From positions 62,001-126,000 of the forward strand of contig NZ_CP060436.1 of assembly GCF_003590145.2 (NCBI RefSeq): a stretch of 64,000 bases of DNA, read 5' to 3'. Of this stretch, positions 1 to 64,000 are shown piece after piece. Each line of letters starts with the position of its first letter. Positions within the stretch are counted from its first letter, which is position 1. This DNA is from Pseudooceanicola algae (GTDB lineage Bacteria > Pseudomonadota > Alphaproteobacteria > Rhodobacterales > Rhodobacteraceae). The position numbers were made by a program, and so were the translations under genes. The notes under the pieces are model-generated. The model ran no database searches and was not told the DNA's origin. It was given only the letters and a program-made list of their open reading frames with translations.

Positions 1-108
1 GCGGGACGAAGGCGCGCGCCCCGGCCGGATCAGCGCCCGGATCAGGAAATACCCCTGCGCCAGCAGGTAGCAGACCGCAAAGACCGCTCCGAAGGGAAAG
101 GATTCCAT
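1..108 (-). CDS. N-terminal fragment of a membrane protein, probably cardiolipin synthase (PLDc_N region)
   Basis: Thirty-six codons run from an ATG at 108 off the left edge of the window. The upstream sequence has a CGGAG element about 10 nt before the ATG. The fragment is a hydrophobic helix followed by the basic stretch RALIRPGRAPSSR. This pattern (one membrane helix, then R-P-x-R-x-P-x-S-R) is what I recall from the N-terminus of alphaproteobacterial cardiolipin synthases (PLDc_N), which join two phosphatidylglycerols at the inner membrane. The catalytic HKD motifs would lie outside the window, so the function is inferred from the N-terminus only. Confidence 0.5.
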   Translation of the reverse strand, partial: MESFPFGAVFAVCYLLAQGYFLIRALIRPGRAPSSR

Positions 109-283
109 TGTCTTTTACTCCGGGGTTCAGACGTTGCGTTACCTCTAGCCGCTTGGGGCGGCCCAAAGAAGACGCAAAGACCCCGGCACCAGGCCTTTGT
201 GGGATGCGGGCCACGCCGGACGGCTTGCGAAGCCGGGTGATTTTGCGCTGGTCAGACCGCCCCCGGCTGCCTATGGAAAAGGA

Positions 284-625
284 ATGAACGACAGCTTGCC
301 CCCATGCCCCCAATGCGCCTCGATCTATGCCTATCAGGTCGATGCGTTGCTGATCTGCCCCGAATGTGGCCATGAATGGTCTGCCGAGGCCGCGCCGGAC
401 GACGAGACGGCGGTGCGCGACAGCGTGGGCAATATCCTGGCCGATGGCGATACGGTGACGCTGATCAAGGATCTGAAGCTGAAGGGAACCTCTTCGGTCA
501 TCAAGGTCGGCACCAAGGTGCGCGGCATCCGGCTTGTGCCAGGCGATCACGACATTGACTGCAAGATCCCCGGCGTCGGTCCGATCGGGCTGAAATCCCA
601 ATTCGTCAAGAAAGTGACCGGCTAG
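284..625 (+). CDS. yjdM: YjdM/PhnA-family zinc ribbon protein
   Basis: This 113-residue protein has an N-terminal zinc ribbon with CPQC at residues 8-11 and CPEC at 25-28. A conserved C-terminal PhnA domain follows, with the VRDSVGN segment, GD-TV-IKDLK, and a [12 protein letters not shown] end. This is the typical size and order of the family once called PhnA. The link to alkylphosphonate use is historical and its biochemical role is unclear. The ATG at 284 is preceded by AAAAGGA at 277-283; an upstream in-frame ATG at 197 would add 29 residues with no homology-like content. It is a single-gene unit, with a GC-rich hairpin downstream. Confidence 0.9.
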
Positions 626-972
626 GGCCGACACCCCACCGGCCAAGCGTTGACGACCTGACCGGGCAGCCGGTCGGGTCCTGCCATCCCCCCGATTCCC
701 GCCTTTCTGCCCGCGACGTGGTTTCCGCTGCTTCGCAGGGGTCCCCTGCGCGCGCATGGGGTCCCCTGCTTTGCGGACAGGCAACATCTGGCGGTGTCCC
801 CAGCTATATCCACAAGAAATCGTATTTATCCCCAAGAATTGTCTTTACAGGTCCTCCCCCGCACACCACCATATCTGGTATAGGACACGGGAAATCGCCC
901 TGTCCTTCGAGCAGGCACCTAGCGCTTGGGGCGCTGCCAGCCCCACGCGCTACACAAAAAAGAGGTGGCGCC
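626..972. other. Intergenic region without a gene
   Basis: These 347 bases lie between yjdM and the YbjN-like gene. They contain an imperfect 11-bp hairpin at 655-680 with loop GCAG and no U-run. Two sequences at 806-814 and 826-834 each differ by one base from the DnaA box TTATCCACA, within a locally AT-rich patch. I found no convincing coding region. The promoter of the downstream operon presumably lies in 840-960, but I could not pick clear -35/-10 elements. Confidence 0.6.
655..680 (+). terminator. GC-rich hairpin after yjdM, possible weak terminator
   Basis: GACCTGACCGG (655-665) pairs with CCGGTCGGGTC (670-680) through one G-T pair, around a four-base loop. It starts 30 bases after the yjdM stop. 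There is no T-run on either strand, so it may only protect the transcript end. Confidence 0.35.
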
Positions 973-1473
973 ATGGCCTTGTCCGAATCCTTCATTTCCG
1001 AAGATCTGCACCCTATCGACATCGTCGAGACCCTTGCCGAATTCAACGACTGGGATTTCGACCGGATCGGCGACGACCAGATCGCCATGGCGGTCGAAGG
1101 GCAGTGGCGGACCTATTCCATCACGCTGGCCTGGTCGGGCTACGACGAGACGCTGCGCATGGTCTGCACCTTCGAGATGGAGCCCCCCGCCGAGACCCTG
1201 CCGGGCCTTTACGAACTGCTGAACCTCGTCAATGACCAGCTCTGGGCGGGCAGCTTTACCTACTGGGAAGAACAGAAACTGATGGTCTTCCGCTACGGCC
1301 TTGTGCTGTCGGGGGAACAGATGGCCAGCCCGGAACAGATCGACACACTGATCACCGCGGCGGTGACATCCTCGGAACGCTATTACCCCGCCTTCCAGAT
1401 GAATGTCTGGGGTGGACGCTCGGCGCGGTCGTCGCTGGAGGTCGCCATTGCAGAGGCCTACGGGCGGGCGTAA
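973..1473 (+). CDS. YbjN domain-containing protein
   Basis: This 166-residue soluble protein has no signal peptide. The opening segment (HPIDIVETLAEFNDWDFDR) and the later VNDQLWAGSFTYWEE and FRYGL segments are typical of the YbjN-like family (PF10722) of alphaproteobacteria, which resembles a secretion-chaperone fold. The molecular function is not known. The ATG at 973 follows AGAGGTGG; the frame is open further upstream but that stretch overlaps the likely promoter region. It is the first gene of an apparent operon with proC (30-nt gap), csaA and a 2-hydroxyacid dehydrogenase. Confidence 0.8.
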   Translation: MALSESFISEDLHPIDIVETLAEFNDWDFDRIGDDQIAMAVEGQWRTYSITLAWSGYDETLRMVCTFEMEPPAETLPGLYELLNLVNDQLWAGSFTYWEEQKLMVFRYGLVLSGEQMASPEQIDTLITAAVTSSERYYPAFQMNVWGGRSARSSLEVAIAEAYGRA

Positions 1474-1503
1474 CACTGGCCCCCGAATGACATTGGGGGA
1501 CTT

Positions 1504-2319
1504 ATGGCACTGGAAAACGTGGCCGCGAAGGGGCTCGTGCTTCTTGGATGCGGCAAGATGGGCAGCGCGATGCTGGAAGGCTGGCTCAAGGGCGGTCTTC
1601 CGGCCGGATCGGTCTGGGTCCTTGACCCCAATCCCTCAGATTGGCTGAAGGCGACCGGCGTCCATCTGAACGAAGAGATCACCATTACACCCGCCGTCGC
1701 CATCGTCGCGGTGAAACCGCAGATGATGGGCGCCGCCCTGCCTGCGCTGCGCGCGCTTGGCGGGGGCGACACGCTGTTCATCTCCATCGCCGCGGGCACG
1801 CCAATCAGCGCCTTCGAAAAGGCCTTTGGCGCGACCAGCCCGATCATCCGCGCCATGCCCAACACGCCTGCCGCCGTCGGCCGGGGTATTTCCGCCATCA
1901 TCGGCAATGCCCACGTTGGTGAGGCCGGGCTGAACCAGGCCGAGGAATTGCTGTCCGCTGTCGGGCAGGTGGTCCGACTGGAAGGCGAAGAGCAGATGGA
2001 TGCGGTGACGGCCGTTTCCGGCTCGGGCCCCGCCTATGTCTTTCACCTGATCGAAACGCTGGCCGCCGCCGGTGTCGCCCAGGGCCTGCCCGAGGCGCTG
2101 GCGCTGCAACTGGCCCAGGCGACCGTCGCCGGGGCAGGGGCCCTGGCCGAAGGCGCGGCAGAGGACCCCTCGCAGTTGCGGGTCAATGTCACCAGCCCCA
2201 ATGGCACCACGCAGGCCGCGCTTGAGGTCCTGATGAACGAAGACGACGGGTTTCCCGCCTTGCTGAAACGCGCCGTCGCCGCAGCGGCGGACCGGTCGCG
2301 GGAGCTGGCGAATGGCTGA
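1504..2319 (+). CDS. proC: pyrroline-5-carboxylate reductase
   Basis: ProC catalyses the last step of proline synthesis, reducing 1-pyrroline-5-carboxylate with NAD(P)H in the cytoplasm. The 271-residue protein has the Rossmann motif GCGKMG at 15-20, KPQ at 71-73, the MPNTP motif at 118-122, and the substrate-binding SGSGPAYVF and SPNGTT motifs at 172-180 and 231-236. All are intact and the length is normal. The ATG at 1504 lies 30 nt after the YbjN-like stop. Its last 8 bases overlap the start of csaA, which suggests coupled translation. Confidence 0.96.
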   Translation: MALENVAAKGLVLLGCGKMGSAMLEGWLKGGLPAGSVWVLDPNPSDWLKATGVHLNEEITITPAVAIVAVKPQMMGAALPALRALGGGDTLFISIAAGTPISAFEKAFGATSPIIRAMPNTPAAVGRGISAIIGNAHVGEAGLNQAEELLSAVGQVVRLEGEEQMDAVTAVSGSGPAYVFHLIETLAAAGVAQGLPEALALQLAQATVAGAGALAEGAAEDPSQLRVNVTSPNGTTQAALEVLMNEDDGFPALLKRAVAAAADRSRELANG

Positions 2320-2653
2320 GCCGATTGCCTTTGACGATTTCCTCAGGGTCGATATCCGCGCCGGGCGGGTGATCCGCGCGGAACCCTTTCCCGAGGCCCG
2401 CAAACCGGCGATCAAGCTCTGGATCGATTTTGGCCCCGAGATCGGGGAAAAGAAGACCTCGGCCCAGATCACGGCGCATTACACACCCGAATCGCTGATT
2501 GGCAGGATGGTCATGGCGGTGGTGAATTTCCCGCCCCGCCAGATCGGACCCTTCATGTCCGAGGTGCTGACGCTCGGCCTGTCCGATGGGGACGGCGGGA
2601 TTGTGCTGATCGCACCGGATCAGGACGTGGCTGCAGGGGAGCGGATGCATTGA
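2312..2653 (+). CDS. csaA: CsaA-type tRNA-binding domain protein
   Basis: This 113-residue protein is a stand-alone tRNA-binding OB-fold of the CsaA family. It matches the Bacillus CsaA pattern throughout: DIRAGRV, FPEARKPAIKL, SAQIT, VVNFPPRQIGPF and SEVLTLG. CsaA homodimers bind tRNA and have been described as a secretion-related chaperone; the physiological role here is unknown. It overlaps proC by 8 nt. Its TGA stop overlaps the TTG start of the next gene (TTGA), so these genes are probably read as one operon. Confidence 0.88.
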   Translation: MAEPIAFDDFLRVDIRAGRVIRAEPFPEARKPAIKLWIDFGPEIGEKKTSAQITAHYTPESLIGRMVMAVVNFPPRQIGPFMSEVLTLGLSDGDGGIVLIAPDQDVAAGERMH

Positions 2654-3606
2654 AACGGATCCTGCTCAGCCGCCCGATGCCCCCTGCCACGATCCGCGCC
2701 GCCGAGGCGCTTTTCGAGGTCGAGATCCGCAACAGCATCAAGCCGATGACCCCGGCCGAGATCCGGTCGGGTCTGGCTGTCTTCGATGGCATGATGCTGA
2801 CCCTTGGGGATGTGGTCACCGCCGAAGCCCTGCAGGATTTCGGTCGCCCGCGCTGCAAGATGCTGGCCAATTTCGGCGTCGGCTACAACCATATCGACAC
2901 CGAGGCCTGCCGCGCCCACGGAGTGACCGTGTCCAACACGCCGGGGGCCGTGACCGATGCCACGGCGGATGTCGCCCTGACGCTGATCCTGATGACCTGC
3001 CGCCGGGCCGGCGAGGCAGAGCGCCTTGTGCGGTCGGGCAAATGGGAGGGCTGGCACCCGACGCAGATGCTGGGCACCCACGTCTCGGGGCGCAAGCTGG
3101 GTGTGATCGGCATGGGCCGGATCGGGCAGGCCGTGGCGCAGCGCTGCCATTTCGGTTTCGGCATGGAGGTCGGCTATTTCAACCGCTCGGCCAAGGATCT
3201 GGCGCTGCCTGCGCAACGTTTCGACAGCCTGACGGATATGGCCGGTTGGGCGGATGTGCTGGTGGTCGCGGTGCCGGCCAGCGACGAGACCCATCACCTT
3301 GTCGATGCGGCGGTTCTGGGCGCGATGCAGCCCCATGGGGTGCTGGTCAATATCGCGCGCGGGGATATCGTCGAAGAAGCCGCCCTGATCGCGGCGCTGC
3401 AATCGGGGCAGATCGGCGGCGTTGGTCTGGATGTCTATGAATTCGAACCCAAGGTCCCCGCGGCGCTGATCGCGCAGGAAAACGCGGTGCTGTTGCCGCA
3501 TCTCGGGACCGCCGCGCTGGATATCCGCGAGGATATGGGCGCCATGGCGGTCGAAAACCTGCGCGCCCATTTCGCCGGGGAAGCGGTTCCCAACCAGGTG
3601 AACTGA
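2650..3606 (+). CDS. D-isomer-specific 2-hydroxyacid dehydrogenase (glyoxylate/hydroxypyruvate reductase type)
   Basis: This 318-residue NAD(P)-dependent dehydrogenase belongs to the D-glycerate dehydrogenase/glyoxylate reductase group. The nucleotide-binding GMGRIGQA motif is at 154-161. Catalytic elements are the Arg in NIARGD, the Glu in the DVYEFEP stretch and the His in PHLGTA near 288. It likely reduces glyoxylate or hydroxypyruvate, but the exact substrate cannot be read from sequence. It starts with TTG overlapping the csaA stop; no nearby ATG gives a better N-terminus (MKRILLSRPMP). Confidence 0.88.
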   Translation: MKRILLSRPMPPATIRAAEALFEVEIRNSIKPMTPAEIRSGLAVFDGMMLTLGDVVTAEALQDFGRPRCKMLANFGVGYNHIDTEACRAHGVTVSNTPGAVTDATADVALTLILMTCRRAGEAERLVRSGKWEGWHPTQMLGTHVSGRKLGVIGMGRIGQAVAQRCHFGFGMEVGYFNRSAKDLALPAQRFDSLTDMAGWADVLVVAVPASDETHHLVDAAVLGAMQPHGVLVNIARGDIVEEAALIAALQSGQIGGVGLDVYEFEPKVPAALIAQENAVLLPHLGTAALDIREDMGAMAVENLRAHFAGEAVPNQVN

Positions 3607-3626
3607 GTTTTTGTCGGGCCGATCTT

Positions 3627-3674
3627 CGGATTGGCCCGGCTGCGGATTGGCCCGACTGCGGATTGGCCCGGCTG
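3627..3674. repeat. Three tandem 16-bp repeats between convergent genes
   Basis: Three head-to-tail copies of CGGATTGGCCCGRCTG occupy 3627-3642, 3643-3658 and 3659-3674; only the middle copy differs (A for G at the thirteenth base). They lie between the stop of the dehydrogenase gene and the stop of tdk. The flanks carry GTCGGGCC on both sides. They may be a slippage-made array or a remnant of a terminator-like repeat. Confidence 0.9.
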
Positions 3675-3678
3675 CGCT

Positions 3679-4266
3679 TCAGGTCGGGCCGTCGCCCATT
3701 TCCTCGCGCCAGTGGCGGCGGCATAGCGAGACGTAGGTTTCGTTCCCGCCGATCTGGATCTGGTTGCCTTCGCGCTGGGCCGTGCCACCGGAATCGCGGC
3801 GCACCACCATGGTGGCCTTGCGCCCGCAGTGACAGATGGTGCGCACTTCGCGCATCTCGTCAGCCAGCGCCAGCAGGGCCGAGGAGCCCTCGAACAACGC
3901 GCCCCGGAAATCCACCCGCAGCCCGTAGCACATGATCGGCACACCCAGATCATCCACCGCGCGGGCCAGCTGCCAGACCTGGGCGCGGGTCAGGAACTGG
4001 GCCTCGTCCAGAAAGATGCAGGCACAGGGGCCGGTCTCCAGCCGGGCGTGGATCTTGGCGAAAAGGTCGTCGGTCTCATCGAAGGTATCCGCCGCGACGC
4101 CGATGCCGATGCGGCTGGCGATGCGCCCCTCGCCGGCGCGATTGTCGAAACGCGCGGTCAGCAGATAGGTCTGCATGCCCCGTTCGATGTAATTGTGCGA
4201 GGCCTGCAAGAGAACGGTGCTCTTGCCGGCGTTCATGGTGGAGTAATGAAAATAGAGCTTGGCCAT
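3679..4266 (-). CDS. tdk: thymidine kinase (type II, zinc-binding)
   Basis: Tdk salvages thymidine to dTMP with ATP in the cytoplasm. The 195-residue protein has the P-loop in STMNAGKST at 9-17, the FLDEAQF motif holding the catalytic acid, the YGLRVDF segment, a Cys-rich zinc site (ICHCG and SLCRRHW) and the lasso-region Tyr near the end. MAKLYF is the canonical start; the frame extends 30 codons further upstream, but those residues are not family-like. The ribosome site before 4266 is weak. The window also carries thyX and dut, the de novo branch of dTMP supply. Confidence 0.95.
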   Translation of the reverse strand: MAKLYFHYSTMNAGKSTVLLQASHNYIERGMQTYLLTARFDNRAGEGRIASRIGIGVAADTFDETDDLFAKIHARLETGPCACIFLDEAQFLTRAQVWQLARAVDDLGVPIMCYGLRVDFRGALFEGSSALLALADEMREVRTICHCGRKATMVVRRDSGGTAQREGNQIQIGGNETYVSLCRRHWREEMGDGPT

Positions 4267-4321
4267 GGGGCGTGAAATACCCGCGGCGGGCCGGGCGGGC
4301 AAGTCGGGGACGGGGGCTTTC

Positions 4322-4351
4322 AAGACAAAGGGGGCGCCCGCAAGCGCCCCC
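4322..4351 (-). terminator. Rho-independent terminator of the stress-protein gene
   Basis: GCGCCCCC/GGGGGCGC form a perfect 8-bp stem (4330-4337 with 4344-4351, 6-base loop). On the minus strand it is followed by TTTGTCTT. It lies 25 bases after the stop of the gene at 4376-4861. Confidence 0.8.
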
Positions 4352-4375
4352 GTCAACTGGTCGAGCTTATCCGCC

Positions 4376-4861
4376 TCAGAAGGTCAGATGTTCATGCGAT
4401 CCAAGGTCCGGGGTCGCGTCGGTTGTCACGGATTTGGCCATTTCATAAAGGAACTTGGCCCCACCATCGGTGAACCAGATCTCGGCATTTGCGGGGCGCA
4501 ACCCGATCAGGCGCACATCGGGGTCCTCGCGGCCTTCTTCGAACCAGGCTGCGGCGACACGGCTCCAGATCTCGTCCAGCTTGGCGGGATCATTGACCTC
4601 GGACAGGGTGCCGCTGACATGGGCGTAGATCTTGGCATCCCGTTCGGCCACCAGGAAATGGCTGTCGCGCTTTTCCATCGCCGCCTTATGGGCGGTGGTG
4701 CCCTTCGAGGTGATGAACCAGAGCATCCCCGCCTCGGGGTCGACCTGGTGGCTCATGGGGACGAAATCATGGGCCTCGGTCAGCAGCATCCCGGCGGTGA
4801 CGTCTTCCATCCGTTTCCAGAAGGTCTCGGCGGTTTCGGTGCGGGTCTGATGGTCTTTCAT
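4376..4861 (-). CDS. pyridoxamine 5'-phosphate oxidase-like (general stress protein 26 type)
   Basis: This 161-residue protein has the split-barrel flavin-binding fold of the general stress protein 26/PNPOx-like family. The recognisable segments are MLLTEAHDFVPMSHQVDPEAG, the LWFITSKGT strand, HVSGTLSEVND and a YEMAKS tail region. Members bind FMN or F420; the substrate is unknown. It is a single-gene unit with its own terminator downstream. It is transcribed towards tdk, and a ribosome site (GGAGATCGTGAC) precedes the ATG. Confidence 0.82.
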   Translation of the reverse strand: MKDHQTRTETAETFWKRMEDVTAGMLLTEAHDFVPMSHQVDPEAGMLWFITSKGTTAHKAAMEKRDSHFLVAERDAKIYAHVSGTLSEVNDPAKLDEIWSRVAAAWFEEGREDPDVRLIGLRPANAEIWFTDGGAKFLYEMAKSVTTDATPDLGSHEHLTF

Positions 4862-5023
4862 GTCACGATCTCCTTCGCGTTTCGCGGTGGGTCTGGTGAC
4901 ATAACGTGGGGCTGGCGTCCCGGTTCCTGTGCCCCTGCTCCTGCGCGGTACGGGGCCGGCCTCTATCCGCCGGGGCGGGGGCGTAGGACTGATGCGCCAA
5001 AGAAGGCGGCAGGCAGATGTGAA

Positions 5024-5055
5024 ACCGCCGCCCCGGATGTCTTCGGCGCGGCGGT
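5024..5055 (-). terminator. Hairpin downstream of the small lipoprotein gene
   Basis: ACCGCCGC (5024-5031) and GCGGCGGT (5048-5055) form a perfect 8-bp stem followed on the minus strand by TTTCACATCT. It lies just after the stop of the 29-residue lipoprotein gene. The weak T-run lowers confidence. Confidence 0.45.
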
Positions 5056-5060
5056 GGGGG

Positions 5061-5150
5061 TCAGATCAGCGGGACAAGCGGCACATTGCAGCCCGCCAGA
5101 AGCGCAAGTGTACCCAGCAGGGTGAGGCGGATCGCGAGACGGTTCATCAT
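5061..5150 (-). CDS. 29-residue putative lipoprotein, downstream of carB
   Basis: A tiny open frame starts at ATG 5150 (a second ATG follows immediately) and ends with TGA at 5061. The peptide has the basic start MMNRLAIR, a hydrophobic core and a perfect lipobox LAGC with the Cys at position 21, leaving a mature lipopeptide of only nine residues (CNVPLVPLI). An AAAGGGG ribosome site lies about 8 nt before the ATG. It begins 24 bases after the carB stop on the same strand, and a hairpin follows its stop. It resembles entericidin-sized lipoproteins only in size and layout. It is too short for standard gene callers, so it may be missed in annotations. Confidence 0.6.
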   Translation of the reverse strand: MMNRLAIRLTLLGTLALLAGCNVPLVPLI

Positions 5151-5173
5151 GGGAAAACCCCTTTGCGCGCTGC

Positions 5174-8443
<3,270 letters not shown>

Positions 8444-8609
8444 GGCAGGACCTCTTCGCGGGACAGCACGCGACGGTCATCTGACCTCGCGCAAATTGTC
8501 GCGGTTATATCCATGCGGCGCTGGGGTTCAACCCCCATTGGCGTTCAGGATGCCGGGGGCGGACCTGGGGCCCCACAGGTGCCGGACCGGGGCTGCGGAG
8601 GCGCCGCCG

Positions 8610-9848
8610 CTACTGCGCGGCGGTCGCCTGGGCCGCGTCTTCTGCGGCGGGGTTGTACAGGTAGTCGCGGGTCAGCGGGACGGCCTTCTGGTCGCGGGCC
8701 AGCTGGAACTGGAACACCACCTGGTCGTTCAGCCGGAAGGTCAGCTCGCTGGCGATCAGGTAGAGCCGCCACATCCGAACGAAACGCGCGTCGTACAGCG
8801 CCTCGGCCTTGTCGGCGTTCGCCATGAAGCGGTCGTACCAGGCCTTCAGGGTCTCGGCATAATGCAGGCGCCAGACCTCGACATCCGTGGTGACGAGGCG
8901 TTCCTTTTCCACCGCCGACATGGCTTCGGACATGGCGGGCACATAGCCGCCGGGGAAGATGTACTTGGTAATGAAGGCGGCGGTGGTCGTGGGCGGGTCG
9001 CTGCGCCCGATTGTATGGATCAGCGCGATGCCGTCGGGTTTCAGGCATTGCTTCACATGATGGAAGTATTCCCGGTAATGCGGCACGCCCACATGTTCGA
9101 ACATCCCGACCGAGACCACACGGTCGAAGGTTTCGGTGACATGACGGTAATCCTGCAGGCGGAAGTCGACGCGATCCTCCAGCCCGGCCTGCCGGGCGCG
9201 TTCGACCGCAATGGCGTGCTGTTCCTTCGACAGGGTCACGCCGACCACCCGCGCCCCGTAATCGCGCGCCAGCGTCAGACCCATGCCGCCCCAGCCGCAA
9301 CCGATGTCCAGCACGGTCATCCCCGGCTCGATCAGCAACTTGTCCGCGATATGCGCTTTCTTGGCCGCCTGCGCCTGTTCAAGGGTCATCCCGTCACGGG
9401 GGAAATAGGCGCAGGAATATTGCCGGTCCGCATCGAGGAACAGATCGTAGAGCGCCCCGGACAGGTCATAATGCCGGGCCACGTTTTCCTGTGCCTTGCC
9501 GACCGGGTTGAATTGCGCCAGCCGCCGCAACGCAAGGCGCAGCCCCTGCACCGGCTTCTGCCACCATGCGGGATCCTTGCCGCGCAGGTTCAGGATGCCC
9601 AGGCTGATCAACCCGTAGAGGTCATCGTCTTCGATGGTCAGGCGCGCGTCCATGTAGGCTTCGCAGACCGCCAGTTCGAGATCCCAGATCAGCTTGCGCG
9701 GTAACGTCGGATCATGCAGCGTGATCGCCACCTCGGGCGCCCCGGGTCCGGGGCCGAAGGTCCTGTGGCTGCCATCCGCATAGGTCACGCGCAGACGACC
9801 TTTCGTGATGGCGCGTTCAAGAAATTTGCTGAGCAGGCTTTCCCACAT
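8610..9848 (-). CDS. cfa: cyclopropane-fatty-acyl-phospholipid synthase
   Basis: This 412-residue S-adenosylmethionine-dependent enzyme adds a methylene group across the double bond of unsaturated acyl chains in membrane phospholipids. Visible motifs are HYDLS at 126-130, SCAYF at 145-149, the SAM-binding DIGCGWGG at 181-188, the GMFEHVG segment with the active-site Glu, and YIFPGG. The ATG at 9848 is chosen because GGGGAGA lies 6 nt upstream; a GTG five codons earlier would include that ribosome site. It is divergent from aspS. Confidence 0.9.
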   Translation of the reverse strand: MWESLLSKFLERAITKGRLRVTYADGSHRTFGPGPGAPEVAITLHDPTLPRKLIWDLELAVCEAYMDARLTIEDDDLYGLISLGILNLRGKDPAWWQKPVQGLRLALRRLAQFNPVGKAQENVARHYDLSGALYDLFLDADRQYSCAYFPRDGMTLEQAQAAKKAHIADKLLIEPGMTVLDIGCGWGGMGLTLARDYGARVVGVTLSKEQHAIAVERARQAGLEDRVDFRLQDYRHVTETFDRVVSVGMFEHVGVPHYREYFHHVKQCLKPDGIALIHTIGRSDPPTTTAAFITKYIFPGGYVPAMSEAMSAVEKERLVTTDVEVWRLHYAETLKAWYDRFMANADKAEALYDARFVRMWRLYLIASELTFRLNDQVVFQFQLARDQKAVPLTRDYLYNPAAEDAAQATAAQ

Positions 9849-10305
9849 CGTCGTTCTCCCCACCCCGGGATCTTGTTCATCAAGCGAGGACAGGGGGCAG
9901 CGGATGCATGCGTCAGTCAGGATCCGCCATTCCCCGAACTTTCGCGTCTGGACAGAATGCCAGCACCGGACGGAAAGTAAATTGCACTGGTGCAGAGAAG
10001 GCTGTGCTTCACCGCACTTTTGGCGCTTTTGCGGTCAGGTTTCGTTGAATTTGCAGGCAATTTTTCGGTCACGCCGGTCAGATGGCGGTCTGGGGCGTGT
10101 CGAGGCCCCCGCGTGAATGTGCCCCGAACGCTCGCGACAGCGCCGCCGGCGGGGCCGCGCGGTAGCCTGTCGGACCCACAGGCGGGTGCCAGGACGGGTG
10201 TGCGCCGGACAAGCCGCGGCCCCGCTTCCCTTGACTTTCGCGCACCTCCATGTGATCCGGCGCAGGTTCACGCACCTGTCCGATCTCCAGAGGAAACGAA
10301 GTACC
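9849..10305. other. Divergent intergenic region, no gene seen
   Basis: These 457 bases separate the divergently transcribed cfa and aspS. The left half (9880-10090) is relatively AT-rich for this genome and could hold promoters. TTGACT at 10231-10236 is a possible -35 for aspS without a convincing -10. An AGAGGAAACG ribosome site lies just before the aspS ATG. I see no coding frame, repeat or RNA structure I would defend. Confidence 0.5.
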
Positions 10306-12300
10306 ATGCACCAGTATCGCAGCCATTCCTGCGCAGGCCTGACCAAGGCCGATGTCGGCGACACTGTTCGCCTTTCCGGCTGGGTACATCGGGTCCGCGA
10401 TCACGGCGGCATCCTGTTCATCGACCTGCGCGACCACTACGGCACAACGCAGGTCCTGTGCGACCCCGACAGCCCGGTCTTCGCCGAGGTCGAGAAGGTG
10501 CGCTCCGAATGGTGCATCCGCATCGACGGCACCGTGAAGGCCCGCGACCCCGAGCTGGTGAACGCCAAGCTGCCGACCGGCGAAATCGAGGTCTTCGTGC
10601 GCGACATCGAGGTGCTGGGCGCGTCGAAGGAACTGCCGCTGATGGTCTTCGGCGATCAGGAATACCCCGAGGAAACCCGCCTGCGCTATCGCTACCTCGA
10701 TCTGCGCCGCGAGCAGATGCAGAAGAACATGATCCTGCGTTCCGACGTCGTCAGCTCGATCCGCAAGCGGATGTGGGACCTCAGCTTCAAGGAATTCCAG
10801 ACGCCGATCATCACGGCCTCCAGCCCCGAAGGCGCGCGCGACTTCCTCGTGCCGTCGCGCCTGCACCCGGGCAAGTTCTATGCCCTGCCGCAGGCCCCGC
10901 AGCAGTTCAAGCAGCTGCTGATGGTCTCGGGCTTCGACAAGTATTTCCAGATCGCGCCCTGCTTCCGCGACGAGGACCCGCGCGCCGACCGTTCGCCCAC
11001 CGATTTCTACCAGCTCGACATGGAGATGTCCTTCGTCACCCAGCAGGACATCTTCGACACGATCAGCCCGGTCATCGGCGGCATCTTCGAGGAATTCGGC
11101 GGCGGCAAGTCCGTCGACGCGCCGGCAAGCTGGCCGCAGATCTCCTACAAGGACGCGGCGCTGAAGTACGGTTCCGACAAGCCCGACCTGCGCAACCCGA
11201 TCGAGATGCAGGTCGTGTCCGAGCATTTCGCCGGCTCCGGTTTTGCCATCTTCGCCAAGCTGCTGGAACAGGACGGTACCGAGATCCGCGCCATCCCCGC
11301 GCCCAAGGGCGGTAGCCGCAAGTTCTGCGACCGCATGAACGCCTTTGCCCAGAAGGAAGGTCTGCCCGGCATGGGCTACATCTTCTGGCGCGAGCGGCAG
11401 GAGCCGAATTCAACCGCTAGGGAGTTGAAGAAATGGATCGGCAACCGGATGGTGGATGAGGTCAAGCTGCAGGAAATCAAGGAAGCTGTGGTAAAAAATG
11501 GGTTCGAAGAGGCCGTTGAGGTAATCGAGCAGATCGCAGCGTTGATCCGCGACGGTGACCCACTGGATATCAAGATCGCGGAGGCCAAGCAGCGGCTTTA
11601 TTATCCCGGTGCTGGAGAATTGGAAGCCGCCGGTCCCTTGGCCAAGAACATCGGCCCCGAGCGGACCGAGGCGATCCGCCAGCAGCTGGGTCTTGGTGTC
11701 GGCGACGCGGCCTTCTTCCTGGGCGGCAAGCCCAAGCAGTTCGAAGCCGTCGCGGGCCGTGCCCGCAACGTCATCGGCGAGGAACTGGGCCTGACCGATC
11801 AGAACCGCTTCGCCTTTGCCTGGATCGTCGATTTCCCGATCTACGAAAAGGACGAGGAAACCGGCAAGCTGGACTTCGAGCACAACCCCTTCTCCATGCC
11901 GCAGGGCGGGATGGAGGCGCTGCAAGGCGATCCGCTGGACGTGCGCGGCTACCAGTATGACCTGGCGTGCAACGGCTATGAACTTGTCAGCGGCGCGATC
12001 CGGAACCACAAGCCCGAGATCATGTTCAAGGCTTTCGAAATCGCCGGTTACGGCAAGGACGAAGTCACCAAGCGCTTTGGTGGCATGGTCAACGCCTTCC
12101 AGTACGGCGCCCCGCCGCACGGTGGCTGCGCGGCCGGTATCGACCGGATCGTCATGCTGCTGGCCGAGGAACAGAACATCCGCGAAGTGATCCTGTTCCC
12201 GATGAACCAGCGTGCCGAGGACCTGATGATGTCGGCGCCGTCCGAGCCGCTGTCCGAGCAACTGATGGAACTGCATCTGCGGGTCATCCCGCAGGAGTGA
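10306..12300 (+). CDS. aspS: aspartyl-tRNA synthetase with a ~75-residue insertion in the GAD domain
   Basis: This class II synthetase charges tRNA-Asp (or Asp/Asn) in the cytoplasm. The order is an N-terminal OB anticodon-binding domain, the catalytic domain with motif 2 ([10 protein letters not shown]), the GAD insertion domain, and motif 3 (GIDRIVML) near the C-terminus. The protein is 664 residues, whereas close relatives are about 590. The excess is a block at residues about 364-438 (11395-11620), between the conserved FWRE and [12 protein letters not shown] segments. It is in frame and leaves all catalytic motifs intact. Hand count gives about 53% GC in the block against 67% in the preceding 60 bases. 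A strong terminator follows the stop. Confidence 0.96.
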
Positions 12301-12321
12301 TCCTGACGATTTTCGCGATTG

Positions 12322-12356
12322 AAACGCCCGGACCGCAAGGCTCGGGCGTTTTGCTT
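12322..12356 (+). terminator. Rho-independent terminator of aspS
   Basis: AAACGCCCG (12322-12330) pairs perfectly with CGGGCGTTT (12343-12351) around a 12-base loop, followed by TGCTTT. It begins 22 bases after the aspS stop. Confidence 0.85.
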
Positions 12357-12470
12357 TGGGAAGGTCGTGCCTGCAAGCAAGGCGCGGTGGCATTGAATAC
12401 GACCGTTTGCCGGGCGAGCATGGGCAGGCACAATGCTCTTGGCTGGCTGCGGATTTGAAAGGGACAATAC

Positions 12471-13073
12471 ATGGGACGGTTGGGGCGACCCTTGGCCATG
12501 GAGGCCGAGGAACGGCGCGAAAAGATCTTTGCCGTCGCCGAGGCGCTGTTCTGCGCCCATGGCTATCGCGCGGTCTCCATGGCGCAGATCGCTGCGGCGG
12601 CGGGCATGTCGAAACGCACGATCTATGGCGCCTTCATGTCGAAAGAGGACCTGCTGAACGGGTTGATCGCCTCGTCCCTTGTCTGGGATGACAGCGTCGA
12701 AAGCCTGCCTGCCGATCCCGTCGACCGCCTGCGCCTGCAGGTCCGGCGGGTGACCCGGCGCGTCTTGTCAGAGCGTCACATCAACCTTTGTCGTCTGGCG
12801 ATTTCGGAAAGCATGGACAAGGAAACCCTGGCGCATAGCTTTCTGGAACATGGCATCCTTCGCAGCCGCCGCGCGGTGATCGAAACGCTGTCGCAGGTCG
12901 ACCCAGCCCGCTGTCGGGTCGACCTGCCCGCTGAAACAATGGCCAGCATGTTGTTCGGGGCGGGCAGTGCAGTCAGCCTAGTAACGGCACTGATGGGCGG
13001 GCCGATGCCGGATCTCGACCATCAGGTCGCACTGGCCGAGGCCGTGGTCACGGCGCTGTTCCTGCCTGCCTGA
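12471..13073 (+). CDS. TetR/AcrR family transcriptional regulator
   Basis: This 200-residue protein has an N-terminal TetR helix-turn-helix at residues about 15-60 (IFAVAEALFCAHGY, then SMAQIAAAAGMSKRTIYGAF). A divergent all-helical ligand domain resembling the C-terminal TetR_C_7 type follows. The ATG at 12471 lies after AAAGGGACAATAC. No efflux or metabolic gene is adjacent in the same direction, so its target is unknown. It is convergent with the hemerythrin gene. Confidence 0.88.
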   Translation: MGRLGRPLAMEAEERREKIFAVAEALFCAHGYRAVSMAQIAAAAGMSKRTIYGAFMSKEDLLNGLIASSLVWDDSVESLPADPVDRLRLQVRRVTRRVLSERHINLCRLAISESMDKETLAHSFLEHGILRSRRAVIETLSQVDPARCRVDLPAETMASMLFGAGSAVSLVTALMGGPMPDLDHQVALAEAVVTALFLPA

Positions 13074-13111
13074 CCTGCGCCGACCTCTTTGGTGCGTGCA
13101 GGCCGAGCAGC

Positions 13112-13588
13112 TCAGTCTTCCAGCGCGTCGGCGCGCTTTTCCTCGATGATCCCGGCTTCCTTGTCCTTGCGGGCCAGGAACTTGTCGCCATAGGCGTCGT
13201 TTTCCTCGGCCCCGATCACTTCCTTGGCGCGGGCAAAGATGTCTTCTTCTTCTTCGTCCATGTGGTGTTCGTAATCGTGCTTCAGCACCCGGAACCGTTG
13301 CAGCCATGCGGGCGAGCTCATATCGGTGTCGCGCAATTCCTCGAGGATCTCGTCCATCTCGGCATGTTCCTGCACCGAATGGCGGGCGGCGTCCTGTCCC
13401 CAGGTCTTGCTCATCAGCTTGGAATAAAAGGTCTCTTCCTCGGCGGCCGCGTGGCTTTTCACATCGTGATAGAATGCATCCCAGGCCTCGCGACGCTCGG
13501 CGCTGTCGCCTTCGGTCCCGTCGATCTTGCCCAGAAGGGCGCGGTGGCGGTCGTGGTCCTGCTTGATGGCGTCATAGATCGAAGGCAT
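13112..13588 (-). CDS. hemerythrin HHE domain protein
   Basis: This 158-residue cytoplasmic protein has the hemerythrin-like four-helix bundle. The likely di-iron ligands are the histidines in DHDRHR near residue 12, H-AAEEETF near 47-53, QEHAEMDE near 75 and HDYEHHMDEEEED near 105-115. Such proteins bind oxygen or buffer iron and nitric oxide. The acidic C-terminal tail (EKRADALED) is not conserved. The ATG at 13588 follows AGGAAAGGAATG; the frame stays open far upstream but without homology. Confidence 0.88.
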   Translation of the reverse strand: MPSIYDAIKQDHDRHRALLGKIDGTEGDSAERREAWDAFYHDVKSHAAAEEETFYSKLMSKTWGQDAARHSVQEHAEMDEILEELRDTDMSSPAWLQRFRVLKHDYEHHMDEEEEDIFARAKEVIGAEENDAYGDKFLARKDKEAGIIEEKRADALED

Positions 13589-13783
13589 GGGACATTCCTT
13601 TCCTGCTGTCTCGGCCGGTGCTGTGGCCTTGCTGGCTGTGCTGCCTAAACGCATCGGGGGGCTGCGGGTTCCCCACTGGACCCATGGGGTGCGCGGCTCT
13701 GGCCTTTGCGGAGGCGGGGTGGGGGCCGCTATACGGGTGTTCGGGCCCACCGTCGGCGCCCCTCCTGTTGCGAAGGAAAGATC

Positions 13784-14500
13784 ATGACCACTTCCCGCCC
13801 CATCGGACCTGTCGTCCCGGGTTGGCGCCCGGCAATGGTGCCGCCTTCCGACCTTGTCCTGACCGGCAGGCTGATCCGTCTCGTGCCGCTGCGCGCCGAC
13901 CGTCATGCGGCGGCCCTGCATGGGGCCTATGGCGGCGCGGGCTGGATCTGGGATTACATGCCGGTCGGCCCCTTCGCGACAGAGGCGGAGTACGCCGCCT
14001 GGGTCAGGTCCACGGAAACCGACCCCGCGACGGTCTTTTTCGCGATTGAATCTCTGGCGGACGGGGCCCCGGTGGGGGTGGCGAGCTATCTCAACATCGC
14101 GCCCGCCAACGGGTCGGTCGAGGTCGGCAACATCGCCTTCGCCCCGGTCCTGCAGGGCCGCCCCGAAGCGACCGAGGCCATGGTGCTGATGATGCGATGG
14201 GCCTTTTCCAACGGCTATCGGCGATATGAATGGAAATGCAATGCGCTGAACCTGCCGTCCCGGCGGGCGGCGCAACGGCTGGGTTTCAGCTTCGAAGGGG
14301 TCTTTCGTCAGCACATGGTGGTGAAGGGGCGCAATCGCGACACGGCCTGGCTGGCGATCACGGATGCGCAATGGCCTGGGCTGTCGCAACGGTTCGACGC
14401 CTGGCTGGCACCGGAGAATTTCGACGGGTCAGGGCGTCAGATCACCCGGCTAAGCGTGCTGACCTCGCCGCTGCGGGTCGCCTCCGACCCCGCGCTCTGA
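13784..14500 (+). CDS. GNAT family N-acetyltransferase (RimJ/RimL type)
   Basis: This 238-residue protein has the GNAT fold, with an N-terminal LTGRLIRLVPLRADRHAAAL strand-helix and an SVEVGNIAFAPVLQGR acetyl-CoA-binding region. The segment EWKCNALNLPSRRAAQRLGFSF is typical of RimJ/RimL-like enzymes of about 220-240 residues with the RHMVVKGRNRDTAW end. The acceptor is unknown. AAGGAAAG precedes the ATG. It is divergent from the hemerythrin gene (about 195 nt between starts). Confidence 0.87.
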   Translation: MTTSRPIGPVVPGWRPAMVPPSDLVLTGRLIRLVPLRADRHAAALHGAYGGAGWIWDYMPVGPFATEAEYAAWVRSTETDPATVFFAIESLADGAPVGVASYLNIAPANGSVEVGNIAFAPVLQGRPEATEAMVLMMRWAFSNGYRRYEWKCNALNLPSRRAAQRLGFSFEGVFRQHMVVKGRNRDTAWLAITDAQWPGLSQRFDAWLAPENFDGSGRQITRLSVLTSPLRVASDPAL

Positions 14501-14547
14501 CACCCTTGCCCACTGTGGCCGCCTGGGGTGGGCCGCCGAAAGGAAAA

Positions 14548-14571
14548 CCCCCCGGTTCTGAGACCGGGGGG
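14548..14571 (-). terminator. Intrinsic terminator downstream of the VOC gene
   Basis: ACCGGGGGG and CCCCCCGGT form a perfect 9-bp stem with a TCTGAG-type loop. On the minus strand it is followed by TTTTCCTTTC. It lies about 180 bases beyond the stop of the VOC gene, and it could also stop plus-strand readthrough from the GNAT gene. I see no gene in 14572-14751. Confidence 0.65.
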
Positions 14572-14751
14572 GAATTGGTGCTGAAAAGGGCTTGGGGGGA
14601 GTAATTTCCGCGCCGGTTCCGCCTTGGGGAAGTCAGTTCCGACGGCCTTCGGGGAAAACTCTAGGCCGGGTTTGAATCGCGCATGTGACCGGGGCGAAAC
14701 GACTTCGTGACAAGTCCGGTTTCTGACCCGGCAGGCGGGATCCTGCACGGG

Positions 14752-15258
14752 TCAGGTGGTCAGCGGCGCCTCGGCCAGCAGGGCCTTCAGGTCCAACGGC
14801 GCATTGTACATCGCCAGCGACCCGTCGGGCTGGCGCGGCCAGTCCTTCATCGGGCGGTCGCGGTAAAGCTCGATCGCATTGCCATCCGGGTCGGTGAGGT
14901 AGAGCGCCTCGCTGACCCCGTGATCCGAGGCCCCGTCAAGGGCAATGTCCGCCTCGTTCAGACGGCGCAGGGCATCGGCCAGAGCGGCCCGGGTCGGGTA
15001 GAGGATGGCGGCATGGTACAGCCCGGTACAGCCCGCCGGGGCTGCGCAGCCATCGCGCGATTCCCAGGTGTTGAGGCCGATATGGTGATGATAGCCACCA
15101 GCGGACAGGAAGGCCGCCTGTTTGCCGAATTCGGCCTGAAGCTCGAACCCCAGGACGCCGACGTAGAAATCCAGCGCCCGGTCGATATCGGCGACCTTGA
15201 GATGGATGTGACCGATCGAGGTCTCGGGATGGATTGGGATACTTGGGCGCAGGGTCAT
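14752..15258 (-). CDS. VOC family protein (extradiol dioxygenase/glyoxalase-like)
   Basis: This 168-residue protein has the vicinal-oxygen-chelate fold, with GHIHLKVADIDRALDFYVGVLGF at the N-terminus (metal His in HIHLKV), YHHHIGLNTW mid-protein, HAAIL and DPDGNAIELY near the end. It most resembles the CatE-type catechol 2,3-dioxygenase-like proteins of this size. The real substrate is unknown. It is a monocistronic unit with a GGAGGAAACCGCA ribosome site. Confidence 0.85.
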   Translation of the reverse strand: MTLRPSIPIHPETSIGHIHLKVADIDRALDFYVGVLGFELQAEFGKQAAFLSAGGYHHHIGLNTWESRDGCAAPAGCTGLYHAAILYPTRAALADALRRLNEADIALDGASDHGVSEALYLTDPDGNAIELYRDRPMKDWPRQPDGSLAMYNAPLDLKALLAEAPLTT

Positions 15259-15347
15259 TGCGGTTTCCTCCGGGTTACCTCCCCAGATAGGTTCCCCGGT
15301 TCCTGCCTGAAAGGTCAGGCTGCGCAGAGTGGCTGTGCAATCATGCT

Positions 15348-15372
15348 ATGGCCGTCCCGTCGGGGACGGCCA
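15348..15372 (-). terminator. Strong hairpin after trpS
   Basis: ATGGCCGTCCC and GGGACGGCCAT form a perfect 11-bp stem around a three-base loop, 36 bases after the trpS stop. Neither side has a T-run, so it is either a non-canonical terminator or an mRNA-stabilising hairpin. Confidence 0.5.
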
Positions 15373-15407
15373 TCCGAAGCGGATCACCGCCCCCTTTATC
15401 AGTGCTG

Positions 15408-16457
15408 TCAGCTCTGGATCATGCCGACGATTTCGTAGGCGTCCTTCAGGACCGGCGCGGCGATGGCGCGGGCCTTTTCGGCGCCCTTTCCGATGATCGC
15501 GTCGATCTCGTCCGGGACCTGCATCAGCCGCGCCATCTCGGTCGAGATCGGCGACAATTTGGCCACGGCCAGGTCCGACAGCATCGGTTTGAACTCCGAG
15601 AACTGCTTGCCGCCGACATCGGCCAGCACCTGGTCGATGCTCTGATCCGACAGGGCCGCGAAGATGTTCACCAGGTTGCGCGCCTCGGGACGGTCATCGA
15701 GCCCCTTGGGTTCGCAGGGCAGGGCATCGGCATCGGTGCGGGCCTTGCGGATCTTGTTCGCGATTGTATCGGCGTCGTCGGTCATGTTGATCCGCGCCAT
15801 GTCCGAGGGGTCGGATTTCGACATCTTCTTGCTGCCGTCCCGCAGCGACATGACACGGGTCGCCGCCCCTTCGATCACCGGTTCGGTCATCGGAAAGAAG
15901 TTCACCCCGTAGTCGTGGTTGAACTTGGCGGCGATGTCGCGGGTCAGTTCGACATGCTGTTTCTGATCCTCGCCCACCGGCACATGGGTGGTCTGATAGA
16001 TCAGGATGTCGGCGGCCATCAGCGCGGGATAGGCAAACAGCCCCAGCGAGGCATTCTGCTGGTTCTTGCCCGCCTTGTCCTTCCACTGGGTCATCCGCTG
16101 CATCCAGCCCACGCGGGCGACGCAGTTGAAGATCCAGGCAAGCTGGGCATGTTCTGGCACCTGGCTCTGATTGAACAGGATCGACTTGGCCGGGTCGAGG
16201 CCCGAGGCGATATAGCCGGCGGCCAGTTCGCGGGTCTGGCGACGCAGGGCGTCCGGGTCCTGCCAGACGGTGATCGCATGCAGGTCGACCATGCAGAAGA
16301 TCGTCTCGAAGCCTTCCTTCAGGCCCCGGTCCTGCCAGTCCACGAAGCGGCGCATAGCCCCAAGGTAATTGCCTAGGGTAAGCCCGCCCGAAGGTTGGAT
16401 TCCGGAAAAGGCACGGGGTGTGAAAGCCGCCTGGGTCGCTTCGGTCGCGTCGGTCAT
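15408..16457 (-). CDS. trpS: tryptophanyl-tRNA synthetase
   Basis: This class I synthetase attaches tryptophan to tRNA-Trp. The 349-residue protein has the HIGH-equivalent motif in [14 protein letters not shown] (21-34), the CMVDLHA motif and the KMSKS loop ([10 protein letters not shown]). The length is usual for proteobacteria. Two ATGs are adjacent (16460 and 16457); the second is better spaced from the GAGGAGG ribosome site. It is divergent from the rhomboid-like gene. Confidence 0.96.
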
Positions 16458-16589
16458 CATTCCCTCCTCGGGACGGGTCTCTGGCAATTCGCTACGCGCT
16501 GGATTACCCATGGCCCGAAGGGGCGTCAACCGCCCCGGCAGGCGTGATACAGGCGTTGCACGCGGTTGTTGCAACAGAAAGGCCCCCGA

Positions 16590-17285
16590 ATGCAGGACCC
16601 CAACATGACACGCCCCGAAGGGCCGGTGAATGCCGTGCCGCCGGTGATCGTGGTGATCTTCATCGCCATCATCGGGATCGAGGGGATCTTTTCCCTGGCC
16701 AATGCCGGCCTTGTCGGCGGACCGCAATCGGTCGGCTGGCGGCTGGCTGCATTGCAGGACTACGGGTTCTTCCCCGCCTATCTCGATTTCATGCTCCAGA
16801 CGGGGCAATTTCCCCTGGATGGGCTGATGCGCTTTGTCACCTACCCCTTTGTCAACGGTGCCTTCACCCAGGCCGTGATCGCCGGTGTCATGCTGCTGGC
16901 CCTCGGCAAGTTCGTCGGAGAGGCGATGCGTCCGGTCGGTCTGGCGGTCCTGTTCTTTGCCAGTTCCATCGTCGGAGCCCTGGTCTTTGGCCTGATCGCC
17001 CCGCCGCAGCAGGCCCTTTTCGGAGCCTTCCCGGCGGTTTACGGTTTTATCGGCGCCTATAGCTACATGTTGTGGATCTTCTACCGCGTCGCCGGGGAAC
17101 GCCAGATTGCGGCCTTCCGGCTGATCGGGCTGCTGATGGGTATCCAGCTGCTGTTCGCGATCTTCTTTGACGTCGGCCTGACCTGGGTGGCCGAGCTGGT
17201 AGGCTTTGCGGCCGGTTTCGCGCTGGCCCCGCTATTGCTGCCTGGCGGCCTGGCGCGGCTGCGGGCAAAGCTTCAGCGGCGCTAG
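16590..17285 (+). CDS. rhomboid-family membrane protein lacking the catalytic residues
   Basis: This 231-residue protein has about six hydrophobic segments and aligns with bacterial rhomboid proteases. The serine motif GASG-A-x-x-G is replaced by GAFPAVYG (145-152), putting Phe147 at the serine position. The catalytic His of the last core helix (A-H-x-x-G) is replaced by Glu202 in VAELVG. The His/Asn of the HGxxxH-xxN region is also gone ([15 protein letters not shown]). It is probably a membrane pseudoprotease or scaffold. The ATG at 16590 is chosen; ATG 16605 is an alternative. It is divergent from trpS. Confidence 0.78.
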
Positions 17286-17318
17286 GCCCGGCCGGTCCGC
17301 CTAACCGATCGGGCCGGC

Positions 17319-18842
17319 TCAGAACATCTCGGCCGGCAGGATCGGGACCGGGCGGGCAAAGCGTCGGTTGCGGGCCTCGGGCCAGGGCAGGATATAGGCC
17401 TCGCGGTCCTCGGGGTCGCGCGCGGCTTCTTCCTCTGCAATCCGGGTCCAGTCGGCGGCGCGGGTCGGGTCCATGCCCTTTTCCCGGCCACGAAGCCAGT
17501 TCGACATCAGCTTCTGACGCATCGCCTGCACGTCGCGTTCACCGTGAAACTGCAGCGATGCCTCGGTGTCCCACCGCATCGAGCGTCCGTTGAGGTTGGC
17601 CGACCCGACGATGCCGATATGGTCATCGACCAGCGTCACCTTCGAATGCAGATAGACGATGCCGGCCGAATGCAGCGGCATCGGCGTATGTTCCGGCGCA
17701 CGGCGGGGCTGCGCCGGGGCGACCACCGCAAGGCGGTCCCCGAAGGCGCGGCGCAGCACCGTCAGGCAGGATAGCTGCAGCGCCTGGGCGTGGCGCACAT
17801 CCATGCCGTCATGGCCATCGAAGATCACCCGCTCGGGTTCGGTCGGCAGGACCAGGATGACCTGAAGGCGGGGCGCGGATGCGGCCATGCTGGCAAGCGA
17901 CCGGGCCAGCGGCAGGTGGCGAAAGAACTGGGTCTCGATATAGATCAGCCGCCCGGCGCTTTCGAAAGCCGCGATATGGGCGTCTTCGTGTTCCGTGACC
18001 TCAGGGACGGGGCCGATGCGCCAGCGTCCCTTGGCCGCATGGGACTGCGTGCGCAGCAGGCGGGGGCCGGTGGCGATGCGGCGTTGCTTGTCCAGCGCGC
18101 GGGTCTCGGCCACGGGGCTGGGCTCTGCGCCGAAGCTCACGGCATCTGCCGCGATCGAGCGATCCCAGCATTCCGCGAAATGGCGCCGCAGGTCGGGTAC
18201 GGCCAGACCCGAGACCTTGATGCTGACGTCGTGCCAGGTCTCTTCGGGGCGGCGCGAATGGTCTTCGTCATCCCAGCGGCGTTCGTTGACATCGATGCCG
18301 CCGATCACGGCGGTCCGTCCATCGGCAATGGCGAATTTCTGGTGCATCGTCGCCGGGCGCAGGGTGATCTCGCCCTTCAGGGCGCGCTGTTGCAGGGGCG
18401 TCAGCTGTTCAGGGGCATAACGTTTCAGCGCCTCGATCCGTTCGTGGATCTTGTTGGCGAAGACCCGTTTCCAGACCGGGGCAGAGGCGGCCTCGTGGGG
18501 CGCGCAAAGGATCTCGGTCCCGGCGGGCTGGCGTTGCGCGAACTGCCGGGCGCAGCGCCAGGCATCCTGGTGCAGTTCTGCGGTGAACAGGGGATCGAAA
18601 TCCGCGATCAGCAGCCGCACCTTGACCCCGCGCGAGGCGACATGCGCAATCAGTTCGGCCCAGTTGCTAAGCTCCAGTTCGGCCGCTTCGTCGCTGCGCA
18701 ACCGGGTCAGCGGGTCGAGGATGCGGAAGGACATCAGCAGTTCCTCCCGCGCATTCAGACAAAGCCGTTCCAGCGCCGGGAACATCTCGGCAGCCGTGAC
18801 AAGCGGTTCGGTCCGGGCGTGATGCGTCCTGTCCGATGGCAT
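17319..18842 (-). CDS. phospholipase D-like family protein
   Basis: This 507-residue protein has two HKD motifs: HQKFAIAD (H167, K169, D174) and HSKVTLVD (H399, K401, D406). Each is followed by a GG-x-D/GSANLNGR segment. The pair defines the PLD superfamily (phospholipase D, cardiolipin synthase and transphosphatidylases). It lacks an obvious N-terminal membrane segment, so it is more like the soluble PLD enzymes found in Rhodobacteraceae than cardiolipin synthase. The ATG at 18842 follows CAGGACCAG. The substrate is not known. Confidence 0.9.
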   Translation of the reverse strand: MPSDRTHHARTEPLVTAAEMFPALERLCLNAREELLMSFRILDPLTRLRSDEAAELELSNWAELIAHVASRGVKVRLLIADFDPLFTAELHQDAWRCARQFAQRQPAGTEILCAPHEAASAPVWKRVFANKIHERIEALKRYAPEQLTPLQQRALKGEITLRPATMHQKFAIADGRTAVIGGIDVNERRWDDEDHSRRPEETWHDVSIKVSGLAVPDLRRHFAECWDRSIAADAVSFGAEPSPVAETRALDKQRRIATGPRLLRTQSHAAKGRWRIGPVPEVTEHEDAHIAAFESAGRLIYIETQFFRHLPLARSLASMAASAPRLQVILVLPTEPERVIFDGHDGMDVRHAQALQLSCLTVLRRAFGDRLAVVAPAQPRRAPEHTPMPLHSAGIVYLHSKVTLVDDHIGIVGSANLNGRSMRWDTEASLQFHGERDVQAMRQKLMSNWLRGREKGMDPTRAADWTRIAEEEAARDPEDREAYILPWPEARNRRFARPVPILPAEMF

Positions 18843-19019
18843 AAAACTGGTCCTGACCCCGTAATCGGTTTCATTGTGAGTGGCGGCGCCGCATGGTGTT
18901 GCGCGCATTGATCCCTGCCAGCCAACGCGCTGCCGGGGAAAGGGTTGCACGCTGTCCCGGCTTTCTTCGGCCTGCCCGGTCCCCTCGGGGCGCTGTCAGT
19001 GACTTTCGACCCATCGCGC

Positions 19020-19043
19020 GGGGCCTGCCGCGCGGCAGGCCCC
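19020..19043 (-). terminator. GC hairpin after murJ
   Basis: GGGGCCTGCCG (19020-19030) pairs perfectly with CGGCAGGCCCC (19033-19043), 8 bases after the murJ stop on the minus strand. There is no T-run, so terminator activity is uncertain. Confidence 0.45.
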
Positions 19044-19050
19044 CCGGATG

Positions 19051-20595
19051 TCATCGGCCGCGTTTCACGGCCTGGCGAAAGTCCTTCAGCGTGAAGGCCC
19101 CGACCAGCGTTCCGGCCAGGAAATACGTCAGGCAGCCCCATGCGATCAGCAAGGCCAGCGTCGGGTAGCGAATGTAGTCCGCATGCAGCCAGGCGTCCAG
19201 CCATTGCGCGGCAGGCCACAGGGCTGCCCCCATGATGAGCGCGGCCAGCAGGATGCGCCAGACCCGGGCGCTGAACCGGCTGTCGAACCGGGCGATGTCG
19301 CCCATGGACCGGGCGCCGAGCAGTAGCTGCACCACCATGATCCAGCCCGCGACCGTGGTTGCCAGGGCAGCGGCGATCCAGCCGATCACCGGGGCAAGGC
19401 CGATGGCGAAGGCGGCATTTGCGATCATCGCAACGACCGCATAATTGAACGGGCGCCGGGTATCTTCGCGGGCGAAGAACAGCGGTTGCAGCACCTTTTG
19501 CAGCACGAAGGCAGGCAGGCCGAGGCCATAGACCGCGACGGCCAGGGCGATGGCGCGGCTGTCTTCGGGCCGGGCGGCGCCACGTTCAAACAGGACCGAG
19601 ACCAGCGGCAGTGGGATCACCATCAGCGCCACGGCACAGGGCAGGGTCAGCGCCAGCGCCAGTTCAGCCGCCCGCGACAAGGCATTGCGCGACCCTGCGT
19701 CGTCGCCCGCCTTCAGGCGTCGCGACAGATCCGGCAGCAGCACGATGCCGATGGCGATTCCCACCACGCCAAGCGGCAACTGATAGAGGCGGTCGGCGGT
19801 GAACAACCAGCCCACGGCGCGGTCGAAATAGCTGGCGACCTGCTGGCCGACCAGCAGGTTCACCTGTACCACGCCCCCCGCAAGGGCGGCGGGAATGGCG
19901 ATGCGCACCAGGCGCTTCATGTCCGGGCTCCAGCGTGGGCGCAGCAGGCGCACCGGGAAACCGGCCTTGTGCGCCGCATGCCAGAGCAGGGCGAATTGCG
20001 CCACGCCGGCAATCGGCACCGTCCAGATCAGCGCCTTGCCATAGGCCCAGCCAAGGGCATCGGCCCCCAGCAGCATGGCGATGAACAGCAGGTTCAGCAG
20101 CACCGGCGCGGCGGCGGCGGCGGCAAAGCGCCCGGCCGCGTTCAGCACGCCCGACAGCAAGGCCGCCAGCGAGATGAACAGGATATAGGGAAAGGCGATG
20201 CGCCCGAAATGCACCGACAGGGCGAATTGTTCCTGCCCCTTGAACCCGGAGGCCAGGCCAAGGATCAGCCAGGGCATCGCGGCCATGGCGATCAGCGTCA
20301 GCAGGATCAGCACCGCCGCCAGACCGGAAAAGGCCTGGTTCATGAAATCCCTGGCATCTTCGTCCGCTTCCAGTTTCTTGGAAAACAGCGGCACGAAGGC
20401 CATGTTGAACGCCCCTTCGGCAAAGAACCTGCGGAACATGTTGGGCAGGCGGAAGGCGACGATGAAGGCTTCGTAGACCGGGCCGGTGCCCAGGGCGGCA
20501 AGGATGATGATATCCCGCGCCAGCCCAAGCACCCGGCTGAGCAGGGTCCAGAAACCAACCGTGAAGACCCCGGAGGCCAGACGGATGGGCGTCAA
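19051..20595 (-). CDS. murJ: lipid II flippase MurJ (MviN)
   Basis: This 514-residue polytopic inner-membrane protein with about 14 helices belongs to the MOP superfamily. It flips lipid II across the membrane for peptidoglycan synthesis. Typical elements are SRVLGLARDI at the N-terminus, PNMFRRFFAEGAFNMAFVP and an RPFNYA region. It starts with TTG at 20595, overlapping the glnD stop (TTGA), and AAAGGGCC lies upstream. Gene order lppC-glnD-murJ suggests one operon on the minus strand. The basic residues of the central cavity are present. Confidence 0.95.
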   Translation of the reverse strand: MTPIRLASGVFTVGFWTLLSRVLGLARDIIILAALGTGPVYEAFIVAFRLPNMFRRFFAEGAFNMAFVPLFSKKLEADEDARDFMNQAFSGLAAVLILLTLIAMAAMPWLILGLASGFKGQEQFALSVHFGRIAFPYILFISLAALLSGVLNAAGRFAAAAAAPVLLNLLFIAMLLGADALGWAYGKALIWTVPIAGVAQFALLWHAAHKAGFPVRLLRPRWSPDMKRLVRIAIPAALAGGVVQVNLLVGQQVASYFDRAVGWLFTADRLYQLPLGVVGIAIGIVLLPDLSRRLKAGDDAGSRNALSRAAELALALTLPCAVALMVIPLPLVSVLFERGAARPEDSRAIALAVAVYGLGLPAFVLQKVLQPLFFAREDTRRPFNYAVVAMIANAAFAIGLAPVIGWIAAALATTVAGWIMVVQLLLGARSMGDIARFDSRFSARVWRILLAALIMGAALWPAAQWLDAWLHADYIRYPTLALLIAWGCLTYFLAGTLVGAFTLKDFRQAVKRGR

Positions 20596-23351
20596 GATCT
20601 GGCCCTTTCCTGGCCGGCGTCGATGGCCGCGCGCAGCTTGGCGTCCAGCGCCTTCTGCTTGGCCTCGGAATATAGCTTCAGCCCGAACATGTCCTTGACA
20701 TAGAAGGTATCCACCACCTGTTCGCCATAGGTGGCGATCACGGCGCTGGACAGCTGCACATGGGCGGCGGCCAGGGTGCGGGTCAGGTCATGCAGCAGGC
20801 CGGGACGGTCGCGGGTATCGACCTCGATGATGGTAAAGATCTCGGATCCCTCGTTGTCGAAGGCGACCGAGGTGCTGACCCGGAAGGCGCGTTCGCGTTT
20901 CTTGAGCTTGTCGCGGTCGTGCATGGCTTCGCGGGCGACCACTTCGCCTTTCAGGGTCTTGTTGATCATCTGCGTCAGCCGCGCCAGGCGCGAGGGTTCG
21001 TAGGGATGGCCATCCGCATCCTGGATCCAGAAGGCCGCCGTGGCATAGCCGTCCTTGGTGGTATAGGTGCGCGCATCCACGACATTGGCCCCGACCAGCG
21101 CCAACGCGCCGGACAGGCGGGCGAAGATGCCGGGATGATCGGACATGGCAAAGAGGGCGCGGGTGGCATCGCGGTCCTCGTCCTCGTGCAGGTCGATGCG
21201 GATTTCGTCCACCGGCAAGTCGCGCAGCATGCCTGCGAACAGCACGTGGGTGGTCACATGCAGCCCCTGCCAGTAGGTCGGGTAGTGGCGTCGCATCTCG
21301 CGGTCGAGATCGGCGCGGGTCCAGCCGGTGAGTTCCTTGCGCAGGTTGGATTTCGCCTCGCGCCCGCGATGGGTGCGGTTGAGATCCTCGAGCCCGTTTT
21401 CCATGCCGCGCCGGGTCTGACGATAAAGCGCGCGCAGCAGCGCGGCCTTCCAGTTGTTCCAGGTGCCGGGGCCGACGCCGCGAATATCGCAGACCGTCAG
21501 TACGGTCAGCAGGTCCAGCCGTTCGCGGGTCCGCACGGCCTTGGCGAAATCGCGCACCGTGCGGGGGTCGGCAATGTCGCGTTTCTGCGCCATGTCCGAC
21601 ATCAGCAGGTGATAGCGCACCAGCCATTCGACGGTCTCGCATTCCTCGGGGGTCAGGCCCAGCCGGGGGGCGACCTTGCGGGCGATCTTGGCGCCCAGGA
21701 CGGAATGGTCCTCTTCCCGGCCCTTGCCGATATCATGCAGCAGCAGGGCGACGTACAGCACCCGGCGGTTCACGCCTTCCTTCAGGATGGTCGAGGCGAC
21801 GGGAAGCTCTTCTTCCAGGTCGCCATGTTCGATCATCGCCAGGTTGCGGATGCACTGGATCGTATGTTCGTCGACCGTGTAGTGGTGATACATGTTGAAC
21901 TGCATCATCGCCACGATGGGTTCGAATTCGGGGATGAAGGCGGCCAGCAGGCCCAATTCGTTCATCCGCCGCAGGGCGCGTTCGGGGTTGCCATGCTTCA
22001 GCAGCATCCCGAGAAAGATCTTGGCGGCCTGGGGGGCTTCGCGGGTCTTGTCGTCGATCAGGCCCAGGTTGCCGTGAATTTCCCGCATTGCGTCGGGGTG
22101 TACCAGCATGCCGATGCGCAGCGCCTCGTCAAAGATCTTCAGCATGTTGATCGGCTGGGCAAAGAATTCGGCCGCGTCGGCGATATCGAGGCGGTTGTTC
22201 ACCACGCGGTACAGGCTGCCGGTCTTGGGCTTGCGCCGGATGCCGAGCGCGATGTTCGGCACGCTTTTGATATGGGCGGTTTCCATCTGGCTCAGGAAGA
22301 TGCGGGTCAGTTCGCCCACGACGGTTGCATGGCGGAAGTAGGCCTGCATGAAGACCTCGACCGCGCGTTGCCCGGCCCGGTCCACATAGCCCATGCGATC
22401 GGCGACCTGAACCTGCATGTCGAAGGTCAGTTGGTCCATCGGACGGTCGGCCAGCAGGTGCAGGTGGCAGCGCACGGCCCAGAGGAATTCCTCGGCTTTT
22501 TCAAAGCGGCGGTATTCGTCGGGCCCGAAAACGCCAAGGCGCACCAGTTCGGACACCGACTGGACCCCATGCACGTATTTCCCGATCCAGTAGAGCGATT
22601 GCAGGTCGCGCAGCCCGCCCTTGCCCTCTTTCACATTGGGTTCGACGACATAGCGCTGACCGCCCTGCTTGCGGTGGCGTTCAAACCTTTCCTTCAGCTT
22701 GGCTTCGATGAATTCGCCCTCTGTGCCCTTGAACAGGTCCGACCAGAGCCGGGTGTTCAGTTCCTCCGCCATGGTCTCGGTGCCGGCAAGAAAACGGTTT
22801 TCCATCAGGGCGGTACGGATGGTGTAGTCTTCGGCGCCCAGCTTCAGGCATTCCTTGATGGTGCGGCTGGAATGGCCGACCTTCAGGTGCAGGTCCCAGA
22901 GCAGGTAGAGCATGTTCTCGATCAGCGCTTCCAGCGCGGCAGAGATCTTGCCCTTGGCCAGGAACAGCAGGTCGACATCGGAAAAGGGTGCCATTTCGCC
23001 ACGGCCATAGCCGCCCACGGCGCAGACCGCGAAATCGCCAAGGGCGCGGCGCTTGTCGGTCGGCATCTGGGCGCGCGCCACGTCGAGCACGGCCAGCAGC
23101 AGTTCATCGGTCAGATAGGTATAGGCGCGGGTGGTGCGCCGGGCCTCGAAGGGCAGGGCCCGGAAGGCCTCGGCGATCTTGTCGGCACCCTCTTCACGGG
23201 CGGCCGCCAGCCGGGCGACGATGCGGGCGCGGATTTCGGTATCGGTGCCGGTCTTGCCGGCTTCGGCGATATCGCGTTCCAGCTGGGCCGGGTCGAGAAT
23301 GTCGGCTGCCGGGCAGATCAGATCTCCCGGCAGCTTGAAGGCATGGGTCAT
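20592..23351 (-). CDS. glnD: bifunctional PII uridylyltransferase/uridylyl-removing enzyme
   Basis: GlnD senses glutamine and adds or removes UMP on PII proteins, controlling nitrogen metabolism. The 919-residue protein has the nucleotidyltransferase motif (VGGYGRGEMAPFSDVDLLFL, 112-131), a GlnD_UR region, an HD domain with LLHDIGKG near 530, and two C-terminal ACT domains (DHPGIFARL and RDRPGLLHDL). The ATG at 23351 gives MTHAFKLPGD; the preceding ribosome site is weak, and a GTG 16 codons upstream overlaps lppC. It overlaps murJ by 4 nt. Confidence 0.95.
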   Translation of the reverse strand: MTHAFKLPGDLICPAADILDPAQLERDIAEAGKTGTDTEIRARIVARLAAAREEGADKIAEAFRALPFEARRTTRAYTYLTDELLLAVLDVARAQMPTDKRRALGDFAVCAVGGYGRGEMAPFSDVDLLFLAKGKISAALEALIENMLYLLWDLHLKVGHSSRTIKECLKLGAEDYTIRTALMENRFLAGTETMAEELNTRLWSDLFKGTEGEFIEAKLKERFERHRKQGGQRYVVEPNVKEGKGGLRDLQSLYWIGKYVHGVQSVSELVRLGVFGPDEYRRFEKAEEFLWAVRCHLHLLADRPMDQLTFDMQVQVADRMGYVDRAGQRAVEVFMQAYFRHATVVGELTRIFLSQMETAHIKSVPNIALGIRRKPKTGSLYRVVNNRLDIADAAEFFAQPINMLKIFDEALRIGMLVHPDAMREIHGNLGLIDDKTREAPQAAKIFLGMLLKHGNPERALRRMNELGLLAAFIPEFEPIVAMMQFNMYHHYTVDEHTIQCIRNLAMIEHGDLEEELPVASTILKEGVNRRVLYVALLLHDIGKGREEDHSVLGAKIARKVAPRLGLTPEECETVEWLVRYHLLMSDMAQKRDIADPRTVRDFAKAVRTRERLDLLTVLTVCDIRGVGPGTWNNWKAALLRALYRQTRRGMENGLEDLNRTHRGREAKSNLRKELTGWTRADLDREMRRHYPTYWQGLHVTTHVLFAGMLRDLPVDEIRIDLHEDEDRDATRALFAMSDHPGIFARLSGALALVGANVVDARTYTTKDGYATAAFWIQDADGHPYEPSRLARLTQMINKTLKGEVVAREAMHDRDKLKKRERAFRVSTSVAFDNEGSEIFTIIEVDTRDRPGLLHDLTRTLAAAHVQLSSAVIATYGEQVVDTFYVKDMFGLKLYSEAKQKALDAKLRAAIDAGQERARS

Positions 23352-23382
23352 GTCGGATCCCGTGGAAAATGGCGGCTCTGGG

Positions 23383-24681
23383 TCAGAACCCGAACCCACC
23401 GAAGCTGCTCGGGGCCGGGTCGATCACGACCACCTGATGGTTCTGAACGGTGGCAATGGCAAGGCCGCGTTCGTTGGACCCGTCGGCCAGCAGGCGGAAG
23501 ATCCCCCCGGCGCCCTGGAAACCGGCACCCTGCGTCAGCGAACTTGCGCCAAGGGCATCGCTGCGCCCGGAACTGATCAGCGCGCCGATGGCGGCGATGC
23601 CGTCAAAGCCAAGCTGCCCGATGGGGTGGGGGGCGTTGCCGTAGGCGGCCTGGTAGCGGGACTGGAACTGGGCCGCGACATTCGGATCGGGCATGGCGAA
23701 CCAGCCACCCTGAACACCCGGCAGGTCTAGGGTCTGTGCCGGCACGTCCCAGCGGGTCAGGCCGATATATTGCAGCGACGCCGGGTCCAGCCCCTGTTCG
23801 GGCATCAGCTGTGTCAGGATCGGCAAGGCGCCGGCGGCATTGGCCGTCAGAAAGACCGCATCGGCCCGTCCCGCCCCGGCCGCGCCACTGATGGCGGGCA
23901 GGGCGTCGATCACGCCCTGCTGCGAGAATTCGTAAGGCACGCTGGCGGTGATGGTCGCCCCGGCCTGGGCCGCTGCGTTGGAGATTGCGGCGGCCCCGGC
24001 CTGGCCCTCGGCCGTGTTGCCGTAGACGGTCACGATTCGCTGGCGCCCCTGCCGGGTGGCGTATTGCGTCAGCCGGTTCGCCGTGTTGCGGAAGGTCGGG
24101 CCGAGGATAAAGACATTGCCCCCCGCGATGTCGGAGTTGTTCGAGAAGGCCAGCACGTTGATGCCATGGCTTTTCGCAACATGGCCGGCGGCATTGGCAT
24201 TGGCGGCATAGACCGGGCCAAGGATGATCTTGGCGCCCGCGCTGATCGCCTGCTCCGTCACGCTGGTCGTGGTGGCGACATCGCCGGCAGTGTCATAGAC
24301 CCGCAGGTCGATCTGCACGCCGTTCAGTTGCGACATGGCCAGACGCGCGGAGTTTTCCAGGCTCGCCGCCAGGATCGCATCGCCCGAAGACCCCGATCCC
24401 TTGGGCACGAGCAGTGCCACCGGAACCGGCGCGCTTGCGTTGATCGAGGGGCCACCGCCGCCGCCGCCGCCGAAGCCGCCGGGGGTGCAGGCGGCCAGCA
24501 GGGCTGCCGCCGGCAAGCCCACGAGCAGGCCGCGCCGCGCCGCGAATCGTCCGGTTCCGGTGCGCTTCGCCGGATGTTCCGAAACGCCCCCCGAAATGCC
24601 ATCCGGATCCTCGGCCCGTGGACCGGATACAGAGACGGCCTGGGTCAGAGCCTTGCGGGCAGCACTCAAAAGAGCGAACAT
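23383..24681 (-). CDS. penicillin-binding protein activator (LppC/LpoA-like lipoprotein)
   Basis: This 432-residue protein has a twin-arginine-containing N-terminus, a hydrophobic stretch (RRGLLVGLPAAALLAAC) with a lipobox whose Cys is near residue 79, and a Gly-rich linker. A periplasmic-binding-protein type I domain follows (VALLVPKGSG...KIILGPVYAANA). This matches LppC/LpoA proteins, outer-membrane lipoproteins that activate penicillin-binding proteins. GAGGAGA precedes the ATG at 24681. The roughly 50-residue stretch before the signal segment is unusually long, so the true start may lie further in. It heads lppC-glnD-murJ and is divergent from rsmI. Confidence 0.85.
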   Translation of the reverse strand: MFALLSAARKALTQAVSVSGPRAEDPDGISGGVSEHPAKRTGTGRFAARRGLLVGLPAAALLAACTPGGFGGGGGGGPSINASAPVPVALLVPKGSGSSGDAILAASLENSARLAMSQLNGVQIDLRVYDTAGDVATTTSVTEQAISAGAKIILGPVYAANANAAGHVAKSHGINVLAFSNNSDIAGGNVFILGPTFRNTANRLTQYATRQGRQRIVTVYGNTAEGQAGAAAISNAAAQAGATITASVPYEFSQQGVIDALPAISGAAGAGRADAVFLTANAAGALPILTQLMPEQGLDPASLQYIGLTRWDVPAQTLDLPGVQGGWFAMPDPNVAAQFQSRYQAAYGNAPHPIGQLGFDGIAAIGALISSGRSDALGASSLTQGAGFQGAGGIFRLLADGSNERGLAIATVQNHQVVVIDPAPSSFGGFGF

Positions 24682-24785
24682 AGGGGATCTCCTCGTCACG
24701 ATCTGCGGCTGCGCCCTTCCGGGGTGAGCCTCGGCAGGTTGTTGTTACGTCGGAATAATAAACCTATCGTGCAGAGGGTCCAGCA

Positions 24786-25649
24786 ATGAATGCCGAAAGC
24801 GTCAAACTGGCGGCGGGTCTTTACCTTGTCGCGGTCCCGATCGGGACGGCACGGGACATCACGTTGCGGGCGCTCGACGTGCTTGCCAGCGCGGATGTGC
24901 TGGCGGCCGAGGACACCAGATCGCTGCGCCGCCTGATGGATATCCATGGCATCCCGGTCGGGGATCGCCCGCTGCTGGCCTATCACGATCACAATGGCGA
25001 CCGGGTGCGCCCGCGCCTGATGCAGGCCGTGGCCGAGGGGCGGTCCGTCGCCTATGCATCAGAGGCTGGCACGCCGCTGATCGCCGATCCCGGTTATGAC
25101 CTCGCGCGTGAAATGCGCGGTGCGGGCCATGCGATCACCTCGGCCCCCGGCGCATCGGCGGTGATCACCGCGCTGACCCTCGGCGGGCTGCCGACCGACC
25201 GTTTTCTCTTTGCGGGTTTCCTGCCCAATGCCTCCGGCGCGCGGCGCTCGGGCCTGCTGGAGTTGCGCGACATCCAGGCGACGCTGGTCTTTTACGAATC
25301 CCCCAACCGGATCGCGGCCACGCTGGAGGCCGCCGCGGATATCCTGGGCAAGGATCGCCCCGCGGCCATCTGCCGCGAACTGACCAAGAAATTCGAAGAG
25401 ATCCGGCGCGGCAGCCTTGCCGACCTGGCCGAAAGCTGCCGCGAAGACCCGCCACGGGGCGAAATCGTGTTGCTGATCGGTCGCGGAACTTCAGAGAATA
25501 TTAGTGACAGCGATCTAACGTCCCGCCTCAGACAGGCCCTGGAAGGGCAGACCGTCCGGGACGCCGCCGATCAGCTTGCCGCCGAATTCGGACTGCCCCG
25601 GCGCAAGGTCTACCAGATGGCGCTGAAGCTTGAGAAAGGTGACGAATGA
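24786..25649 (+). CDS. rsmI: 16S rRNA (cytidine(1402)-2'-O)-methyltransferase
   Basis: RsmI methylates the 2'-OH of C1402 in 16S rRNA using S-adenosylmethionine. The 287-residue protein has the tetrapyrrole-methylase fold: LYLVAVPIG near 14-22, AEDTRS, YHDHN, SEAGTPLIADPGYDL and PGASAVITAL. A C-terminal helical segment includes RKVYQMAL. All motifs are intact and the length is normal. It is the first gene of rsmI-yraN, overlapping by ATGA, and is divergent from lppC, as is common. Confidence 0.95.
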   Translation: MNAESVKLAAGLYLVAVPIGTARDITLRALDVLASADVLAAEDTRSLRRLMDIHGIPVGDRPLLAYHDHNGDRVRPRLMQAVAEGRSVAYASEAGTPLIADPGYDLAREMRGAGHAITSAPGASAVITALTLGGLPTDRFLFAGFLPNASGARRSGLLELRDIQATLVFYESPNRIAATLEAAADILGKDRPAAICRELTKKFEEIRRGSLADLAESCREDPPRGEIVLLIGRGTSENISDSDLTSRLRQALEGQTVRDAADQLAAEFGLPRRKVYQMALKLEKGDE

Positions 25650-26044
25650 CCAATGTGACCGCCTTGCCGATCCATCCGTCCAAAAGCCGGAAGGGCCGCA
25701 TCGCCTATAGTCGGGGGCTGGCGGCTGAATTTTCGGTGGAACGGCATTACAACGCCCTTGGCTGCACCACCTCGGCCAAACGTTGGCGCGGTGCCGGGGC
25801 GGAAATCGATCTGATCTTTCGCGAAGGTGATCGCCTGGTCTTTGTCGAGGTGAAGGCAGGGCCTACCTTCGACGCCGCTGCACAGCGCGTCGCCTGGCCG
25901 CAGATCCACCGCATCATGCGCGCCGCCGAAGCCTATGCCGGCAAGGAAATGTCCGGCGAGATGCCGGAAATGCGCATCGATGTCGCCCTGGTCGATGTGA
26001 CCGGCGCTGTCGAGGTGCTGGAAAATGTGAGCATGGCCGCTTGA
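25646..26044 (+). CDS. yraN: YraN family protein (UPF0102)
   Basis: This 132-residue protein resembles the restriction-endonuclease-like fold of YraN. It has the GLAAEF start, an AEIDLIFREGDRLVFVEVK segment holding the D and E-x-K residues, and a DVALVDV end. The N-terminal extension (to about residue 30) is longer than in E. coli. Some members have been assigned to DNA processing; the exact role is unknown. It overlaps rsmI by 4 nt (ATGA), and gshB follows 71 bases later. Confidence 0.87.
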   Translation: MTNVTALPIHPSKSRKGRIAYSRGLAAEFSVERHYNALGCTTSAKRWRGAGAEIDLIFREGDRLVFVEVKAGPTFDAAAQRVAWPQIHRIMRAAEAYAGKEMSGEMPEMRIDVALVDVTGAVEVLENVSMAA

Positions 26045-26115
26045 GCGCCGTCTTGCACCTTGCCTCCGGATGGGTCATCACCTTCGGGTGACGTCTTTTT
26101 CAGGAGTTTCCGGCC

Positions 26116-27051
26116 ATGAAAATCGCCTTTCAGATGGATCCGATCGGTCCGGTCGACATCAAAGCCGACAGTACCTTTCGTCTGGCCGAAGAAGCCCAGG
26201 CTCGTGGGCATGAGCTGTTCTACTACACCCCCGACAAGTTGAGCTATCAGGAAGGCCGCGTAACTGCGCGGGGCCAAAGCCTGCAGGTGCAGCGGGTCGA
26301 AGGCGATCATGCCATCCTCGGGCCTGAAACCGAAGTGGACCTTTCCGATTTCGATGTCGTCTGGCTGCGGCAGGACCCGCCGTTCGACATGTTCTATATC
26401 ACCACCACCCATCTTCTGGACCGGATCCACCCCGGCACCCTGGTGGTAAACGATCCCTTCTGGGTCCGAAACTCTCCGGAAAAGCTGCTGGTGCTGAATT
26501 TCCCGGATCTGACCCCGCCGACCACCATCGCGCGTGATCTGGCGACCATCCGGGACTTCAAGGACCGTCATGGCGACGTGATCCTGAAGCCGCTTTACGG
26601 CAATGGTGGGGCAGGGGTGTTTCGTCTTGTCGCGGACGATCGGAACCTGTCGTCCCTGCACGAGCTTTTCACCGGCTTCTCGCGCGAACCGCTGATCGTG
26701 CAGAAATACCTGCCAGCCGTGACCAAGGGCGACAAGCGCGTGATCCTTGTCGATGGCGAAGCGGTCGGGGCCATCAATCGTGTTCCGGCGGCGGGCGAAA
26801 CCCGGTCCAACATGCATGTTGGCGGGCGTCCTGAAAAGGTCGGCCTGACCGAGCGTGACTTGGAAATCTGCGCGGCCATCGGTCCGGTTCTGAAGGAAAA
26901 GGGCCAGATCTTCGTCGGCATCGACGTGATCGGCGACTACCTGACCGAGATCAACGTGACCTCGCCCACCGGCATTCAGGAGCTGGAGCGGTTCGATGGC
27001 GTCAACATCGCCGGCAAGATCTGGGATGCGATCGAGGCCAGGCGCGCCTAG
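26116..27051 (+). CDS. gshB: glutathione synthetase
   Basis: GshB joins gamma-glutamylcysteine and glycine with ATP to form glutathione. The 311-residue ATP-grasp protein has FQMDPI at the N-terminus, [37 protein letters not shown] (the ATP-binding loop), [11 protein letters not shown] and EINVTSPTG. It is intact and of normal length. Its TAG stop shares the palindrome CTAG with the comM stop on the other strand. Confidence 0.97.
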
Positions 27052-28556
27052 CCTTTGACCGTGGTGATCCGGTAGCTCAGCGCCTCGGCGACATGCGGCT
27101 TTCGGATCTGCGTACAGCCGTCAAGATCAGCGATCGTGCGCGCAACGCGCAGGATCCGATGGTAGCCGCGCGCCGAAAGCCCGAACATGTCCGCGGCCTT
27201 CAGCAGCATGTCGCGTCCCTCGGTATCCGGCGCGGCGACCTCGTCCAGTACCTGACCTTCGATGTCGGCGTTCAGCTGCGTGTCGGCCAGATCGGCATAG
27301 CGTCCAGCCTGAATTTGGCGCGCGGCGATCACCCTGTCGCGGACTTCCGCTGACCTGTCCCCTTCTGGCGGGCGGTCGAGATCGGCATAGGGGACTGCGG
27401 GGATCTCGATCCGCAGATCGAAGCGATCCATCATCGGTCCGGAAATGCGCCCAAGGTATTTCTCGCTGCAGATCGGCGCCTGGGCGCAGCCTCGGCTGGC
27501 ATCGGACAGGTAGCCGCAACGACAGGGGTTGGCGGCGGCGACCATCAGGAACCGGCAGGGATAGCGCAAATGCGCATTGGCGCGGCTGACCATGACCTCT
27601 CCGGTTTCCATCGGCTGGCGCAGGGTGTTCAGGACCGAGGGGGCGAATTCCGGCAATTCATCCATGAAAAGAACGCCGTTATGGGCCAGGCTGACCTCGC
27701 CCGGCTGGGCGCCGCGCCCCCCGCCGATGATCGCGGCCTGCGAGGCGGTGTGATGCGGTTCGCGAAAAGGGCGATCGCGGCTGATCCCGGCGCCGTCCAG
27801 TAATCCGGCGACTGAATGCACCATCGCGGTTTCCAGGGCTTCGCGCGGGGACAGATCTGGCAGTAGCCCGGGCAAGCGTTTGGCCAGCATGGATTTTCCC
27901 GCCCCCGGGGCGCCGGTCATAAGCAGGTGGTGCCGACCCGCTGCGGCGATTTCCAGCACCCGTTTGGCCCGTTCCTGCCCCTTCACATCGCGCATGTCGC
28001 GGGCTTCGCTGCGCGGGGGCAGGCGCCCGGGCTGCGCCAGTCGCAAGGGCGTCTTGCCGGTCAGGTGGCGCATGATGTCGGAAAGGCTGCGCGCACCATG
28101 CACAGCCGTGGCCTCGATCCAGGCCGCTTCGGGGGCCGAAGCCGAGGCACAGAGCAATCCGCGCCCCTCTTCTGCGGCGCAAAGCGCGGCCGGAAGGGCA
28201 CCGGCGACCGCCACCAGTTTGCCGTCCAGCGACAATTCCCCCATGGAAACATAGTCTTCGACGCGGTCGGCCGGCACGGCTTTCATCGCTGCCAGAACGG
28301 CAAGGGCGATTGGAAGGTCATAGTGGCTGCCCGCCTTGGGCATGTCGGCGGGGGACAGGTTTATGGTGATCCGCTGGGTCGGCAGGGCAATCCGCAAGGC
28401 CCCGATGGCTGCGCGCACCCGTTCACGGGCCTCCGACACCGCCTTGTCCGGCAGCCCAACGATGGAAAACCCCGGTACCCCCGGCGCCATGGCGCATTGG
28501 ACCTCGACCGGGGCGGCCTCGGCCCCCTGAAAGGCAATCGTATGGGTCCGCAACAC
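27048..28556 (-). CDS. comM: YifB/ComM family Mg-chelatase-like AAA ATPase
   Basis: This 502-residue protein has an N-terminal Lon-protease-like (ChlI) domain, a Mg-chelatase AAA+ core with Walker A ([10 protein letters not shown]) and Walker B-like MDELPEF, the NPCRCGYL zinc-like element and a C-terminal Mg_chelatase_C region. ComM is a hexameric helicase promoting branch migration in natural transformation. The GTG at 28556 has GGGGGAG 8 nt upstream; a GTG eight codons earlier (28580) would include that ribosome site. Confidence 0.92.
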
Positions 28557-28623
28557 GGTCGGGACTCCCCCTCTGTTCACCGCAACAAGGTTAACGGTGC
28601 GAGAGTTACCCAGTGGTTAACCT

Positions 28624-29496
28624 CTACGGCGCCAAGAGCGCGCGCAGGGGGGCGAAAGCGAGGGGGTCATGCAGGCTCTTGTCCCGGCAGGTGGCATTGC
28701 AAAAGCCGATGATCTTGCCGGAAACCTCCATCAAATGGGTGGGGGCCTTACCGGAATAGGGGCAAGTCGCGTTGACCGGCACGCCGGTCTGCACCGGTCT
28801 GGCGGCCAGCGGTACGGGACCGGGCCAGGGGGATGTGGGCAGATCAAGCGCATAGGGCTGGGGGTCGTATTGGATCGTCAGCCCTTCGGCCCGCCAGCGG
28901 CGAAAGGCGGGATCGGCGAGGGTCTCTTGCACGTACTCGGCCACCACGCCGTTCATCGGCAGCCCGTAGCCGGCAATCCGCGCAGCGACAGGTGCATAGA
29001 AGGCATCCGCTGCGCTGTAGGCGCCGAACAGCCATGGGCCTGATCCGGCAAAGTTTTTCCGGGCGTGGGTGAAAAGTTCGGTGATCCTGTCCAGATCCCC
29101 AAGGACGGCTTGCGAGGGCTGAAAGCCGTCGTAGCGATGCAGCAACTGCATCGGGCAATCGCTGCGCAGCGCGGCAAAACCGGCATGCATTTCTGCGGTG
29201 ATCCAGCGGGCGAAGGCGCGGGCTGCCGGATCGGCGGGCCAAAGACCGGCCTCGGGGTGACGTTCGGCGAGTGTTTCAAGGATGGCAAGGCTTTCACCGA
29301 TGACCTGGCCGTCGGGGGTCTTCACAACGGGGACCAGCCGGGCCGGGGCAAGTGCGGCCAGATCGCGGGCCAGCTTGCCCGAATAAAGCCCGGTCATGTG
29401 GATCCTTTTCGGCAGGTCGAATTGTTCGAACAGAAGCCAGGCGCGCAGCGACCAACTGGAAAAAGCACGGTCGCCCAAGTAAACTTCGTAAACCAT
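28624..29496 (-). CDS. glutathione S-transferase with a C-terminal Cys/His metal-site-like tail
   Basis: This 290-residue protein has the thioredoxin-like GST N-domain (GDRAFSSWSLRAWLLFEQF, then RLVPVVKTPDG and GESLAILETLAER) and an all-helical C-domain to about residue 215. An extra 70 residues follow, carrying Cys245, His254, Cys266 and Cys270 in CPYSGK, THLMEV and FCNATCRDK. This tail looks like a small YHS/TRASH-like metal-binding knuckle. The substrate is unknown. The ATG at 29496 has AAAAGGAAAC upstream. Confidence 0.87.
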   Translation of the reverse strand: MVYEVYLGDRAFSSWSLRAWLLFEQFDLPKRIHMTGLYSGKLARDLAALAPARLVPVVKTPDGQVIGESLAILETLAERHPEAGLWPADPAARAFARWITAEMHAGFAALRSDCPMQLLHRYDGFQPSQAVLGDLDRITELFTHARKNFAGSGPWLFGAYSAADAFYAPVAARIAGYGLPMNGVVAEYVQETLADPAFRRWRAEGLTIQYDPQPYALDLPTSPWPGPVPLAARPVQTGVPVNATCPYSGKAPTHLMEVSGKIIGFCNATCRDKSLHDPLAFAPLRALLAP

Positions 29497-29618
29497 TCGG
29501 TGTTTCCTTTTACCAATCAATCCAGGCCGATTTCAGCCAAGGGTCAGTCCAGCCCAAGTGCAAGGCAGCCTAGGCGCAGGGCGGGGCACAGGGAAATCTT
29601 GATTTGGCAGGCAGGGCA

Positions 29619-30194
29619 TCAAGGTTGGTGATTTATGGCCCGCAGCACGGGCCCGTCGCGGCCAAGGTCGATCCGCGTGACCGAAAGCGGCTCGATCGGT
29701 TGGGCCAGGACTTCGGTCGGGGTCTGGCCGGTGAACCGGGCAACCTGCGACAGGATCACCGCGAAATGGACCACCGCGATCAGGTCCCGACCGGGCGGGG
29801 CATGGCGGTCGATGGCCGGTCCGACGCGGGCCGCCATCTGGTTCCAGCTTTCCCCATCGGGGGCGCAGGCCGCGCCCGGTTCGGTCCAGTAACGCCGCGA
29901 CAGATCCGGGTCCGAGGCGTCTATTTCGGCAAATTGTTTCATTTCCCAGGCCCCGAAATGCAGCTCTCGCAGGGCCGGGTCATCGGGCAGGCGATGACGT
30001 CCGGGGCCGGCAAGGCAATCGGCCGTGGCGCGGCAGCGTTGCAGGTCCGAAGAAATCAGATGCGCGTCTTTCGGCAGGTAATCCGACAGGGCGTCCAGTC
30101 GGGGTTGGTCGGACAGATCGGCAGGCAGATCGGTCCAGCCGACCATGCATTTGGCATGGGTGGGCCCGTGGCGGACAAGGAAAAGCCGCGTCAC
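29619..30194 (-). CDS. histidine phosphatase family protein, probable alpha-ribazole phosphatase
   Basis: This 191-residue protein has the histidine phosphatase motif LFLVRHGPTH (RHG, residues about 8-10), a LRELHFGAWE segment and a VVHFAVI end with the second catalytic His. In the cobalamin pathway the CobC enzyme removes phosphate from alpha-ribazole-5'-phosphate. Adjacency to cobU, with a GTGA overlap, supports that reading over a general phosphoglycerate-mutase-like role. It starts with GTG at 30194 overlapping the cobU stop, with AAAGG upstream. Confidence 0.8.
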   Translation of the reverse strand: MTRLFLVRHGPTHAKCMVGWTDLPADLSDQPRLDALSDYLPKDAHLISSDLQRCRATADCLAGPGRHRLPDDPALRELHFGAWEMKQFAEIDASDPDLSRRYWTEPGAACAPDGESWNQMAARVGPAIDRHAPPGRDLIAVVHFAVILSQVARFTGQTPTEVLAQPIEPLSVTRIDLGRDGPVLRAINHQP

Positions 30195-30703
30195 GGCAGG
30201 GTGCCTTTCAGCACATTGGGCAGCCCGGCGACGACCTGAACCACGCAATCGGCCTGGCGCGCGAGCGCGATGTTCAGCCGGCCCTGAGCCTCGCGAAAGG
30301 CGCGGGCCAGGGCGTTGTCGGGTACGATGCCATTGCCGACCTCGTTGCTGACGGTGACCACCGGGCCGGGGCAATCGGCAAGGGCTGACAGCAGCGCCGC
30401 TTGCGCCGTTTCCAGGTCGGATCCGGCGCTCAGGTGATTGCTCAGCCACATGGTGGCGCAGTCGAAAAGAACAGGCTTGTCAGTGGTTAATGTATGGCTC
30501 GGGTCCAGCGGCGCCTCGACCACCTGCCAGCCTGCGCCCCGGCGCGCGGCGTGAATGTTGATCTTGTCGCGCATCTCGGCATCGCGAGCTTCGGCACTGG
30601 CAAGATACAGCCGTTCGGGCCCCAGGCGGCAGACCAGATCCTCGGCGAATTCGGATTTACCAGAGGCCGCGCCTCCCAGGACCAGGACCTTGGTGGCAGA
30701 CAT
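30191..30703 (-). CDS. cobU: bifunctional adenosylcobinamide kinase/adenosylcobinamide-phosphate guanylyltransferase
   Basis: CobU (CobP) phosphorylates adenosylcobinamide and converts it to the GDP derivative in late cobalamin assembly. The 170-residue protein has the P-loop LGGAASGKSEFAE (near 8-20), RRGAGW (the RxxxGW motif), DCATMWLSN and a VSNEVGNGIVP motif. The length is typical. AGGAG precedes the ATG at 30703. It overlaps the phosphatase gene and is divergent from rpoHII. I saw no cobalamin riboswitch in the 125-nt upstream gap. Confidence 0.94.
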   Translation of the reverse strand: MSATKVLVLGGAASGKSEFAEDLVCRLGPERLYLASAEARDAEMRDKINIHAARRGAGWQVVEAPLDPSHTLTTDKPVLFDCATMWLSNHLSAGSDLETAQAALLSALADCPGPVVTVSNEVGNGIVPDNALARAFREAQGRLNIALARQADCVVQVVAGLPNVLKGTLP

Positions 30704-30828
30704 TTTTTCGCTCCTGCATGAAACCGGATGGGGGTCTGGCGCGTATAGTTCAAAGAGACCCGAATTCAAATGGCCGGAAATCCGGTCAGCCGGGGCTTCC
30801 ATAGAAAACGATGTTCGAGAGGATGACC

Positions 30829-31707
30829 ATGGCATTTGCGGACCCGTCCAGAAGCGCGTTGACACGGACTGCCATGAAGGCGGAACTGCTTGATGCAGAA
30901 ACCGAATTGACGCTGGCCTATGCCTGGCGCGACCAGCGTGATACGGCGGCTCTGCACAGGTTGATCACCGCCTACATGCGCCTGGCAATCTCCATGGCCG
31001 GCAAGTACCGGCGGTATGGCGCCCCGATGAACGACCTGATTCAGGAGGCGGGTCTGGGCCTGATGAAGGCTGCGGACAAGTTCGACCCGGATCGCGGTGT
31101 GCGTTTTTCGACCTATGCGGTCTGGTGGATCAAGGCCTCGATTCAGGACTACGTAATGCGGAACTGGTCGATGGTTCGCACCGGCTCCACATCGTCGCAG
31201 AAATCGCTGTTCTTCAACATGCGCCGGGTTCAGGCCCGGCTGGAGCGCGAAGCCATGGGCCGGGGTGAGACCCTTGACGGGGATCAGCTGCGCCAGTTGA
31301 TCGCGACCGAAGTGGGCGTGCCCCTGCGCGATGTCGAGATGATGGAGGGCCGGTTGTCCGGGTCGGATTTCTCGCTGAACGCGACGCAATCCAGCGATGA
31401 CGAAGGCCGTGAATGGATCGAGACGCTGGAGGATGACAGCGACGGCGCTGCCGAGATCGTCGGGCGTGACCACGACACGGCGGCCCTGCGCGGCTGGCTG
31501 GCCGGTGCGCTGGCCGAGCTGAACGACCGTGAACGCATGATCGTGCGGGAGCGGAAGCTGCGTGATGCGCCGCGCACACTGGAAAGCCTCGGGACCGAAC
31601 TCGGCCTGTCAAAGGAACGCGTCCGCCAGTTGGAGGCTGCGGCCTTCACCAAGATGCGCAAGACCCTGCAGTCGCGCGGCGTGGAGCCTTCCGCGCTGCT
31701 GCACTGA
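30829..31707 (+). CDS. rpoH: RNA polymerase sigma-32 family factor, RpoHII type
   Basis: This 292-residue sigma-70-family factor has region 2 (LMKAADKFDPDRGVRFSTYAVWWIKASIQDYVMRNWS) and region 4 (LNDRERMIVRERKL, then LESLGTELGLSKERVRQLE). The wording of region 2 and the QKSLFFNMRRVQARLE segment match RpoHII of Rhodobacter rather than RpoHI. RpoHII directs heat, singlet-oxygen and general stress genes. The ATG at 30829 is chosen since GAGAGGA lies just upstream; ATG 30811 and 30823 are in frame. It is divergent from cobU. Confidence 0.92.
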   Translation: MAFADPSRSALTRTAMKAELLDAETELTLAYAWRDQRDTAALHRLITAYMRLAISMAGKYRRYGAPMNDLIQEAGLGLMKAADKFDPDRGVRFSTYAVWWIKASIQDYVMRNWSMVRTGSTSSQKSLFFNMRRVQARLEREAMGRGETLDGDQLRQLIATEVGVPLRDVEMMEGRLSGSDFSLNATQSSDDEGREWIETLEDDSDGAAEIVGRDHDTAALRGWLAGALAELNDRERMIVRERKLRDAPRTLESLGTELGLSKERVRQLEAAAFTKMRKTLQSRGVEPSALLH

Positions 31708-31792
31708 CGCCCCTGCCCGAGGCATCGCTTGTACCCGGTCGCGCCGCGTTCTAGTCTTCGGGCTGAATGCGGCGGCGGAAAAGAGGGCGGCG

Positions 31793-32986
31793 ATGCTGGC
31801 AGGCAAGCGGATCTTGTTGATCATCGGCGGCGGCATTGCTGCTTTCAAGATACCTCAACTTATCAGGCTGTTGCGGGCCGAAGGCGCGGCGGTCACTCCG
31901 GTTCTGACCGAAGGCGCCGCGCAGTTCGTCACGCCGCTGACCATCGCGGCGCTCGCGGGCGAAAAGGCCTACACATCGCTGTTCAACCTGACCGACGAGG
32001 CCGAGATGGGCCATATCCAGCTGTCCCGCGTTGCCGATCTGGTCGTGGTGGCCCCGGCGACGGCGGATCTGATGGCCAAGATGGCGGGTGGGCTGGCAGG
32101 TGATCTGGCCTCGACCCTGTTGCTGGCCACCGATACGTCGGTGCTGATTGCCCCGGCGATGAACGTCCGCATGTGGCAGCACCCGGCGACCCAACGCAAT
32201 ATCGCGACGCTGAAATCCGACGGGATCGGTTTTACCGGACCTGACGAGGGCGACATGGCCTGCGGCGAATACGGTCCCGGCCGGATGTCCGAACCGGACG
32301 AGATCCTGTCGGCGATCAAGGCCCGCATCGGGCAGGGTCCGCTGACCGGCAGGCGTATCCTCGTGACCTCGGGACCGACCCATGAACCCATTGATCCGGT
32401 GCGCTATATCGCCAACCGCTCCTCTGGCGCGCAAGGGACCGAAGTTGCGCGGGCGCTGGTGCGGCTGGGGGCCGAGGTGATCTTTGTCACGGGTCCCGCA
32501 GATGTCCCGCCCCCCGATGGTGTGATCCTCAAACGGGTCGAAACCGCGCAGCAGATGCTAAAGGCGGTCGAGGCCGCCTTGCCCGTCGATGCCGCCGTTT
32601 TCGCCGCCGCCGTCGCCGATTGGCGGGTCATGGGGGCCACAGATTCCAAGATCAAGAAACAGTCCGGGGCCTTGCCGGTGCTGGAATTTGCCGAAAACCC
32701 CGACATTCTGGCACGGATTTCTCAACGCAGGTCCGGGCGTCCGGGGCTGGTGGTGGGTTTTGCCGCGGAAACCGACGACGTGATCGCCAATGCAACGGCC
32801 AAGCGCGGCCGCAAGGGCTGTGACTGGATCCTGGCCAATGATGTCAGCCCGGCCACGGGCATCATGGGGGGCAGTGAAAACGCCGTGACCCTGATCCATG
32901 ATGCGGGCGCCGAGGACTGGCCGCGCATGTCCAAGCAGGATGTGGCGCGCCGTCTGGCCGACCGGATCGCCCGGACGCTGACATGA
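31793..32986 (+). CDS. coaBC: bifunctional phosphopantothenoylcysteine decarboxylase/synthetase
   Basis: CoaBC (Dfp) adds cysteine to phosphopantothenate and decarboxylates the product in coenzyme A synthesis. The 397-residue protein has the flavin-binding CoaC domain (IIGGGIAAFK, the catalytic His in MGHIQLSR, the PAMN motif, the CGEYGPGRM Cys) and then the CoaB domain (TSGPTHEPIDPVRYIANRSSG and KIKKQ). Both activities look intact. The ATG at 31793 follows AAGAGGG. It leads a run with dut, moeB-like and the M3 peptidase. Confidence 0.96.
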   Translation: MLAGKRILLIIGGGIAAFKIPQLIRLLRAEGAAVTPVLTEGAAQFVTPLTIAALAGEKAYTSLFNLTDEAEMGHIQLSRVADLVVVAPATADLMAKMAGGLAGDLASTLLLATDTSVLIAPAMNVRMWQHPATQRNIATLKSDGIGFTGPDEGDMACGEYGPGRMSEPDEILSAIKARIGQGPLTGRRILVTSGPTHEPIDPVRYIANRSSGAQGTEVARALVRLGAEVIFVTGPADVPPPDGVILKRVETAQQMLKAVEAALPVDAAVFAAAVADWRVMGATDSKIKKQSGALPVLEFAENPDILARISQRRSGRPGLVVGFAAETDDVIANATAKRGRKGCDWILANDVSPATGIMGGSENAVTLIHDAGAEDWPRMSKQDVARRLADRIARTLT

Positions 32987-32999
32987 CGGGAACCCGCAG

Positions 33000-33461
33000 A
33001 TGACAGAGGTGGCGATCAGGATACTATGGGAGCCGGAGGCCGACCGCACCCTTGGTCTGCCCAGCTATGAAAGCGCCGGCGCGGCGGGGGCGGACCTGCG
33101 CGCGAACCTGCCGGATCGGGGGAGCGTGACGCTGATGCCGCGGGTCCCCGCGCTGATCCCCACCGGCCTGCGTCTTGCCATTCCGACGGGGTACGAGGTG
33201 CAGATCCGCCCGCGCTCCGGCCTTGCGTTGAAGCATGGGATCACGCTGCCCAACAGCCCCGGCACCATCGACAGCGATTATCGCGGCCCGCTGGGGATCA
33301 TCCTGCTGAACCTCGGGGCCGCTCCTTATGTGGTCTCGCACGGGGATCGCGTCGCCCAGATGCTGGTCGCACCGGTCTGGCAGGCGCGCTGGACGCTGGT
33401 CGACAGCCTTGATGTCACTGCACGTGGCGAGGGCGGTTTCGGATCGACGGGGCAGGGCTGA
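33000..33461 (+). CDS. dut: dUTP diphosphatase (dUTPase)
   Basis: Dut hydrolyses dUTP to dUMP and pyrophosphate, keeping uracil out of DNA and feeding ThyX. The 153-residue trimeric-type protein has the five dUTPase motifs in order: AGADLRA, RPRSGLA, GTIDSDYRGP, GDRVAQML and GEGGFGSTGQ near the end. The length is normal. It follows coaBC by 13 nt and is followed one base later by the GTG start of the MoeB-like gene. Confidence 0.97.
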   Translation: MTEVAIRILWEPEADRTLGLPSYESAGAAGADLRANLPDRGSVTLMPRVPALIPTGLRLAIPTGYEVQIRPRSGLALKHGITLPNSPGTIDSDYRGPLGIILLNLGAAPYVVSHGDRVAQMLVAPVWQARWTLVDSLDVTARGEGGFGSTGQG

Positions 33462-33462
33462 G

Positions 33463-34536
33463 GTGGGCTGGGTCCTGCTGTTCGCCCTTGGGCTCTGGGT
33501 CATCGGGGGGCGTTTTGGCGTATCGCGCCGGGCGCGCGGGCTGGTGCTGGGGCTGGGCTACCTGCTGATCCTCGCCCTGATGCTGCTGCTGCCCGAAGGC
33601 GACCGGTTGCGGGCCATGCTGGGCGGAGGTCCGGCACCCTGGTTGCTGCTGGGCGGGGCAGGCCTGATCGTCGGGGTTTATCGTGCGCTGCTGGGCCGTT
33701 TGAAGACCCGGGCCGATGCACCGCAGCCCGCCGAAGACCAGTCGGGTGGCGCAATGCCGCTGTTCTCGGACGCGGAACTTTCCCGCTATGCACGCCATAT
33801 CACGCTGCGCGAACTGGGCGGACCGGGGCAGAAAAAACTGAAGCAGGCCCGCGTGCTGGTGATCGGGGCGGGGGGGCTTGGCTCTCCGGCGTTGATCTAT
33901 CTGGCGGCGGCGGGCGTGGGGACCATCGGCGTCATCGACCCGGACACTGTTGATGCCTCGAACCTGCAACGCCAGGTGATCCACCGGGACGAGGATATCG
34001 GCCGCGCCAAGGTCCGCTCGGCTGTCGAGGCGCTGGCGGCCCAGAACCCGCATGTCGCCTTGCGCCCCTATGAACGCGCGCTGACCGCCGAAATCGCCGC
34101 CGACCTCTTCGCGGAGTACGATCTGATCCTCGACGGGACCGACAATTTCGAAACCCGCTATCTTGCCAACCGTGTGGCGGCAAAGCTTGGCCGACCGCTG
34201 GTCTCTGGCGCGCTGTCGCAATGGGAAGGGCAGGTCTCGGTCTTTCATCCCGTCTCGGGCACCCCATGTTACGCCTGTATCTTTCCGCAAGCGCCGGCCC
34301 CCGGTCTTGCACCCAGTTGCGCCGAGGCCGGGGTGCTGTCGCCGCTGCCCGGCGTCGTCGGTGCCATGATGGTGGTCGAGGCGGTCAAGCTGATCACCGG
34401 GGCCGGGGCGACGCTGCGTGGCGAGATGTTGATCTATGATGCGCTCTGGGGGGAAACCCGCAAGATCGCGCTGAAACGCCGCCCCGACTGTCCGGTCTGT
34501 GGCGCGGCTGCAAAGAAGGAAAAGGTGACCGAATGA
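33463..34536 (+). CDS. HesA/MoeB/ThiF family protein with an N-terminal membrane extension
   Basis: This 357-residue protein has two hydrophobic helices in the first ~70 residues, a short linker, then an E1-like adenylating domain. That domain shows YARHITLRELGG, GAGGLGSPALIYLAAAGVG (ATP site), DGTDNFETRYLAN and the Cys in CAEAGVL, with a C-terminal CPVCG zinc pair. MoeB/ThiF enzymes adenylate the C-terminus of a sulfur carrier such as MoaD or ThiS. The GTG start at 33463 is inferred from frame; a shorter start near MPLFSDAEL would drop the helices. It overlaps the next gene by ATGA. Confidence 0.86.
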   Translation: MGWVLLFALGLWVIGGRFGVSRRARGLVLGLGYLLILALMLLLPEGDRLRAMLGGGPAPWLLLGGAGLIVGVYRALLGRLKTRADAPQPAEDQSGGAMPLFSDAELSRYARHITLRELGGPGQKKLKQARVLVIGAGGLGSPALIYLAAAGVGTIGVIDPDTVDASNLQRQVIHRDEDIGRAKVRSAVEALAAQNPHVALRPYERALTAEIAADLFAEYDLILDGTDNFETRYLANRVAAKLGRPLVSGALSQWEGQVSVFHPVSGTPCYACIFPQAPAPGLAPSCAEAGVLSPLPGVVGAMMVVEAVKLITGAGATLRGEMLIYDALWGETRKIALKRRPDCPVCGAAAKKEKVTE

Positions 34537-36557
34537 CCAATCCGCTGCTTTCCGACTGGGACACGCCGTTCGGCCTGCCGCCTTTCGACCGGATCCGCGA
34601 CGAAGACTACGCCCCCGCGCTGGATATCGCGCTGGCCGAGCATGCCACCGAAATCGCGGCCATCGCGGGTGATCCGGAACCTGCGAGTTTCGACAACACG
34701 ATCCGCGCCTACGAGGCATCGGGTGACGGGTTGGAAAAGGTGCTGGCGCCCTTCTATGCGCTGGCCGGGGCCGACAGCACCCCGGCGCGCGAGGCGTTGC
34801 AACGGGATTTTTCGCCCAAGCTGGCGGCGCATTTTTCCGACATCCACGCCAACAAGGCGCTTTTCGCGCGGATCTCGTCCCTGTGGGACGGGCGCGATGA
34901 CCTCGGCCTTGATGAGGACGACGCGCGTCTGCTTTACCTGATCCATCGGGGGTTCGTGCGTGCCGGGGCTGCGCTGGATGGCGAAGAGGCCGCCCGGATG
35001 AAGGCGATCATGGGCCGTCTGGCGCAGCTTGGAACCCAGTTCACCCAGAACCTGCTGGCGGATGAACGCGACTGGTTCATGGACCTTGGCGACGAGGATC
35101 TGACCGGCCTGCCGGGCTTTGTGGTCAATGCCGCCCGCGCTGCCGGCGCGGAACGCGATACCGGGCCGATCGTCACCCTGTCGCGGTCCGTCATTACGCC
35201 GTTCCTGCAATTTTCGCCCAACCGCGCCCTGCGGGAAAAGGCGTTTTCCGCCTGGGCCGCGCGAGGCGAGATGGGCGGCGAGACCGACAATCGCGCCATC
35301 GTCGCCGAAACCCTGGCCCTGCGCGAAGAACGTGCGCGCCTGCTGGGCTATGAAAACTTCGCCGCCTTCAAGCTTGAAACCGAAATGGCGGGGACGCCGG
35401 ACAAGGTGCGCGACCTGCTGACGGCGGTCTGGACCCCGGCCCGCGCCGCCGCCATGGAAGATCAGGCCGCCATGCAGCAGATGCTGGCCGAGGACGGCTT
35501 TAACGGCGCCTTCAAGCCCTGGGACTGGCGGTACTACGCGGAAAAGCGGCGCAAGGCGCTGCACGACGTGGATGAGGCCGCGTTGAAACCCTACCTGCAA
35601 CTCGACCGGATGATCGAGGCGGCCTTCGACTGTGCCAACCGGTTGTTCGGCCTGCAATTTGCCCCCGTCACCCTGGCCGGCTACCACCCCGATTGCCGCC
35701 ATTGGGAGGTGACCCGCGACGGGCGCCACGTGGCGCTTTTCATCGGCGATTACTTTGCCCGTGGCTCGAAACGTTCCGGCGCCTGGTGTTCGGCGATCCG
35801 CAGCCAGTCGCATCAGCCAAAGGAGCAGGCCCCGATCGTCATCAACGTCTGCAACTTTTCCAAGCCCGCGCCGGGCGAGGCGGCCTTGCTGTCCTATGAC
35901 GATGCGCGAACCCTGTTCCACGAATTCGGCCATGCGCTGCACCAGATGCTGTCGGACGTGAAATGGGAACGGGTCTCGGGCACCTCGGTCAGCCGCGATT
36001 TCGTCGAACTGCCCAGCCAGCTTTACGAGCACTGGCTGGAAGTGCCCGAAGTGCTGCAGACTTACGCAACCCACGTCGACACCGGCGCGGCCATGCCGCA
36101 GGAGATGCTGGACAAGGTGCTGGGTGCCGCGACCTTCGACATGGGCTTTTCCACGGTGGAATATGTCGCCTCGGCGCTGGTTGATCTGGAATTCCACGAC
36201 GGCCCCGCCCCCAAGGACCCGATGGCGCGTCAGGCCGAGATCCTCGCCGGGCTCGGCATGCCCGAAGCGATCACCATGCGCCATGCCACACCGCATTTCG
36301 CGCATGTCTTCTCGGGCGACGGATATTCGTCTGGCTATTACAGCTACATGTGGTCCGAGGTCATGGATGCCGACGCCTTCGAGGCCTTCACCGAGGCGGG
36401 GTCCGCCTTTGATCCGGTGACCGCCAAAGCCCTGGAGGACAACATCCTGTCGCGCGGTGGCTCGGTCGAGGCCGAGGCGCTTTACCTGCGCTTCCGCGGC
36501 CGGATGCCGGGGGTCGAGGCACTGCTGAAAGGGCGGGGTCTGATCGCCGCCGAATAG
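34533..36557 (+). CDS. M3 family zinc metallopeptidase (oligopeptidase A/Dcp type)
   Basis: This 674-residue cytoplasmic peptidase of family M3 has the zinc motif HEFGHALHQ near residue 460 and an upstream acidic ligand. The NPLLSDWDTPFGLPPFDRI start and FARGSKRSGAWCS and GYSSGYYSYMWSE segments are typical. The length fits oligopeptidase A/dipeptidyl carboxypeptidase members (about 670-690). No signal peptide is seen. It ends the coaBC-dut-moeB-M3 run and is followed by a hairpin with a short T-run. Confidence 0.94.
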   Translation: MTNPLLSDWDTPFGLPPFDRIRDEDYAPALDIALAEHATEIAAIAGDPEPASFDNTIRAYEASGDGLEKVLAPFYALAGADSTPAREALQRDFSPKLAAHFSDIHANKALFARISSLWDGRDDLGLDEDDARLLYLIHRGFVRAGAALDGEEAARMKAIMGRLAQLGTQFTQNLLADERDWFMDLGDEDLTGLPGFVVNAARAAGAERDTGPIVTLSRSVITPFLQFSPNRALREKAFSAWAARGEMGGETDNRAIVAETLALREERARLLGYENFAAFKLETEMAGTPDKVRDLLTAVWTPARAAAMEDQAAMQQMLAEDGFNGAFKPWDWRYYAEKRRKALHDVDEAALKPYLQLDRMIEAAFDCANRLFGLQFAPVTLAGYHPDCRHWEVTRDGRHVALFIGDYFARGSKRSGAWCSAIRSQSHQPKEQAPIVINVCNFSKPAPGEAALLSYDDARTLFHEFGHALHQMLSDVKWERVSGTSVSRDFVELPSQLYEHWLEVPEVLQTYATHVDTGAAMPQEMLDKVLGAATFDMGFSTVEYVASALVDLEFHDGPAPKDPMARQAEILAGLGMPEAITMRHATPHFAHVFSGDGYSSGYYSYMWSEVMDADAFEAFTEAGSAFDPVTAKALEDNILSRGGSVEAEALYLRFRGRMPGVEALLKGRGLIAAE

Positions 36558-36582
36558 GCGGTCCACCGGGAATTCCTGAAAG

Positions 36583-36609
36583 GGGCGGGCGTCATTGCCC
36601 GCCCTTCTT
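36583..36609 (+). terminator. Terminator between the convergent M3 peptidase and kpsE genes
   Basis: GGGCGGGC (36583-36590) and GCCCGCCC (36597-36604) form an 8-bp stem with a 6-base loop, followed by TTCTT. It lies 25 bases after the peptidase stop and overlaps the 3' side of the opposing kpsE gene. Confidence 0.6.
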
Positions 36610-36611
36610 GC

Positions 36612-38441
36612 CTAGTTGGACACCTGTTCCTTGAGGATGGCGGCGGTCAGCGAGAACATCAGGTAGACGCCGGACATGATGACCATCACCAGCAGCGTGT
36701 TCTCGAAGGCCCGCGGATAGCTGGGGTCCTCAGGCGTGACCGGGCGAACCGATGTGGTCAGGTAGCGCACCTGGCGGTTCGCCTCCAGCTCGGCTTGTTT
36801 CTGGTTTTCCAGCGCGGCCTGAAGGAAGATATCGGCCGAGGACAGATCGGCCTGGGCCAGCCGGACTTCGGTCGTCTTGGCTGCCAGCGAAACATCGTCG
36901 ATCTGGGCATCGGTCATCTTCAGGTTCAGCTCTGCGATCACCGTTTCAAGCCGCGAGATATCGCCGTTGACCCCATCGACCCGCGCCTGGTTGGGGCGTG
37001 CATTGTCGTTCAGGGCAGCCAGTTGCAGCTTCTTTTCCTGCAATTGCACTTCGTAGGTGCTGATCTGGGTCCTGAGCGATGCGATGACCGCATCCGGGTC
37101 GACGATGGTGCCTTCCTGCAAAGTGACCAGGCGCAATTGCGCGGCACGACGGAAATCCTTGGCCTCCTCCAGCGAACTCAGCGCCGAGCCCATGGCGTCT
37201 TCGCGTTTGCGCAGCGACAGGTCGTCGACGCGCTTTTCGGCGTATTGGATCAATTGGGTGGAAAACAGCGTCGCCAGCTCGGGATCGGCTGCCATGATTT
37301 CCATGCGGATGACGCCTTCGGAGGGATCGTAGCCGATCTTCACGTAGCGCTTGTAGATCTTGTAGACCTGTTCCTGCGAGGCGTCGGCGGGCAGGCGCTG
37401 GATCGGGTCGATCCAATCCTGTTCAAAATGATCCCGGAACCCGAGATCGTCATCCAGACGCAGCATGGCATCCTTGGATTCAAGGAAGGACTGGACCGCG
37501 ATGGCATCCTGGTTGGTGGCGAACTGGGTGCCGGAAAACAGGCCGCTGGCGCCGCCGATGCCAGTGCCGTCGGCTTGCAGGATCATGAACTCCGACTTGG
37601 TCGAATACATCGGCGTTGCGACGAAATAATAGTAATATCCGGCCAACAACGTTGGCAGCATGATGAAGAAGGAAAGCCGGGTGATCAGTTGCAGCGACTT
37701 GCGCCGCCGCCGCCGGGCGATGTCGCGCTGCATCGCCATGATCTCGCGCTGCCGCCGTTCGGAGGCACCATTGTCGCCGGGGGTGTAGCGGGCCGGGCTG
37801 TTGTCGCGGAAGGCCTGCGGCAGTTGCAGGTGATTGCCCTGTGACGGCTCACCCGCGCCGCCGGGCGGCACCTCCGAACCGGGGATGGTCGCCAGCGGGT
37901 CCTTGTCGAACGGGTCGATCCCGCGGGCGCGCAGGATGCGCAGGATTTCCTCATCGGTCTCTGCATCGACGCCATGTTTCTGCGCGGCCCGCCGCAGGGC
38001 GCGCAGCTGGCGTGATGTCAGCGCGGTGGCGTCGTCGGAGAGGCCGGCGGTATCGCTTTGCCCGCTGTCGAGCGGTACGAATGAAGCGGCCTGCGCCGGA
38101 GCGGGCCCGGCTGTTTCGGCAAGGGTGTCTTCCGGGCGGTCAGCGGATTCGCGGGCGGCCAGTTCGGCGTCCTTGTCCGCATTGACCCGGTCCTTGCGGC
38201 GTCCGCGCCGGGTACTGCGCAGGTCGTCATCCTCTGGCTGTTCCGGGGGGCGGCCGGCATCCGTGTCTGCGGTTGGCGCGGCGGGCGCGCTTTCGGGGGC
38301 CTCATCAGGGGGGGGGGCTTCCGGGCCTGCTTCGGTTGCGACTGGCCCGGCAATCGCGTCGGGATCCCAATCGTCCGGCATCTTCTGTTCAGGGCCATCC
38401 CTGCGGATCTGGAACCGTCTAGCCTTGGGATTCGTAGTCAT
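36612..38441 (-). CDS. KpsE/BexC-type capsule export inner-membrane protein with a long N-terminal extension
   Basis: This 609-residue protein belongs to the polysaccharide co-polymerase family: one transmembrane segment near residue 285, a large periplasmic coiled-coil region, and a second one near the C-terminus. Before the first helix lie about 280 cytoplasmic residues, rich in Pro, Ala and acidic residues, plus a basic RRRRKS cluster and the RQLRALRRAAQKHG and LRARGIDPFD motifs seen in Rhodobacteraceae homologues. The E. coli protein is about 380 residues. KpsE-type proteins link the ABC exporter to the outer-membrane channel. It overlaps kpsT by 23 nt. Confidence 0.85.
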   Translation of the reverse strand: MTTNPKARRFQIRRDGPEQKMPDDWDPDAIAGPVATEAGPEAPPPDEAPESAPAAPTADTDAGRPPEQPEDDDLRSTRRGRRKDRVNADKDAELAARESADRPEDTLAETAGPAPAQAASFVPLDSGQSDTAGLSDDATALTSRQLRALRRAAQKHGVDAETDEEILRILRARGIDPFDKDPLATIPGSEVPPGGAGEPSQGNHLQLPQAFRDNSPARYTPGDNGASERRQREIMAMQRDIARRRRRKSLQLITRLSFFIMLPTLLAGYYYYFVATPMYSTKSEFMILQADGTGIGGASGLFSGTQFATNQDAIAVQSFLESKDAMLRLDDDLGFRDHFEQDWIDPIQRLPADASQEQVYKIYKRYVKIGYDPSEGVIRMEIMAADPELATLFSTQLIQYAEKRVDDLSLRKREDAMGSALSSLEEAKDFRRAAQLRLVTLQEGTIVDPDAVIASLRTQISTYEVQLQEKKLQLAALNDNARPNQARVDGVNGDISRLETVIAELNLKMTDAQIDDVSLAAKTTEVRLAQADLSSADIFLQAALENQKQAELEANRQVRYLTTSVRPVTPEDPSYPRAFENTLLVMVIMSGVYLMFSLTAAILKEQVSN

Positions 38442-39078
38442 ACAATTGCTTCGCTTCTTCCAAGGTGTCGAACATGTATAGCTGACCGTCCCGCAGCACC
38501 GCCGCCTCACGTGCGAAACGCGCCAGGATCGCCGGTTGGTGGGACACGATCACGATCGTCGTCGTTGCCAGTCTTTCGCGCAGGATCTCTCCGGCCTTGC
38601 GATTGAATTCGACGTCGACCGAACCGGGCATGCCCTCGTCGATCAGGTAGATGTCGAAATCCAGCGCCAGCATCAAGGCAAAGCTGAACCGGGCCCGCAT
38701 GCCAGAAGAATAGGTGCCGATCGGCTGGTCGAAATATTCCCCCAGCCCGCAGATCCAGCGGCAATAGGCCTCGACGTAGTCGGGATCCAGCGCATAGAGT
38801 CGCGCGATATAGCGCGAATTTTCCATCGCAGAATGCCTGCTGATCACGCCCCCCATGTAGCCCAGCGGGAAGGACACGCGGCACATTCGCCGCACGCTGC
38901 CTTCGTCGGGCTTTTCAAGCCCGGCCATCATGTTGATCAGCGTCGTCTTTCCGGTGCCATTGGGCGCCAGAATGCCCAGGGACCGGCCCAGTTCGACCCG
39001 GAACGACACCCGGTCCAGGATCACCTTGCGATGACTGCCGGTCCAGAAGGACTTGCTGACATTCGTGAATTCGAGCAT
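38419..39078 (-). CDS. kpsT: KpsT-type capsule polysaccharide ABC transporter ATP-binding protein
   Basis: This 219-residue ATPase has a Walker A motif APNGTGKTT near 36-44 (the usual G at its start is A), an SSGMRARFS signature and the Walker B segment DIYLIDEGM. KpsT energises export of capsule polysaccharide through KpsM. No permease gene KpsM lies next to it here, so the partner is elsewhere. It is read before kpsE and overlaps it. The final residues after the signature are compact, as in this family. Confidence 0.88.
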   Translation of the reverse strand: MLEFTNVSKSFWTGSHRKVILDRVSFRVELGRSLGILAPNGTGKTTLINMMAGLEKPDEGSVRRMCRVSFPLGYMGGVISRHSAMENSRYIARLYALDPDYVEAYCRWICGLGEYFDQPIGTYSSGMRARFSFALMLALDFDIYLIDEGMPGSVDVEFNRKAGEILRERLATTTIVIVSHQPAILARFAREAAVLRDGQLYMFDTLEEAKQLYDYESQG

Positions 39079-39282
39079 CCGCGCTCCAACCCTGCTCCGC
39101 TTGAACCCTACGGGGTCACGGTTACGGCAAAATTTATCCGGTCGAAGCGATTATGTAGGATTTTCCATTCAGCGCCAATGGGCTGGCAGGAAAATGTGAT
39201 GCAATGCGCAGGACCGGCAGGGCAAGCCGCCGGTCCTGGTGACTTTTTTGGGGGGCGCGTCCGACGAGGCAGGTCCTGGACG
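39079..39282. other. Intergenic region holding a hairpin with a plus-strand T-run
   Basis: These 204 bases lie between kpsT and the permease gene. CAGGACCGGC (39209-39218) pairs with GCCGGTCCTG (39229-39238), and a T-run (39244-39249) follows on the plus strand after 5 bases. No plus-strand gene is known to end here. It could be the end of a small plus-strand transcript, the terminator of the permease gene read from the other strand, or neutral. Confidence 0.35.
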
Positions 39283-40311
39283 TCAGGCCCAGAGCGCCCA
39301 GGCCATCCCCGCCAGGATCGCCCCGGTGATCGCGAGGCCAAGGTAGGCGGCGAAGACCCGGGGTTTCACCAGCGCCCAGACCGCAACGGCGGCGGGGATG
39401 CAACTGACGCCCCCGGCGATGATGAAGGACATCGCCGCCCCCGGTGCCATCCCCTGTTCCATCAGGGCGCCGACCAGCGGCACGGCAGCATAGCCGTTCA
39501 GATAGGCCGGGGCCCCGACGAAGGCGCCCAGGATGATCGGACCCACGCCCGAACCGCCGAGAACCGAGGCGATCCACTCCGCCGGAAGGTATTCCAGCAT
39601 CACCGCTTCCAGCAGATAGGCCAGCACCAGCCACTTGGTCAGAAACAGCGCGTTTTCCAGCACAGTCTCGCGGAAACTGTCCCGCCGCGCGGGTTCGGAC
39701 CAGAAGCGCCACTGCGGTTTGCCCTGAAAGGGTTTCTTGACCCCGCAGCAGCCACCGACCTGGGGGCGTTCGCGCAGCGGATCGGCAAAAACGGGCGAGG
39801 TCTTGAAAGCCATGACCACCGTGCCGCCGAAAATGCCGAGGCCGACCGCCGCCAGCGTCTTGCCGATGGCGAAATCCAGCCCCAGCGTCCCCGTGGTGAT
39901 CGAGAACATCGCCGGATCCATGATCGGAGAGCTGAGCCAGAAGGCCATGACCGCGCTCAGCGGCACACCGAGGGCCAGCAGGGCGGCGATGAAGGGGATG
40001 ACTTCGCAGGAACAGAAGGGCGACAGCCCGCCCAGCAGGGCCGCCATGACGATCATCCGGGCTTCGCGACCGACAAAGGCGCGGGCCAGCAGGGTCTCGG
40101 CGCCCGTTGCCTTCAGGTAGCCGATGGCCAGCACCGCGAACAGGATAAAGGGCAGGGTGCCCCAGTAGGCCTGGCCGGTGAAGATCACCGAAGGCACCAG
40201 CCGGTCGGGATCCAACAGCGCGATGGCCAGCAGCACCAGCGCCACGGCGACCCAGGCGCCGTCCAGATGGGCGCGCAGCCCGCGATATCGGGTCAGCAGA
40301 AGCTCAGTCAT
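39283..40311 (-). CDS. CSC-motif permease of the DUF318/ArsP-like family
   Basis: This 342-residue protein has about eight hydrophobic segments. The defining motif SPFCSCEVIPF places Cys100 and Cys102 in the first half, followed by WLSSPIMDP. A central cytoplasmic loop contains GGCCG (Cys188-Cys189). The C-half repeats the fold (YLNGYAAVPLV, GGVSCIPAA). This is the permease family that includes ArsP and Cu/Zn efflux members; the transported species here is not known. It overlaps by 8 nt the ArsR-type gene read just before it, suggesting an inducible two-gene operon. Confidence 0.83.
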   Translation of the reverse strand: MTELLLTRYRGLRAHLDGAWVAVALVLLAIALLDPDRLVPSVIFTGQAYWGTLPFILFAVLAIGYLKATGAETLLARAFVGREARMIVMAALLGGLSPFCSCEVIPFIAALLALGVPLSAVMAFWLSSPIMDPAMFSITTGTLGLDFAIGKTLAAVGLGIFGGTVVMAFKTSPVFADPLRERPQVGGCCGVKKPFQGKPQWRFWSEPARRDSFRETVLENALFLTKWLVLAYLLEAVMLEYLPAEWIASVLGGSGVGPIILGAFVGAPAYLNGYAAVPLVGALMEQGMAPGAAMSFIIAGGVSCIPAAVAVWALVKPRVFAAYLGLAITGAILAGMAWALWA

Positions 40312-40654
40312 CGGGGTTTCCTTCGCTTTCATGGACACAAGCGGGCGCATCGGCGCAGCAATTCTCGATCAGGAAATCGGCGAGGTCCTTCAGGTCGTCA
40401 TAGGCCACCGCCGCGCAGATCACGCTGCGGCCCTGCTTTTCCTGCAGGACAAGGCCCGCCTGGGTCAGGATCTTGACGTGATGGGTCAGGGTCGACCCGC
40501 CGATGCCGGTCTTTTCCCCCAGTTCTCCGATCCGCAGGCCTTCGGGCCCGGCGCGCACCAGCAGACGCAGCACGGTCAACCGCTGTTCCGAGCCGAGGGC
40601 GGCGAAACGCGAGGCCGCAAGCGCCAGGCTGTCCACGCTGTCAAAAGTCTTCAT
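40304..40654 (-). CDS. ArsR-family helix-turn-helix regulator with C-terminal cysteines
   Basis: This 116-residue winged-helix protein has an AALGSEQRLTVLRLLVRAG core and a recognition region GEKTGIGGSTLTHHVKIL. It lacks the classic CxC metal site in the DNA-binding helix. Instead it has Cys80 and, at the C-terminus, Cys99-Cys100 and Cys106 (ENCCADAPAC). These could bind a thiophilic metal or metalloid. The ATG at 40654 follows CGGAGCAACGCG. It is read just before the CSC permease and overlaps it by 8 nt. Confidence 0.83.
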   Translation of the reverse strand: MKTFDSVDSLALAASRFAALGSEQRLTVLRLLVRAGPEGLRIGELGEKTGIGGSTLTHHVKILTQAGLVLQEKQGRSVICAAVAYDDLKDLADFLIENCCADAPACVHESEGNPDD

Positions 40655-40719
40655 CGCGTTGCTCCGATTCATTTAGATGATTCTAGAAATATCGAAGCGT
40701 CTCCGGTCTGGCAACATTT

Positions 40720-40739
40720 ATTTCGATAGGTTTCGAAAT
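40720..40739. promoter_or_regulatory. Inverted repeat, candidate operator for the ArsR-type regulator
   Basis: ATTTCGA (40720-40726) and TCGAAAT (40733-40739) are perfect inverted repeats separated by 6 bases. They lie about 65-85 bases upstream of the regulator start at 40654 and 50 bases before the glycosylase gene. A second half-site-like stretch with TTCTAGAA (40681-40688) and ATCGAA (40691-40696) lies between. The symmetry suits a dimeric winged-helix repressor controlling its own operon. Confidence 0.5.
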
Positions 40740-40786
40740 GTCGTACCGCATTTGACGCCGGCCTGCCCCGTCACCAGATAAGACGC

Positions 40787-41371
40787 ATGACCCAGCTTGC
40801 CGATGACATCCGCGCCTGCCGCCTCTGTGCGGACCGCTTTGCCGCCACCCAGACCCGGCACCGCCCGGCGCCGGTGGTCTGGCTGAACCCGGCGGCCCGC
40901 ATCCTGATCGCCGGGCAGGCGCCGGGCCGTCAGGCGCATGAAAAGCAGCGCCCCTTCGATGATCGCTCCGGCGACCGGCTGCGCGACTGGATGGGCGTCA
41001 CGCGAGACGAGTTCTATGACGTGACGCGGATGGCCTTCCTGTCCTCGGCCTTCTGCTTTCCGGGCTATGACGCCAAGGGATCGGATCTGCCTCCGCCGCC
41101 GATCTGCGCGCAGACCTGGGCACCTGCGGTGCTGTCCTCCCTGCCGAACCTGCGCCTGCATCTGCTGATCGGCGGCTATGCCCAGAAGATCCACCTTGGC
41201 ACCCGCGCCCCGGTCACGCAGACCGTCGCGGCCTGGCGAGAGGCCCCGGCGGGCAGGATCCCCTTGCCTCATCCGTCCTGGCGCAATACGGCATGGCTGC
41301 GCCGCAACCCCTGGTTCGAGACCGAGCTTATCCCGGTGCTGCGCGCCGAAGTGCGAAAGGCGATGGAATGA
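40787..41371 (+). CDS. uracil-DNA glycosylase family protein
   Basis: This 194-residue protein shows an N-terminal CRLCADRF start, the GQAPGRQAHEKQRPFDD motif (the GQDPG-like active-site element) and a C-terminal LPHPSWRN motif with the second catalytic-loop His. This is the pattern of single-domain uracil-DNA glycosylase-like proteins of alphaproteobacteria (about 190 residues). The LCADRF start lacks the full four-Cys iron-sulfur cluster of family 4 enzymes. The ribosome site is weak. It overlaps the SseB gene by ATGA. Confidence 0.83.
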   Translation: MTQLADDIRACRLCADRFAATQTRHRPAPVVWLNPAARILIAGQAPGRQAHEKQRPFDDRSGDRLRDWMGVTRDEFYDVTRMAFLSSAFCFPGYDAKGSDLPPPPICAQTWAPAVLSSLPNLRLHLLIGGYAQKIHLGTRAPVTQTVAAWREAPAGRIPLPHPSWRNTAWLRRNPWFETELIPVLRAEVRKAME

Positions 41372-42171
41372 GCGATGTGATACCCGACGCGGCAACCGCC
41401 CTGGATCAGGCGCATGACGCCATGCAGGCCGCCCCCCTCGACGACCAGTTGCGCCTGCGCTTCTATGAACGGCTGGCGGATTCCGAATTGTTCCTGTTGC
41501 TGGAAACCGAGGCCGCCGAAGGAAACGCCGCGCCGCAGATCTTTCCGGTCGAAGACGGCTCCTACGTCCTGCTGTTCGACCGCGAGGAACGTCTGACCGA
41601 TTTCACCGGCCGTGCCGCGCCCTATGCCGCCCTGTCAGGGCGGTTGGTGGTGCAGCAACTGGCCGGGCAGGGGGTGGGCCTTGCGGTGAACCTCGAAACG
41701 CCCTCGGCCATCCTGATCCCGCCCGATGCGGTCACCTGGCTGGCCGAAACCGTCGCCCATGCCCCAAGCGAGGTCGAGGAGCGCATCGCCGCCTTCCATC
41801 CCCCCCGTGGCCTGCCCGAAGCCCTGGTCACCGCGCTGGATGCCAAGCTGGCCACGGCGCGGGGTCTCGCCGATTGTGCCTTTCTGGCCGGCAGCGAAAG
41901 CGACAGCGGCAGCCGCAGCCATATCCTGGCCTTCATTGACGCCGCGCCGGGATCCGAAGCCGCCCTGGCCCGCGCCGTGGCCGAGGCGCTGACATTTTCC
42001 GGGATCGAGGCGGGTGCGCTGGATGTCGGCTTTTTCCGGGCTTCGGACCCGTCGGCAGCGGCCCTGGCCCGCAACGGGCTGCGCTTTGACCTGCCGGCAC
42101 TGCCCAAGGCGCAGCCGGCAGAGCGGCCCGCGCCGGGCTCCGACCCGACGAAACCGCCGATCCTGCGCTAG
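41368..42171 (+). CDS. SseB family protein
   Basis: This 267-residue protein starts MSDVIPDAATALDQAHDAMQ and shows LRLRFYERLADSELFLLLE followed by QIFPVEDGSYVLLFDREERL. That is the SseB N-terminal domain pattern, named after a type III secretion chaperone-like protein. There is no secretion system in the window, so the name marks fold only. The C-terminal half is poorly conserved. It is translationally coupled (ATGA) to the glycosylase gene. Confidence 0.8.
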   Translation: MSDVIPDAATALDQAHDAMQAAPLDDQLRLRFYERLADSELFLLLETEAAEGNAAPQIFPVEDGSYVLLFDREERLTDFTGRAAPYAALSGRLVVQQLAGQGVGLAVNLETPSAILIPPDAVTWLAETVAHAPSEVEERIAAFHPPRGLPEALVTALDAKLATARGLADCAFLAGSESDSGSRSHILAFIDAAPGSEAALARAVAEALTFSGIEAGALDVGFFRASDPSAAALARNGLRFDLPALPKAQPAERPAPGSDPTKPPILR

Positions 42172-42278
42172 GCCCCAAGGCCAGGCGCGTGTTTGCCCGG
42201 TGCTCGCCCATCCGTGACCGTGGTGCCCTTGACGGCCCCCTTGCCTCGCGCCACCTTCTCGGCCAACCAGAACAGGAA

Positions 42279-43583
42279 ATGACCTTGAGCAGATCCGCGC
42301 CGCCTTTCGCGCCTTTCGAATGGATGATCGCCTGGCGCTACCTGCGCGCCCGCCGTGCCGAAGGCGGCGTTTCGGTGATGACATGGATTTCCCTGATCGG
42401 CGTCGCCCTGGCGGTCTTTGCGCTGATCGCAACCCTGTCGGTACGGGCCGGGTTCCGGGCCGAATTCGTCGACACGATCCTTGGGGCCAATGCCCATGTG
42501 ACGATCTATGCCCAGCCCCAGTACAGCGAAACCGGCGGGACGGACCGCAGCATCACGGAGTATGCCGCGATGGCCGGCCGCATCGCGGCGGTGCCCGGCG
42601 TCACCCATGCCGCGCCGCTGATCAAGGGGCAGGTCATGGCCTCGGCCAACAGCTACAGTTCCGGGGTCGAGGTCTTCGGGATCGAAGCCGCAGATCTGGA
42701 AGGCCTGCCGCGCATCGCCAGCCCGGATCAAAGCTTTGGCGACATCGCAGATTTCGGCAACGGTGTCGCCATCGGGTCCGGCGTGGCGCGGGAACTGGGG
42801 CTGGCCATCGGGGACCAGATCAAGCTGATCTCGCCCGAGGGGGTCAAGACGGCCTTCGGCACCTCGCCCCGCGTGTCGAGCTATCCGGTGACCTATATCT
42901 TCACCGCCGGGCGCTACGACATCGACCGCACCCGGCTTTACATGCCCTTCGCCGAGGCGCAGTCCTATTTCAACCGTGAAGGCCGCGCGGATGAGATCGA
43001 GGTCATGGTGACCGATCCCGAACGCGCCGACGTGATGGTGCCCGCCCTGCTGGATGCCGCCGAGGCCGAAGGCGGTCCGGTGGCGCTTGCCTGGACATGG
43101 CGTGACGCTTCGGGCAGCTTCCTGCGGGCGCTCGACATGGAGGACAACGTGATGTTCGTCATTCTGTCGGTGCTGGTGCTCATCGCCTCGATGAACATCG
43201 TCTCGGGGCTGATCATGCTGGTCAAGAACAAGGGTCGCGACATCGGCATCCTGCGCACCATGGGCCTGAGCGAAGGCTCGGTCCTGCGGGTCTTCTTCAT
43301 CTGCGGCGCCTCGACGGGCATCATCGGCACGATTGCCGGGGTGGTGCTGGGCTGCCTCTTCGCGATCTATATCGACCCGATCTTTTCGGTGGTGAACTTC
43401 GTTTCGGGCGGCGGGGTCTGGGATCCGTCGATCCGCGGGATCTACGAACTGCCGGCGAAATTGCAGCTGGGCGATGTGCTTTCTGCCGTGTCCCTGTCAC
43501 TGTTCCTGTCCTTCGTGGTGACGATCTTTCCTGCCCGCCGCGCGGCGCGCATGAACCCGGTAGAGGCCCTGCGCTATGAATGA
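42279..43583 (+). CDS. lolC: lipoprotein-releasing ABC transporter permease (LolC/E family)
   Basis: This 434-residue inner-membrane permease, with LolD, extracts lipoproteins from the inner membrane for LolA. It has an N-terminal [22 protein letters not shown] segment, a large periplasmic domain and three C-terminal helices with [16 protein letters not shown]-like coupling sequence ([18 protein letters not shown]). One permease only is present, so it may act as a LolF-like homodimer; the symbol is provisional. The ATG at 42279 lies almost on the AGGA ribosome site; the in-frame TTG at 42285 is better spaced and may be the true start. It overlaps lolD. Confidence 0.9.
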
Positions 43584-44283
43584 TCCCCGGCAAGACCCCG
43601 TCCTGCGCCTGTCCGGGCTTGGCAAGGGGTACAACCACGGCCAACCAAACCAGATCGACGTGCTGCGCGATGCCTCGCTCAGCCTCGAACGGGGCGAGGT
43701 CGTCGCCCTTGTCGCGCCTTCGGGCTCCGGCAAGTCGACCCTGCTGCATATCGCGGGCCTGCTCGATCAGCCCGACAGCGGCAGCGTCGCCATCGAAGGC
43801 GCCGAGATGGCAAGCCTCGGGGATCGCGCGCGCACCGCGATCCGGCGGGACAAGGTCGGCTTCATCTACCAGTTTCACCACCTGCTGCCGGAATTCAGCG
43901 CGGCGGAAAACATCATCCTGCCTCAGCTTGCCGCCGGGACCTCGCGCCGCGCGGCCGAGGCCCGTGCCGACGAACTGCTTGAGCGTGTCGGCCTGTCGGA
44001 CCGGATGCGCCACCGGCCAGCGGAATTGTCGGGCGGTGAACAGCAGCGGGTCGCCTTTTGCCGCGCGCTGGCCAATGGTCCGGCGCTGTTGCTGGCGGAT
44101 GAGCCGACGGGGAACCTCGATCCGGCGACCTCGGACACGGTCTTTGGCGCGCTGATGGGGCTGGTGCGCGACACCGGCCTGTCGGCGCTGATCGCTACGC
44201 ACAACCTTGAACTGGCCGCGCGGATGGACCGGGTGCTGCGGATGGAAAACGGCACGCTTGTGCCCGCGACAGAGGGCGCCTGA
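43576..44283 (+). CDS. lolD: lipoprotein-releasing ABC transporter ATP-binding protein LolD
   Basis: LolD is the ATPase of the Lol complex. The 235-residue protein has Walker [12 protein letters not shown] near 48-58, the [15 protein letters not shown] signature, and Walker [13 protein letters not shown]. The LolD-typical [14 protein letters not shown] segment is present. It overlaps the permease gene by 8 nt. A bidirectional terminator follows 32 bases after its stop. Confidence 0.96.
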
Positions 44284-44314
44284 AGTCCCGCGACAGGTCT
44301 GTCACCTGCCATGA

Positions 44315-44351
44315 AAAAGCCCCCGTCAGACAGTGGTCCGCGGGGGCTTTT
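44315..44351. terminator. Bidirectional intrinsic terminator between lolD and the RcnB-like gene
   Basis: AAAAGCCCCCG (44315-44325) pairs perfectly with CGGGGGCTTTT (44341-44351) around a 15-base loop. The arm ends supply a T-run in either direction. It lies between the stop of lolD (44283) and the stop of the opposing gene (44367). Confidence 0.85.
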
Positions 44352-44366
44352 GTCTTTGAAGGCGGA

Positions 44367-44855
44367 TTACCTCAGCAGGTTCGCCACGATCCCGACCGTC
44401 GCGGCGACGATGGCGGTCTGGGCGGCGATGCGGAAGATCTCTCCGTTGTATTCGGCGTAGCGATAGCCGTTACCGGGGGCCGGCAGGCCGTAGTCGCGGT
44501 AATTGCCGACTTCGCGGTAGCCGTTCGGCAAGGCTTCGCCCCGGCCGATGTTCTGGGGCGCGCGCGACTGGGCCTGCCGGTTGTCCTGTGCGCGATTATC
44601 CTGTGCGCGGTTGTTCTGGCTGGCCTGCTGGTTGCGGTTGTCGTGACCCTGGCTGGATTGGTTTTGCCCGTGCTGGCTTTGCCCGTTCTGGTTCTGGTCG
44701 TTGCGGTTCTGGCTTTGGCCATCCCAGTTCTGGCTGTTGTCATCCTGCTGGCGGATGATCTGCTGGCCATTGTCGTCGGACCGGCCGGTCTGGGCATTGG
44801 CCATGCCGGACAACAGGACCGAGGCGGCGAGGACGGTGATGATGATGCGCTTCAT
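44367..44855 (-). CDS. RcnB-like periplasmic protein with an Asn/Gln-rich tract
   Basis: This 162-residue protein has a signal peptide (MKRIIITVLAASVLLSGMANA), then about 80 residues dominated by Gln, Asn, Ser and Asp (repeats such as RAQDN, NQNGQSQ). The C-terminal domain has the RcnB hallmarks: LPNGYREVGNYRDYGLPAPGNGYRY, with FRIA and a final hydrophobic stretch. RcnB proteins are periplasmic and limit Ni/Co loss or toxicity in E. coli. The Asn/Gln tract resembles a low-complexity, prion-like domain. The ATG at 44855 follows AAGGAATATCGCC. Confidence 0.78.
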   Translation of the reverse strand: MKRIIITVLAASVLLSGMANAQTGRSDDNGQQIIRQQDDNSQNWDGQSQNRNDQNQNGQSQHGQNQSSQGHDNRNQQASQNNRAQDNRAQDNRQAQSRAPQNIGRGEALPNGYREVGNYRDYGLPAPGNGYRYAEYNGEIFRIAAQTAIVAATVGIVANLLR

Positions 44856-44977
44856 GGCGATATTCCTTCTTGTTCGAAGGTTATACGCGCGGGCGATCAT
44901 TTCCTGTCGCGGCCATCAGCGGAACACCGGCGGGAAACTGCCAGTTCTCGCGATGACCGCTTTGGGGACGCGGGGGA

Positions 44978-46936
44978 TCAGACGTCCAGTTCTTCGACGA
45001 AGCGGGCGTTTTCCTGGATGTACTGGAAGCGCAGCTCGGGTTTCTTGCCCATCAGCCGTTCCACCAGATCGCCGGTTTCGCCCGGCTCGTCCTCGTCGAT
45101 GGTGACGCGGATCAGCTTGCGGCTTTTCACGTCCATCGTGGTTTCCTTCAGATCCTTGGCATCCATCTCGCCCAGACCCTTGAAGCGGCTGACCTCGATC
45201 TTGCCCTTGCCGCCGATGCCTTTCTCCAGCCAGAGATCGCGCTCTGCCTCGTCTTCGACATACAGGCGATGCGCGCCTTGGGTCAGACGGAACAGCGGCG
45301 GGCAGGCCAGGTACAGGTGCCCCTGGTCGATCAGCGGGCGCATCTGGGTGAAGAAGAAGGTCATCAGCAGGGCCGCGATATGGGCGCCGTCGACATCGGC
45401 GTCGGTCATGATGATGATCTTGTCATAGCGCAGATCGTCGACGTTGAACTTGGAGCCCAGCCCGACACCGAGCGCCTGGCAGATGTCGGCGATTTCCTGA
45501 TTGGCGCCGATCTTGTTGCTGGCGGCCCCCAGCACGTTCAGCACCTTGCCGCGCAGGGGCAGCAGGGCCTGCGTCTTGCGATCACGGCCCATCTTTGCAC
45601 TGCCGCCGGCGGAATCGCCCTCGACCAGGAACAGCTCGGTGCCTTCGCGGTTGGTGGCCGAACAATCGGTCAGCTTGCCGGGCAGGCGCAGGCGCTTGGT
45701 CGCGCTTTTGCGTGCGGTTTCCTTTTCGGCCCGGCGGCGCAGGCGTTCTTCGGACCGCAGCACCAGGAAGTCGAGGATCGCCCCGGCGGATTTCGTATCC
45801 GCCGCCAGCCAGTTGTCGAAGTGGTCCCGCACCGCGCCCTCGACCAGCCTTGCGGCCTCGGTGGTGGCCAGCCGGTCCTTGGTCTGGCCGACGAATTCGG
45901 GTTCGCGGATAAAGCAGGACACCAGCGCGCCGGCCCCGGTCACCAGATCGTCGCGGTTGATCTGCGCGGCCTTCTTGTTGTTCACAAGTTCGCCGTAGGC
46001 GCGCACGCCCTTCAGGATCGCGGCCCAGAACCCGGCCTCGTGGGTGCCGCCTTCGGGGGTGGGGACGGTGTTGCAGTAGCTCTGGATGAAGCCATCCCGC
46101 GCGGGGGTCCAGTTGATCGCCCATTCGACCCGCCCCGGCACGCCGAAGCGTTCCTGAAAATCGACCCGGCCCGCAAAGGGCTGATCGGCATAGGTGGTCG
46201 CGCCTGTCAGGGTCTCGTTCAGGTAATCCGCCAGACCGCCGGGAAAGTGGAAGGAGGCCTCGGTCGGGGTTTCGCCGTCGTCGATGGCGGATTTCCAGCG
46301 GATTTCCACGCCCGAGAACAGGTAGGCCTTGGACCGGATCGACTTGAACACCCGCGCCGGCTTGAACCGGTGGCTGCCGAAGATCTCGGCATCCGGGTGG
46401 AAGGTCGTGGTGGTGCCGCGCCGGTTGGGTGCGCTGCCGATTTCCTCGACCGGGCCAAGCGGGATGCCGCGCGAAAAGCGCTGCTCGACCAGCTTGCGGT
46501 CGCGGGCCACCTGCACGACCATCGAATCCGACAGGGCGTTGACGACCGAGGCCCCGACGCCGTGCAGACCGCCCGAGGTCTCGTAGGCCTTGCCGGAAAA
46601 CTTGCCGCCCGCGTGCAGGGTGCAAAGGATCACCTCGAGCGCGCTCTTGCCGGGGAACTTGGGGTGCGGGTCGAAGGGCATGCCGCGACCGTTGTCGCGG
46701 ATGGTCATCGAATAATCCGCGTGCAGCTCGACTTCGATCCGGTTGGCATGCCCGGCGACGGCTTCGTCCATCGAGTTGTCGAGGATCTCGGCCACCATGT
46801 GATGCAGGGCGCGTTCATCGGTGCCGCCGATATACATGCCCGGCCGCTTGCGCACCGGTTCCAGCCCTTCAAGCACCTCGATCGAAGAGGCGTCATAGGT
46901 CTCGGGGCCGGTCCCGCTAAGTAGATCGTCTGCCAT
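44978..46936 (-). CDS. parE: DNA topoisomerase IV subunit B
   Basis: ParE is the ATPase half of topoisomerase IV, which unlinks daughter chromosomes. The 652-residue protein shows the GHKL ATPase motifs (AEILDNSMDEAVAG, IRDNGRGMPF, TSGGLHGVGASVVNALS), the TOPRIM motif (LFLVEGDSAGGSA and IIMTDADVDGAHI) and the QLNETT-like C-domain. The C-terminus FRFQYIQENARF-EELDV is typical. The length of about 650 separates it from GyrB (about 800). The ATG at 46936 gives MADDLLSG. The upstream region is GC-rich and gene-free. Confidence 0.95.
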   Translation of the reverse strand: MADDLLSGTGPETYDASSIEVLEGLEPVRKRPGMYIGGTDERALHHMVAEILDNSMDEAVAGHANRIEVELHADYSMTIRDNGRGMPFDPHPKFPGKSALEVILCTLHAGGKFSGKAYETSGGLHGVGASVVNALSDSMVVQVARDRKLVEQRFSRGIPLGPVEEIGSAPNRRGTTTTFHPDAEIFGSHRFKPARVFKSIRSKAYLFSGVEIRWKSAIDDGETPTEASFHFPGGLADYLNETLTGATTYADQPFAGRVDFQERFGVPGRVEWAINWTPARDGFIQSYCNTVPTPEGGTHEAGFWAAILKGVRAYGELVNNKKAAQINRDDLVTGAGALVSCFIREPEFVGQTKDRLATTEAARLVEGAVRDHFDNWLAADTKSAGAILDFLVLRSEERLRRRAEKETARKSATKRLRLPGKLTDCSATNREGTELFLVEGDSAGGSAKMGRDRKTQALLPLRGKVLNVLGAASNKIGANQEIADICQALGVGLGSKFNVDDLRYDKIIIMTDADVDGAHIAALLMTFFFTQMRPLIDQGHLYLACPPLFRLTQGAHRLYVEDEAERDLWLEKGIGGKGKIEVSRFKGLGEMDAKDLKETTMDVKSRKLIRVTIDEDEPGETGDLVERLMGKKPELRFQYIQENARFVEELDV

Positions 46937-47241
46937 CTGCTGCTCTTTTTGATTTTGGGTCTTCGCGCCATTATGGCAGCGCGGGGCCTTGGGGGAAAGC
47001 GGTTTGGCGCAGGGCCGGGGGCCGGCAAGTGCCGGTGCAGGGAGCCGGTGCAGGGACATGTGCAGTCCCGAGGCGGGATGCGGGCCAGAGTGCGGGGTTG
47101 GCGCCCGGGTGCCGGGCGCGGGTCAGGGCCCTGTGCCGGGCGTGGGCATGGCCGGGCGCATGGGCGGGTCTGTCCATCCTTGGTTGATGCTGTGGATCAC
47201 TGGCTCTTGCCAGGTCGCGCGGCGCGGCGTAAGGGCCAGCG
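46937..47241. other. Gene-free, very GC-rich divergent region
   Basis: These 305 bases separate parE and the MATE gene, which are divergent. The plus strand is G-rich with repeated GCCGG, GTGCCGG and GGGCGCG words and a perfect 13-base direct repeat at 47031-47056. I see no convincing coding frame; open frames here arise from base composition. AAGGG at 47230-47234 serves the MATE start. Confidence 0.6.
47031..47056. repeat. Perfect 13-bp tandem duplication
   Basis: GCCGGTGCAGGGA occurs twice head to tail at 47031-47043 and 47044-47056, inside the GC-rich gap before the MATE gene. It is probably a slippage product. Confidence 0.85.
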
Positions 47242-48648
47242 ATGATTGCCGCAATGTCATATCGTCGCCACTTCGGGGCTGTGCTGACCCTGGGCCTGCC
47301 GCTGGCCGGCAGCCAGATCGCGCAGGTCTCGCTGAGCCTGGTCGATGCGGCCATGCTGGGCTGGTATGACACCACCGCACTGGCCGGGGAAATCATCGGC
47401 TCCTCGCTGTTCTTCGTGCTGTTCATCGCCGGATCCGGCTTTTCCGCCGCGCTGGCGCCGCTGGTCGCCGCCGCCGAAGGGCGCGGAGACACCACCCAGG
47501 CGCGGCGTGTCACCCGCATGGGCCTGTGGCTGGCGATGCTGGCCGCGCTGGTCAGCCTGCCGGTGCTGCTGAACGCGGAACCGATCTTTCTGGCGCTCGG
47601 CCAGAAGCCCGAGATCGCGGCGGCGGCGGGCGATTACCTGAGCATCCTGGCCTGGGGTCTGTTCCCGGCCCATGCGGCCATGGCGCTGAAAAGCTACCTT
47701 GCCGCGCTGGAGCGCAGCCGCATGGTGCTGATCGCGACGCTGGTCTCGGTGGTGGTCAATGCGGCGGGTAATTACGCGCTGATCTTCGGCCACTGGGGCG
47801 CGCCCGAACTGGGCATTCGCGGCGCCGCCTGGTCATCGCTGATCATGCATTTCGCGACGCTGGCCTTTCTGGTGGCCTACGTGCGCCACGCCCTGCCCGG
47901 GCAGGAGGTCTTCGTGCGGCTCTGGCGGCCCGATTGGGAAGCCTTCGGCGCGGTCTTCCGCCTTGGCTGGCCGATCAGCCTGACGCTGATTTGCGAAGTC
48001 GGCCTGTTCGCCTTTTCTTCGGTCATGATGGGCTGGATCGGGGAAATCCCGCTGGTCGCCCATGGCATCGCCATGCAGATCACATCGGTCACCTTCATGG
48101 TGCACCTGGGGCTAAGCCAGGCCGCCACCGTGCGCGCCGGGCGGGCCCATGGGCGTGGCACGATGACCGATATCCGGCGCGGCGCCGTGACGGCGATCAT
48201 TCTGTCGGGGATCGTCAGCCTGCTGACCATCGCCGTCTTCCTGGCCTGGCCAGAGGTGCTGATCGGGCTGTTCATCGACCCCGCATCACCCGTCCGGGCC
48301 GAGGTGCTGGCCTTCGGGACCATCCTGCTTGCGGCCTCGGCATTGTACCAGTTGACCGATGCCTATCAGGTCATCGCGCTCGGCATCCTGCGCGGCTTGC
48401 AGGATACGCAGCGCCCGATGCTGGTGGCGGCGGTCAGCTATTGGATCGTCGGCGTTCCGGTCGCCTATATCCTGACCTTCAAGCTTGGCGTGGGTGGCGT
48501 CGGGATCTGGTTCGGCATGGCCTGCGGTCTGGCGATGGCGGCGGTCTGGCTGATGTACCGTCTCTGGCGGCAGGTGATGCCGCGCATCCAGCGCGAGATT
48601 TCACTGCAATACGGGATCAAGGCCGGTACCGCCCCGACCGAGGTCTGA
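47242..48648 (+). CDS. MATE family efflux transporter
   Basis: This 468-residue protein has about 12 hydrophobic segments in two related halves, with the first half opening LTLGLPLAGSQIAQVSLSLVD. It belongs to the MATE (NorM) family, which exports cationic drugs and dyes using Na+ or H+ gradients. The substrate is unknown. The ATG at 47242 follows AAGGGCCAGCG; a second in-frame ATG at residue 5 is possible. It is divergent from parE. Confidence 0.92.
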   Translation: MIAAMSYRRHFGAVLTLGLPLAGSQIAQVSLSLVDAAMLGWYDTTALAGEIIGSSLFFVLFIAGSGFSAALAPLVAAAEGRGDTTQARRVTRMGLWLAMLAALVSLPVLLNAEPIFLALGQKPEIAAAAGDYLSILAWGLFPAHAAMALKSYLAALERSRMVLIATLVSVVVNAAGNYALIFGHWGAPELGIRGAAWSSLIMHFATLAFLVAYVRHALPGQEVFVRLWRPDWEAFGAVFRLGWPISLTLICEVGLFAFSSVMMGWIGEIPLVAHGIAMQITSVTFMVHLGLSQAATVRAGRAHGRGTMTDIRRGAVTAIILSGIVSLLTIAVFLAWPEVLIGLFIDPASPVRAEVLAFGTILLAASALYQLTDAYQVIALGILRGLQDTQRPMLVAAVSYWIVGVPVAYILTFKLGVGGVGIWFGMACGLAMAAVWLMYRLWRQVMPRIQREISLQYGIKAGTAPTEV

Positions 48649-48679
48649 GCGCCGACCAGTCGGCCACCCGACCCGGCTG

Positions 48680-49111
48680 TCAGTCCTTGTCGGAGTCCTG
48701 GCTTGCCGCTTCCTGACGGGTCATTGCATCGGCCCGTTTGCGCACGATCAGGCCGCGCAGGTCATGCATGGCCATCAACAGATCATCGGCCACGCCATCC
48801 AGTTCCTCGGGGCTGGCCTTGGTCTGGACCCATTGTGCGGTCAGGTTGATTGATTCGATGGTTGCCCGGATCTCTTCTGCCTGACGGGCGGCGAGAAGGG
48901 CGCGCCGCCCCACCATCCACTTGCGGATCACGGCGGTTTCCTCGTCGTCCAGCACGTGATCGCCCTGCGGCTTGATCTCTCCGTTGCGGATGTTCACGGC
49001 GGCGATCTGGTCCAGGCCAAGCCGCCTTTGCCGGTCGTCGCGGCCCACCCGAAACACGAAGGCTCCATTGTCGCGGATGCGGAAATAGAAATCGGGCAGG
49101 TCACTTGGCAT
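48680..49111 (-). CDS. conserved hypothetical protein (Rhodobacteraceae)
   Basis: This 143-residue soluble protein starts MPSDLPDFYFRIRDNGAFVFRV and has a DQIAAVNIRNGEIKPQG middle, then a long charged helix with LLMAMHDLRGLIVRKRADAM. I recognise it only as a conserved family in this lineage; no function is known. AAGGACAGCCT precedes the ATG at 49111. It lies 56 bases downstream of the aminotransferase on the same strand, so the two may be co-transcribed. Confidence 0.75.
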   Translation of the reverse strand: MPSDLPDFYFRIRDNGAFVFRVGRDDRQRRLGLDQIAAVNIRNGEIKPQGDHVLDDEETAVIRKWMVGRRALLAARQAEEIRATIESINLTAQWVQTKASPEELDGVADDLLMAMHDLRGLIVRKRADAMTRQEAASQDSDKD

Positions 49112-49167
49112 AGGCTGTCCTTGTGGGAAAGAGCGCCCAAGTGCGGCGCGGCTCGGGTCCATTCAAG

Positions 49168-50430
<1,263 letters not shown>

Positions 50431-50501
50431 TCAAGACGCAACGGCCGGTCCGCGCCCGCCGCGAGGTGGGATTGCGCAAAAGGCTCAAGGGAAGGACACC
50501 C

Positions 50502-50897
50502 ATGTCAGACGATTGGTACAGCGCCGACAGCGCCACGTTCGGGGATCGTATCGAAGCGGCTCGGCTGGCCTCTGAAATGTCCCAGGGTCTGCTGGCCAAG
50601 CGGTTGGGGGTGAAACTGTCGACGCTGAAAAGCTGGGAACAGGATCTGTCGGAACCTCGCGCCAACAAGCTTCAGATGCTTGCCGGCTTGCTGAATGTTT
50701 CCCTGACCTGGCTGCTGAACGGTGTCGGCGAAGGCGTCGCGCCACCCGAGGATGGGGACGCCGCGCAGCCCGATCCCGGTGCCATGGCCGCGCTTGGCGA
50801 GATGCGCGAGATCCGCGCCCAGATGACTGGCATGGCCGACCGTCTGGCGCTATTGGAAAAGCGTCTCAGGACCGTGCTGAAGGAAACCGCCGAATGA
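50502..50897 (+). CDS. XRE-type helix-turn-helix protein
   Basis: This 131-residue protein has an N-terminal HTH domain (RIEAARLASEMSQGLLAKRLGVKLSTLKSWEQ) followed by a short hinge and a C-terminal helix with MREIRAQMTGMADRLALLEKRL that looks like a coiled coil. It probably acts as a dimeric DNA-binding regulator. The ATG at 50502 follows AAGGGAAGGACACCC. It overlaps sdhE by 4 nt (ATGA), linking it to respiratory assembly in location only. Confidence 0.83.
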   Translation: MSDDWYSADSATFGDRIEAARLASEMSQGLLAKRLGVKLSTLKSWEQDLSEPRANKLQMLAGLLNVSLTWLLNGVGEGVAPPEDGDAAQPDPGAMAALGEMREIRAQMTGMADRLALLEKRLRTVLKETAE

Positions 50898-51166
50898 CCG
50901 AACCCTTTCCCGTCGGAGAGCCCCGCGAAACCCGTGTGAAACGGATGCGCATGCGCTCCATGCGGCGCGGCATCAAGGAAATGGACATCATCCTGATGCG
51001 CTTTGCCGATGCCGAACTGGACGGGCTGTCGGCTGCGGAACTGGACGCCTATGACGCGGTGCTGTCGCAGAACGATCAGGACCTCTACCAATGGGTCTCG
51101 GGTCAGCAGGAGGCCCCGGCCAACCTGGCGCCCATGCTGGCACGGATCGCCGCAGTCTCCGGCTGA
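50894..51166 (+). CDS. sdhE: succinate dehydrogenase assembly factor 2 (SdhE/CptB)
   Basis: SdhE inserts covalent FAD into the succinate dehydrogenase flavoprotein. The 90-residue protein has the hallmark RRGIKEMD (the RGxxE motif) near residues 24-31, preceded by KRMRMRSM, then DAELDGLSAAELDAYDAVL and DQDLYQWVSG. It is short and intact. It is coupled to the XRE gene, and sdhCDAB is not in the window. Confidence 0.94.
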   Translation: MTEPFPVGEPRETRVKRMRMRSMRRGIKEMDIILMRFADAELDGLSAAELDAYDAVLSQNDQDLYQWVSGQQEAPANLAPMLARIAAVSG

Positions 51167-51307
51167 CAGGGCGCCAGTCGCGGGCGGAGCGCGGAGAGGC
51201 ATGTTGCATGGGATGTTAACCATGGAACGGCCTATCCATTTGGAATTAACGCAATTTTCGCGAATCTAGGTCAATTTCTGCCCAAGTTGTTTTGGACGGA
51301 GACTTGG

Positions 51308-51808
51308 ATGAGCATTCAGAACGCGATCGGACCCCGGCCGGTGCCGCCGGACTACCTGGTGGGCTACCTGGATACGCTGGCGATGGTCGAACGGCTGCAC
51401 CGGCTTCTGCTGGATGTCATCAAGGATGAATTCGAACGTGTCGGCGTGTTGGAGATCAATGCGGTACAGGCGCTGCTGCTGTTCAACGTCGGCGATAACG
51501 AGGTGACGGCAGGCGAGCTGAAAAGCCGCGGCTATTACCAGGGCAGCAATGTCAGCTACAACCTCAAGAAACTGGTCGAGATGGGGTTCATGCACCATGA
51601 ACGCTGCGAAATCGACCGGCGCTCGGTCCGCGTCCGGCTGACGCAGAAGGGCCGCGAGATCCGCGATATCGTCGCCGGGCTGTTCGAACGGCAATCCGAA
51701 GGGATCGAAAGCCGCAACGTGATGGATTTCGGCACGATGGAATCGGTGAACGGCTCTCTGCGACGGCTGGAGCGGTACTGGACGGATCAGATCCGCTACA
51801 TCTACTAG
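51308..51808 (+). CDS. MarR family regulator, LdtR-like
   Basis: This 166-residue MarR-type winged-helix protein shows PPDYLVGYLDTLAMVERLHRLLLDVIKDEFER, INAVQALLLFNVGDNEVTAGELKSRGYYQGSNVSYNLKKLVEMGF, and the wing SRDRRSVRVRL-like segment (EIDRRSVRVRLTQKG). The wording matches the LdtR-type regulators of alphaproteobacteria, which control an L,D-transpeptidase and osmotic tolerance. The ATG at 51308 follows GGACGGAGACTTGG. The target gene is not adjacent. Confidence 0.8.
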   Translation: MSIQNAIGPRPVPPDYLVGYLDTLAMVERLHRLLLDVIKDEFERVGVLEINAVQALLLFNVGDNEVTAGELKSRGYYQGSNVSYNLKKLVEMGFMHHERCEIDRRSVRVRLTQKGREIRDIVAGLFERQSEGIESRNVMDFGTMESVNGSLRRLERYWTDQIRYIY

Positions 51809-51885
51809 GGGGCGTGTCCCTGCTGCGCCGAAGGCAGCCGGATGGCGCGACCCGGTGGCGGGGCTTGCGGCCTAATGGTGCCCGT

Positions 51886-52596
51886 TCAGGGTTCAGTAAC
51901 TTGCGAGACGGCCAGCACCTGAAGCTCTCTGAGCAGTTTGCGCGCCATGGCGGCATGATAGCCCTCAAAGCCCAGGGCGGTTTCCACGAAGGCATCCGGT
52001 CCCCGCAACACATAGGCGCGAAAATAGGCAGAAAGCTTCTGGATCCCCATGCTCTCACCACCGCGCCCTGTGCCGTCCCCCGACCCGATGGCGAGCGCAT
52101 TCACGGTGATCCGCCCCATATCGACGCTGGCAGGGTGGGGGCGGGTATTGTGGACCCCATCGCCCGAGACATCCAGAACCAGGCTCCAGCAGTCGTCCTG
52201 TGCATCCAACTCGCGCCGGGCAAAATTCATCGCCGCGCCGAGCGCCGTCGAAGGCTCCATCGCTTGCCGTTGGGTGTGTCGCAACTGGTCCTGCAGGGCG
52301 GCGATATCCCCCGGCGACCGGATGCTGCGCCAGGGGGCCAGGACGCGCTGATCCGCCGGGCCGCTCCATTCAAAGACCATCAGGCGGGCCGGGGCCCCGG
52401 GTATGTCCAGCAGCGCGCGCCGAACCTCGGACTCGCCCAGGGCTGCTGCCAACCCATCCAGCTGCAACCGGTATTCGTCCGCGTCGACAGAGCCGGAGAC
52501 ATCCAGCCCGAGCGCCAAAGCCTTGCGGCAGCTTTCGGCACTGGCAGGGGCCACACTGGCGGCAAGGGTCGCCAGCAGCAGGGCTATCCGCAGCAT
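51886..52596 (-). CDS. DUF1194 secreted von Willebrand-like protein (copy 2)
   Basis: This 236-residue protein has a signal peptide (MLRIALLLATLAASVAPASA) and the DUF1194 domain, a von Willebrand factor A-like fold. The MIDAS-like motif is DVSGSVD at residues about 33-39, and later segments include AYEWSG-like FEWSG, DVSGDG and a GFEGYHAAMARKL end. The function is unknown. It overlaps the upstream paralogue by 13 nt and is about the same length, so the pair looks like a tandem duplication. Confidence 0.85.
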   Translation of the reverse strand: MLRIALLLATLAASVAPASAESCRKALALGLDVSGSVDADEYRLQLDGLAAALGESEVRRALLDIPGAPARLMVFEWSGPADQRVLAPWRSIRSPGDIAALQDQLRHTQRQAMEPSTALGAAMNFARRELDAQDDCWSLVLDVSGDGVHNTRPHPASVDMGRITVNALAIGSGDGTGRGGESMGIQKLSAYFRAYVLRGPDAFVETALGFEGYHAAMARKLLRELQVLAVSQVTEP

Positions 52597-53384
52597 CCGG
52601 GCGCCTTGATCTGGTCCGATCCGATCTGCAGATCGTTGATTTCGCGGAAAAGCTTCAATCCCATTGCCTGGCCGAAATCCTCGAACCCCCGGGCGATTTC
52701 CAAAAAGGCGCCAGGGCCGTGCAGAACCTGATCGCGATAGAAATCATACACCCCGTCATCGGGCCCGAGGATCGCCAACCCATTGACCACCACACCGGCA
52801 AAGGGGAAATTCGCATAGGCCAGATCAGGCCCGAAGCCTTCGTTGTTGATGCCATCCCCCGACAGGTCCAGCACCGCGCGGTCACATTGCGGGGCACGGG
52901 TCAGCATCCCGGCCCCGAAGCCAAGCGCATAGCCCGAGGCCGTCGGAAACCCGGTATGGCTGCGCTGCGCCGAGGCGATTTGGCTGGCGGCCCGCATCAG
53001 GTCGCCTTCGCTTCGAAGAAGGGTCCAGGGCAGGATGATTGCCTGTTGTTGCCGCCCGCTCCATTCATAGGCCGCCAGCGCCACGGGACCGCCACCGTTC
53101 AGCACCGCCTGACGGATTTCCGGCAACAGCAGCGCGGCCGCCAGCCCGTCGCGTTGCAGGACGTATTCTTCGGCATCAACCGACGCCGAGACATCCAGCG
53201 CCAGTACCAGGGCAAGGCGGCAAGGCGCCTCGCCTGTCTGTTCCTGCGCCTGCACGCCATGCGAGCACAGCATGGCCAGACAGCCGCCCACCAGTGCCAG
53301 CCCGGCCCGCGCCAGGCATGGCAGGGGCCGGGTCCGACGGGGCGCGCCGCTTACCAGTGGCCGGTGTTTTCCATGCTCACCCAC
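52584..53384 (-). CDS. DUF1194 secreted von Willebrand-like protein (copy 1)
   Basis: This protein of up to 266 residues has the same DUF1194 architecture as its neighbour, with DVSASVD and LSGDGINNEG motifs. The signal-like segment ARAGLALVGGCLAMLCSHGVQA lies about 25 residues inside the GTG start at 53384. A shorter start within that stretch (GTG in LVGGC or ATG in LAML) would leave a poor signal peptide, so the start is uncertain. The GTG overlaps the gloA end by 34 bases. It is followed by the second copy. Confidence 0.75.
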   Translation of the reverse strand: MGEHGKHRPLVSGAPRRTRPLPCLARAGLALVGGCLAMLCSHGVQAQEQTGEAPCRLALVLALDVSASVDAEEYVLQRDGLAAALLLPEIRQAVLNGGGPVALAAYEWSGRQQQAIILPWTLLRSEGDLMRAASQIASAQRSHTGFPTASGYALGFGAGMLTRAPQCDRAVLDLSGDGINNEGFGPDLAYANFPFAGVVVNGLAILGPDDGVYDFYRDQVLHGPGAFLEIARGFEDFGQAMGLKLFREINDLQIGSDQIKAPGCCG

Positions 53385-53773
53385 GGTTCTGCCGGTTCAA
53401 GATTCCCCTCCTGCAGCAGTTCGATCGAAATATTGTCCGGTGAGCGCACAAAGGCCATGTGGCCATCGCGCGGCGGCCGGTTGATCGTCACACCTGCGTC
53501 CATAAGTTTCTGACAAGTCTCGTAGATATTCGCGACCCGGTAGGCGAGGTGGCCGAAATGCCGGCTGTCGCTGGGCAGTTCGTCGTCACCGTCCCAATTC
53601 CACGTCAGTTCGACCGGGCAGTCCTCCTGCCCTTCGGGGGCCATGAAAACCAGCGTAAAGCGCCCGCCTTCGTTTTCAACCCGGCGGATTTCCTTCAGGC
53701 CGAGCAAGTCGTAGAAGGCCATGTTCTCTTCCAGGTTCTTGACCCGGACCATCGTGTGCAGATACCGCAGCAT
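53351..53773 (-). CDS. gloA: lactoylglutathione lyase (glyoxalase I)
   Basis: GloA isomerises the methylglyoxal-glutathione adduct to S-lactoylglutathione. The 140-residue protein has HTMVRVKNLEENMAFYDLLGL with a metal His, LVFMAPE, VELTWNWD (metal Glu), HFGHLAYRVANI (metal His) and a PDNISIELLQ end. The length fits the bacterial enzyme. The ATG at 53773 follows AAGGAAAATCGGGA. It is divergent from thyX, with about 205 bases between starts, and gshB in the window supplies its cofactor. Confidence 0.93.
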   Translation of the reverse strand: MLRYLHTMVRVKNLEENMAFYDLLGLKEIRRVENEGGRFTLVFMAPEGQEDCPVELTWNWDGDDELPSDSRHFGHLAYRVANIYETCQKLMDAGVTINRPPRDGHMAFVRSPDNISIELLQEGNLEPAEPWVSMENTGHW

Positions 53774-53978
53774 TCCCGATTTTCCTTTCCAGTCTTTCGT
53801 CCCTCGGGCGGCTTGGCCTGCGGGACGTTTTGGTCTCTGAAAGCAAAGGTAGCAGCCCGACCGGCCATGTCGATACGTCAAAATTCGGCGCTGGCGGCCC
53901 TGTCGATGCCGTGCGCGGTTTTGCCTTGCGACCTTACAAGATAACGTAGCCCGAAATGTGACGTGAAAGGATTCGCCC

Positions 53979-54884
53979 ATGCCGCTTTCCCCCGAACAGC
54001 AGGCCGAAATCGACGCCTTGCGGGCCGAACCGATGCCCACCCTGCGCGCCACCGTGCCGGGGATCGAGGCGCATCTTTACAAGGCGGTGCCGCTGCTCGA
54101 CCATGGGTTCGTGCGGGTCATCGACTACATGGGCGACGATTCCGCGATCTGTCAGGCGGCGCGGGTGTCCTACGGCAAGGGCACCAAGTCGGTGCAGAAC
54201 GACGAAGGGCTGATCCGTTACCTGATGCGGCACTGGCATTCGACCCCCTTCGAGATGTGCGAGCTGAAGCTGCACGTGAAACTGCCGGTCTTCGTCGCGC
54301 GCCAGTGGATCCGCCACCGCACGGCCAATGTGAACGAATATTCCGCGCGCTATTCGATCCTCGACCGGGAATTCTACATTCCTGAACCCGATGCCCTGGC
54401 CGCGCAGTCGGCGATCAACAACCAGGGGCGCGGCGAGGCATTGCAAGGCGAAGAGGCCGCCCGCGTGCTGGAATGGCTGAAGACCGACGCGATGCGCAGC
54501 TATGACCACTACGCCGAGATGATTTCCCAGGACGGCCAGCAGGGTCTTGCGCGCGAACTGGCGCGAATGAACCTGCCGGCGAATATCTATACACAATGGT
54601 ACTGGAAGGTCGATCTGCACAACCTGTTCCATTTCCTGCGCCTGCGCGCGGATTCCCATGCGCAATACGAGATCCGCGTCTATGCGGATGAGATCTGCAA
54701 GCTGGTCGCCGATTGGGTCCCCTTCGCCTACAAGGCCTTCGAGGATTACCGCCTGGGCGCGGTCACCATGTCGGCCCAGATGGTCGATTGCCTGCGTCGG
54801 ATGCTGGCCGGTGAAGAGGTCACCGAAGAAAACTGCGAGATGAGCAAGCGCGAGTTCCGCGAATTCAAGGCGATGCTCGGCTAG
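53979..54884 (+). CDS. thyX: FAD-dependent thymidylate synthase ThyX
   Basis: ThyX makes dTMP from dUMP using methylenetetrahydrofolate and FADH2, unlike ThyA. The 301-residue protein carries the diagnostic RHR motif [11 protein letters not shown] at 112-122, with a HSTPFE segment before it and YARxLG-like C-terminal features. The ATG at 53979 gives MPLSPEQQ. The nearby dut gene at 33 kb and tdk at 4 kb complete the nucleotide supply. It is divergent from gloA. Confidence 0.96.
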
Positions 54885-54984
54885 GCCCGCGCGGGGCGGC
54901 TAGCCTGATCCGGCCCGGAAATTCGGGTCGAAGTGATCCGGGGCTCTCCTTGTCGCGTAGTCTCTGAAACATCCGGAGACAGCC

Positions 54985-55386
54985 ATGCAGATCCTGACCC
55001 TATATCTATCCACGGCCATCCTTTTTCTTGGTCTTGATGCCGTGATGCTGAAACTGGTCATGCGACCCTTGTTCGAGGCCCGTCTCGGCAATCAGCTTCT
55101 GGAGGATCCCAGGCTCGGTCCGGCGGGGATCTTCTACCTGTTCTATGTGGCCGGGCTGCTGTGGTTCGTGTCGCTGCCCGCCTTGGCCGAAGGTGGCATG
55201 GCGCGGGCCTTCTGGGGTGGGGCGCTGCTGGGGGCCATGGCCTATGGCACCTACGAGTTCACCAATTTCGCGACGCTGCGGGCCTGGGACTGGCGCATGG
55301 TGATGGTCGATCTGACCTGGGGCACGTTGTTGACCGGCCTGTCGGCAGCCCTTGGTGTCGGCCTGGTGGGGCGGTTGTTCCCCTGA
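54985..55386 (+). CDS. DUF2177 family membrane protein
   Basis: This 133-residue protein has four hydrophobic helices, with a GLDAVMLKLVMRPLFEARLG segment near the start, a FYLFYVAGLLWFV helix, a conserved AYGTYEFTNFATLRAWDWRMVMVDLTWGT block and a short C-terminus. That block is the signature of DUF2177. Function is unknown. The ATG at 54985 has GGAGACAGCC upstream. It stands alone between thyX and a small secreted protein gene. Confidence 0.87.
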   Translation: MQILTLYLSTAILFLGLDAVMLKLVMRPLFEARLGNQLLEDPRLGPAGIFYLFYVAGLLWFVSLPALAEGGMARAFWGGALLGAMAYGTYEFTNFATLRAWDWRMVMVDLTWGTLLTGLSAALGVGLVGRLFP

Positions 55387-55508
55387 GCTATTCATGCGGG
55401 ACACGACCGACCCGGGTCGCTTTTGGCAGTTCCGCGATTCCCGTTCGGTAAATTGTCATGAATCTGTTACACTGCTGGGAAACTAGATCCGAGCAGACGA
55501 GCAGACAT

Positions 55509-55871
55509 GTGAAACGCCTTCTGATCCCGATCCTTTGCGGCCTCTGGGCCGCGCCGGTGTTTGCCGCCTCGCCGATCGCCGAGGTGGTCTGCGACAGCCG
55601 CGCCGCGATGGAACAACGTCTTGTCACGCGGCTGGGCAGCACGCGTCAGGCCACCGGCCTGCGTGGTCCTGAACAGGTGATGGAGGTCTGGACGGATCGC
55701 AGTGGCGATTGGACGCTGGTGGTCAGCTATGCCAGCGGGACCTCCTGCATCGTCGCCATGGGCGAGGCCTGGGAAAACACGGCGCAGACATCGGCAGAGA
55801 AGACATCCGTGGCGGAACCGGGTGCGGATGACGCGTCAGATAGGCTGCCGGTCGAAAAGGATCCGGCCTGA
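55509..55871 (+). CDS. small secreted protein of unknown function
   Basis: This 120-residue protein starts at GTG 55509 (VKRLLIPILCGLWAAPVFA), which gives a standard signal peptide cleaved after AAPVFA. The mature part has one Cys near each end, a VYASG-like SYASGTSCIVAMGEAWE segment and a Ser/Glu-rich tail. An ATG at 55458 would add 17 residues without changing the signal. No function is known. I recognise it as a family in this lineage only by general layout. Confidence 0.65.
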   Translation: MKRLLIPILCGLWAAPVFAASPIAEVVCDSRAAMEQRLVTRLGSTRQATGLRGPEQVMEVWTDRSGDWTLVVSYASGTSCIVAMGEAWENTAQTSAEKTSVAEPGADDASDRLPVEKDPA

Positions 55872-56127
55872 CGGCCCGGGATCCGTGGTTGGCCCCCAAA
55901 CCGCCCTGGGGCGGAAGGATCTGAATCAGGGGCGCGTGAACGCCCCTGCGCAAAGCTGTGCGGGATTGCCGGAAAAGCCGGTTTCCGGCGGGATCGGGGC
56001 GCGTCAGGGCCGCTACGCGCCGAAATCTTGCAGGCCGTGACCAGAGCCGCCGGGACAGCACGCCGCCTGCCGCCGTTTCAGGACCCCCCGTTCAATATGA
56101 GGCGCCCCTGACTTGACCTGACGGGGG

Positions 56128-56334
56128 TCAGAGCAGTTTCAGATCTCCGGCCATCTGGCGACCGTCGCGACCTTCTGTCAGTTCGTAATCCACCTTCTGA
56201 TTGTCCGCGAGACCGGTCAGCCCCGACCTTTCGACTGCGGAAATATGGACGAAAACATCCTTGCCGCCGGTTTCGGGTTCGATGAAACCGTACCCTTTCG
56301 TCGTATTGAACCATTTTACGGTGCCTACAGGCAT
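56128..56334 (-). CDS. cold shock domain protein
   Basis: This 68-residue protein has the cold shock OB-fold with RNP1 (KGYGFIEP, 13-20) and RNP2 (VFVHI, 27-31), and the TVKWFN start. It binds single-stranded nucleic acid as an RNA chaperone. The length fits CspA paralogues. It is divergent from the ArsC/Spx-like gene; the 5' leader could be long as in other csp genes. AAGAGGAGAGAC precedes the start. Confidence 0.94.
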   Translation of the reverse strand: MPVGTVKWFNTTKGYGFIEPETGGKDVFVHISAVERSGLTGLADNQKVDYELTEGRDGRQMAGDLKLL

Positions 56335-56528
56335 TCCGTCTCTCCTCTTGCCGTTTTTCCCTGCAATTCAGGGCACTTGCCGCAGGGTGCGCGGGGTCCC
56401 GCCGAACCGGAACCGGGCGACCTTGCCACATGGTCAGGATTGCATTGCATTTGTAAAAAGCAAGCAAAACACGGGTAATGCTGCAGCACAGCACATGATT
56501 TGGGCGAAGTGATGCAATGGGGGCAAGA

Positions 56529-56843
56529 ATGATTATCTACGGCATCAAGAATTGTGACACCTGCCGCAAGGCACTGAAAGAGCTTGGTAATCCAGAGCTT
56601 GTTGATATTCGGCACGATGGGCTGCCGGAAAACCTGTTGCGCCGCGCTGCCGAAACATTCGGCAACGACTTGCTGAACCGGCGATCCACGACGTGGCGTG
56701 GCCTGTCCGAAGACGAACGCGCCGCGCCGATGGAAGACCTGTTGCGCGCGCATCCGCTGTTGATGAAGCGGCCGCTGATAGAGGCGGGGGACAGGCTCTA
56801 CCTCGGCTGGACGCCACAGGTGCGGGCGGCTCTGCTCGGGTAG
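56529..56843 (+). CDS. ArsC/Spx-like reductase family protein (YffB type)
   Basis: This 104-residue thioredoxin-fold protein starts MIIYGIKNCDTCRKALKEL. Its CxxC active site (CDTC) and conserved Arg in RRSTTWRGL match the ArsC/Spx/YffB family, which includes arsenate reductases and regulators. YffB-like members lack arsenate reductase activity, so the function is open. The start at 56529 is chosen; an in-frame ATG at 56517 adds four residues. Confidence 0.85.
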   Translation: MIIYGIKNCDTCRKALKELGNPELVDIRHDGLPENLLRRAAETFGNDLLNRRSTTWRGLSEDERAAPMEDLLRAHPLLMKRPLIEAGDRLYLGWTPQVRAALLG

Positions 56844-56909
56844 GGGATTGCTGACCCCATGGCAGACTGTCCTGCGAAGATGCGGGACACGCGCGGGCCC
56901 GGGACAGTC

Positions 56910-57458
56910 CTAGCGGGCGGGCTGCGCCTTTGGCACATGGCGGAACAGCAGCCGGTCCAGCGACAGGGCACCGCCGCCCAGGATGCCGGGCACCAGCAAC
57001 AGCATGACCCAGAGCGCACGCTGGTCAAGGATGATGCTGCCGGGATCGCGGTCGAACCATGCCCCGAGACTGGGCGCATCGGCGATCAACCCGTGGCCGT
57101 AGAGGTCGGTCAGGGTCTGCACCAGGATGAACCCGATCATCGCCAGGCTGGCAGGACGGCTCAGCAATCCCAGCAGGATCAGCATGGGCAGCAGGAATTC
57201 CGCCCAGGTGCCGCCGAGGGCAATGGCGCCTTGCAGCCAGCTCATCTGGCTGGCGTCGTAGCCGACCGCTTCGAAGGCTCGCGGAAAGATCTGCCCGTAG
57301 GCGCCGGCGCTCAGGTGCAGGAAGCCAAAACTCCCGTCGCCGATCTTGGTCAGGGCCGAGGCCCAGAAATAGCGCAGCAGTACGGCGGCAAACAGGAAGC
57401 GCGCCAGAAGCGGCAGCAGCGGGGTCAGCCGGGCAAGCGGGGCGGTGGGGTCGGTCAT
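56910..57458 (-). CDS. DoxX family membrane protein (bufferin operon)
   Basis: This 182-residue protein has four hydrophobic helices with LLARFLFAAVLLRYFWASALTKI near the N-terminus and an AEFLLPMLILLGLLSRPASL core, the DoxX pattern. It is the last gene of the bufA-bufB-bufC operon and overlaps bufC by ATGA. In bufferin clusters a DoxX-like membrane protein is common (BufD), but its exact role is not established. It has no metal motif that I can point to. Confidence 0.87.
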   Translation of the reverse strand: MTDPTAPLARLTPLLPLLARFLFAAVLLRYFWASALTKIGDGSFGFLHLSAGAYGQIFPRAFEAVGYDASQMSWLQGAIALGGTWAEFLLPMLILLGLLSRPASLAMIGFILVQTLTDLYGHGLIADAPSLGAWFDRDPGSIILDQRALWVMLLLVPGILGGGALSLDRLLFRHVPKAQPAR

Positions 57459-58228
57459 GGCAGGGTCTCCGCATTTTGGGGATGCTCGATGGTCACCCCG
57501 GTCACCGCCCTGGCGGCCAGCAGGCGGGACAGGAGGTCGGTGAACGCGGCAACCTCGGCATCATCTGTCAGCGCGACGCCGGCGGGGGCCCCGTCCAGCA
57601 GGGCGCGCAGCAGGCGGCTGGCCGATGGCGTCAGCGGCGTCGGGACGGGGTCGAAATCGGGGCGGGTGATCAGGATGTGCTGGGCGGCCGCGCCCGGTTG
57701 CGGCGCATCGGCTTGCCAGGCCTTGCGCCAGATGTCGTGCAGCGGCCAATCCGAGGTCAGCAGCCGAAGCGACGGGGCAAAGTGCAGGCGGGCGCTGGCC
57801 AGATCCTCGGGCGACAGGGCGGCCAGGTGCGCCGGGTCAATGGGCGCCGCATCGGCGGCGTGATAGGCACTGCGCAACGCGAGGTCGAGCCGGGCGATAT
57901 CGGGCAGCCAGGGCATGCTGTCCAAGGCCCGCTGCGCTGCCAGATAGTCGGGCAGCGCCGCGCCGTAGCGAAAGATCCGTTGGTCGCGGGGCGGGTGGGC
58001 GCGTAGGAACGGCTGGGCCAGACGATGCAGATTGGCCTCTCCGATCAGGCGGCACAGGGTCGGAAAGCCTTCGACCAGTGCTCCGGCAAGGCTGCTGGCG
58101 ACATTGTTGCGATAGACGTCGAAACGCCGCCCCGCAGCGCCGCCGCGTCCATCCCCCAGCCCTTCGGGCACCGGACAGGTGGGGTCCAGCAGGGCCGCGC
58201 GAAAGGCGGATTGTTCCGGTGCGCTCAT
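57455..58228 (-). CDS. bufC: bufferin/HvfC maturation partner (DUF2063)
   Basis: This 257-residue protein has the DUF2063 N-terminal domain ([31 protein letters not shown]) with a basic patch, then a C-terminal domain with winged-helix-like features. In bufferin and HvfABC systems such proteins bind the precursor and deliver it to the MNIO enzyme. It overlaps bufB by 4 nt and the DoxX gene by 4 nt. No obvious catalytic residues are present, as expected for a recognition partner. Confidence 0.85.
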
Positions 58229-59109
58229 GACAGGCACAACGCCGGCGTGGGCGCGGCAAGGGGACGGACCTGCGCCAGCGCCGCCTCTGCGCGCTGCGCC
58301 TCTGCCAGCAGTGCGGGCCAGTCGGGCACATCGTTGTCCCATTCAATCAGCAGCGGTTTGGGTCCCGACGCCGCGAGCACCCGGTCGAGCAGCGCCCAGA
58401 CCGGGTCCGCGACGGGGCAACCGTGGCTGTCGATCAACAGGGGGTGGCCCGCTCCGTCGTCCTGCGTGTCATGGCCGCCAAGGTGGATTTCGCCCACGGC
58501 CTCCATCGGGATCGCGTCGACATAGGCTTGCGGGTCGAGATCGAGGTTCACCGCCGAGACAAAGACATTGTTCACGTCCAGCAACAGCCCACAGCCGGTG
58601 CGACGGGTCACTTCGCGCAGGAAATCGGTTTCCGACATCTCGCTGGCCTTGAAGGCAAGGTAGGAAGACGGATTTTCCAGCAGGACCGTCCGGCCAAGCG
58701 CCTCTTGCAGCTGGTCGATGTGGTGGGCGACGCGGGTCAGGGTCGCCTCGGTATAGGGCAGGGGCAGCAGGTCGTTCAGAAAGGCGCTGTCATGGCTCGA
58801 CCAGGCCAGGTGTTCGGAAAAGCTGGCCGGTTGCAGCCAGTCGCACAGATGGCGCAGGCGGGCCAGGTGGTCGCGATCCAGCGGGGCTTCGCCGCCGATC
58901 GACAGGCCGACACCATGCACCGAGATCGGGAAATCCTCGGCCAGCTGGCGCAGTTGGGCCAGTGGGCGGCCACCGTCGCCAAGGTAGTTCTCGGCGTGGA
59001 TCTCCAGCCAGCCGACCGGGGCGGGCCCGGCCAGGATGTCGCGGTAGTGCTGCGCCTTGTAACCGACGCCGGGGGTGGCGGGCAGGGCATTGCGGCGGGG
59101 ATCGGACAT
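58225..59109 (-). CDS. bufB: MNIO family (DUF692) peptide-modifying enzyme, bufferin type
   Basis: This 294-residue TIM-barrel-like enzyme shows the multinuclear-iron ligand set: HGVGLS (His65), SEHLAW (Glu99, His100), LLENPSSY (Glu145), [13 protein letters not shown] (Asp178, Asn180), EIHLGGHD (His209, His213) and DSHGCPV (Asp228). MNIO enzymes oxidise Cys residues of RiPP precursors, as MbnB does in methanobactin. Its position between a four-Cys precursor and bufC fits BufB. It overlaps bufC by ATGA; 124 bases separate it from bufA. Confidence 0.9.
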
Positions 59110-59182
59110 GGCGGGCTTCCTTGCGGATGGGACGACCGGGTGGGTGGCAGGTCGGGGCAGAGTGTCGAGTAGGGATAAAGGT

Positions 59183-59225
59183 GGGGGCGCGGCGCGCGCA
59201 GGTGCGGTGCCCGCGCCGCGCCCCC
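59183..59225 (-). promoter_or_regulatory. Perfect 14-bp hairpin between bufA and bufB
   Basis: GGGGGCGCGGCGCG (minus sequence complementary to 59212-59225) pairs perfectly with the arm at 59183-59196 around a 15-base loop. It begins 8 bases after the bufA stop codon and is followed by ACCTTTATCCC. It could be a partial terminator or an mRNA-protecting stem that makes bufA transcripts more abundant than the enzyme genes. Confidence 0.7.
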
Positions 59226-59233
59226 TGGCGGGC

Positions 59234-59545
59234 TTAGCCCTCCATCGGCAGATCGCGATCCAGGGCGTCCATGGACCCCATGCGGGCATGGCCATCAGCC
59301 ATCGCGGGCAGTTCGATGTCCATGCAGGTGCCGGCGTCGACCAGGGTCCAGGCATTGCCCTGGTAGTCAACTTTGGAGGTGCCGGCGCAGGTGGTGCCGG
59401 GACCGGCGGCGCAATCGTTTTCGCCTGCCAGGGAAACGCCGTAGCATTTTTCCTTGGCCATATCCTGGGCGTGGACGGCGGTGGTGCCGGCCAGAGCGGT
59501 GGCAAAGGCGCCTGCGACGGCGGCGAACTTGAGGGTGTTGGACAT
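59234..59545 (-). CDS. bufA: bufferin precursor peptide (DUF2282)
   Basis: This 103-residue protein has a signal peptide ([26 protein letters not shown], about 26 residues) and a mature part with four cysteines at 34, 45, 53 and 74. The motifs are [30 protein letters not shown] and GTC, which define DUF2282 bufferin-like peptides. A further 29-residue acidic tail follows the last Cys. It is the first gene of the operon, with AAAGGGAGC 8 nt before the ATG. I infer modification of its Cys by BufB and metal (probably copper) binding in the periplasm. Confidence 0.88.
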
Positions 59546-59611
59546 GGTAATGCTCCCTTTGGGGGTCAATGGTTTTGGCAGGACGACCGTCATGGCCTCC
59601 GTGCTTCTCCA

Positions 59612-59637
59612 TTCGCGGCGGAGCGGAAAAAATTACA
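59612..59637 (-). promoter_or_regulatory. Candidate SigF-type promoter of bufA
   Basis: Read on the minus strand, GTAA (59637-59634), a 17-base spacer and CGAAT (59616-59612) lie about 65 bases before the bufA ATG, leaving a normal leader with a ribosome site. This resembles the GTAACC-N16-CGAA element I recall for Caulobacter SigF, one base shorter. The transcription start is inferred near 59605. Confidence 0.55.
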
Positions 59638-59683
59638 GCCGTCACGAAACCGTGAATGAATTGCGGAAAATCCCACTATCGCT

Positions 59684-59710
59684 GTAACGTCCGGCCAGAG
59701 TTCCGCGAAT
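59684..59710 (+). promoter_or_regulatory. Candidate SigF-type promoter facing the sigma gene
   Basis: GTAACG (59684-59689), a 16-base spacer and CGAAT (59706-59710) match the same element exactly in spacing. It lies only about 11 bases before the sigma-factor ATG at 59721, so the transcript would be almost leaderless. It may be autoregulatory, or it may control a different start. Confidence 0.45.
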
Positions 59711-59720
59711 GGAGCAGGGA

Positions 59721-60380
59721 ATGAGCGAACGTAATGCCCTCTGGGGTGACCTTCTGAGACGTGCGAACCGGGGCGATGCTGCGGCCTATGCGCGTTTCCT
59801 GACCGAGGTCGCGCCGGTGATGCGCAACATCGTGCGCGCGCGCAGCCCCGGTGCTGGCGTGGAAGAGGTCGAGGATATCGTCCAGGAGGTGCTGCTGGCC
59901 CTGCATGCCAAGCGCCATACCTGGCGGGACAGCGACCCGGTGACGCCCTGGCTGTATGCCATCGCGCGCTACAAGACCGCCGATGCGGCGCGGCGGCGGC
60001 GCGGGGGCGGGGCCCATGTGCCGATCGATGACCTCGCCGAGGTCCTGCCCGATGAAAATTCGGGTGATGGGACGGCGGCGGGGGATCTGACCCGGTTGCT
60101 GGACGGGATCGACGACCGGTCGGCCGGGATCGTGCGCGGAATGGGGGTGGAAGGCGAAAGCGCCGGTACCATCGGCGCCCGGCTGGGGATGAGCGAAGGC
60201 GCGGTGCGCGTCGCCTATCACCGCGCGCTGCAACGGCTGCGCCTGCGGGCAACCGGGCAGGACCCGCCGGGAGGGGCCCAGACCGGGGTCGCGGCAAATG
60301 CCGTCCCGCCCCGCGACGGGATCAAGAGAAGGAAGATGCGGCGCCCGCGGCCCGATCATTTGGACGAAAGAGGCAGATGA
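59721..60380 (+). CDS. sigF: ECF-type RNA polymerase sigma factor (SigF-like)
   Basis: This 219-residue sigma factor has region 2 (ANRGDAAAYARFLTEVAPVMRNIVRAR, then VEDIVQEVLLALHAKRHTWRD and WLYAIARYKTADAARRR) and region 4 (GESAGTIGARLGMSEGAVRVAYHRALQRLRL). It belongs to the ECF group that pairs with NrsF (DUF1109) anti-sigma factors. The ATG at 59721 has GGAG spaced 6 nt; the ATG at 59709 lies within the candidate -10. It overlaps nrsF by ATGA and faces the bufferin operon. Confidence 0.88.
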   Translation: MSERNALWGDLLRRANRGDAAAYARFLTEVAPVMRNIVRARSPGAGVEEVEDIVQEVLLALHAKRHTWRDSDPVTPWLYAIARYKTADAARRRRGGGAHVPIDDLAEVLPDENSGDGTAAGDLTRLLDGIDDRSAGIVRGMGVEGESAGTIGARLGMSEGAVRVAYHRALQRLRLRATGQDPPGGAQTGVAANAVPPRDGIKRRKMRRPRPDHLDERGR

Positions 60381-61018
60381 ACACCGAAGACCTGATCCAG
60401 AGCCTAGCCGCCGAACCGGCCGCACAGCGCGGCGCCGGGCCCGAAGGCCGTCTGCTTCCCTTGCTTCTGGCCGGGCTGGCAATGACGGCGGCGATCTACT
60501 TTTCCTTTTACGGACCGCGCCCCGGCCTGATGGCCGTGCTGGGCGATCCGATGATCTCGGCCAAGACACTGCTGCCGCTGCTGCTGGGCCTTCTGGCGCT
60601 GGCGCTCGCGCTGCGCTCGGCGCGACCCGCGCAGCCCTTCGGCCTGCCCGGCGCGGTGATCTGGGCGGTGCCCATGGCGGCGGCGGCGTTGTTCGTGCTG
60701 GCCTATCTGACGACGGATCCCGCGCAGCGGATGACCGGGTTCATCGGCGGGTCCATCATGGTCTGCCTGCCCTCGATCCCGCTGCTTTCGCTGCCCATCC
60801 TTGCGGGGATGATCGCCGCCCTGCGGCGCGGGGCACCGGTGCATCCGGTGCGGTCCGGGGCGCTGGCCGGGCTGGCGGCGGCTGGTCTGGCCGCGGCGAT
60901 CTATTCGACCTTCTGCACCGAGGACACGCCGCTGTTCTACGCGGTCTGGTACAGCACCGCCATCGGCATCGCGACCGGGATCGGCGCACTGGCCGGGGCA
61001 CGCTGGCTGCGCTGGTAA
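60377..61018 (+). CDS. nrsF: NrsF family anti-sigma factor (DUF1109)
   Basis: This 213-residue protein has six hydrophobic helices and no periplasmic domain. It matches DUF1109/NrsF, the membrane anti-sigma factor of SigF in Caulobacter. It has exactly two cysteines, Cys130 and Cys180, in MVCLPSIP and STFCTEDTP; equivalent cysteines were reported as essential for the response to chromate and cadmium. It is coupled to sigF by ATGA. The N-terminal stretch MNTEDLIQSLA is cytoplasmic and should contact the sigma factor. Confidence 0.88.
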   Translation: MNTEDLIQSLAAEPAAQRGAGPEGRLLPLLLAGLAMTAAIYFSFYGPRPGLMAVLGDPMISAKTLLPLLLGLLALALALRSARPAQPFGLPGAVIWAVPMAAAALFVLAYLTTDPAQRMTGFIGGSIMVCLPSIPLLSLPILAGMIAALRRGAPVHPVRSGALAGLAAAGLAAAIYSTFCTEDTPLFYAVWYSTAIGIATGIGALAGARWLRW

Positions 61019-61038
61019 GGCCCTGGACTGAGACACCA

Positions 61039-61066
61039 AAAAAGGCGCCCGGTGGGGCGCCTTTTT
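61039..61066. terminator. Bidirectional terminator between nrsF and thrS
   Basis: AAAAAGGCGCC (61039-61049) pairs perfectly with GGCGCCTTTTT (61056-61066) around a 6-base loop. It ends the sigF-nrsF transcript and the opposing thrS transcript. Confidence 0.88.
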
Positions 61067-61085
61067 CATATGGTTCGCAAGGGTC

Positions 61086-63032
61086 TCAGCGCAGGTCCGG
61101 CGGTGTGATCTCGGCGGCGATCTGGGCGACAATTTCATCCAGCGTCTGGATCTTCGTCTGCTTCTCGCCAAGACGACGGGTCGAGACGGTGCGATCCTCG
61201 ACCTCCTTCATCCCGCAGGCCAGGATATAGGGCACCTTGCCGACCGAATGTTCGCGGACCTTGTAATTGATCTTTTCGTTGCGCAGGTCGGCTTCGGCGC
61301 GGATGCCACGGGCCTTCAGGGCCGCGACGACCTCGAGGCAGTAGTCATTCGCATCGGTCACGATCCCGGCGACAACCACCTGTCGCGGTGCCAGCCAGAG
61401 CGGCAGCTTGCCGGCGTGTTCCTCGATCAGGATGCCGATGAAGCGCTCGAACGACCCCACCACGGCGCGGTGCAGCATGATCGGGTGGTGCTTTTCACCG
61501 TCCTGCCCGATGTAATGCGCCTCGAGCCGCTCGGGCAGGTTCGGGTCGACTTGCAGCGTGCCGCACTGCCAGTCGCGCCCGATGGCATCGGTCAGCACGA
61601 ACTCCAGCTTCGGGCCATAGAAAGCCCCTTCGCCGGGGTTCAGCGTGTAGTCGTACCCGGCCGCCTTGCAGGCATTGCCAAGCGCGGCTTCGACCTGATC
61701 CCAGCTTTCCTCGGTGCCGACGCGCTTTTCGGGGCGGGTCGACAGCTTGACGCTCCAGCTTTCGAAACCGAGGTCGGCGTAAATCTTGGCGAGGAATTCG
61801 ATGAACTTCTTCGATTCCGCCTCGATCTGGTCGACGGTGCAGAAGATATGCGCGTCGTCCTGCGTGAAGCCGCGCACCCGCATGATGCCATGCAGCGCGC
61901 CCGAGGGTTCGTAGCGCGCGCAGGAGCCGAACTCGGCCATCCGCAGCGGCAGGTCGCGATAACTTTTCAGGCCGTGGTTGAAGATCTGCACGTGGCAAGG
62001 GCAGTTCATCGGCTTCAGCGCGTTGATGGTCTTTTCGCGCGCGTGATCCTCGTCCACTTCGACGATGAACATGTTCTCCTGATAGTTGCCCCAGTGGCCG
62101 GATTGTTCCCAGAGCTTGCGGTTCACCACCTGCGGGGTGTTGACCTCGACATAGCCATCCACCCGCTGCTGGCGGCGCATGTAATCCTGCAGCTCGGTAT
62201 ATATGGTCCAGCCGTTGGGGTGCCAGAAGATCTGGCCGGGGGCCTCTTCCTGCATGTGGAACAGGTCCATCTCGCGGCCCAGCTTGCGGTGATCGCGCTT
62301 GGCGGCCTCTTCCAGCATCAGCAGGTGGGCCTTCAGCTTTTCCTTGCCGGTGAAGGCCACGCCGTAGATCCGTTGCAGCATGGGGCGGTCGCTGTCACCG
62401 CGCCAGTAGGCACCGGCGACCGACATCAGCTTGAAGGCATCGGCGGGCACCTGGCCGGTGTGCTGCAGGTGCGGGCCGCGGCACAGGTCCTGCCAGTCGC
62501 CGTGCCAGTACATCCGCAGCGGCTCGTCGCCGGGGATGCTTTCGATCAGCTCGACCTTGTAGGGTTCACCGCGGTCCTCGTAGTACCTGATTGCAACATC
62601 GCGATCCCAGACTTCCGTGCGAACCGGATCGCGAAGATTGATGATCTCCTTCATCTTCTTCTCGATCTCGCCAAGGTCCTCGGGCGTGAAGGGCTCGGCC
62701 CGGTCGAAATCGTAGTACCAGCCGTCCTTGATCACCGGGCCGATGGTGACCTTCACGTCCGGCCACAGCTCCTGCACGGCGCGGGCCATGATATGGGCAA
62801 GGTCGTGGCGCACCAGTTCGTTCGCGGGGCCGTCGTCCTTCATCGTGTGGATGGCGATCTGCGCGTCGGCCTCGATAGGCCATTGCAGGTCCCAGTGCTG
62901 GCCATTCACGCTGGCGGAGATCGCCTTCTTGGCCAGTGACGTGGAAATGCCGGCGGCCACTTCGGCAGGCGTCACGCCAGCCGCGTAGTCGCGCGCATTG
63001 CCATCGGGAAAGGTGAGTGAGATCTGGGACAT
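61086..63032 (-). CDS. thrS: threonyl-tRNA synthetase
   Basis: ThrS charges tRNA-Thr and edits mischarged serine. The 648-residue protein has an N-terminal TGS domain ([16 protein letters not shown]), the editing SAD-type domain with [16 protein letters not shown], the class II catalytic motifs (motif 2 [22 protein letters not shown]), the Cys and His zinc ligands (MNCPCH) and an anticodon-binding domain at the end. GAGGAGGA precedes the ATG at 63032. The order and length are normal. Confidence 0.97.
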
Positions 63033-63201
63033 GTCTGTCCTCCTCGTCAGTTTGGCGCCCACGGAACGCCCGGTTGCGGGTTATGTGTGAAAGGCGAATT
63101 GGCAGAGGAGGGGACCCAAGTCAAGCTTTCGGGGGTTGGGATCAGGCAGTGGCGCGGCCTGCGCCGGTGTCCAAGGATGATGTCAGCCCATAGCGGAGCC
63201 C

Positions 63202-64000
63202 ATGAGCCAAGCCGAACACACCCCCCGCAGCCGTGAAACCACCCTGTTCGCCCGCCTCTCGGGTGGCGGAGACCCCGACGCCACCGAATCCGCCAACGGG
63301 CTGCGCATCGCCGCCTCGCTGTCGATGACCAAGATCAGCGACGGGCTGATCGACCCGAAGCTGGTGCTGAGCTGGTTGCTGTCGGCACTTGGTGCACCGG
63401 CGGTCTTTGCCGGGGCGCTGGTGCCGATCCGCGAAGCCGGCGCGCTCTTGCCGCAGATCCTGCTGGCCGGGGCGATGGGGCGTCTGGCGCGCAAGAAATG
63501 GATGTGGGTGGCGGGCGCGGCCCTTCAGGGCGTCGCGGCGTTGCTGATCGCCCTTGCCGGTCTGGGGCTTGAGGGCAGCACAGCCGGGGCCGCCATCTGT
63601 GCCGCGCTGGCCCTTCTGGCGCTGGCGCGGTCGGCCTGTTCGGTTTCCTTCAAGGTTGTTCTGGGGCGCAGCGTCGAAAAGACCCGACGCGGGGCGATCA
63701 CCGGGATCGCGGGGTCGCTGGCCTCGGGTGCGGTGGTGATCTTTGCACTGCTGCTGATCTCGGGTCTGTTCGAGGCGCGCGGTCCGGTCCTTGCCGCAAT
63801 CACCCTGGCCGGAGTCCTTTGGCTGGCGGCGGCGGGCCTTTTCGCCACCCTGGACGAAGAGCCGGGCAAGACCGGCGACAGCGCCCCGCCCCCCATCCTG
63901 GGGACCCTGCGCGAAGACCCCATGCTGCGGCGTTTCATCCTGGCGCGGGGGCTTCTGGTCACGACCGCTCTGGCCCCGCCCTATATCGTGATGATCGCGG
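63202..64000 (+). CDS. MFS transporter, N-terminal part, cut by the window edge
   Basis: An open frame of at least 266 codons starts at ATG 63202 and runs off the right edge. It has about seven hydrophobic helices, with an SWLLSALGAPAVFAGALVPIREAGALLPQILLAG segment and the GRLARKKWMW loop between helices 2 and 3, the place of the MFS motif A. It looks like a major facilitator superfamily transporter of unknown substrate. AGCGGAGCCC precedes the start. It is divergent from thrS. Confidence 0.8.
   Translation, partial: MSQAEHTPRSRETTLFARLSGGGDPDATESANGLRIAASLSMTKISDGLIDPKLVLSWLLSALGAPAVFAGALVPIREAGALLPQILLAGAMGRLARKKWMWVAGAALQGVAALLIALAGLGLEGSTAGAAICAALALLALARSACSVSFKVVLGRSVEKTRRGAITGIAGSLASGAVVIFALLLISGLFEARGPVLAAITLAGVLWLAAAGLFATLDEEPGKTGDSAPPPILGTLREDPMLRRFILARGLLVTTALAPPYIVMIA

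Follow-up and report, generated by a model that had tools for sequence, protein, structure and literature searches.

Bufferins are widespread copper-binding RiPPs, and the switch described for DUF2282-type bufferins of alphaproteobacteria in the papers cited here is SigF/NrsF. Bufferin operons paired with an ECF16 sigma factor and NrsF have already been described in Caulobacter and Sinorhizobium and in a 2025 survey. In Caulobacter, CC3254-CC3257 and sigF-nrsF encode the set DUF2282, DUF692, DUF2063, DoxX, SigF and NrsF, with a GTAAC-N16-CGAA box (PMC3511200). That paper describes SigF as the sole regulator of CC3254 and reports sigF as non-essential for Cr/Cd resistance. Copper induces the SigF genes there and mutation of sigF renders Caulobacter copper-sensitive (PMC8224329), and the basis for a periplasmic metal-buffer role lies in these Caulobacter homologues (PMC3511200, PMC8224329, PMC12452194). 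The gig system of C. metallidurans had no effect on copper resistance, as cited in PMC8224329. In S. meliloti, SMb20530-SMb20527 is divergent from the ECF16 pair rpoE7-ecfR7, the same box is present at both promoters, and the dependence of the bufferin operon on the sigma factor RpoE7 was shown experimentally; the paper reports no induction of RpoE7 targets by H2O2, Cd or chromate (PMC6180224).

The window is the 64,000-nucleotide stretch of the Pseudooceanicola algae genome that was analysed. An earlier note had read positions 56910-61018 as a bufferin operon facing a SigF/NrsF pair, and all six genes were found in the claimed order and on the claimed strands. Profile matches, cysteines and layout support this identity well. 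The set is not a chance assembly, because about 100 Rhodobacteraceae genomes carry these genes together. The gene set and its SigF layout match the known systems, and the regulation is the new part.

The bufA gene (59234-59545, minus strand) encodes a 103-residue bufferin-1 precursor that matches the DUF2282 profile PF10048 with 84.7 bits against a cut-off of 22.4 and contains exactly four cysteines (34, 45, 53 and 74). By eye, the N-terminus resembles a signal peptide with a basic start, a hydrophobic stretch and AVHA-QD, and the family alignment has a conserved GSxxALxRDLP-like C-terminal tail. Only one DUF2282 gene comes from a genome without an MNIO gene (G130), and its precursor lacks the two central cysteines and keeps the outer two. 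This pattern was counted in favor of the main reading given below. The maturase gene bufB (58225-59109, minus strand) encodes 294 residues assigned to the MNIO (DUF692) family by PF05114 (E 9e-106) and to the bufferin maturases by NCBIfam MNIO_BufB (NF050167; 381 bits, cut-off 310). The iron ligands mentioned in the earlier note are present as H65, H100, E145, D178, N180, H209, D227, H229 and E256, and they align with conserved positions of solved MNIO proteins. An alignment to 3BWW, together with a manually counted one-residue offset, relates N180, D227 and H229 to HvfB N175, D242 and H244.

The partner gene bufC (57455-58228, minus strand) encodes 257 residues that match PF09836 with 76.9 bits (cut-off 27.2) in the HMM search, and the HvfC equivalog profile scores 51.8 of 142 bits, below its cut-off. 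A sequence search of the PDB gave no match for BufC; a fold search with the predicted structure (pLDDT 91.9) gave TglI (8hi7_A) and NGO1945 (3dee) as the closest folds, in agreement with a partner protein that has DUF2063 and an RRE-type domain. The last gene (56910-57458, minus strand; 182 residues) encodes a DoxX-like membrane protein. Its assignment is qualified: PF07681 reaches 18.2 of the 23.6 bits required and NCBIfam HvfX scores far under its cut-off, but the name DoxX was kept because of the place in the operon and the DoxX-annotated genes found there in Shinella, Rhizobium and Azotobacter. ATGA overlaps join bufB to bufC, bufC to doxX and sigF to nrsF, but not bufA to bufB, which are separated by 124 bp. 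No attenuator is proposed for the bufA-bufB gap: the stem (-53 kcal/mol) has z = -1.1, not clearly stronger than shuffles, and across 103 loci the median z is -1.07 with 11 loci below -2. An ArsC-family gene (56517-56843, plus strand; PF03960, 51.5 bits) is the conserved convergent downstream neighbor, and thrS (61086-63062, minus strand; named from its sequence) is the conserved upstream neighbor of bufABC-doxX in the family.

The sigF-nrsF cassette lies between thrS and bufA on the opposite strand. The sigF product (59709-60380, plus strand) is an ECF16-type sigma factor with Sigma70_r2 and r4 above cut-off. The ATG at 59721 is the more likely start, because the one at 59709 overlaps the CGAA (-10) element of the gene's own promoter. 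The adjoining nrsF (60377-61018, plus strand) encodes a putative six-helix NrsF/DUF1109 anti-sigma factor, assigned to the family by profile (PF06532, 165 bits, cut-off 26.8). The narrow NrsF equivalog NF042994 scores 87 of 300 bits, below cut-off. Cys130 and Cys180, 50 residues apart, are both kept in 13 of 13 aligned proteins and correspond to Cys131/181 of Caulobacter (PMC3511200). The expected ECF16 box is (T/C)GTAAC-N16/17-CGAA; the sigF promoter fits it and resembles the Caulobacter box (GTAACG-N16-CGAA, 59684-59709, plus strand), whereas the bufA promoter deviates (GTAATT-N15-CGAA, 59612-59636, minus strand). The strict SigF pattern has two matches in the 4.09-Mb genome, both at the buf locus, and the reversed control has none. 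In contrast, Caulobacter SigF has further targets, including a second DUF2282 cluster and msrPQ (PMC8224329).

Control by SigF is supported by the boxes at both divergent promoters, but it probably does not account for all of the regulation, because there is a second conserved operator and because 88 of the 106 precursor-bearing genomes of the family have no NrsF match. The second site is a palindrome of the TCAC-N6-GTGA type, TCACGAAACCGTGA (59642-59655, no strand assigned), which is separated by 5 bp from the bufA SigF box on its upstream side and is proposed as the operator of a second regulator. No earlier description of it was found in open-licence papers, and this control site before bufA is seemingly undescribed so far. 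A scan for sigma70 promoters and terminators gave nothing exceeding shuffles.

The precursor occurs in 106 of 149 Rhodobacteraceae genomes, so the module is not rare. The commonest layout is thrS-bufABC-doxX without SigF (77 of 106 loci), and tblastn with the window's open reading frame places thrS upstream of bufA in 79 of 106. These loci share the window's gene order between thrS and arsC, with BufB proteins about 60-77% identical to that of the window (the BufB tree holds 104 of 105 proteins), but differ in having no SigF/NrsF, no SigF box and a tandem operator. A SigF box precedes bufA in 8 of 12 SigF-linked loci versus 0 of 91 sigF-less loci, counts that, like those for the operator profile and the exact single palindrome, leave out three of the 106 loci with an unsettled bufA start (L038, L129 and L140). 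Thus the presence of SigF co-varies with the bufA promoter type. As in the window, nrsF-sigF adjoins bufA in 18 of the 20 genomes of the genus that have the precursor, among them relatives such as Pseudooceanicola antarcticus and P. marinus, which have the cassette, the SigF box and the palindrome. The two members without SigF beside bufA have the tandem form. One genome (G169) has NrsF but lacks DUF2282, and its NrsF locus showed no SigF-type pattern.

The tandem operator of the sigF-less loci consists of TnAC-N6-GTGA repeated at a 15-bp step. Across the 149 genomes it has 27 matches, of which 24 lie immediately before bufA and 3 within long open frames, and the reversed control has none. Tritonibacter mobilis is one sigF-less relative with this operator. 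The operator profile was built from 76 of the 91 sigF-less loci and model R1 from 54; R1 also has weaker matches away from buf genes (for example G118:C8, E 0.0038; G049:C1, E 0.0042; G112:C7, E 0.0089). The exact single palindrome is found in 6 of 12 SigF-linked family loci, where 0.02 are expected. In relaxed form it is paired with the bufA SigF box in 28 of 29 SigF-linked loci at an offset of 19-20 bp (24 loci) or 29-30 bp (4 loci), although constancy among loci of the genus weighs less given their close kinship. Outside the family the offset is 25-26 bp in three Rhizobiaceae loci. S. meliloti SM11 likewise has TCACGAAAGCGTGT upstream of its bufA box, but about 25 bp from the box and with an imperfect second dyad half, and within the stretch read its operon is not beside thrS. 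Helical phasing was dropped as a class-wide rule, since offsets outside the family include 23-26 bp.

The probable explanation is a bufferin-1 operon whose promoter has two inputs, SigF and a second DNA-binding regulator. BufA would be made in the cytoplasm, where by homology BufB and BufC would oxidize its two central cysteines to thiooxazoles; Sec export and a disulfide between the outer cysteines would follow, and the mature peptide would chelate periplasmic copper as its homologues do. The Cys130/Cys180 sensor of NrsF would hold SigF at the membrane and release it under metal stress, again by homology, and by analogy metal would induce the operon. Freed SigF would fire both divergent promoters, and a protein bound to TCAC-N6-GTGA immediately upstream of the -35 box of bufA would activate jointly with SigF polymerase. 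In most relatives the regulator would act alone on the tandem operator before a sigma70-like promoter. Counting against this account are the differing offsets and the loci without a palindrome in Rhizobiaceae, the DoxX score below its cut-off, and the published negative results on metals and oxidants from S. meliloti, Caulobacter and C. metallidurans. The E. coli CusR/HprR box CATTACAAAATTGTAATG and the Pseudomonas CopR box CTGACAn5GTAAT share the 14-bp TnAC-N6-GTnA format (PMC9302797, PMC11195947), and the regulator is possibly of the CusR/CopR type; the boxes here differ in a second half that is mostly GTGA and in being doubled, with a 15-bp step, where sigF is absent. No conserved regulator gene was found beside the 77 sigF-less loci among open reading frames of at least 90 residues from six reference loci. 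Most of these loci share the families thrS, the buf genes, doxX and arsC; a small membrane protein is present in 37-38 of them, and an ArsR-like gene, recognized by eye, lies on the far side of thrS in 13. On a Paracoccus plasmid (L281) a histidine kinase gene adjoins bufA, but it was set aside as evidence: an IS element is near, and both the SigF box and the palindrome are missing before that bufA.

The palindrome could instead be an upstream structural element that some ECF16 promoters have, or a relic of an older promoter that has lost its function in SigF-carrying lineages, with SigF/NrsF as the sole switch. The description of Caulobacter CC3254 fits this (PMC3511200), as does the absence of the palindrome in Shinella and Rhizobium sp. 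B230/85, two of the five named Rhizobiaceae SigF-type loci. We consider it unlikely, however: the palindrome is kept at one or two offsets though flanking bases drift, and it is not merely a piece of the SigF promoter because related dyads precede bufA in loci without SigF. About equally improbable is a repressor that shuts the divergent promoters until SigF release overrides it. Such a role would suit a palindrome placed between the promoters; its distance to the sigF box is 27-29 bp in 18 of the 19 loci measured. However, neither SigF box includes the site, and in sigF-less loci the tandem form directly adjoins the putative -35 region of the promoter, an arrangement that would suit an activator better.

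It is less probable still that oxidants such as HOCl, or a metal other than copper, are the main target of the operon. An ECF16 system of Brucella controls HOCl resistance, methionine sulfoxide reductase genes are common to several ECF16 regulons (PMC8315932), and the palindrome and SigF-box pattern also occurs before an MsrP, a DsbD-like and a YHS-like gene in other genomes. Against this stand the DUF2282 precursor, a BufB that exceeds the bufferin-maturase cut-off, and the copper responses of Caulobacter SigF genes and the sigF mutant (PMC8224329).

A wider form of the two-input reading is an evenly poised proposal. In many alphaproteobacteria a dedicated and so far undescribed regulator reading TnAC-N6-GTGA may govern the bufferin operons. 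It would act alone, on a doubled box, in most Rhodobacteraceae, and as a partner of SigF polymerase, on one box at a fixed spacing, where an nrsF-sigF cassette lies between thrS and bufA; gain or loss of the cassette would then switch between one-input and two-input control. Most relatives in the family have the operon without SigF/NrsF and with a specific operator that, within each genome, is found almost exclusively at buf genes. This specificity means that the missing regulator can be sought directly by experiment. Both promoter designs occur inside a single genus, which provides a natural example of how control can be rewired at a conserved locus.

Facing sigF and nrsF, which occupy 59709-61018 of the plus strand, the window carries the minus-strand genes bufA, bufB, bufC and a DoxX-like gene (56910-59545). 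BufA far exceeds the DUF2282 cut-off, BufB scores 381 bits with the curated bufferin-maturase model (cut-off 310), and BufC matches DUF2063 and has a predicted fold (pLDDT 91.9) nearest to TglHI complex chain A and NGO1945. BufB retains counterparts of HvfB N175, D242 and H244 (correspondence counted via 3BWW), which are described as essential in HvfB (PMC13419390). The NrsF sensor cysteine pair, 131 and 181 in Caulobacter, lies at 130 and 180 in the window protein and is kept in 13 of 13 aligned proteins. These matches uphold the earlier note's bufferin operon opposite SigF/NrsF; within its four-gene set, DUF2282, MNIO and DUF2063 stand, and DoxX is a match below the family threshold. DUF2282, MNIO and NrsF each have one match in the whole genome, all at this locus, which is almost certainly a bufferin-1 operon with SigF/NrsF. 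The BufA C-terminal tail (GSLEALxRDLP-like, 59234-59310, minus strand) falls outside the DUF2282 match and is conserved in most of the family. The bufA-bufB gap (59110-59233, minus strand) can form a long G+C-rich stem of -53 kcal/mol, not clearly stronger than in shuffles.

The sigF promoter carries an ECF16-type box, GTAACG-N16-CGAA, and the bufA promoter carries GTAATT-N15-CGAA. The strict pattern GTAA-N17/18-CGAATGG, the only one searched genome-wide and one that may pass over weaker targets, has two matches in the 4.09 Mb genome, exactly the sigF and bufA boxes, and none in the reversed control. Sigma-dependent bufferin operons were shown experimentally in Caulobacter (SigF; PMC3511200) and Sinorhizobium meliloti, whose operon lies divergent to rpoE7 just as the window operon does to sigF (PMC6180224), and Buf1 clusters in a 2025 survey include sigma and NrsF genes (PMC12452194). 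The arrangement originally noted is one more case of a kind already described. PMC8224329 reports copper induction in Caulobacter and copper sensitivity of a sigF mutant. Other published results count against a metal-stress reading of the operon: the S. meliloti RpoE7 targets were not induced by H2O2, Cd or chromate (PMC6180224), sigF was reported dispensable for metal resistance in a Caulobacter Cr/Cd study (PMC3511200), and copper resistance was unaffected in the case of C. metallidurans gig (as cited in PMC8224329).

Among 149 genomes of the window's family, whose named relatives are Rhodobacteraceae, 106 carry DUF2282, 105 carry MNIO and 23 carry NrsF (22 over the cut-off); list comparison shows the NrsF match to be absent from 88 of the 106. 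The one DUF2282-bearing genome without MNIO (G130; locus L139, G130:C158) has lost the central two BufA cysteines and retains the outer two, which in this single case is as expected if the central pair is the modified one. All 106 DUF2282 loci were fetched for neighborhood reading. In 79 of them thrS is found upstream of bufA; SigF is missing from the stretch read in 77 of the 79 (67 of the 77 also have arsC), and only the window and L045 combine thrS with SigF. Twelve further loci have SigF without thrS, and 15 have neither. The BufB tree puts the window and L045 at two separate places amid thrS-linked, mostly sigF-less rows, and the other 12 SigF loci stand apart from both; the tree was built by a quick method with moderate support and does not distinguish gain of the cassette from loss. 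Within the genus, DUF2282 is present in 20 of 22 genomes and SigF adjoins bufA in 18; the two others are L263 (genome 77% complete) and L264 (thrS directly upstream). Another genus member, G169, has NrsF (L234) but lacks a DUF2282 match, and its NrsF locus shows no SigF-type pattern. Among 80 named close relatives, the cassette occurs in seven loci, mostly from Pseudooceanicola or Oceanicola records, and all seven have thrS upstream, a SigF box and the palindrome; the window thus probably belongs to Pseudooceanicola.

GTAA-N16/19-CGAA precedes bufA in 8/12 SigF-linked loci versus 0/91 sigF-less loci. Common to the sigF-less loci, in a profile built on 76 of the 91, is a tandem dyad with the consensus TGACG-N4-CGTGA-N2-CACG-N4-CGTGA-N-TGG, which ends up roughly 24 nt ahead of a TAnnnT element. 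The pattern GTGANNCACGNNNNCGTGANT has 27 matches in the 149 genomes and none in the reversed control; 24 lie immediately before bufA and 3 within open frames of at least 300 codons. A model of 54 tandem sites, which matches its training loci by construction and is informative through the lack of hits elsewhere, gave no site at E ≤ 0.001 away from buf genes under strict filters that lose weak matches. Of 78 named loci that include the sequence upstream of bufA, 49 have a tandem-like site by a loose pattern. In L091 (G063, ~5304-5340) the tandem operator lies directly before bufB, not bufA.

The tandem site was not found in the window, where a single dyad, TCACGAAACCGTGA (59642-59655), precedes bufA; both genus members without SigF carry the tandem form. 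Exact TCAC-N6-GTGA occurs in 6 of 12 SigF-linked family loci, which come from separate genera (0.02 expected from shuffles), and in 18/18 SigF-linked genus loci; close kinship inflates this and the other genus counts. A relaxed dyad is paired with the bufA SigF box in 28 of 29 SigF-linked loci (12 family and 17 further genus loci), at an offset of 19-20 bp in 24 and 29-30 bp in 4. Its spacing to the sigF box was measured in 19 loci, all but one from the window's genus, and is 27-29 bp in 18 of them.

A search of 385 alphaproteobacterial genomes with the joint dyad and SigF-box pattern gave 12 sites in 10 genomes, against none in the reversed control. Three sites precede bufA (L272-L274), and two precede genes divergent from SigF/NrsF, encoding a DUF1223 protein (L268) and a secreted Cys-Ala-Ala-Lys repeat protein (L269). 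The L269 protein has no Pfam match and could be another Cys-modified precursor. One site adjoins SigF/NrsF (L276), one precedes sigF (L277), one each lies before a DsbD-like gene, an MsrP-type gene and a YHS gene matched below threshold, and the remaining two face no ORF of 60 aa. TCAC-N6-GTGT lies 25-26 bp before the box on plasmids of S. meliloti, Ensifer adhaerens and Rhizobium gallicum; the Shinella and Rhizobium sp. B230/85 plasmid loci have no dyad before the box. The dyad therefore accompanies bufferin promoters of the SigF type outside the family too, though with exceptions and at varying distances. BufB relatives occur in 351 plasmid records, including Escherichia, Klebsiella, Salmonella and Burkholderia plasmids, and on an Azotobacter chroococcum plasmid (L285) a sigma gene, a zf-HC2 gene and msrP lie downstream of a bufferin operon.

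No regulator gene is conserved beside the operon, and a search of the open-licence literature found no published description of the operator. The TnAC-N6-GTnA format is common to the window-type dyad and the CusR/HprR and CopR boxes (PMC9302797, PMC11195947), a resemblance only, and a CusR/CopR-type protein is a tentative, rather unlikely candidate for the dyad-binding regulator. The pairing of dyad and SigF box suggests that bufA is probably under two inputs, SigF and a second putative DNA-binding regulator.
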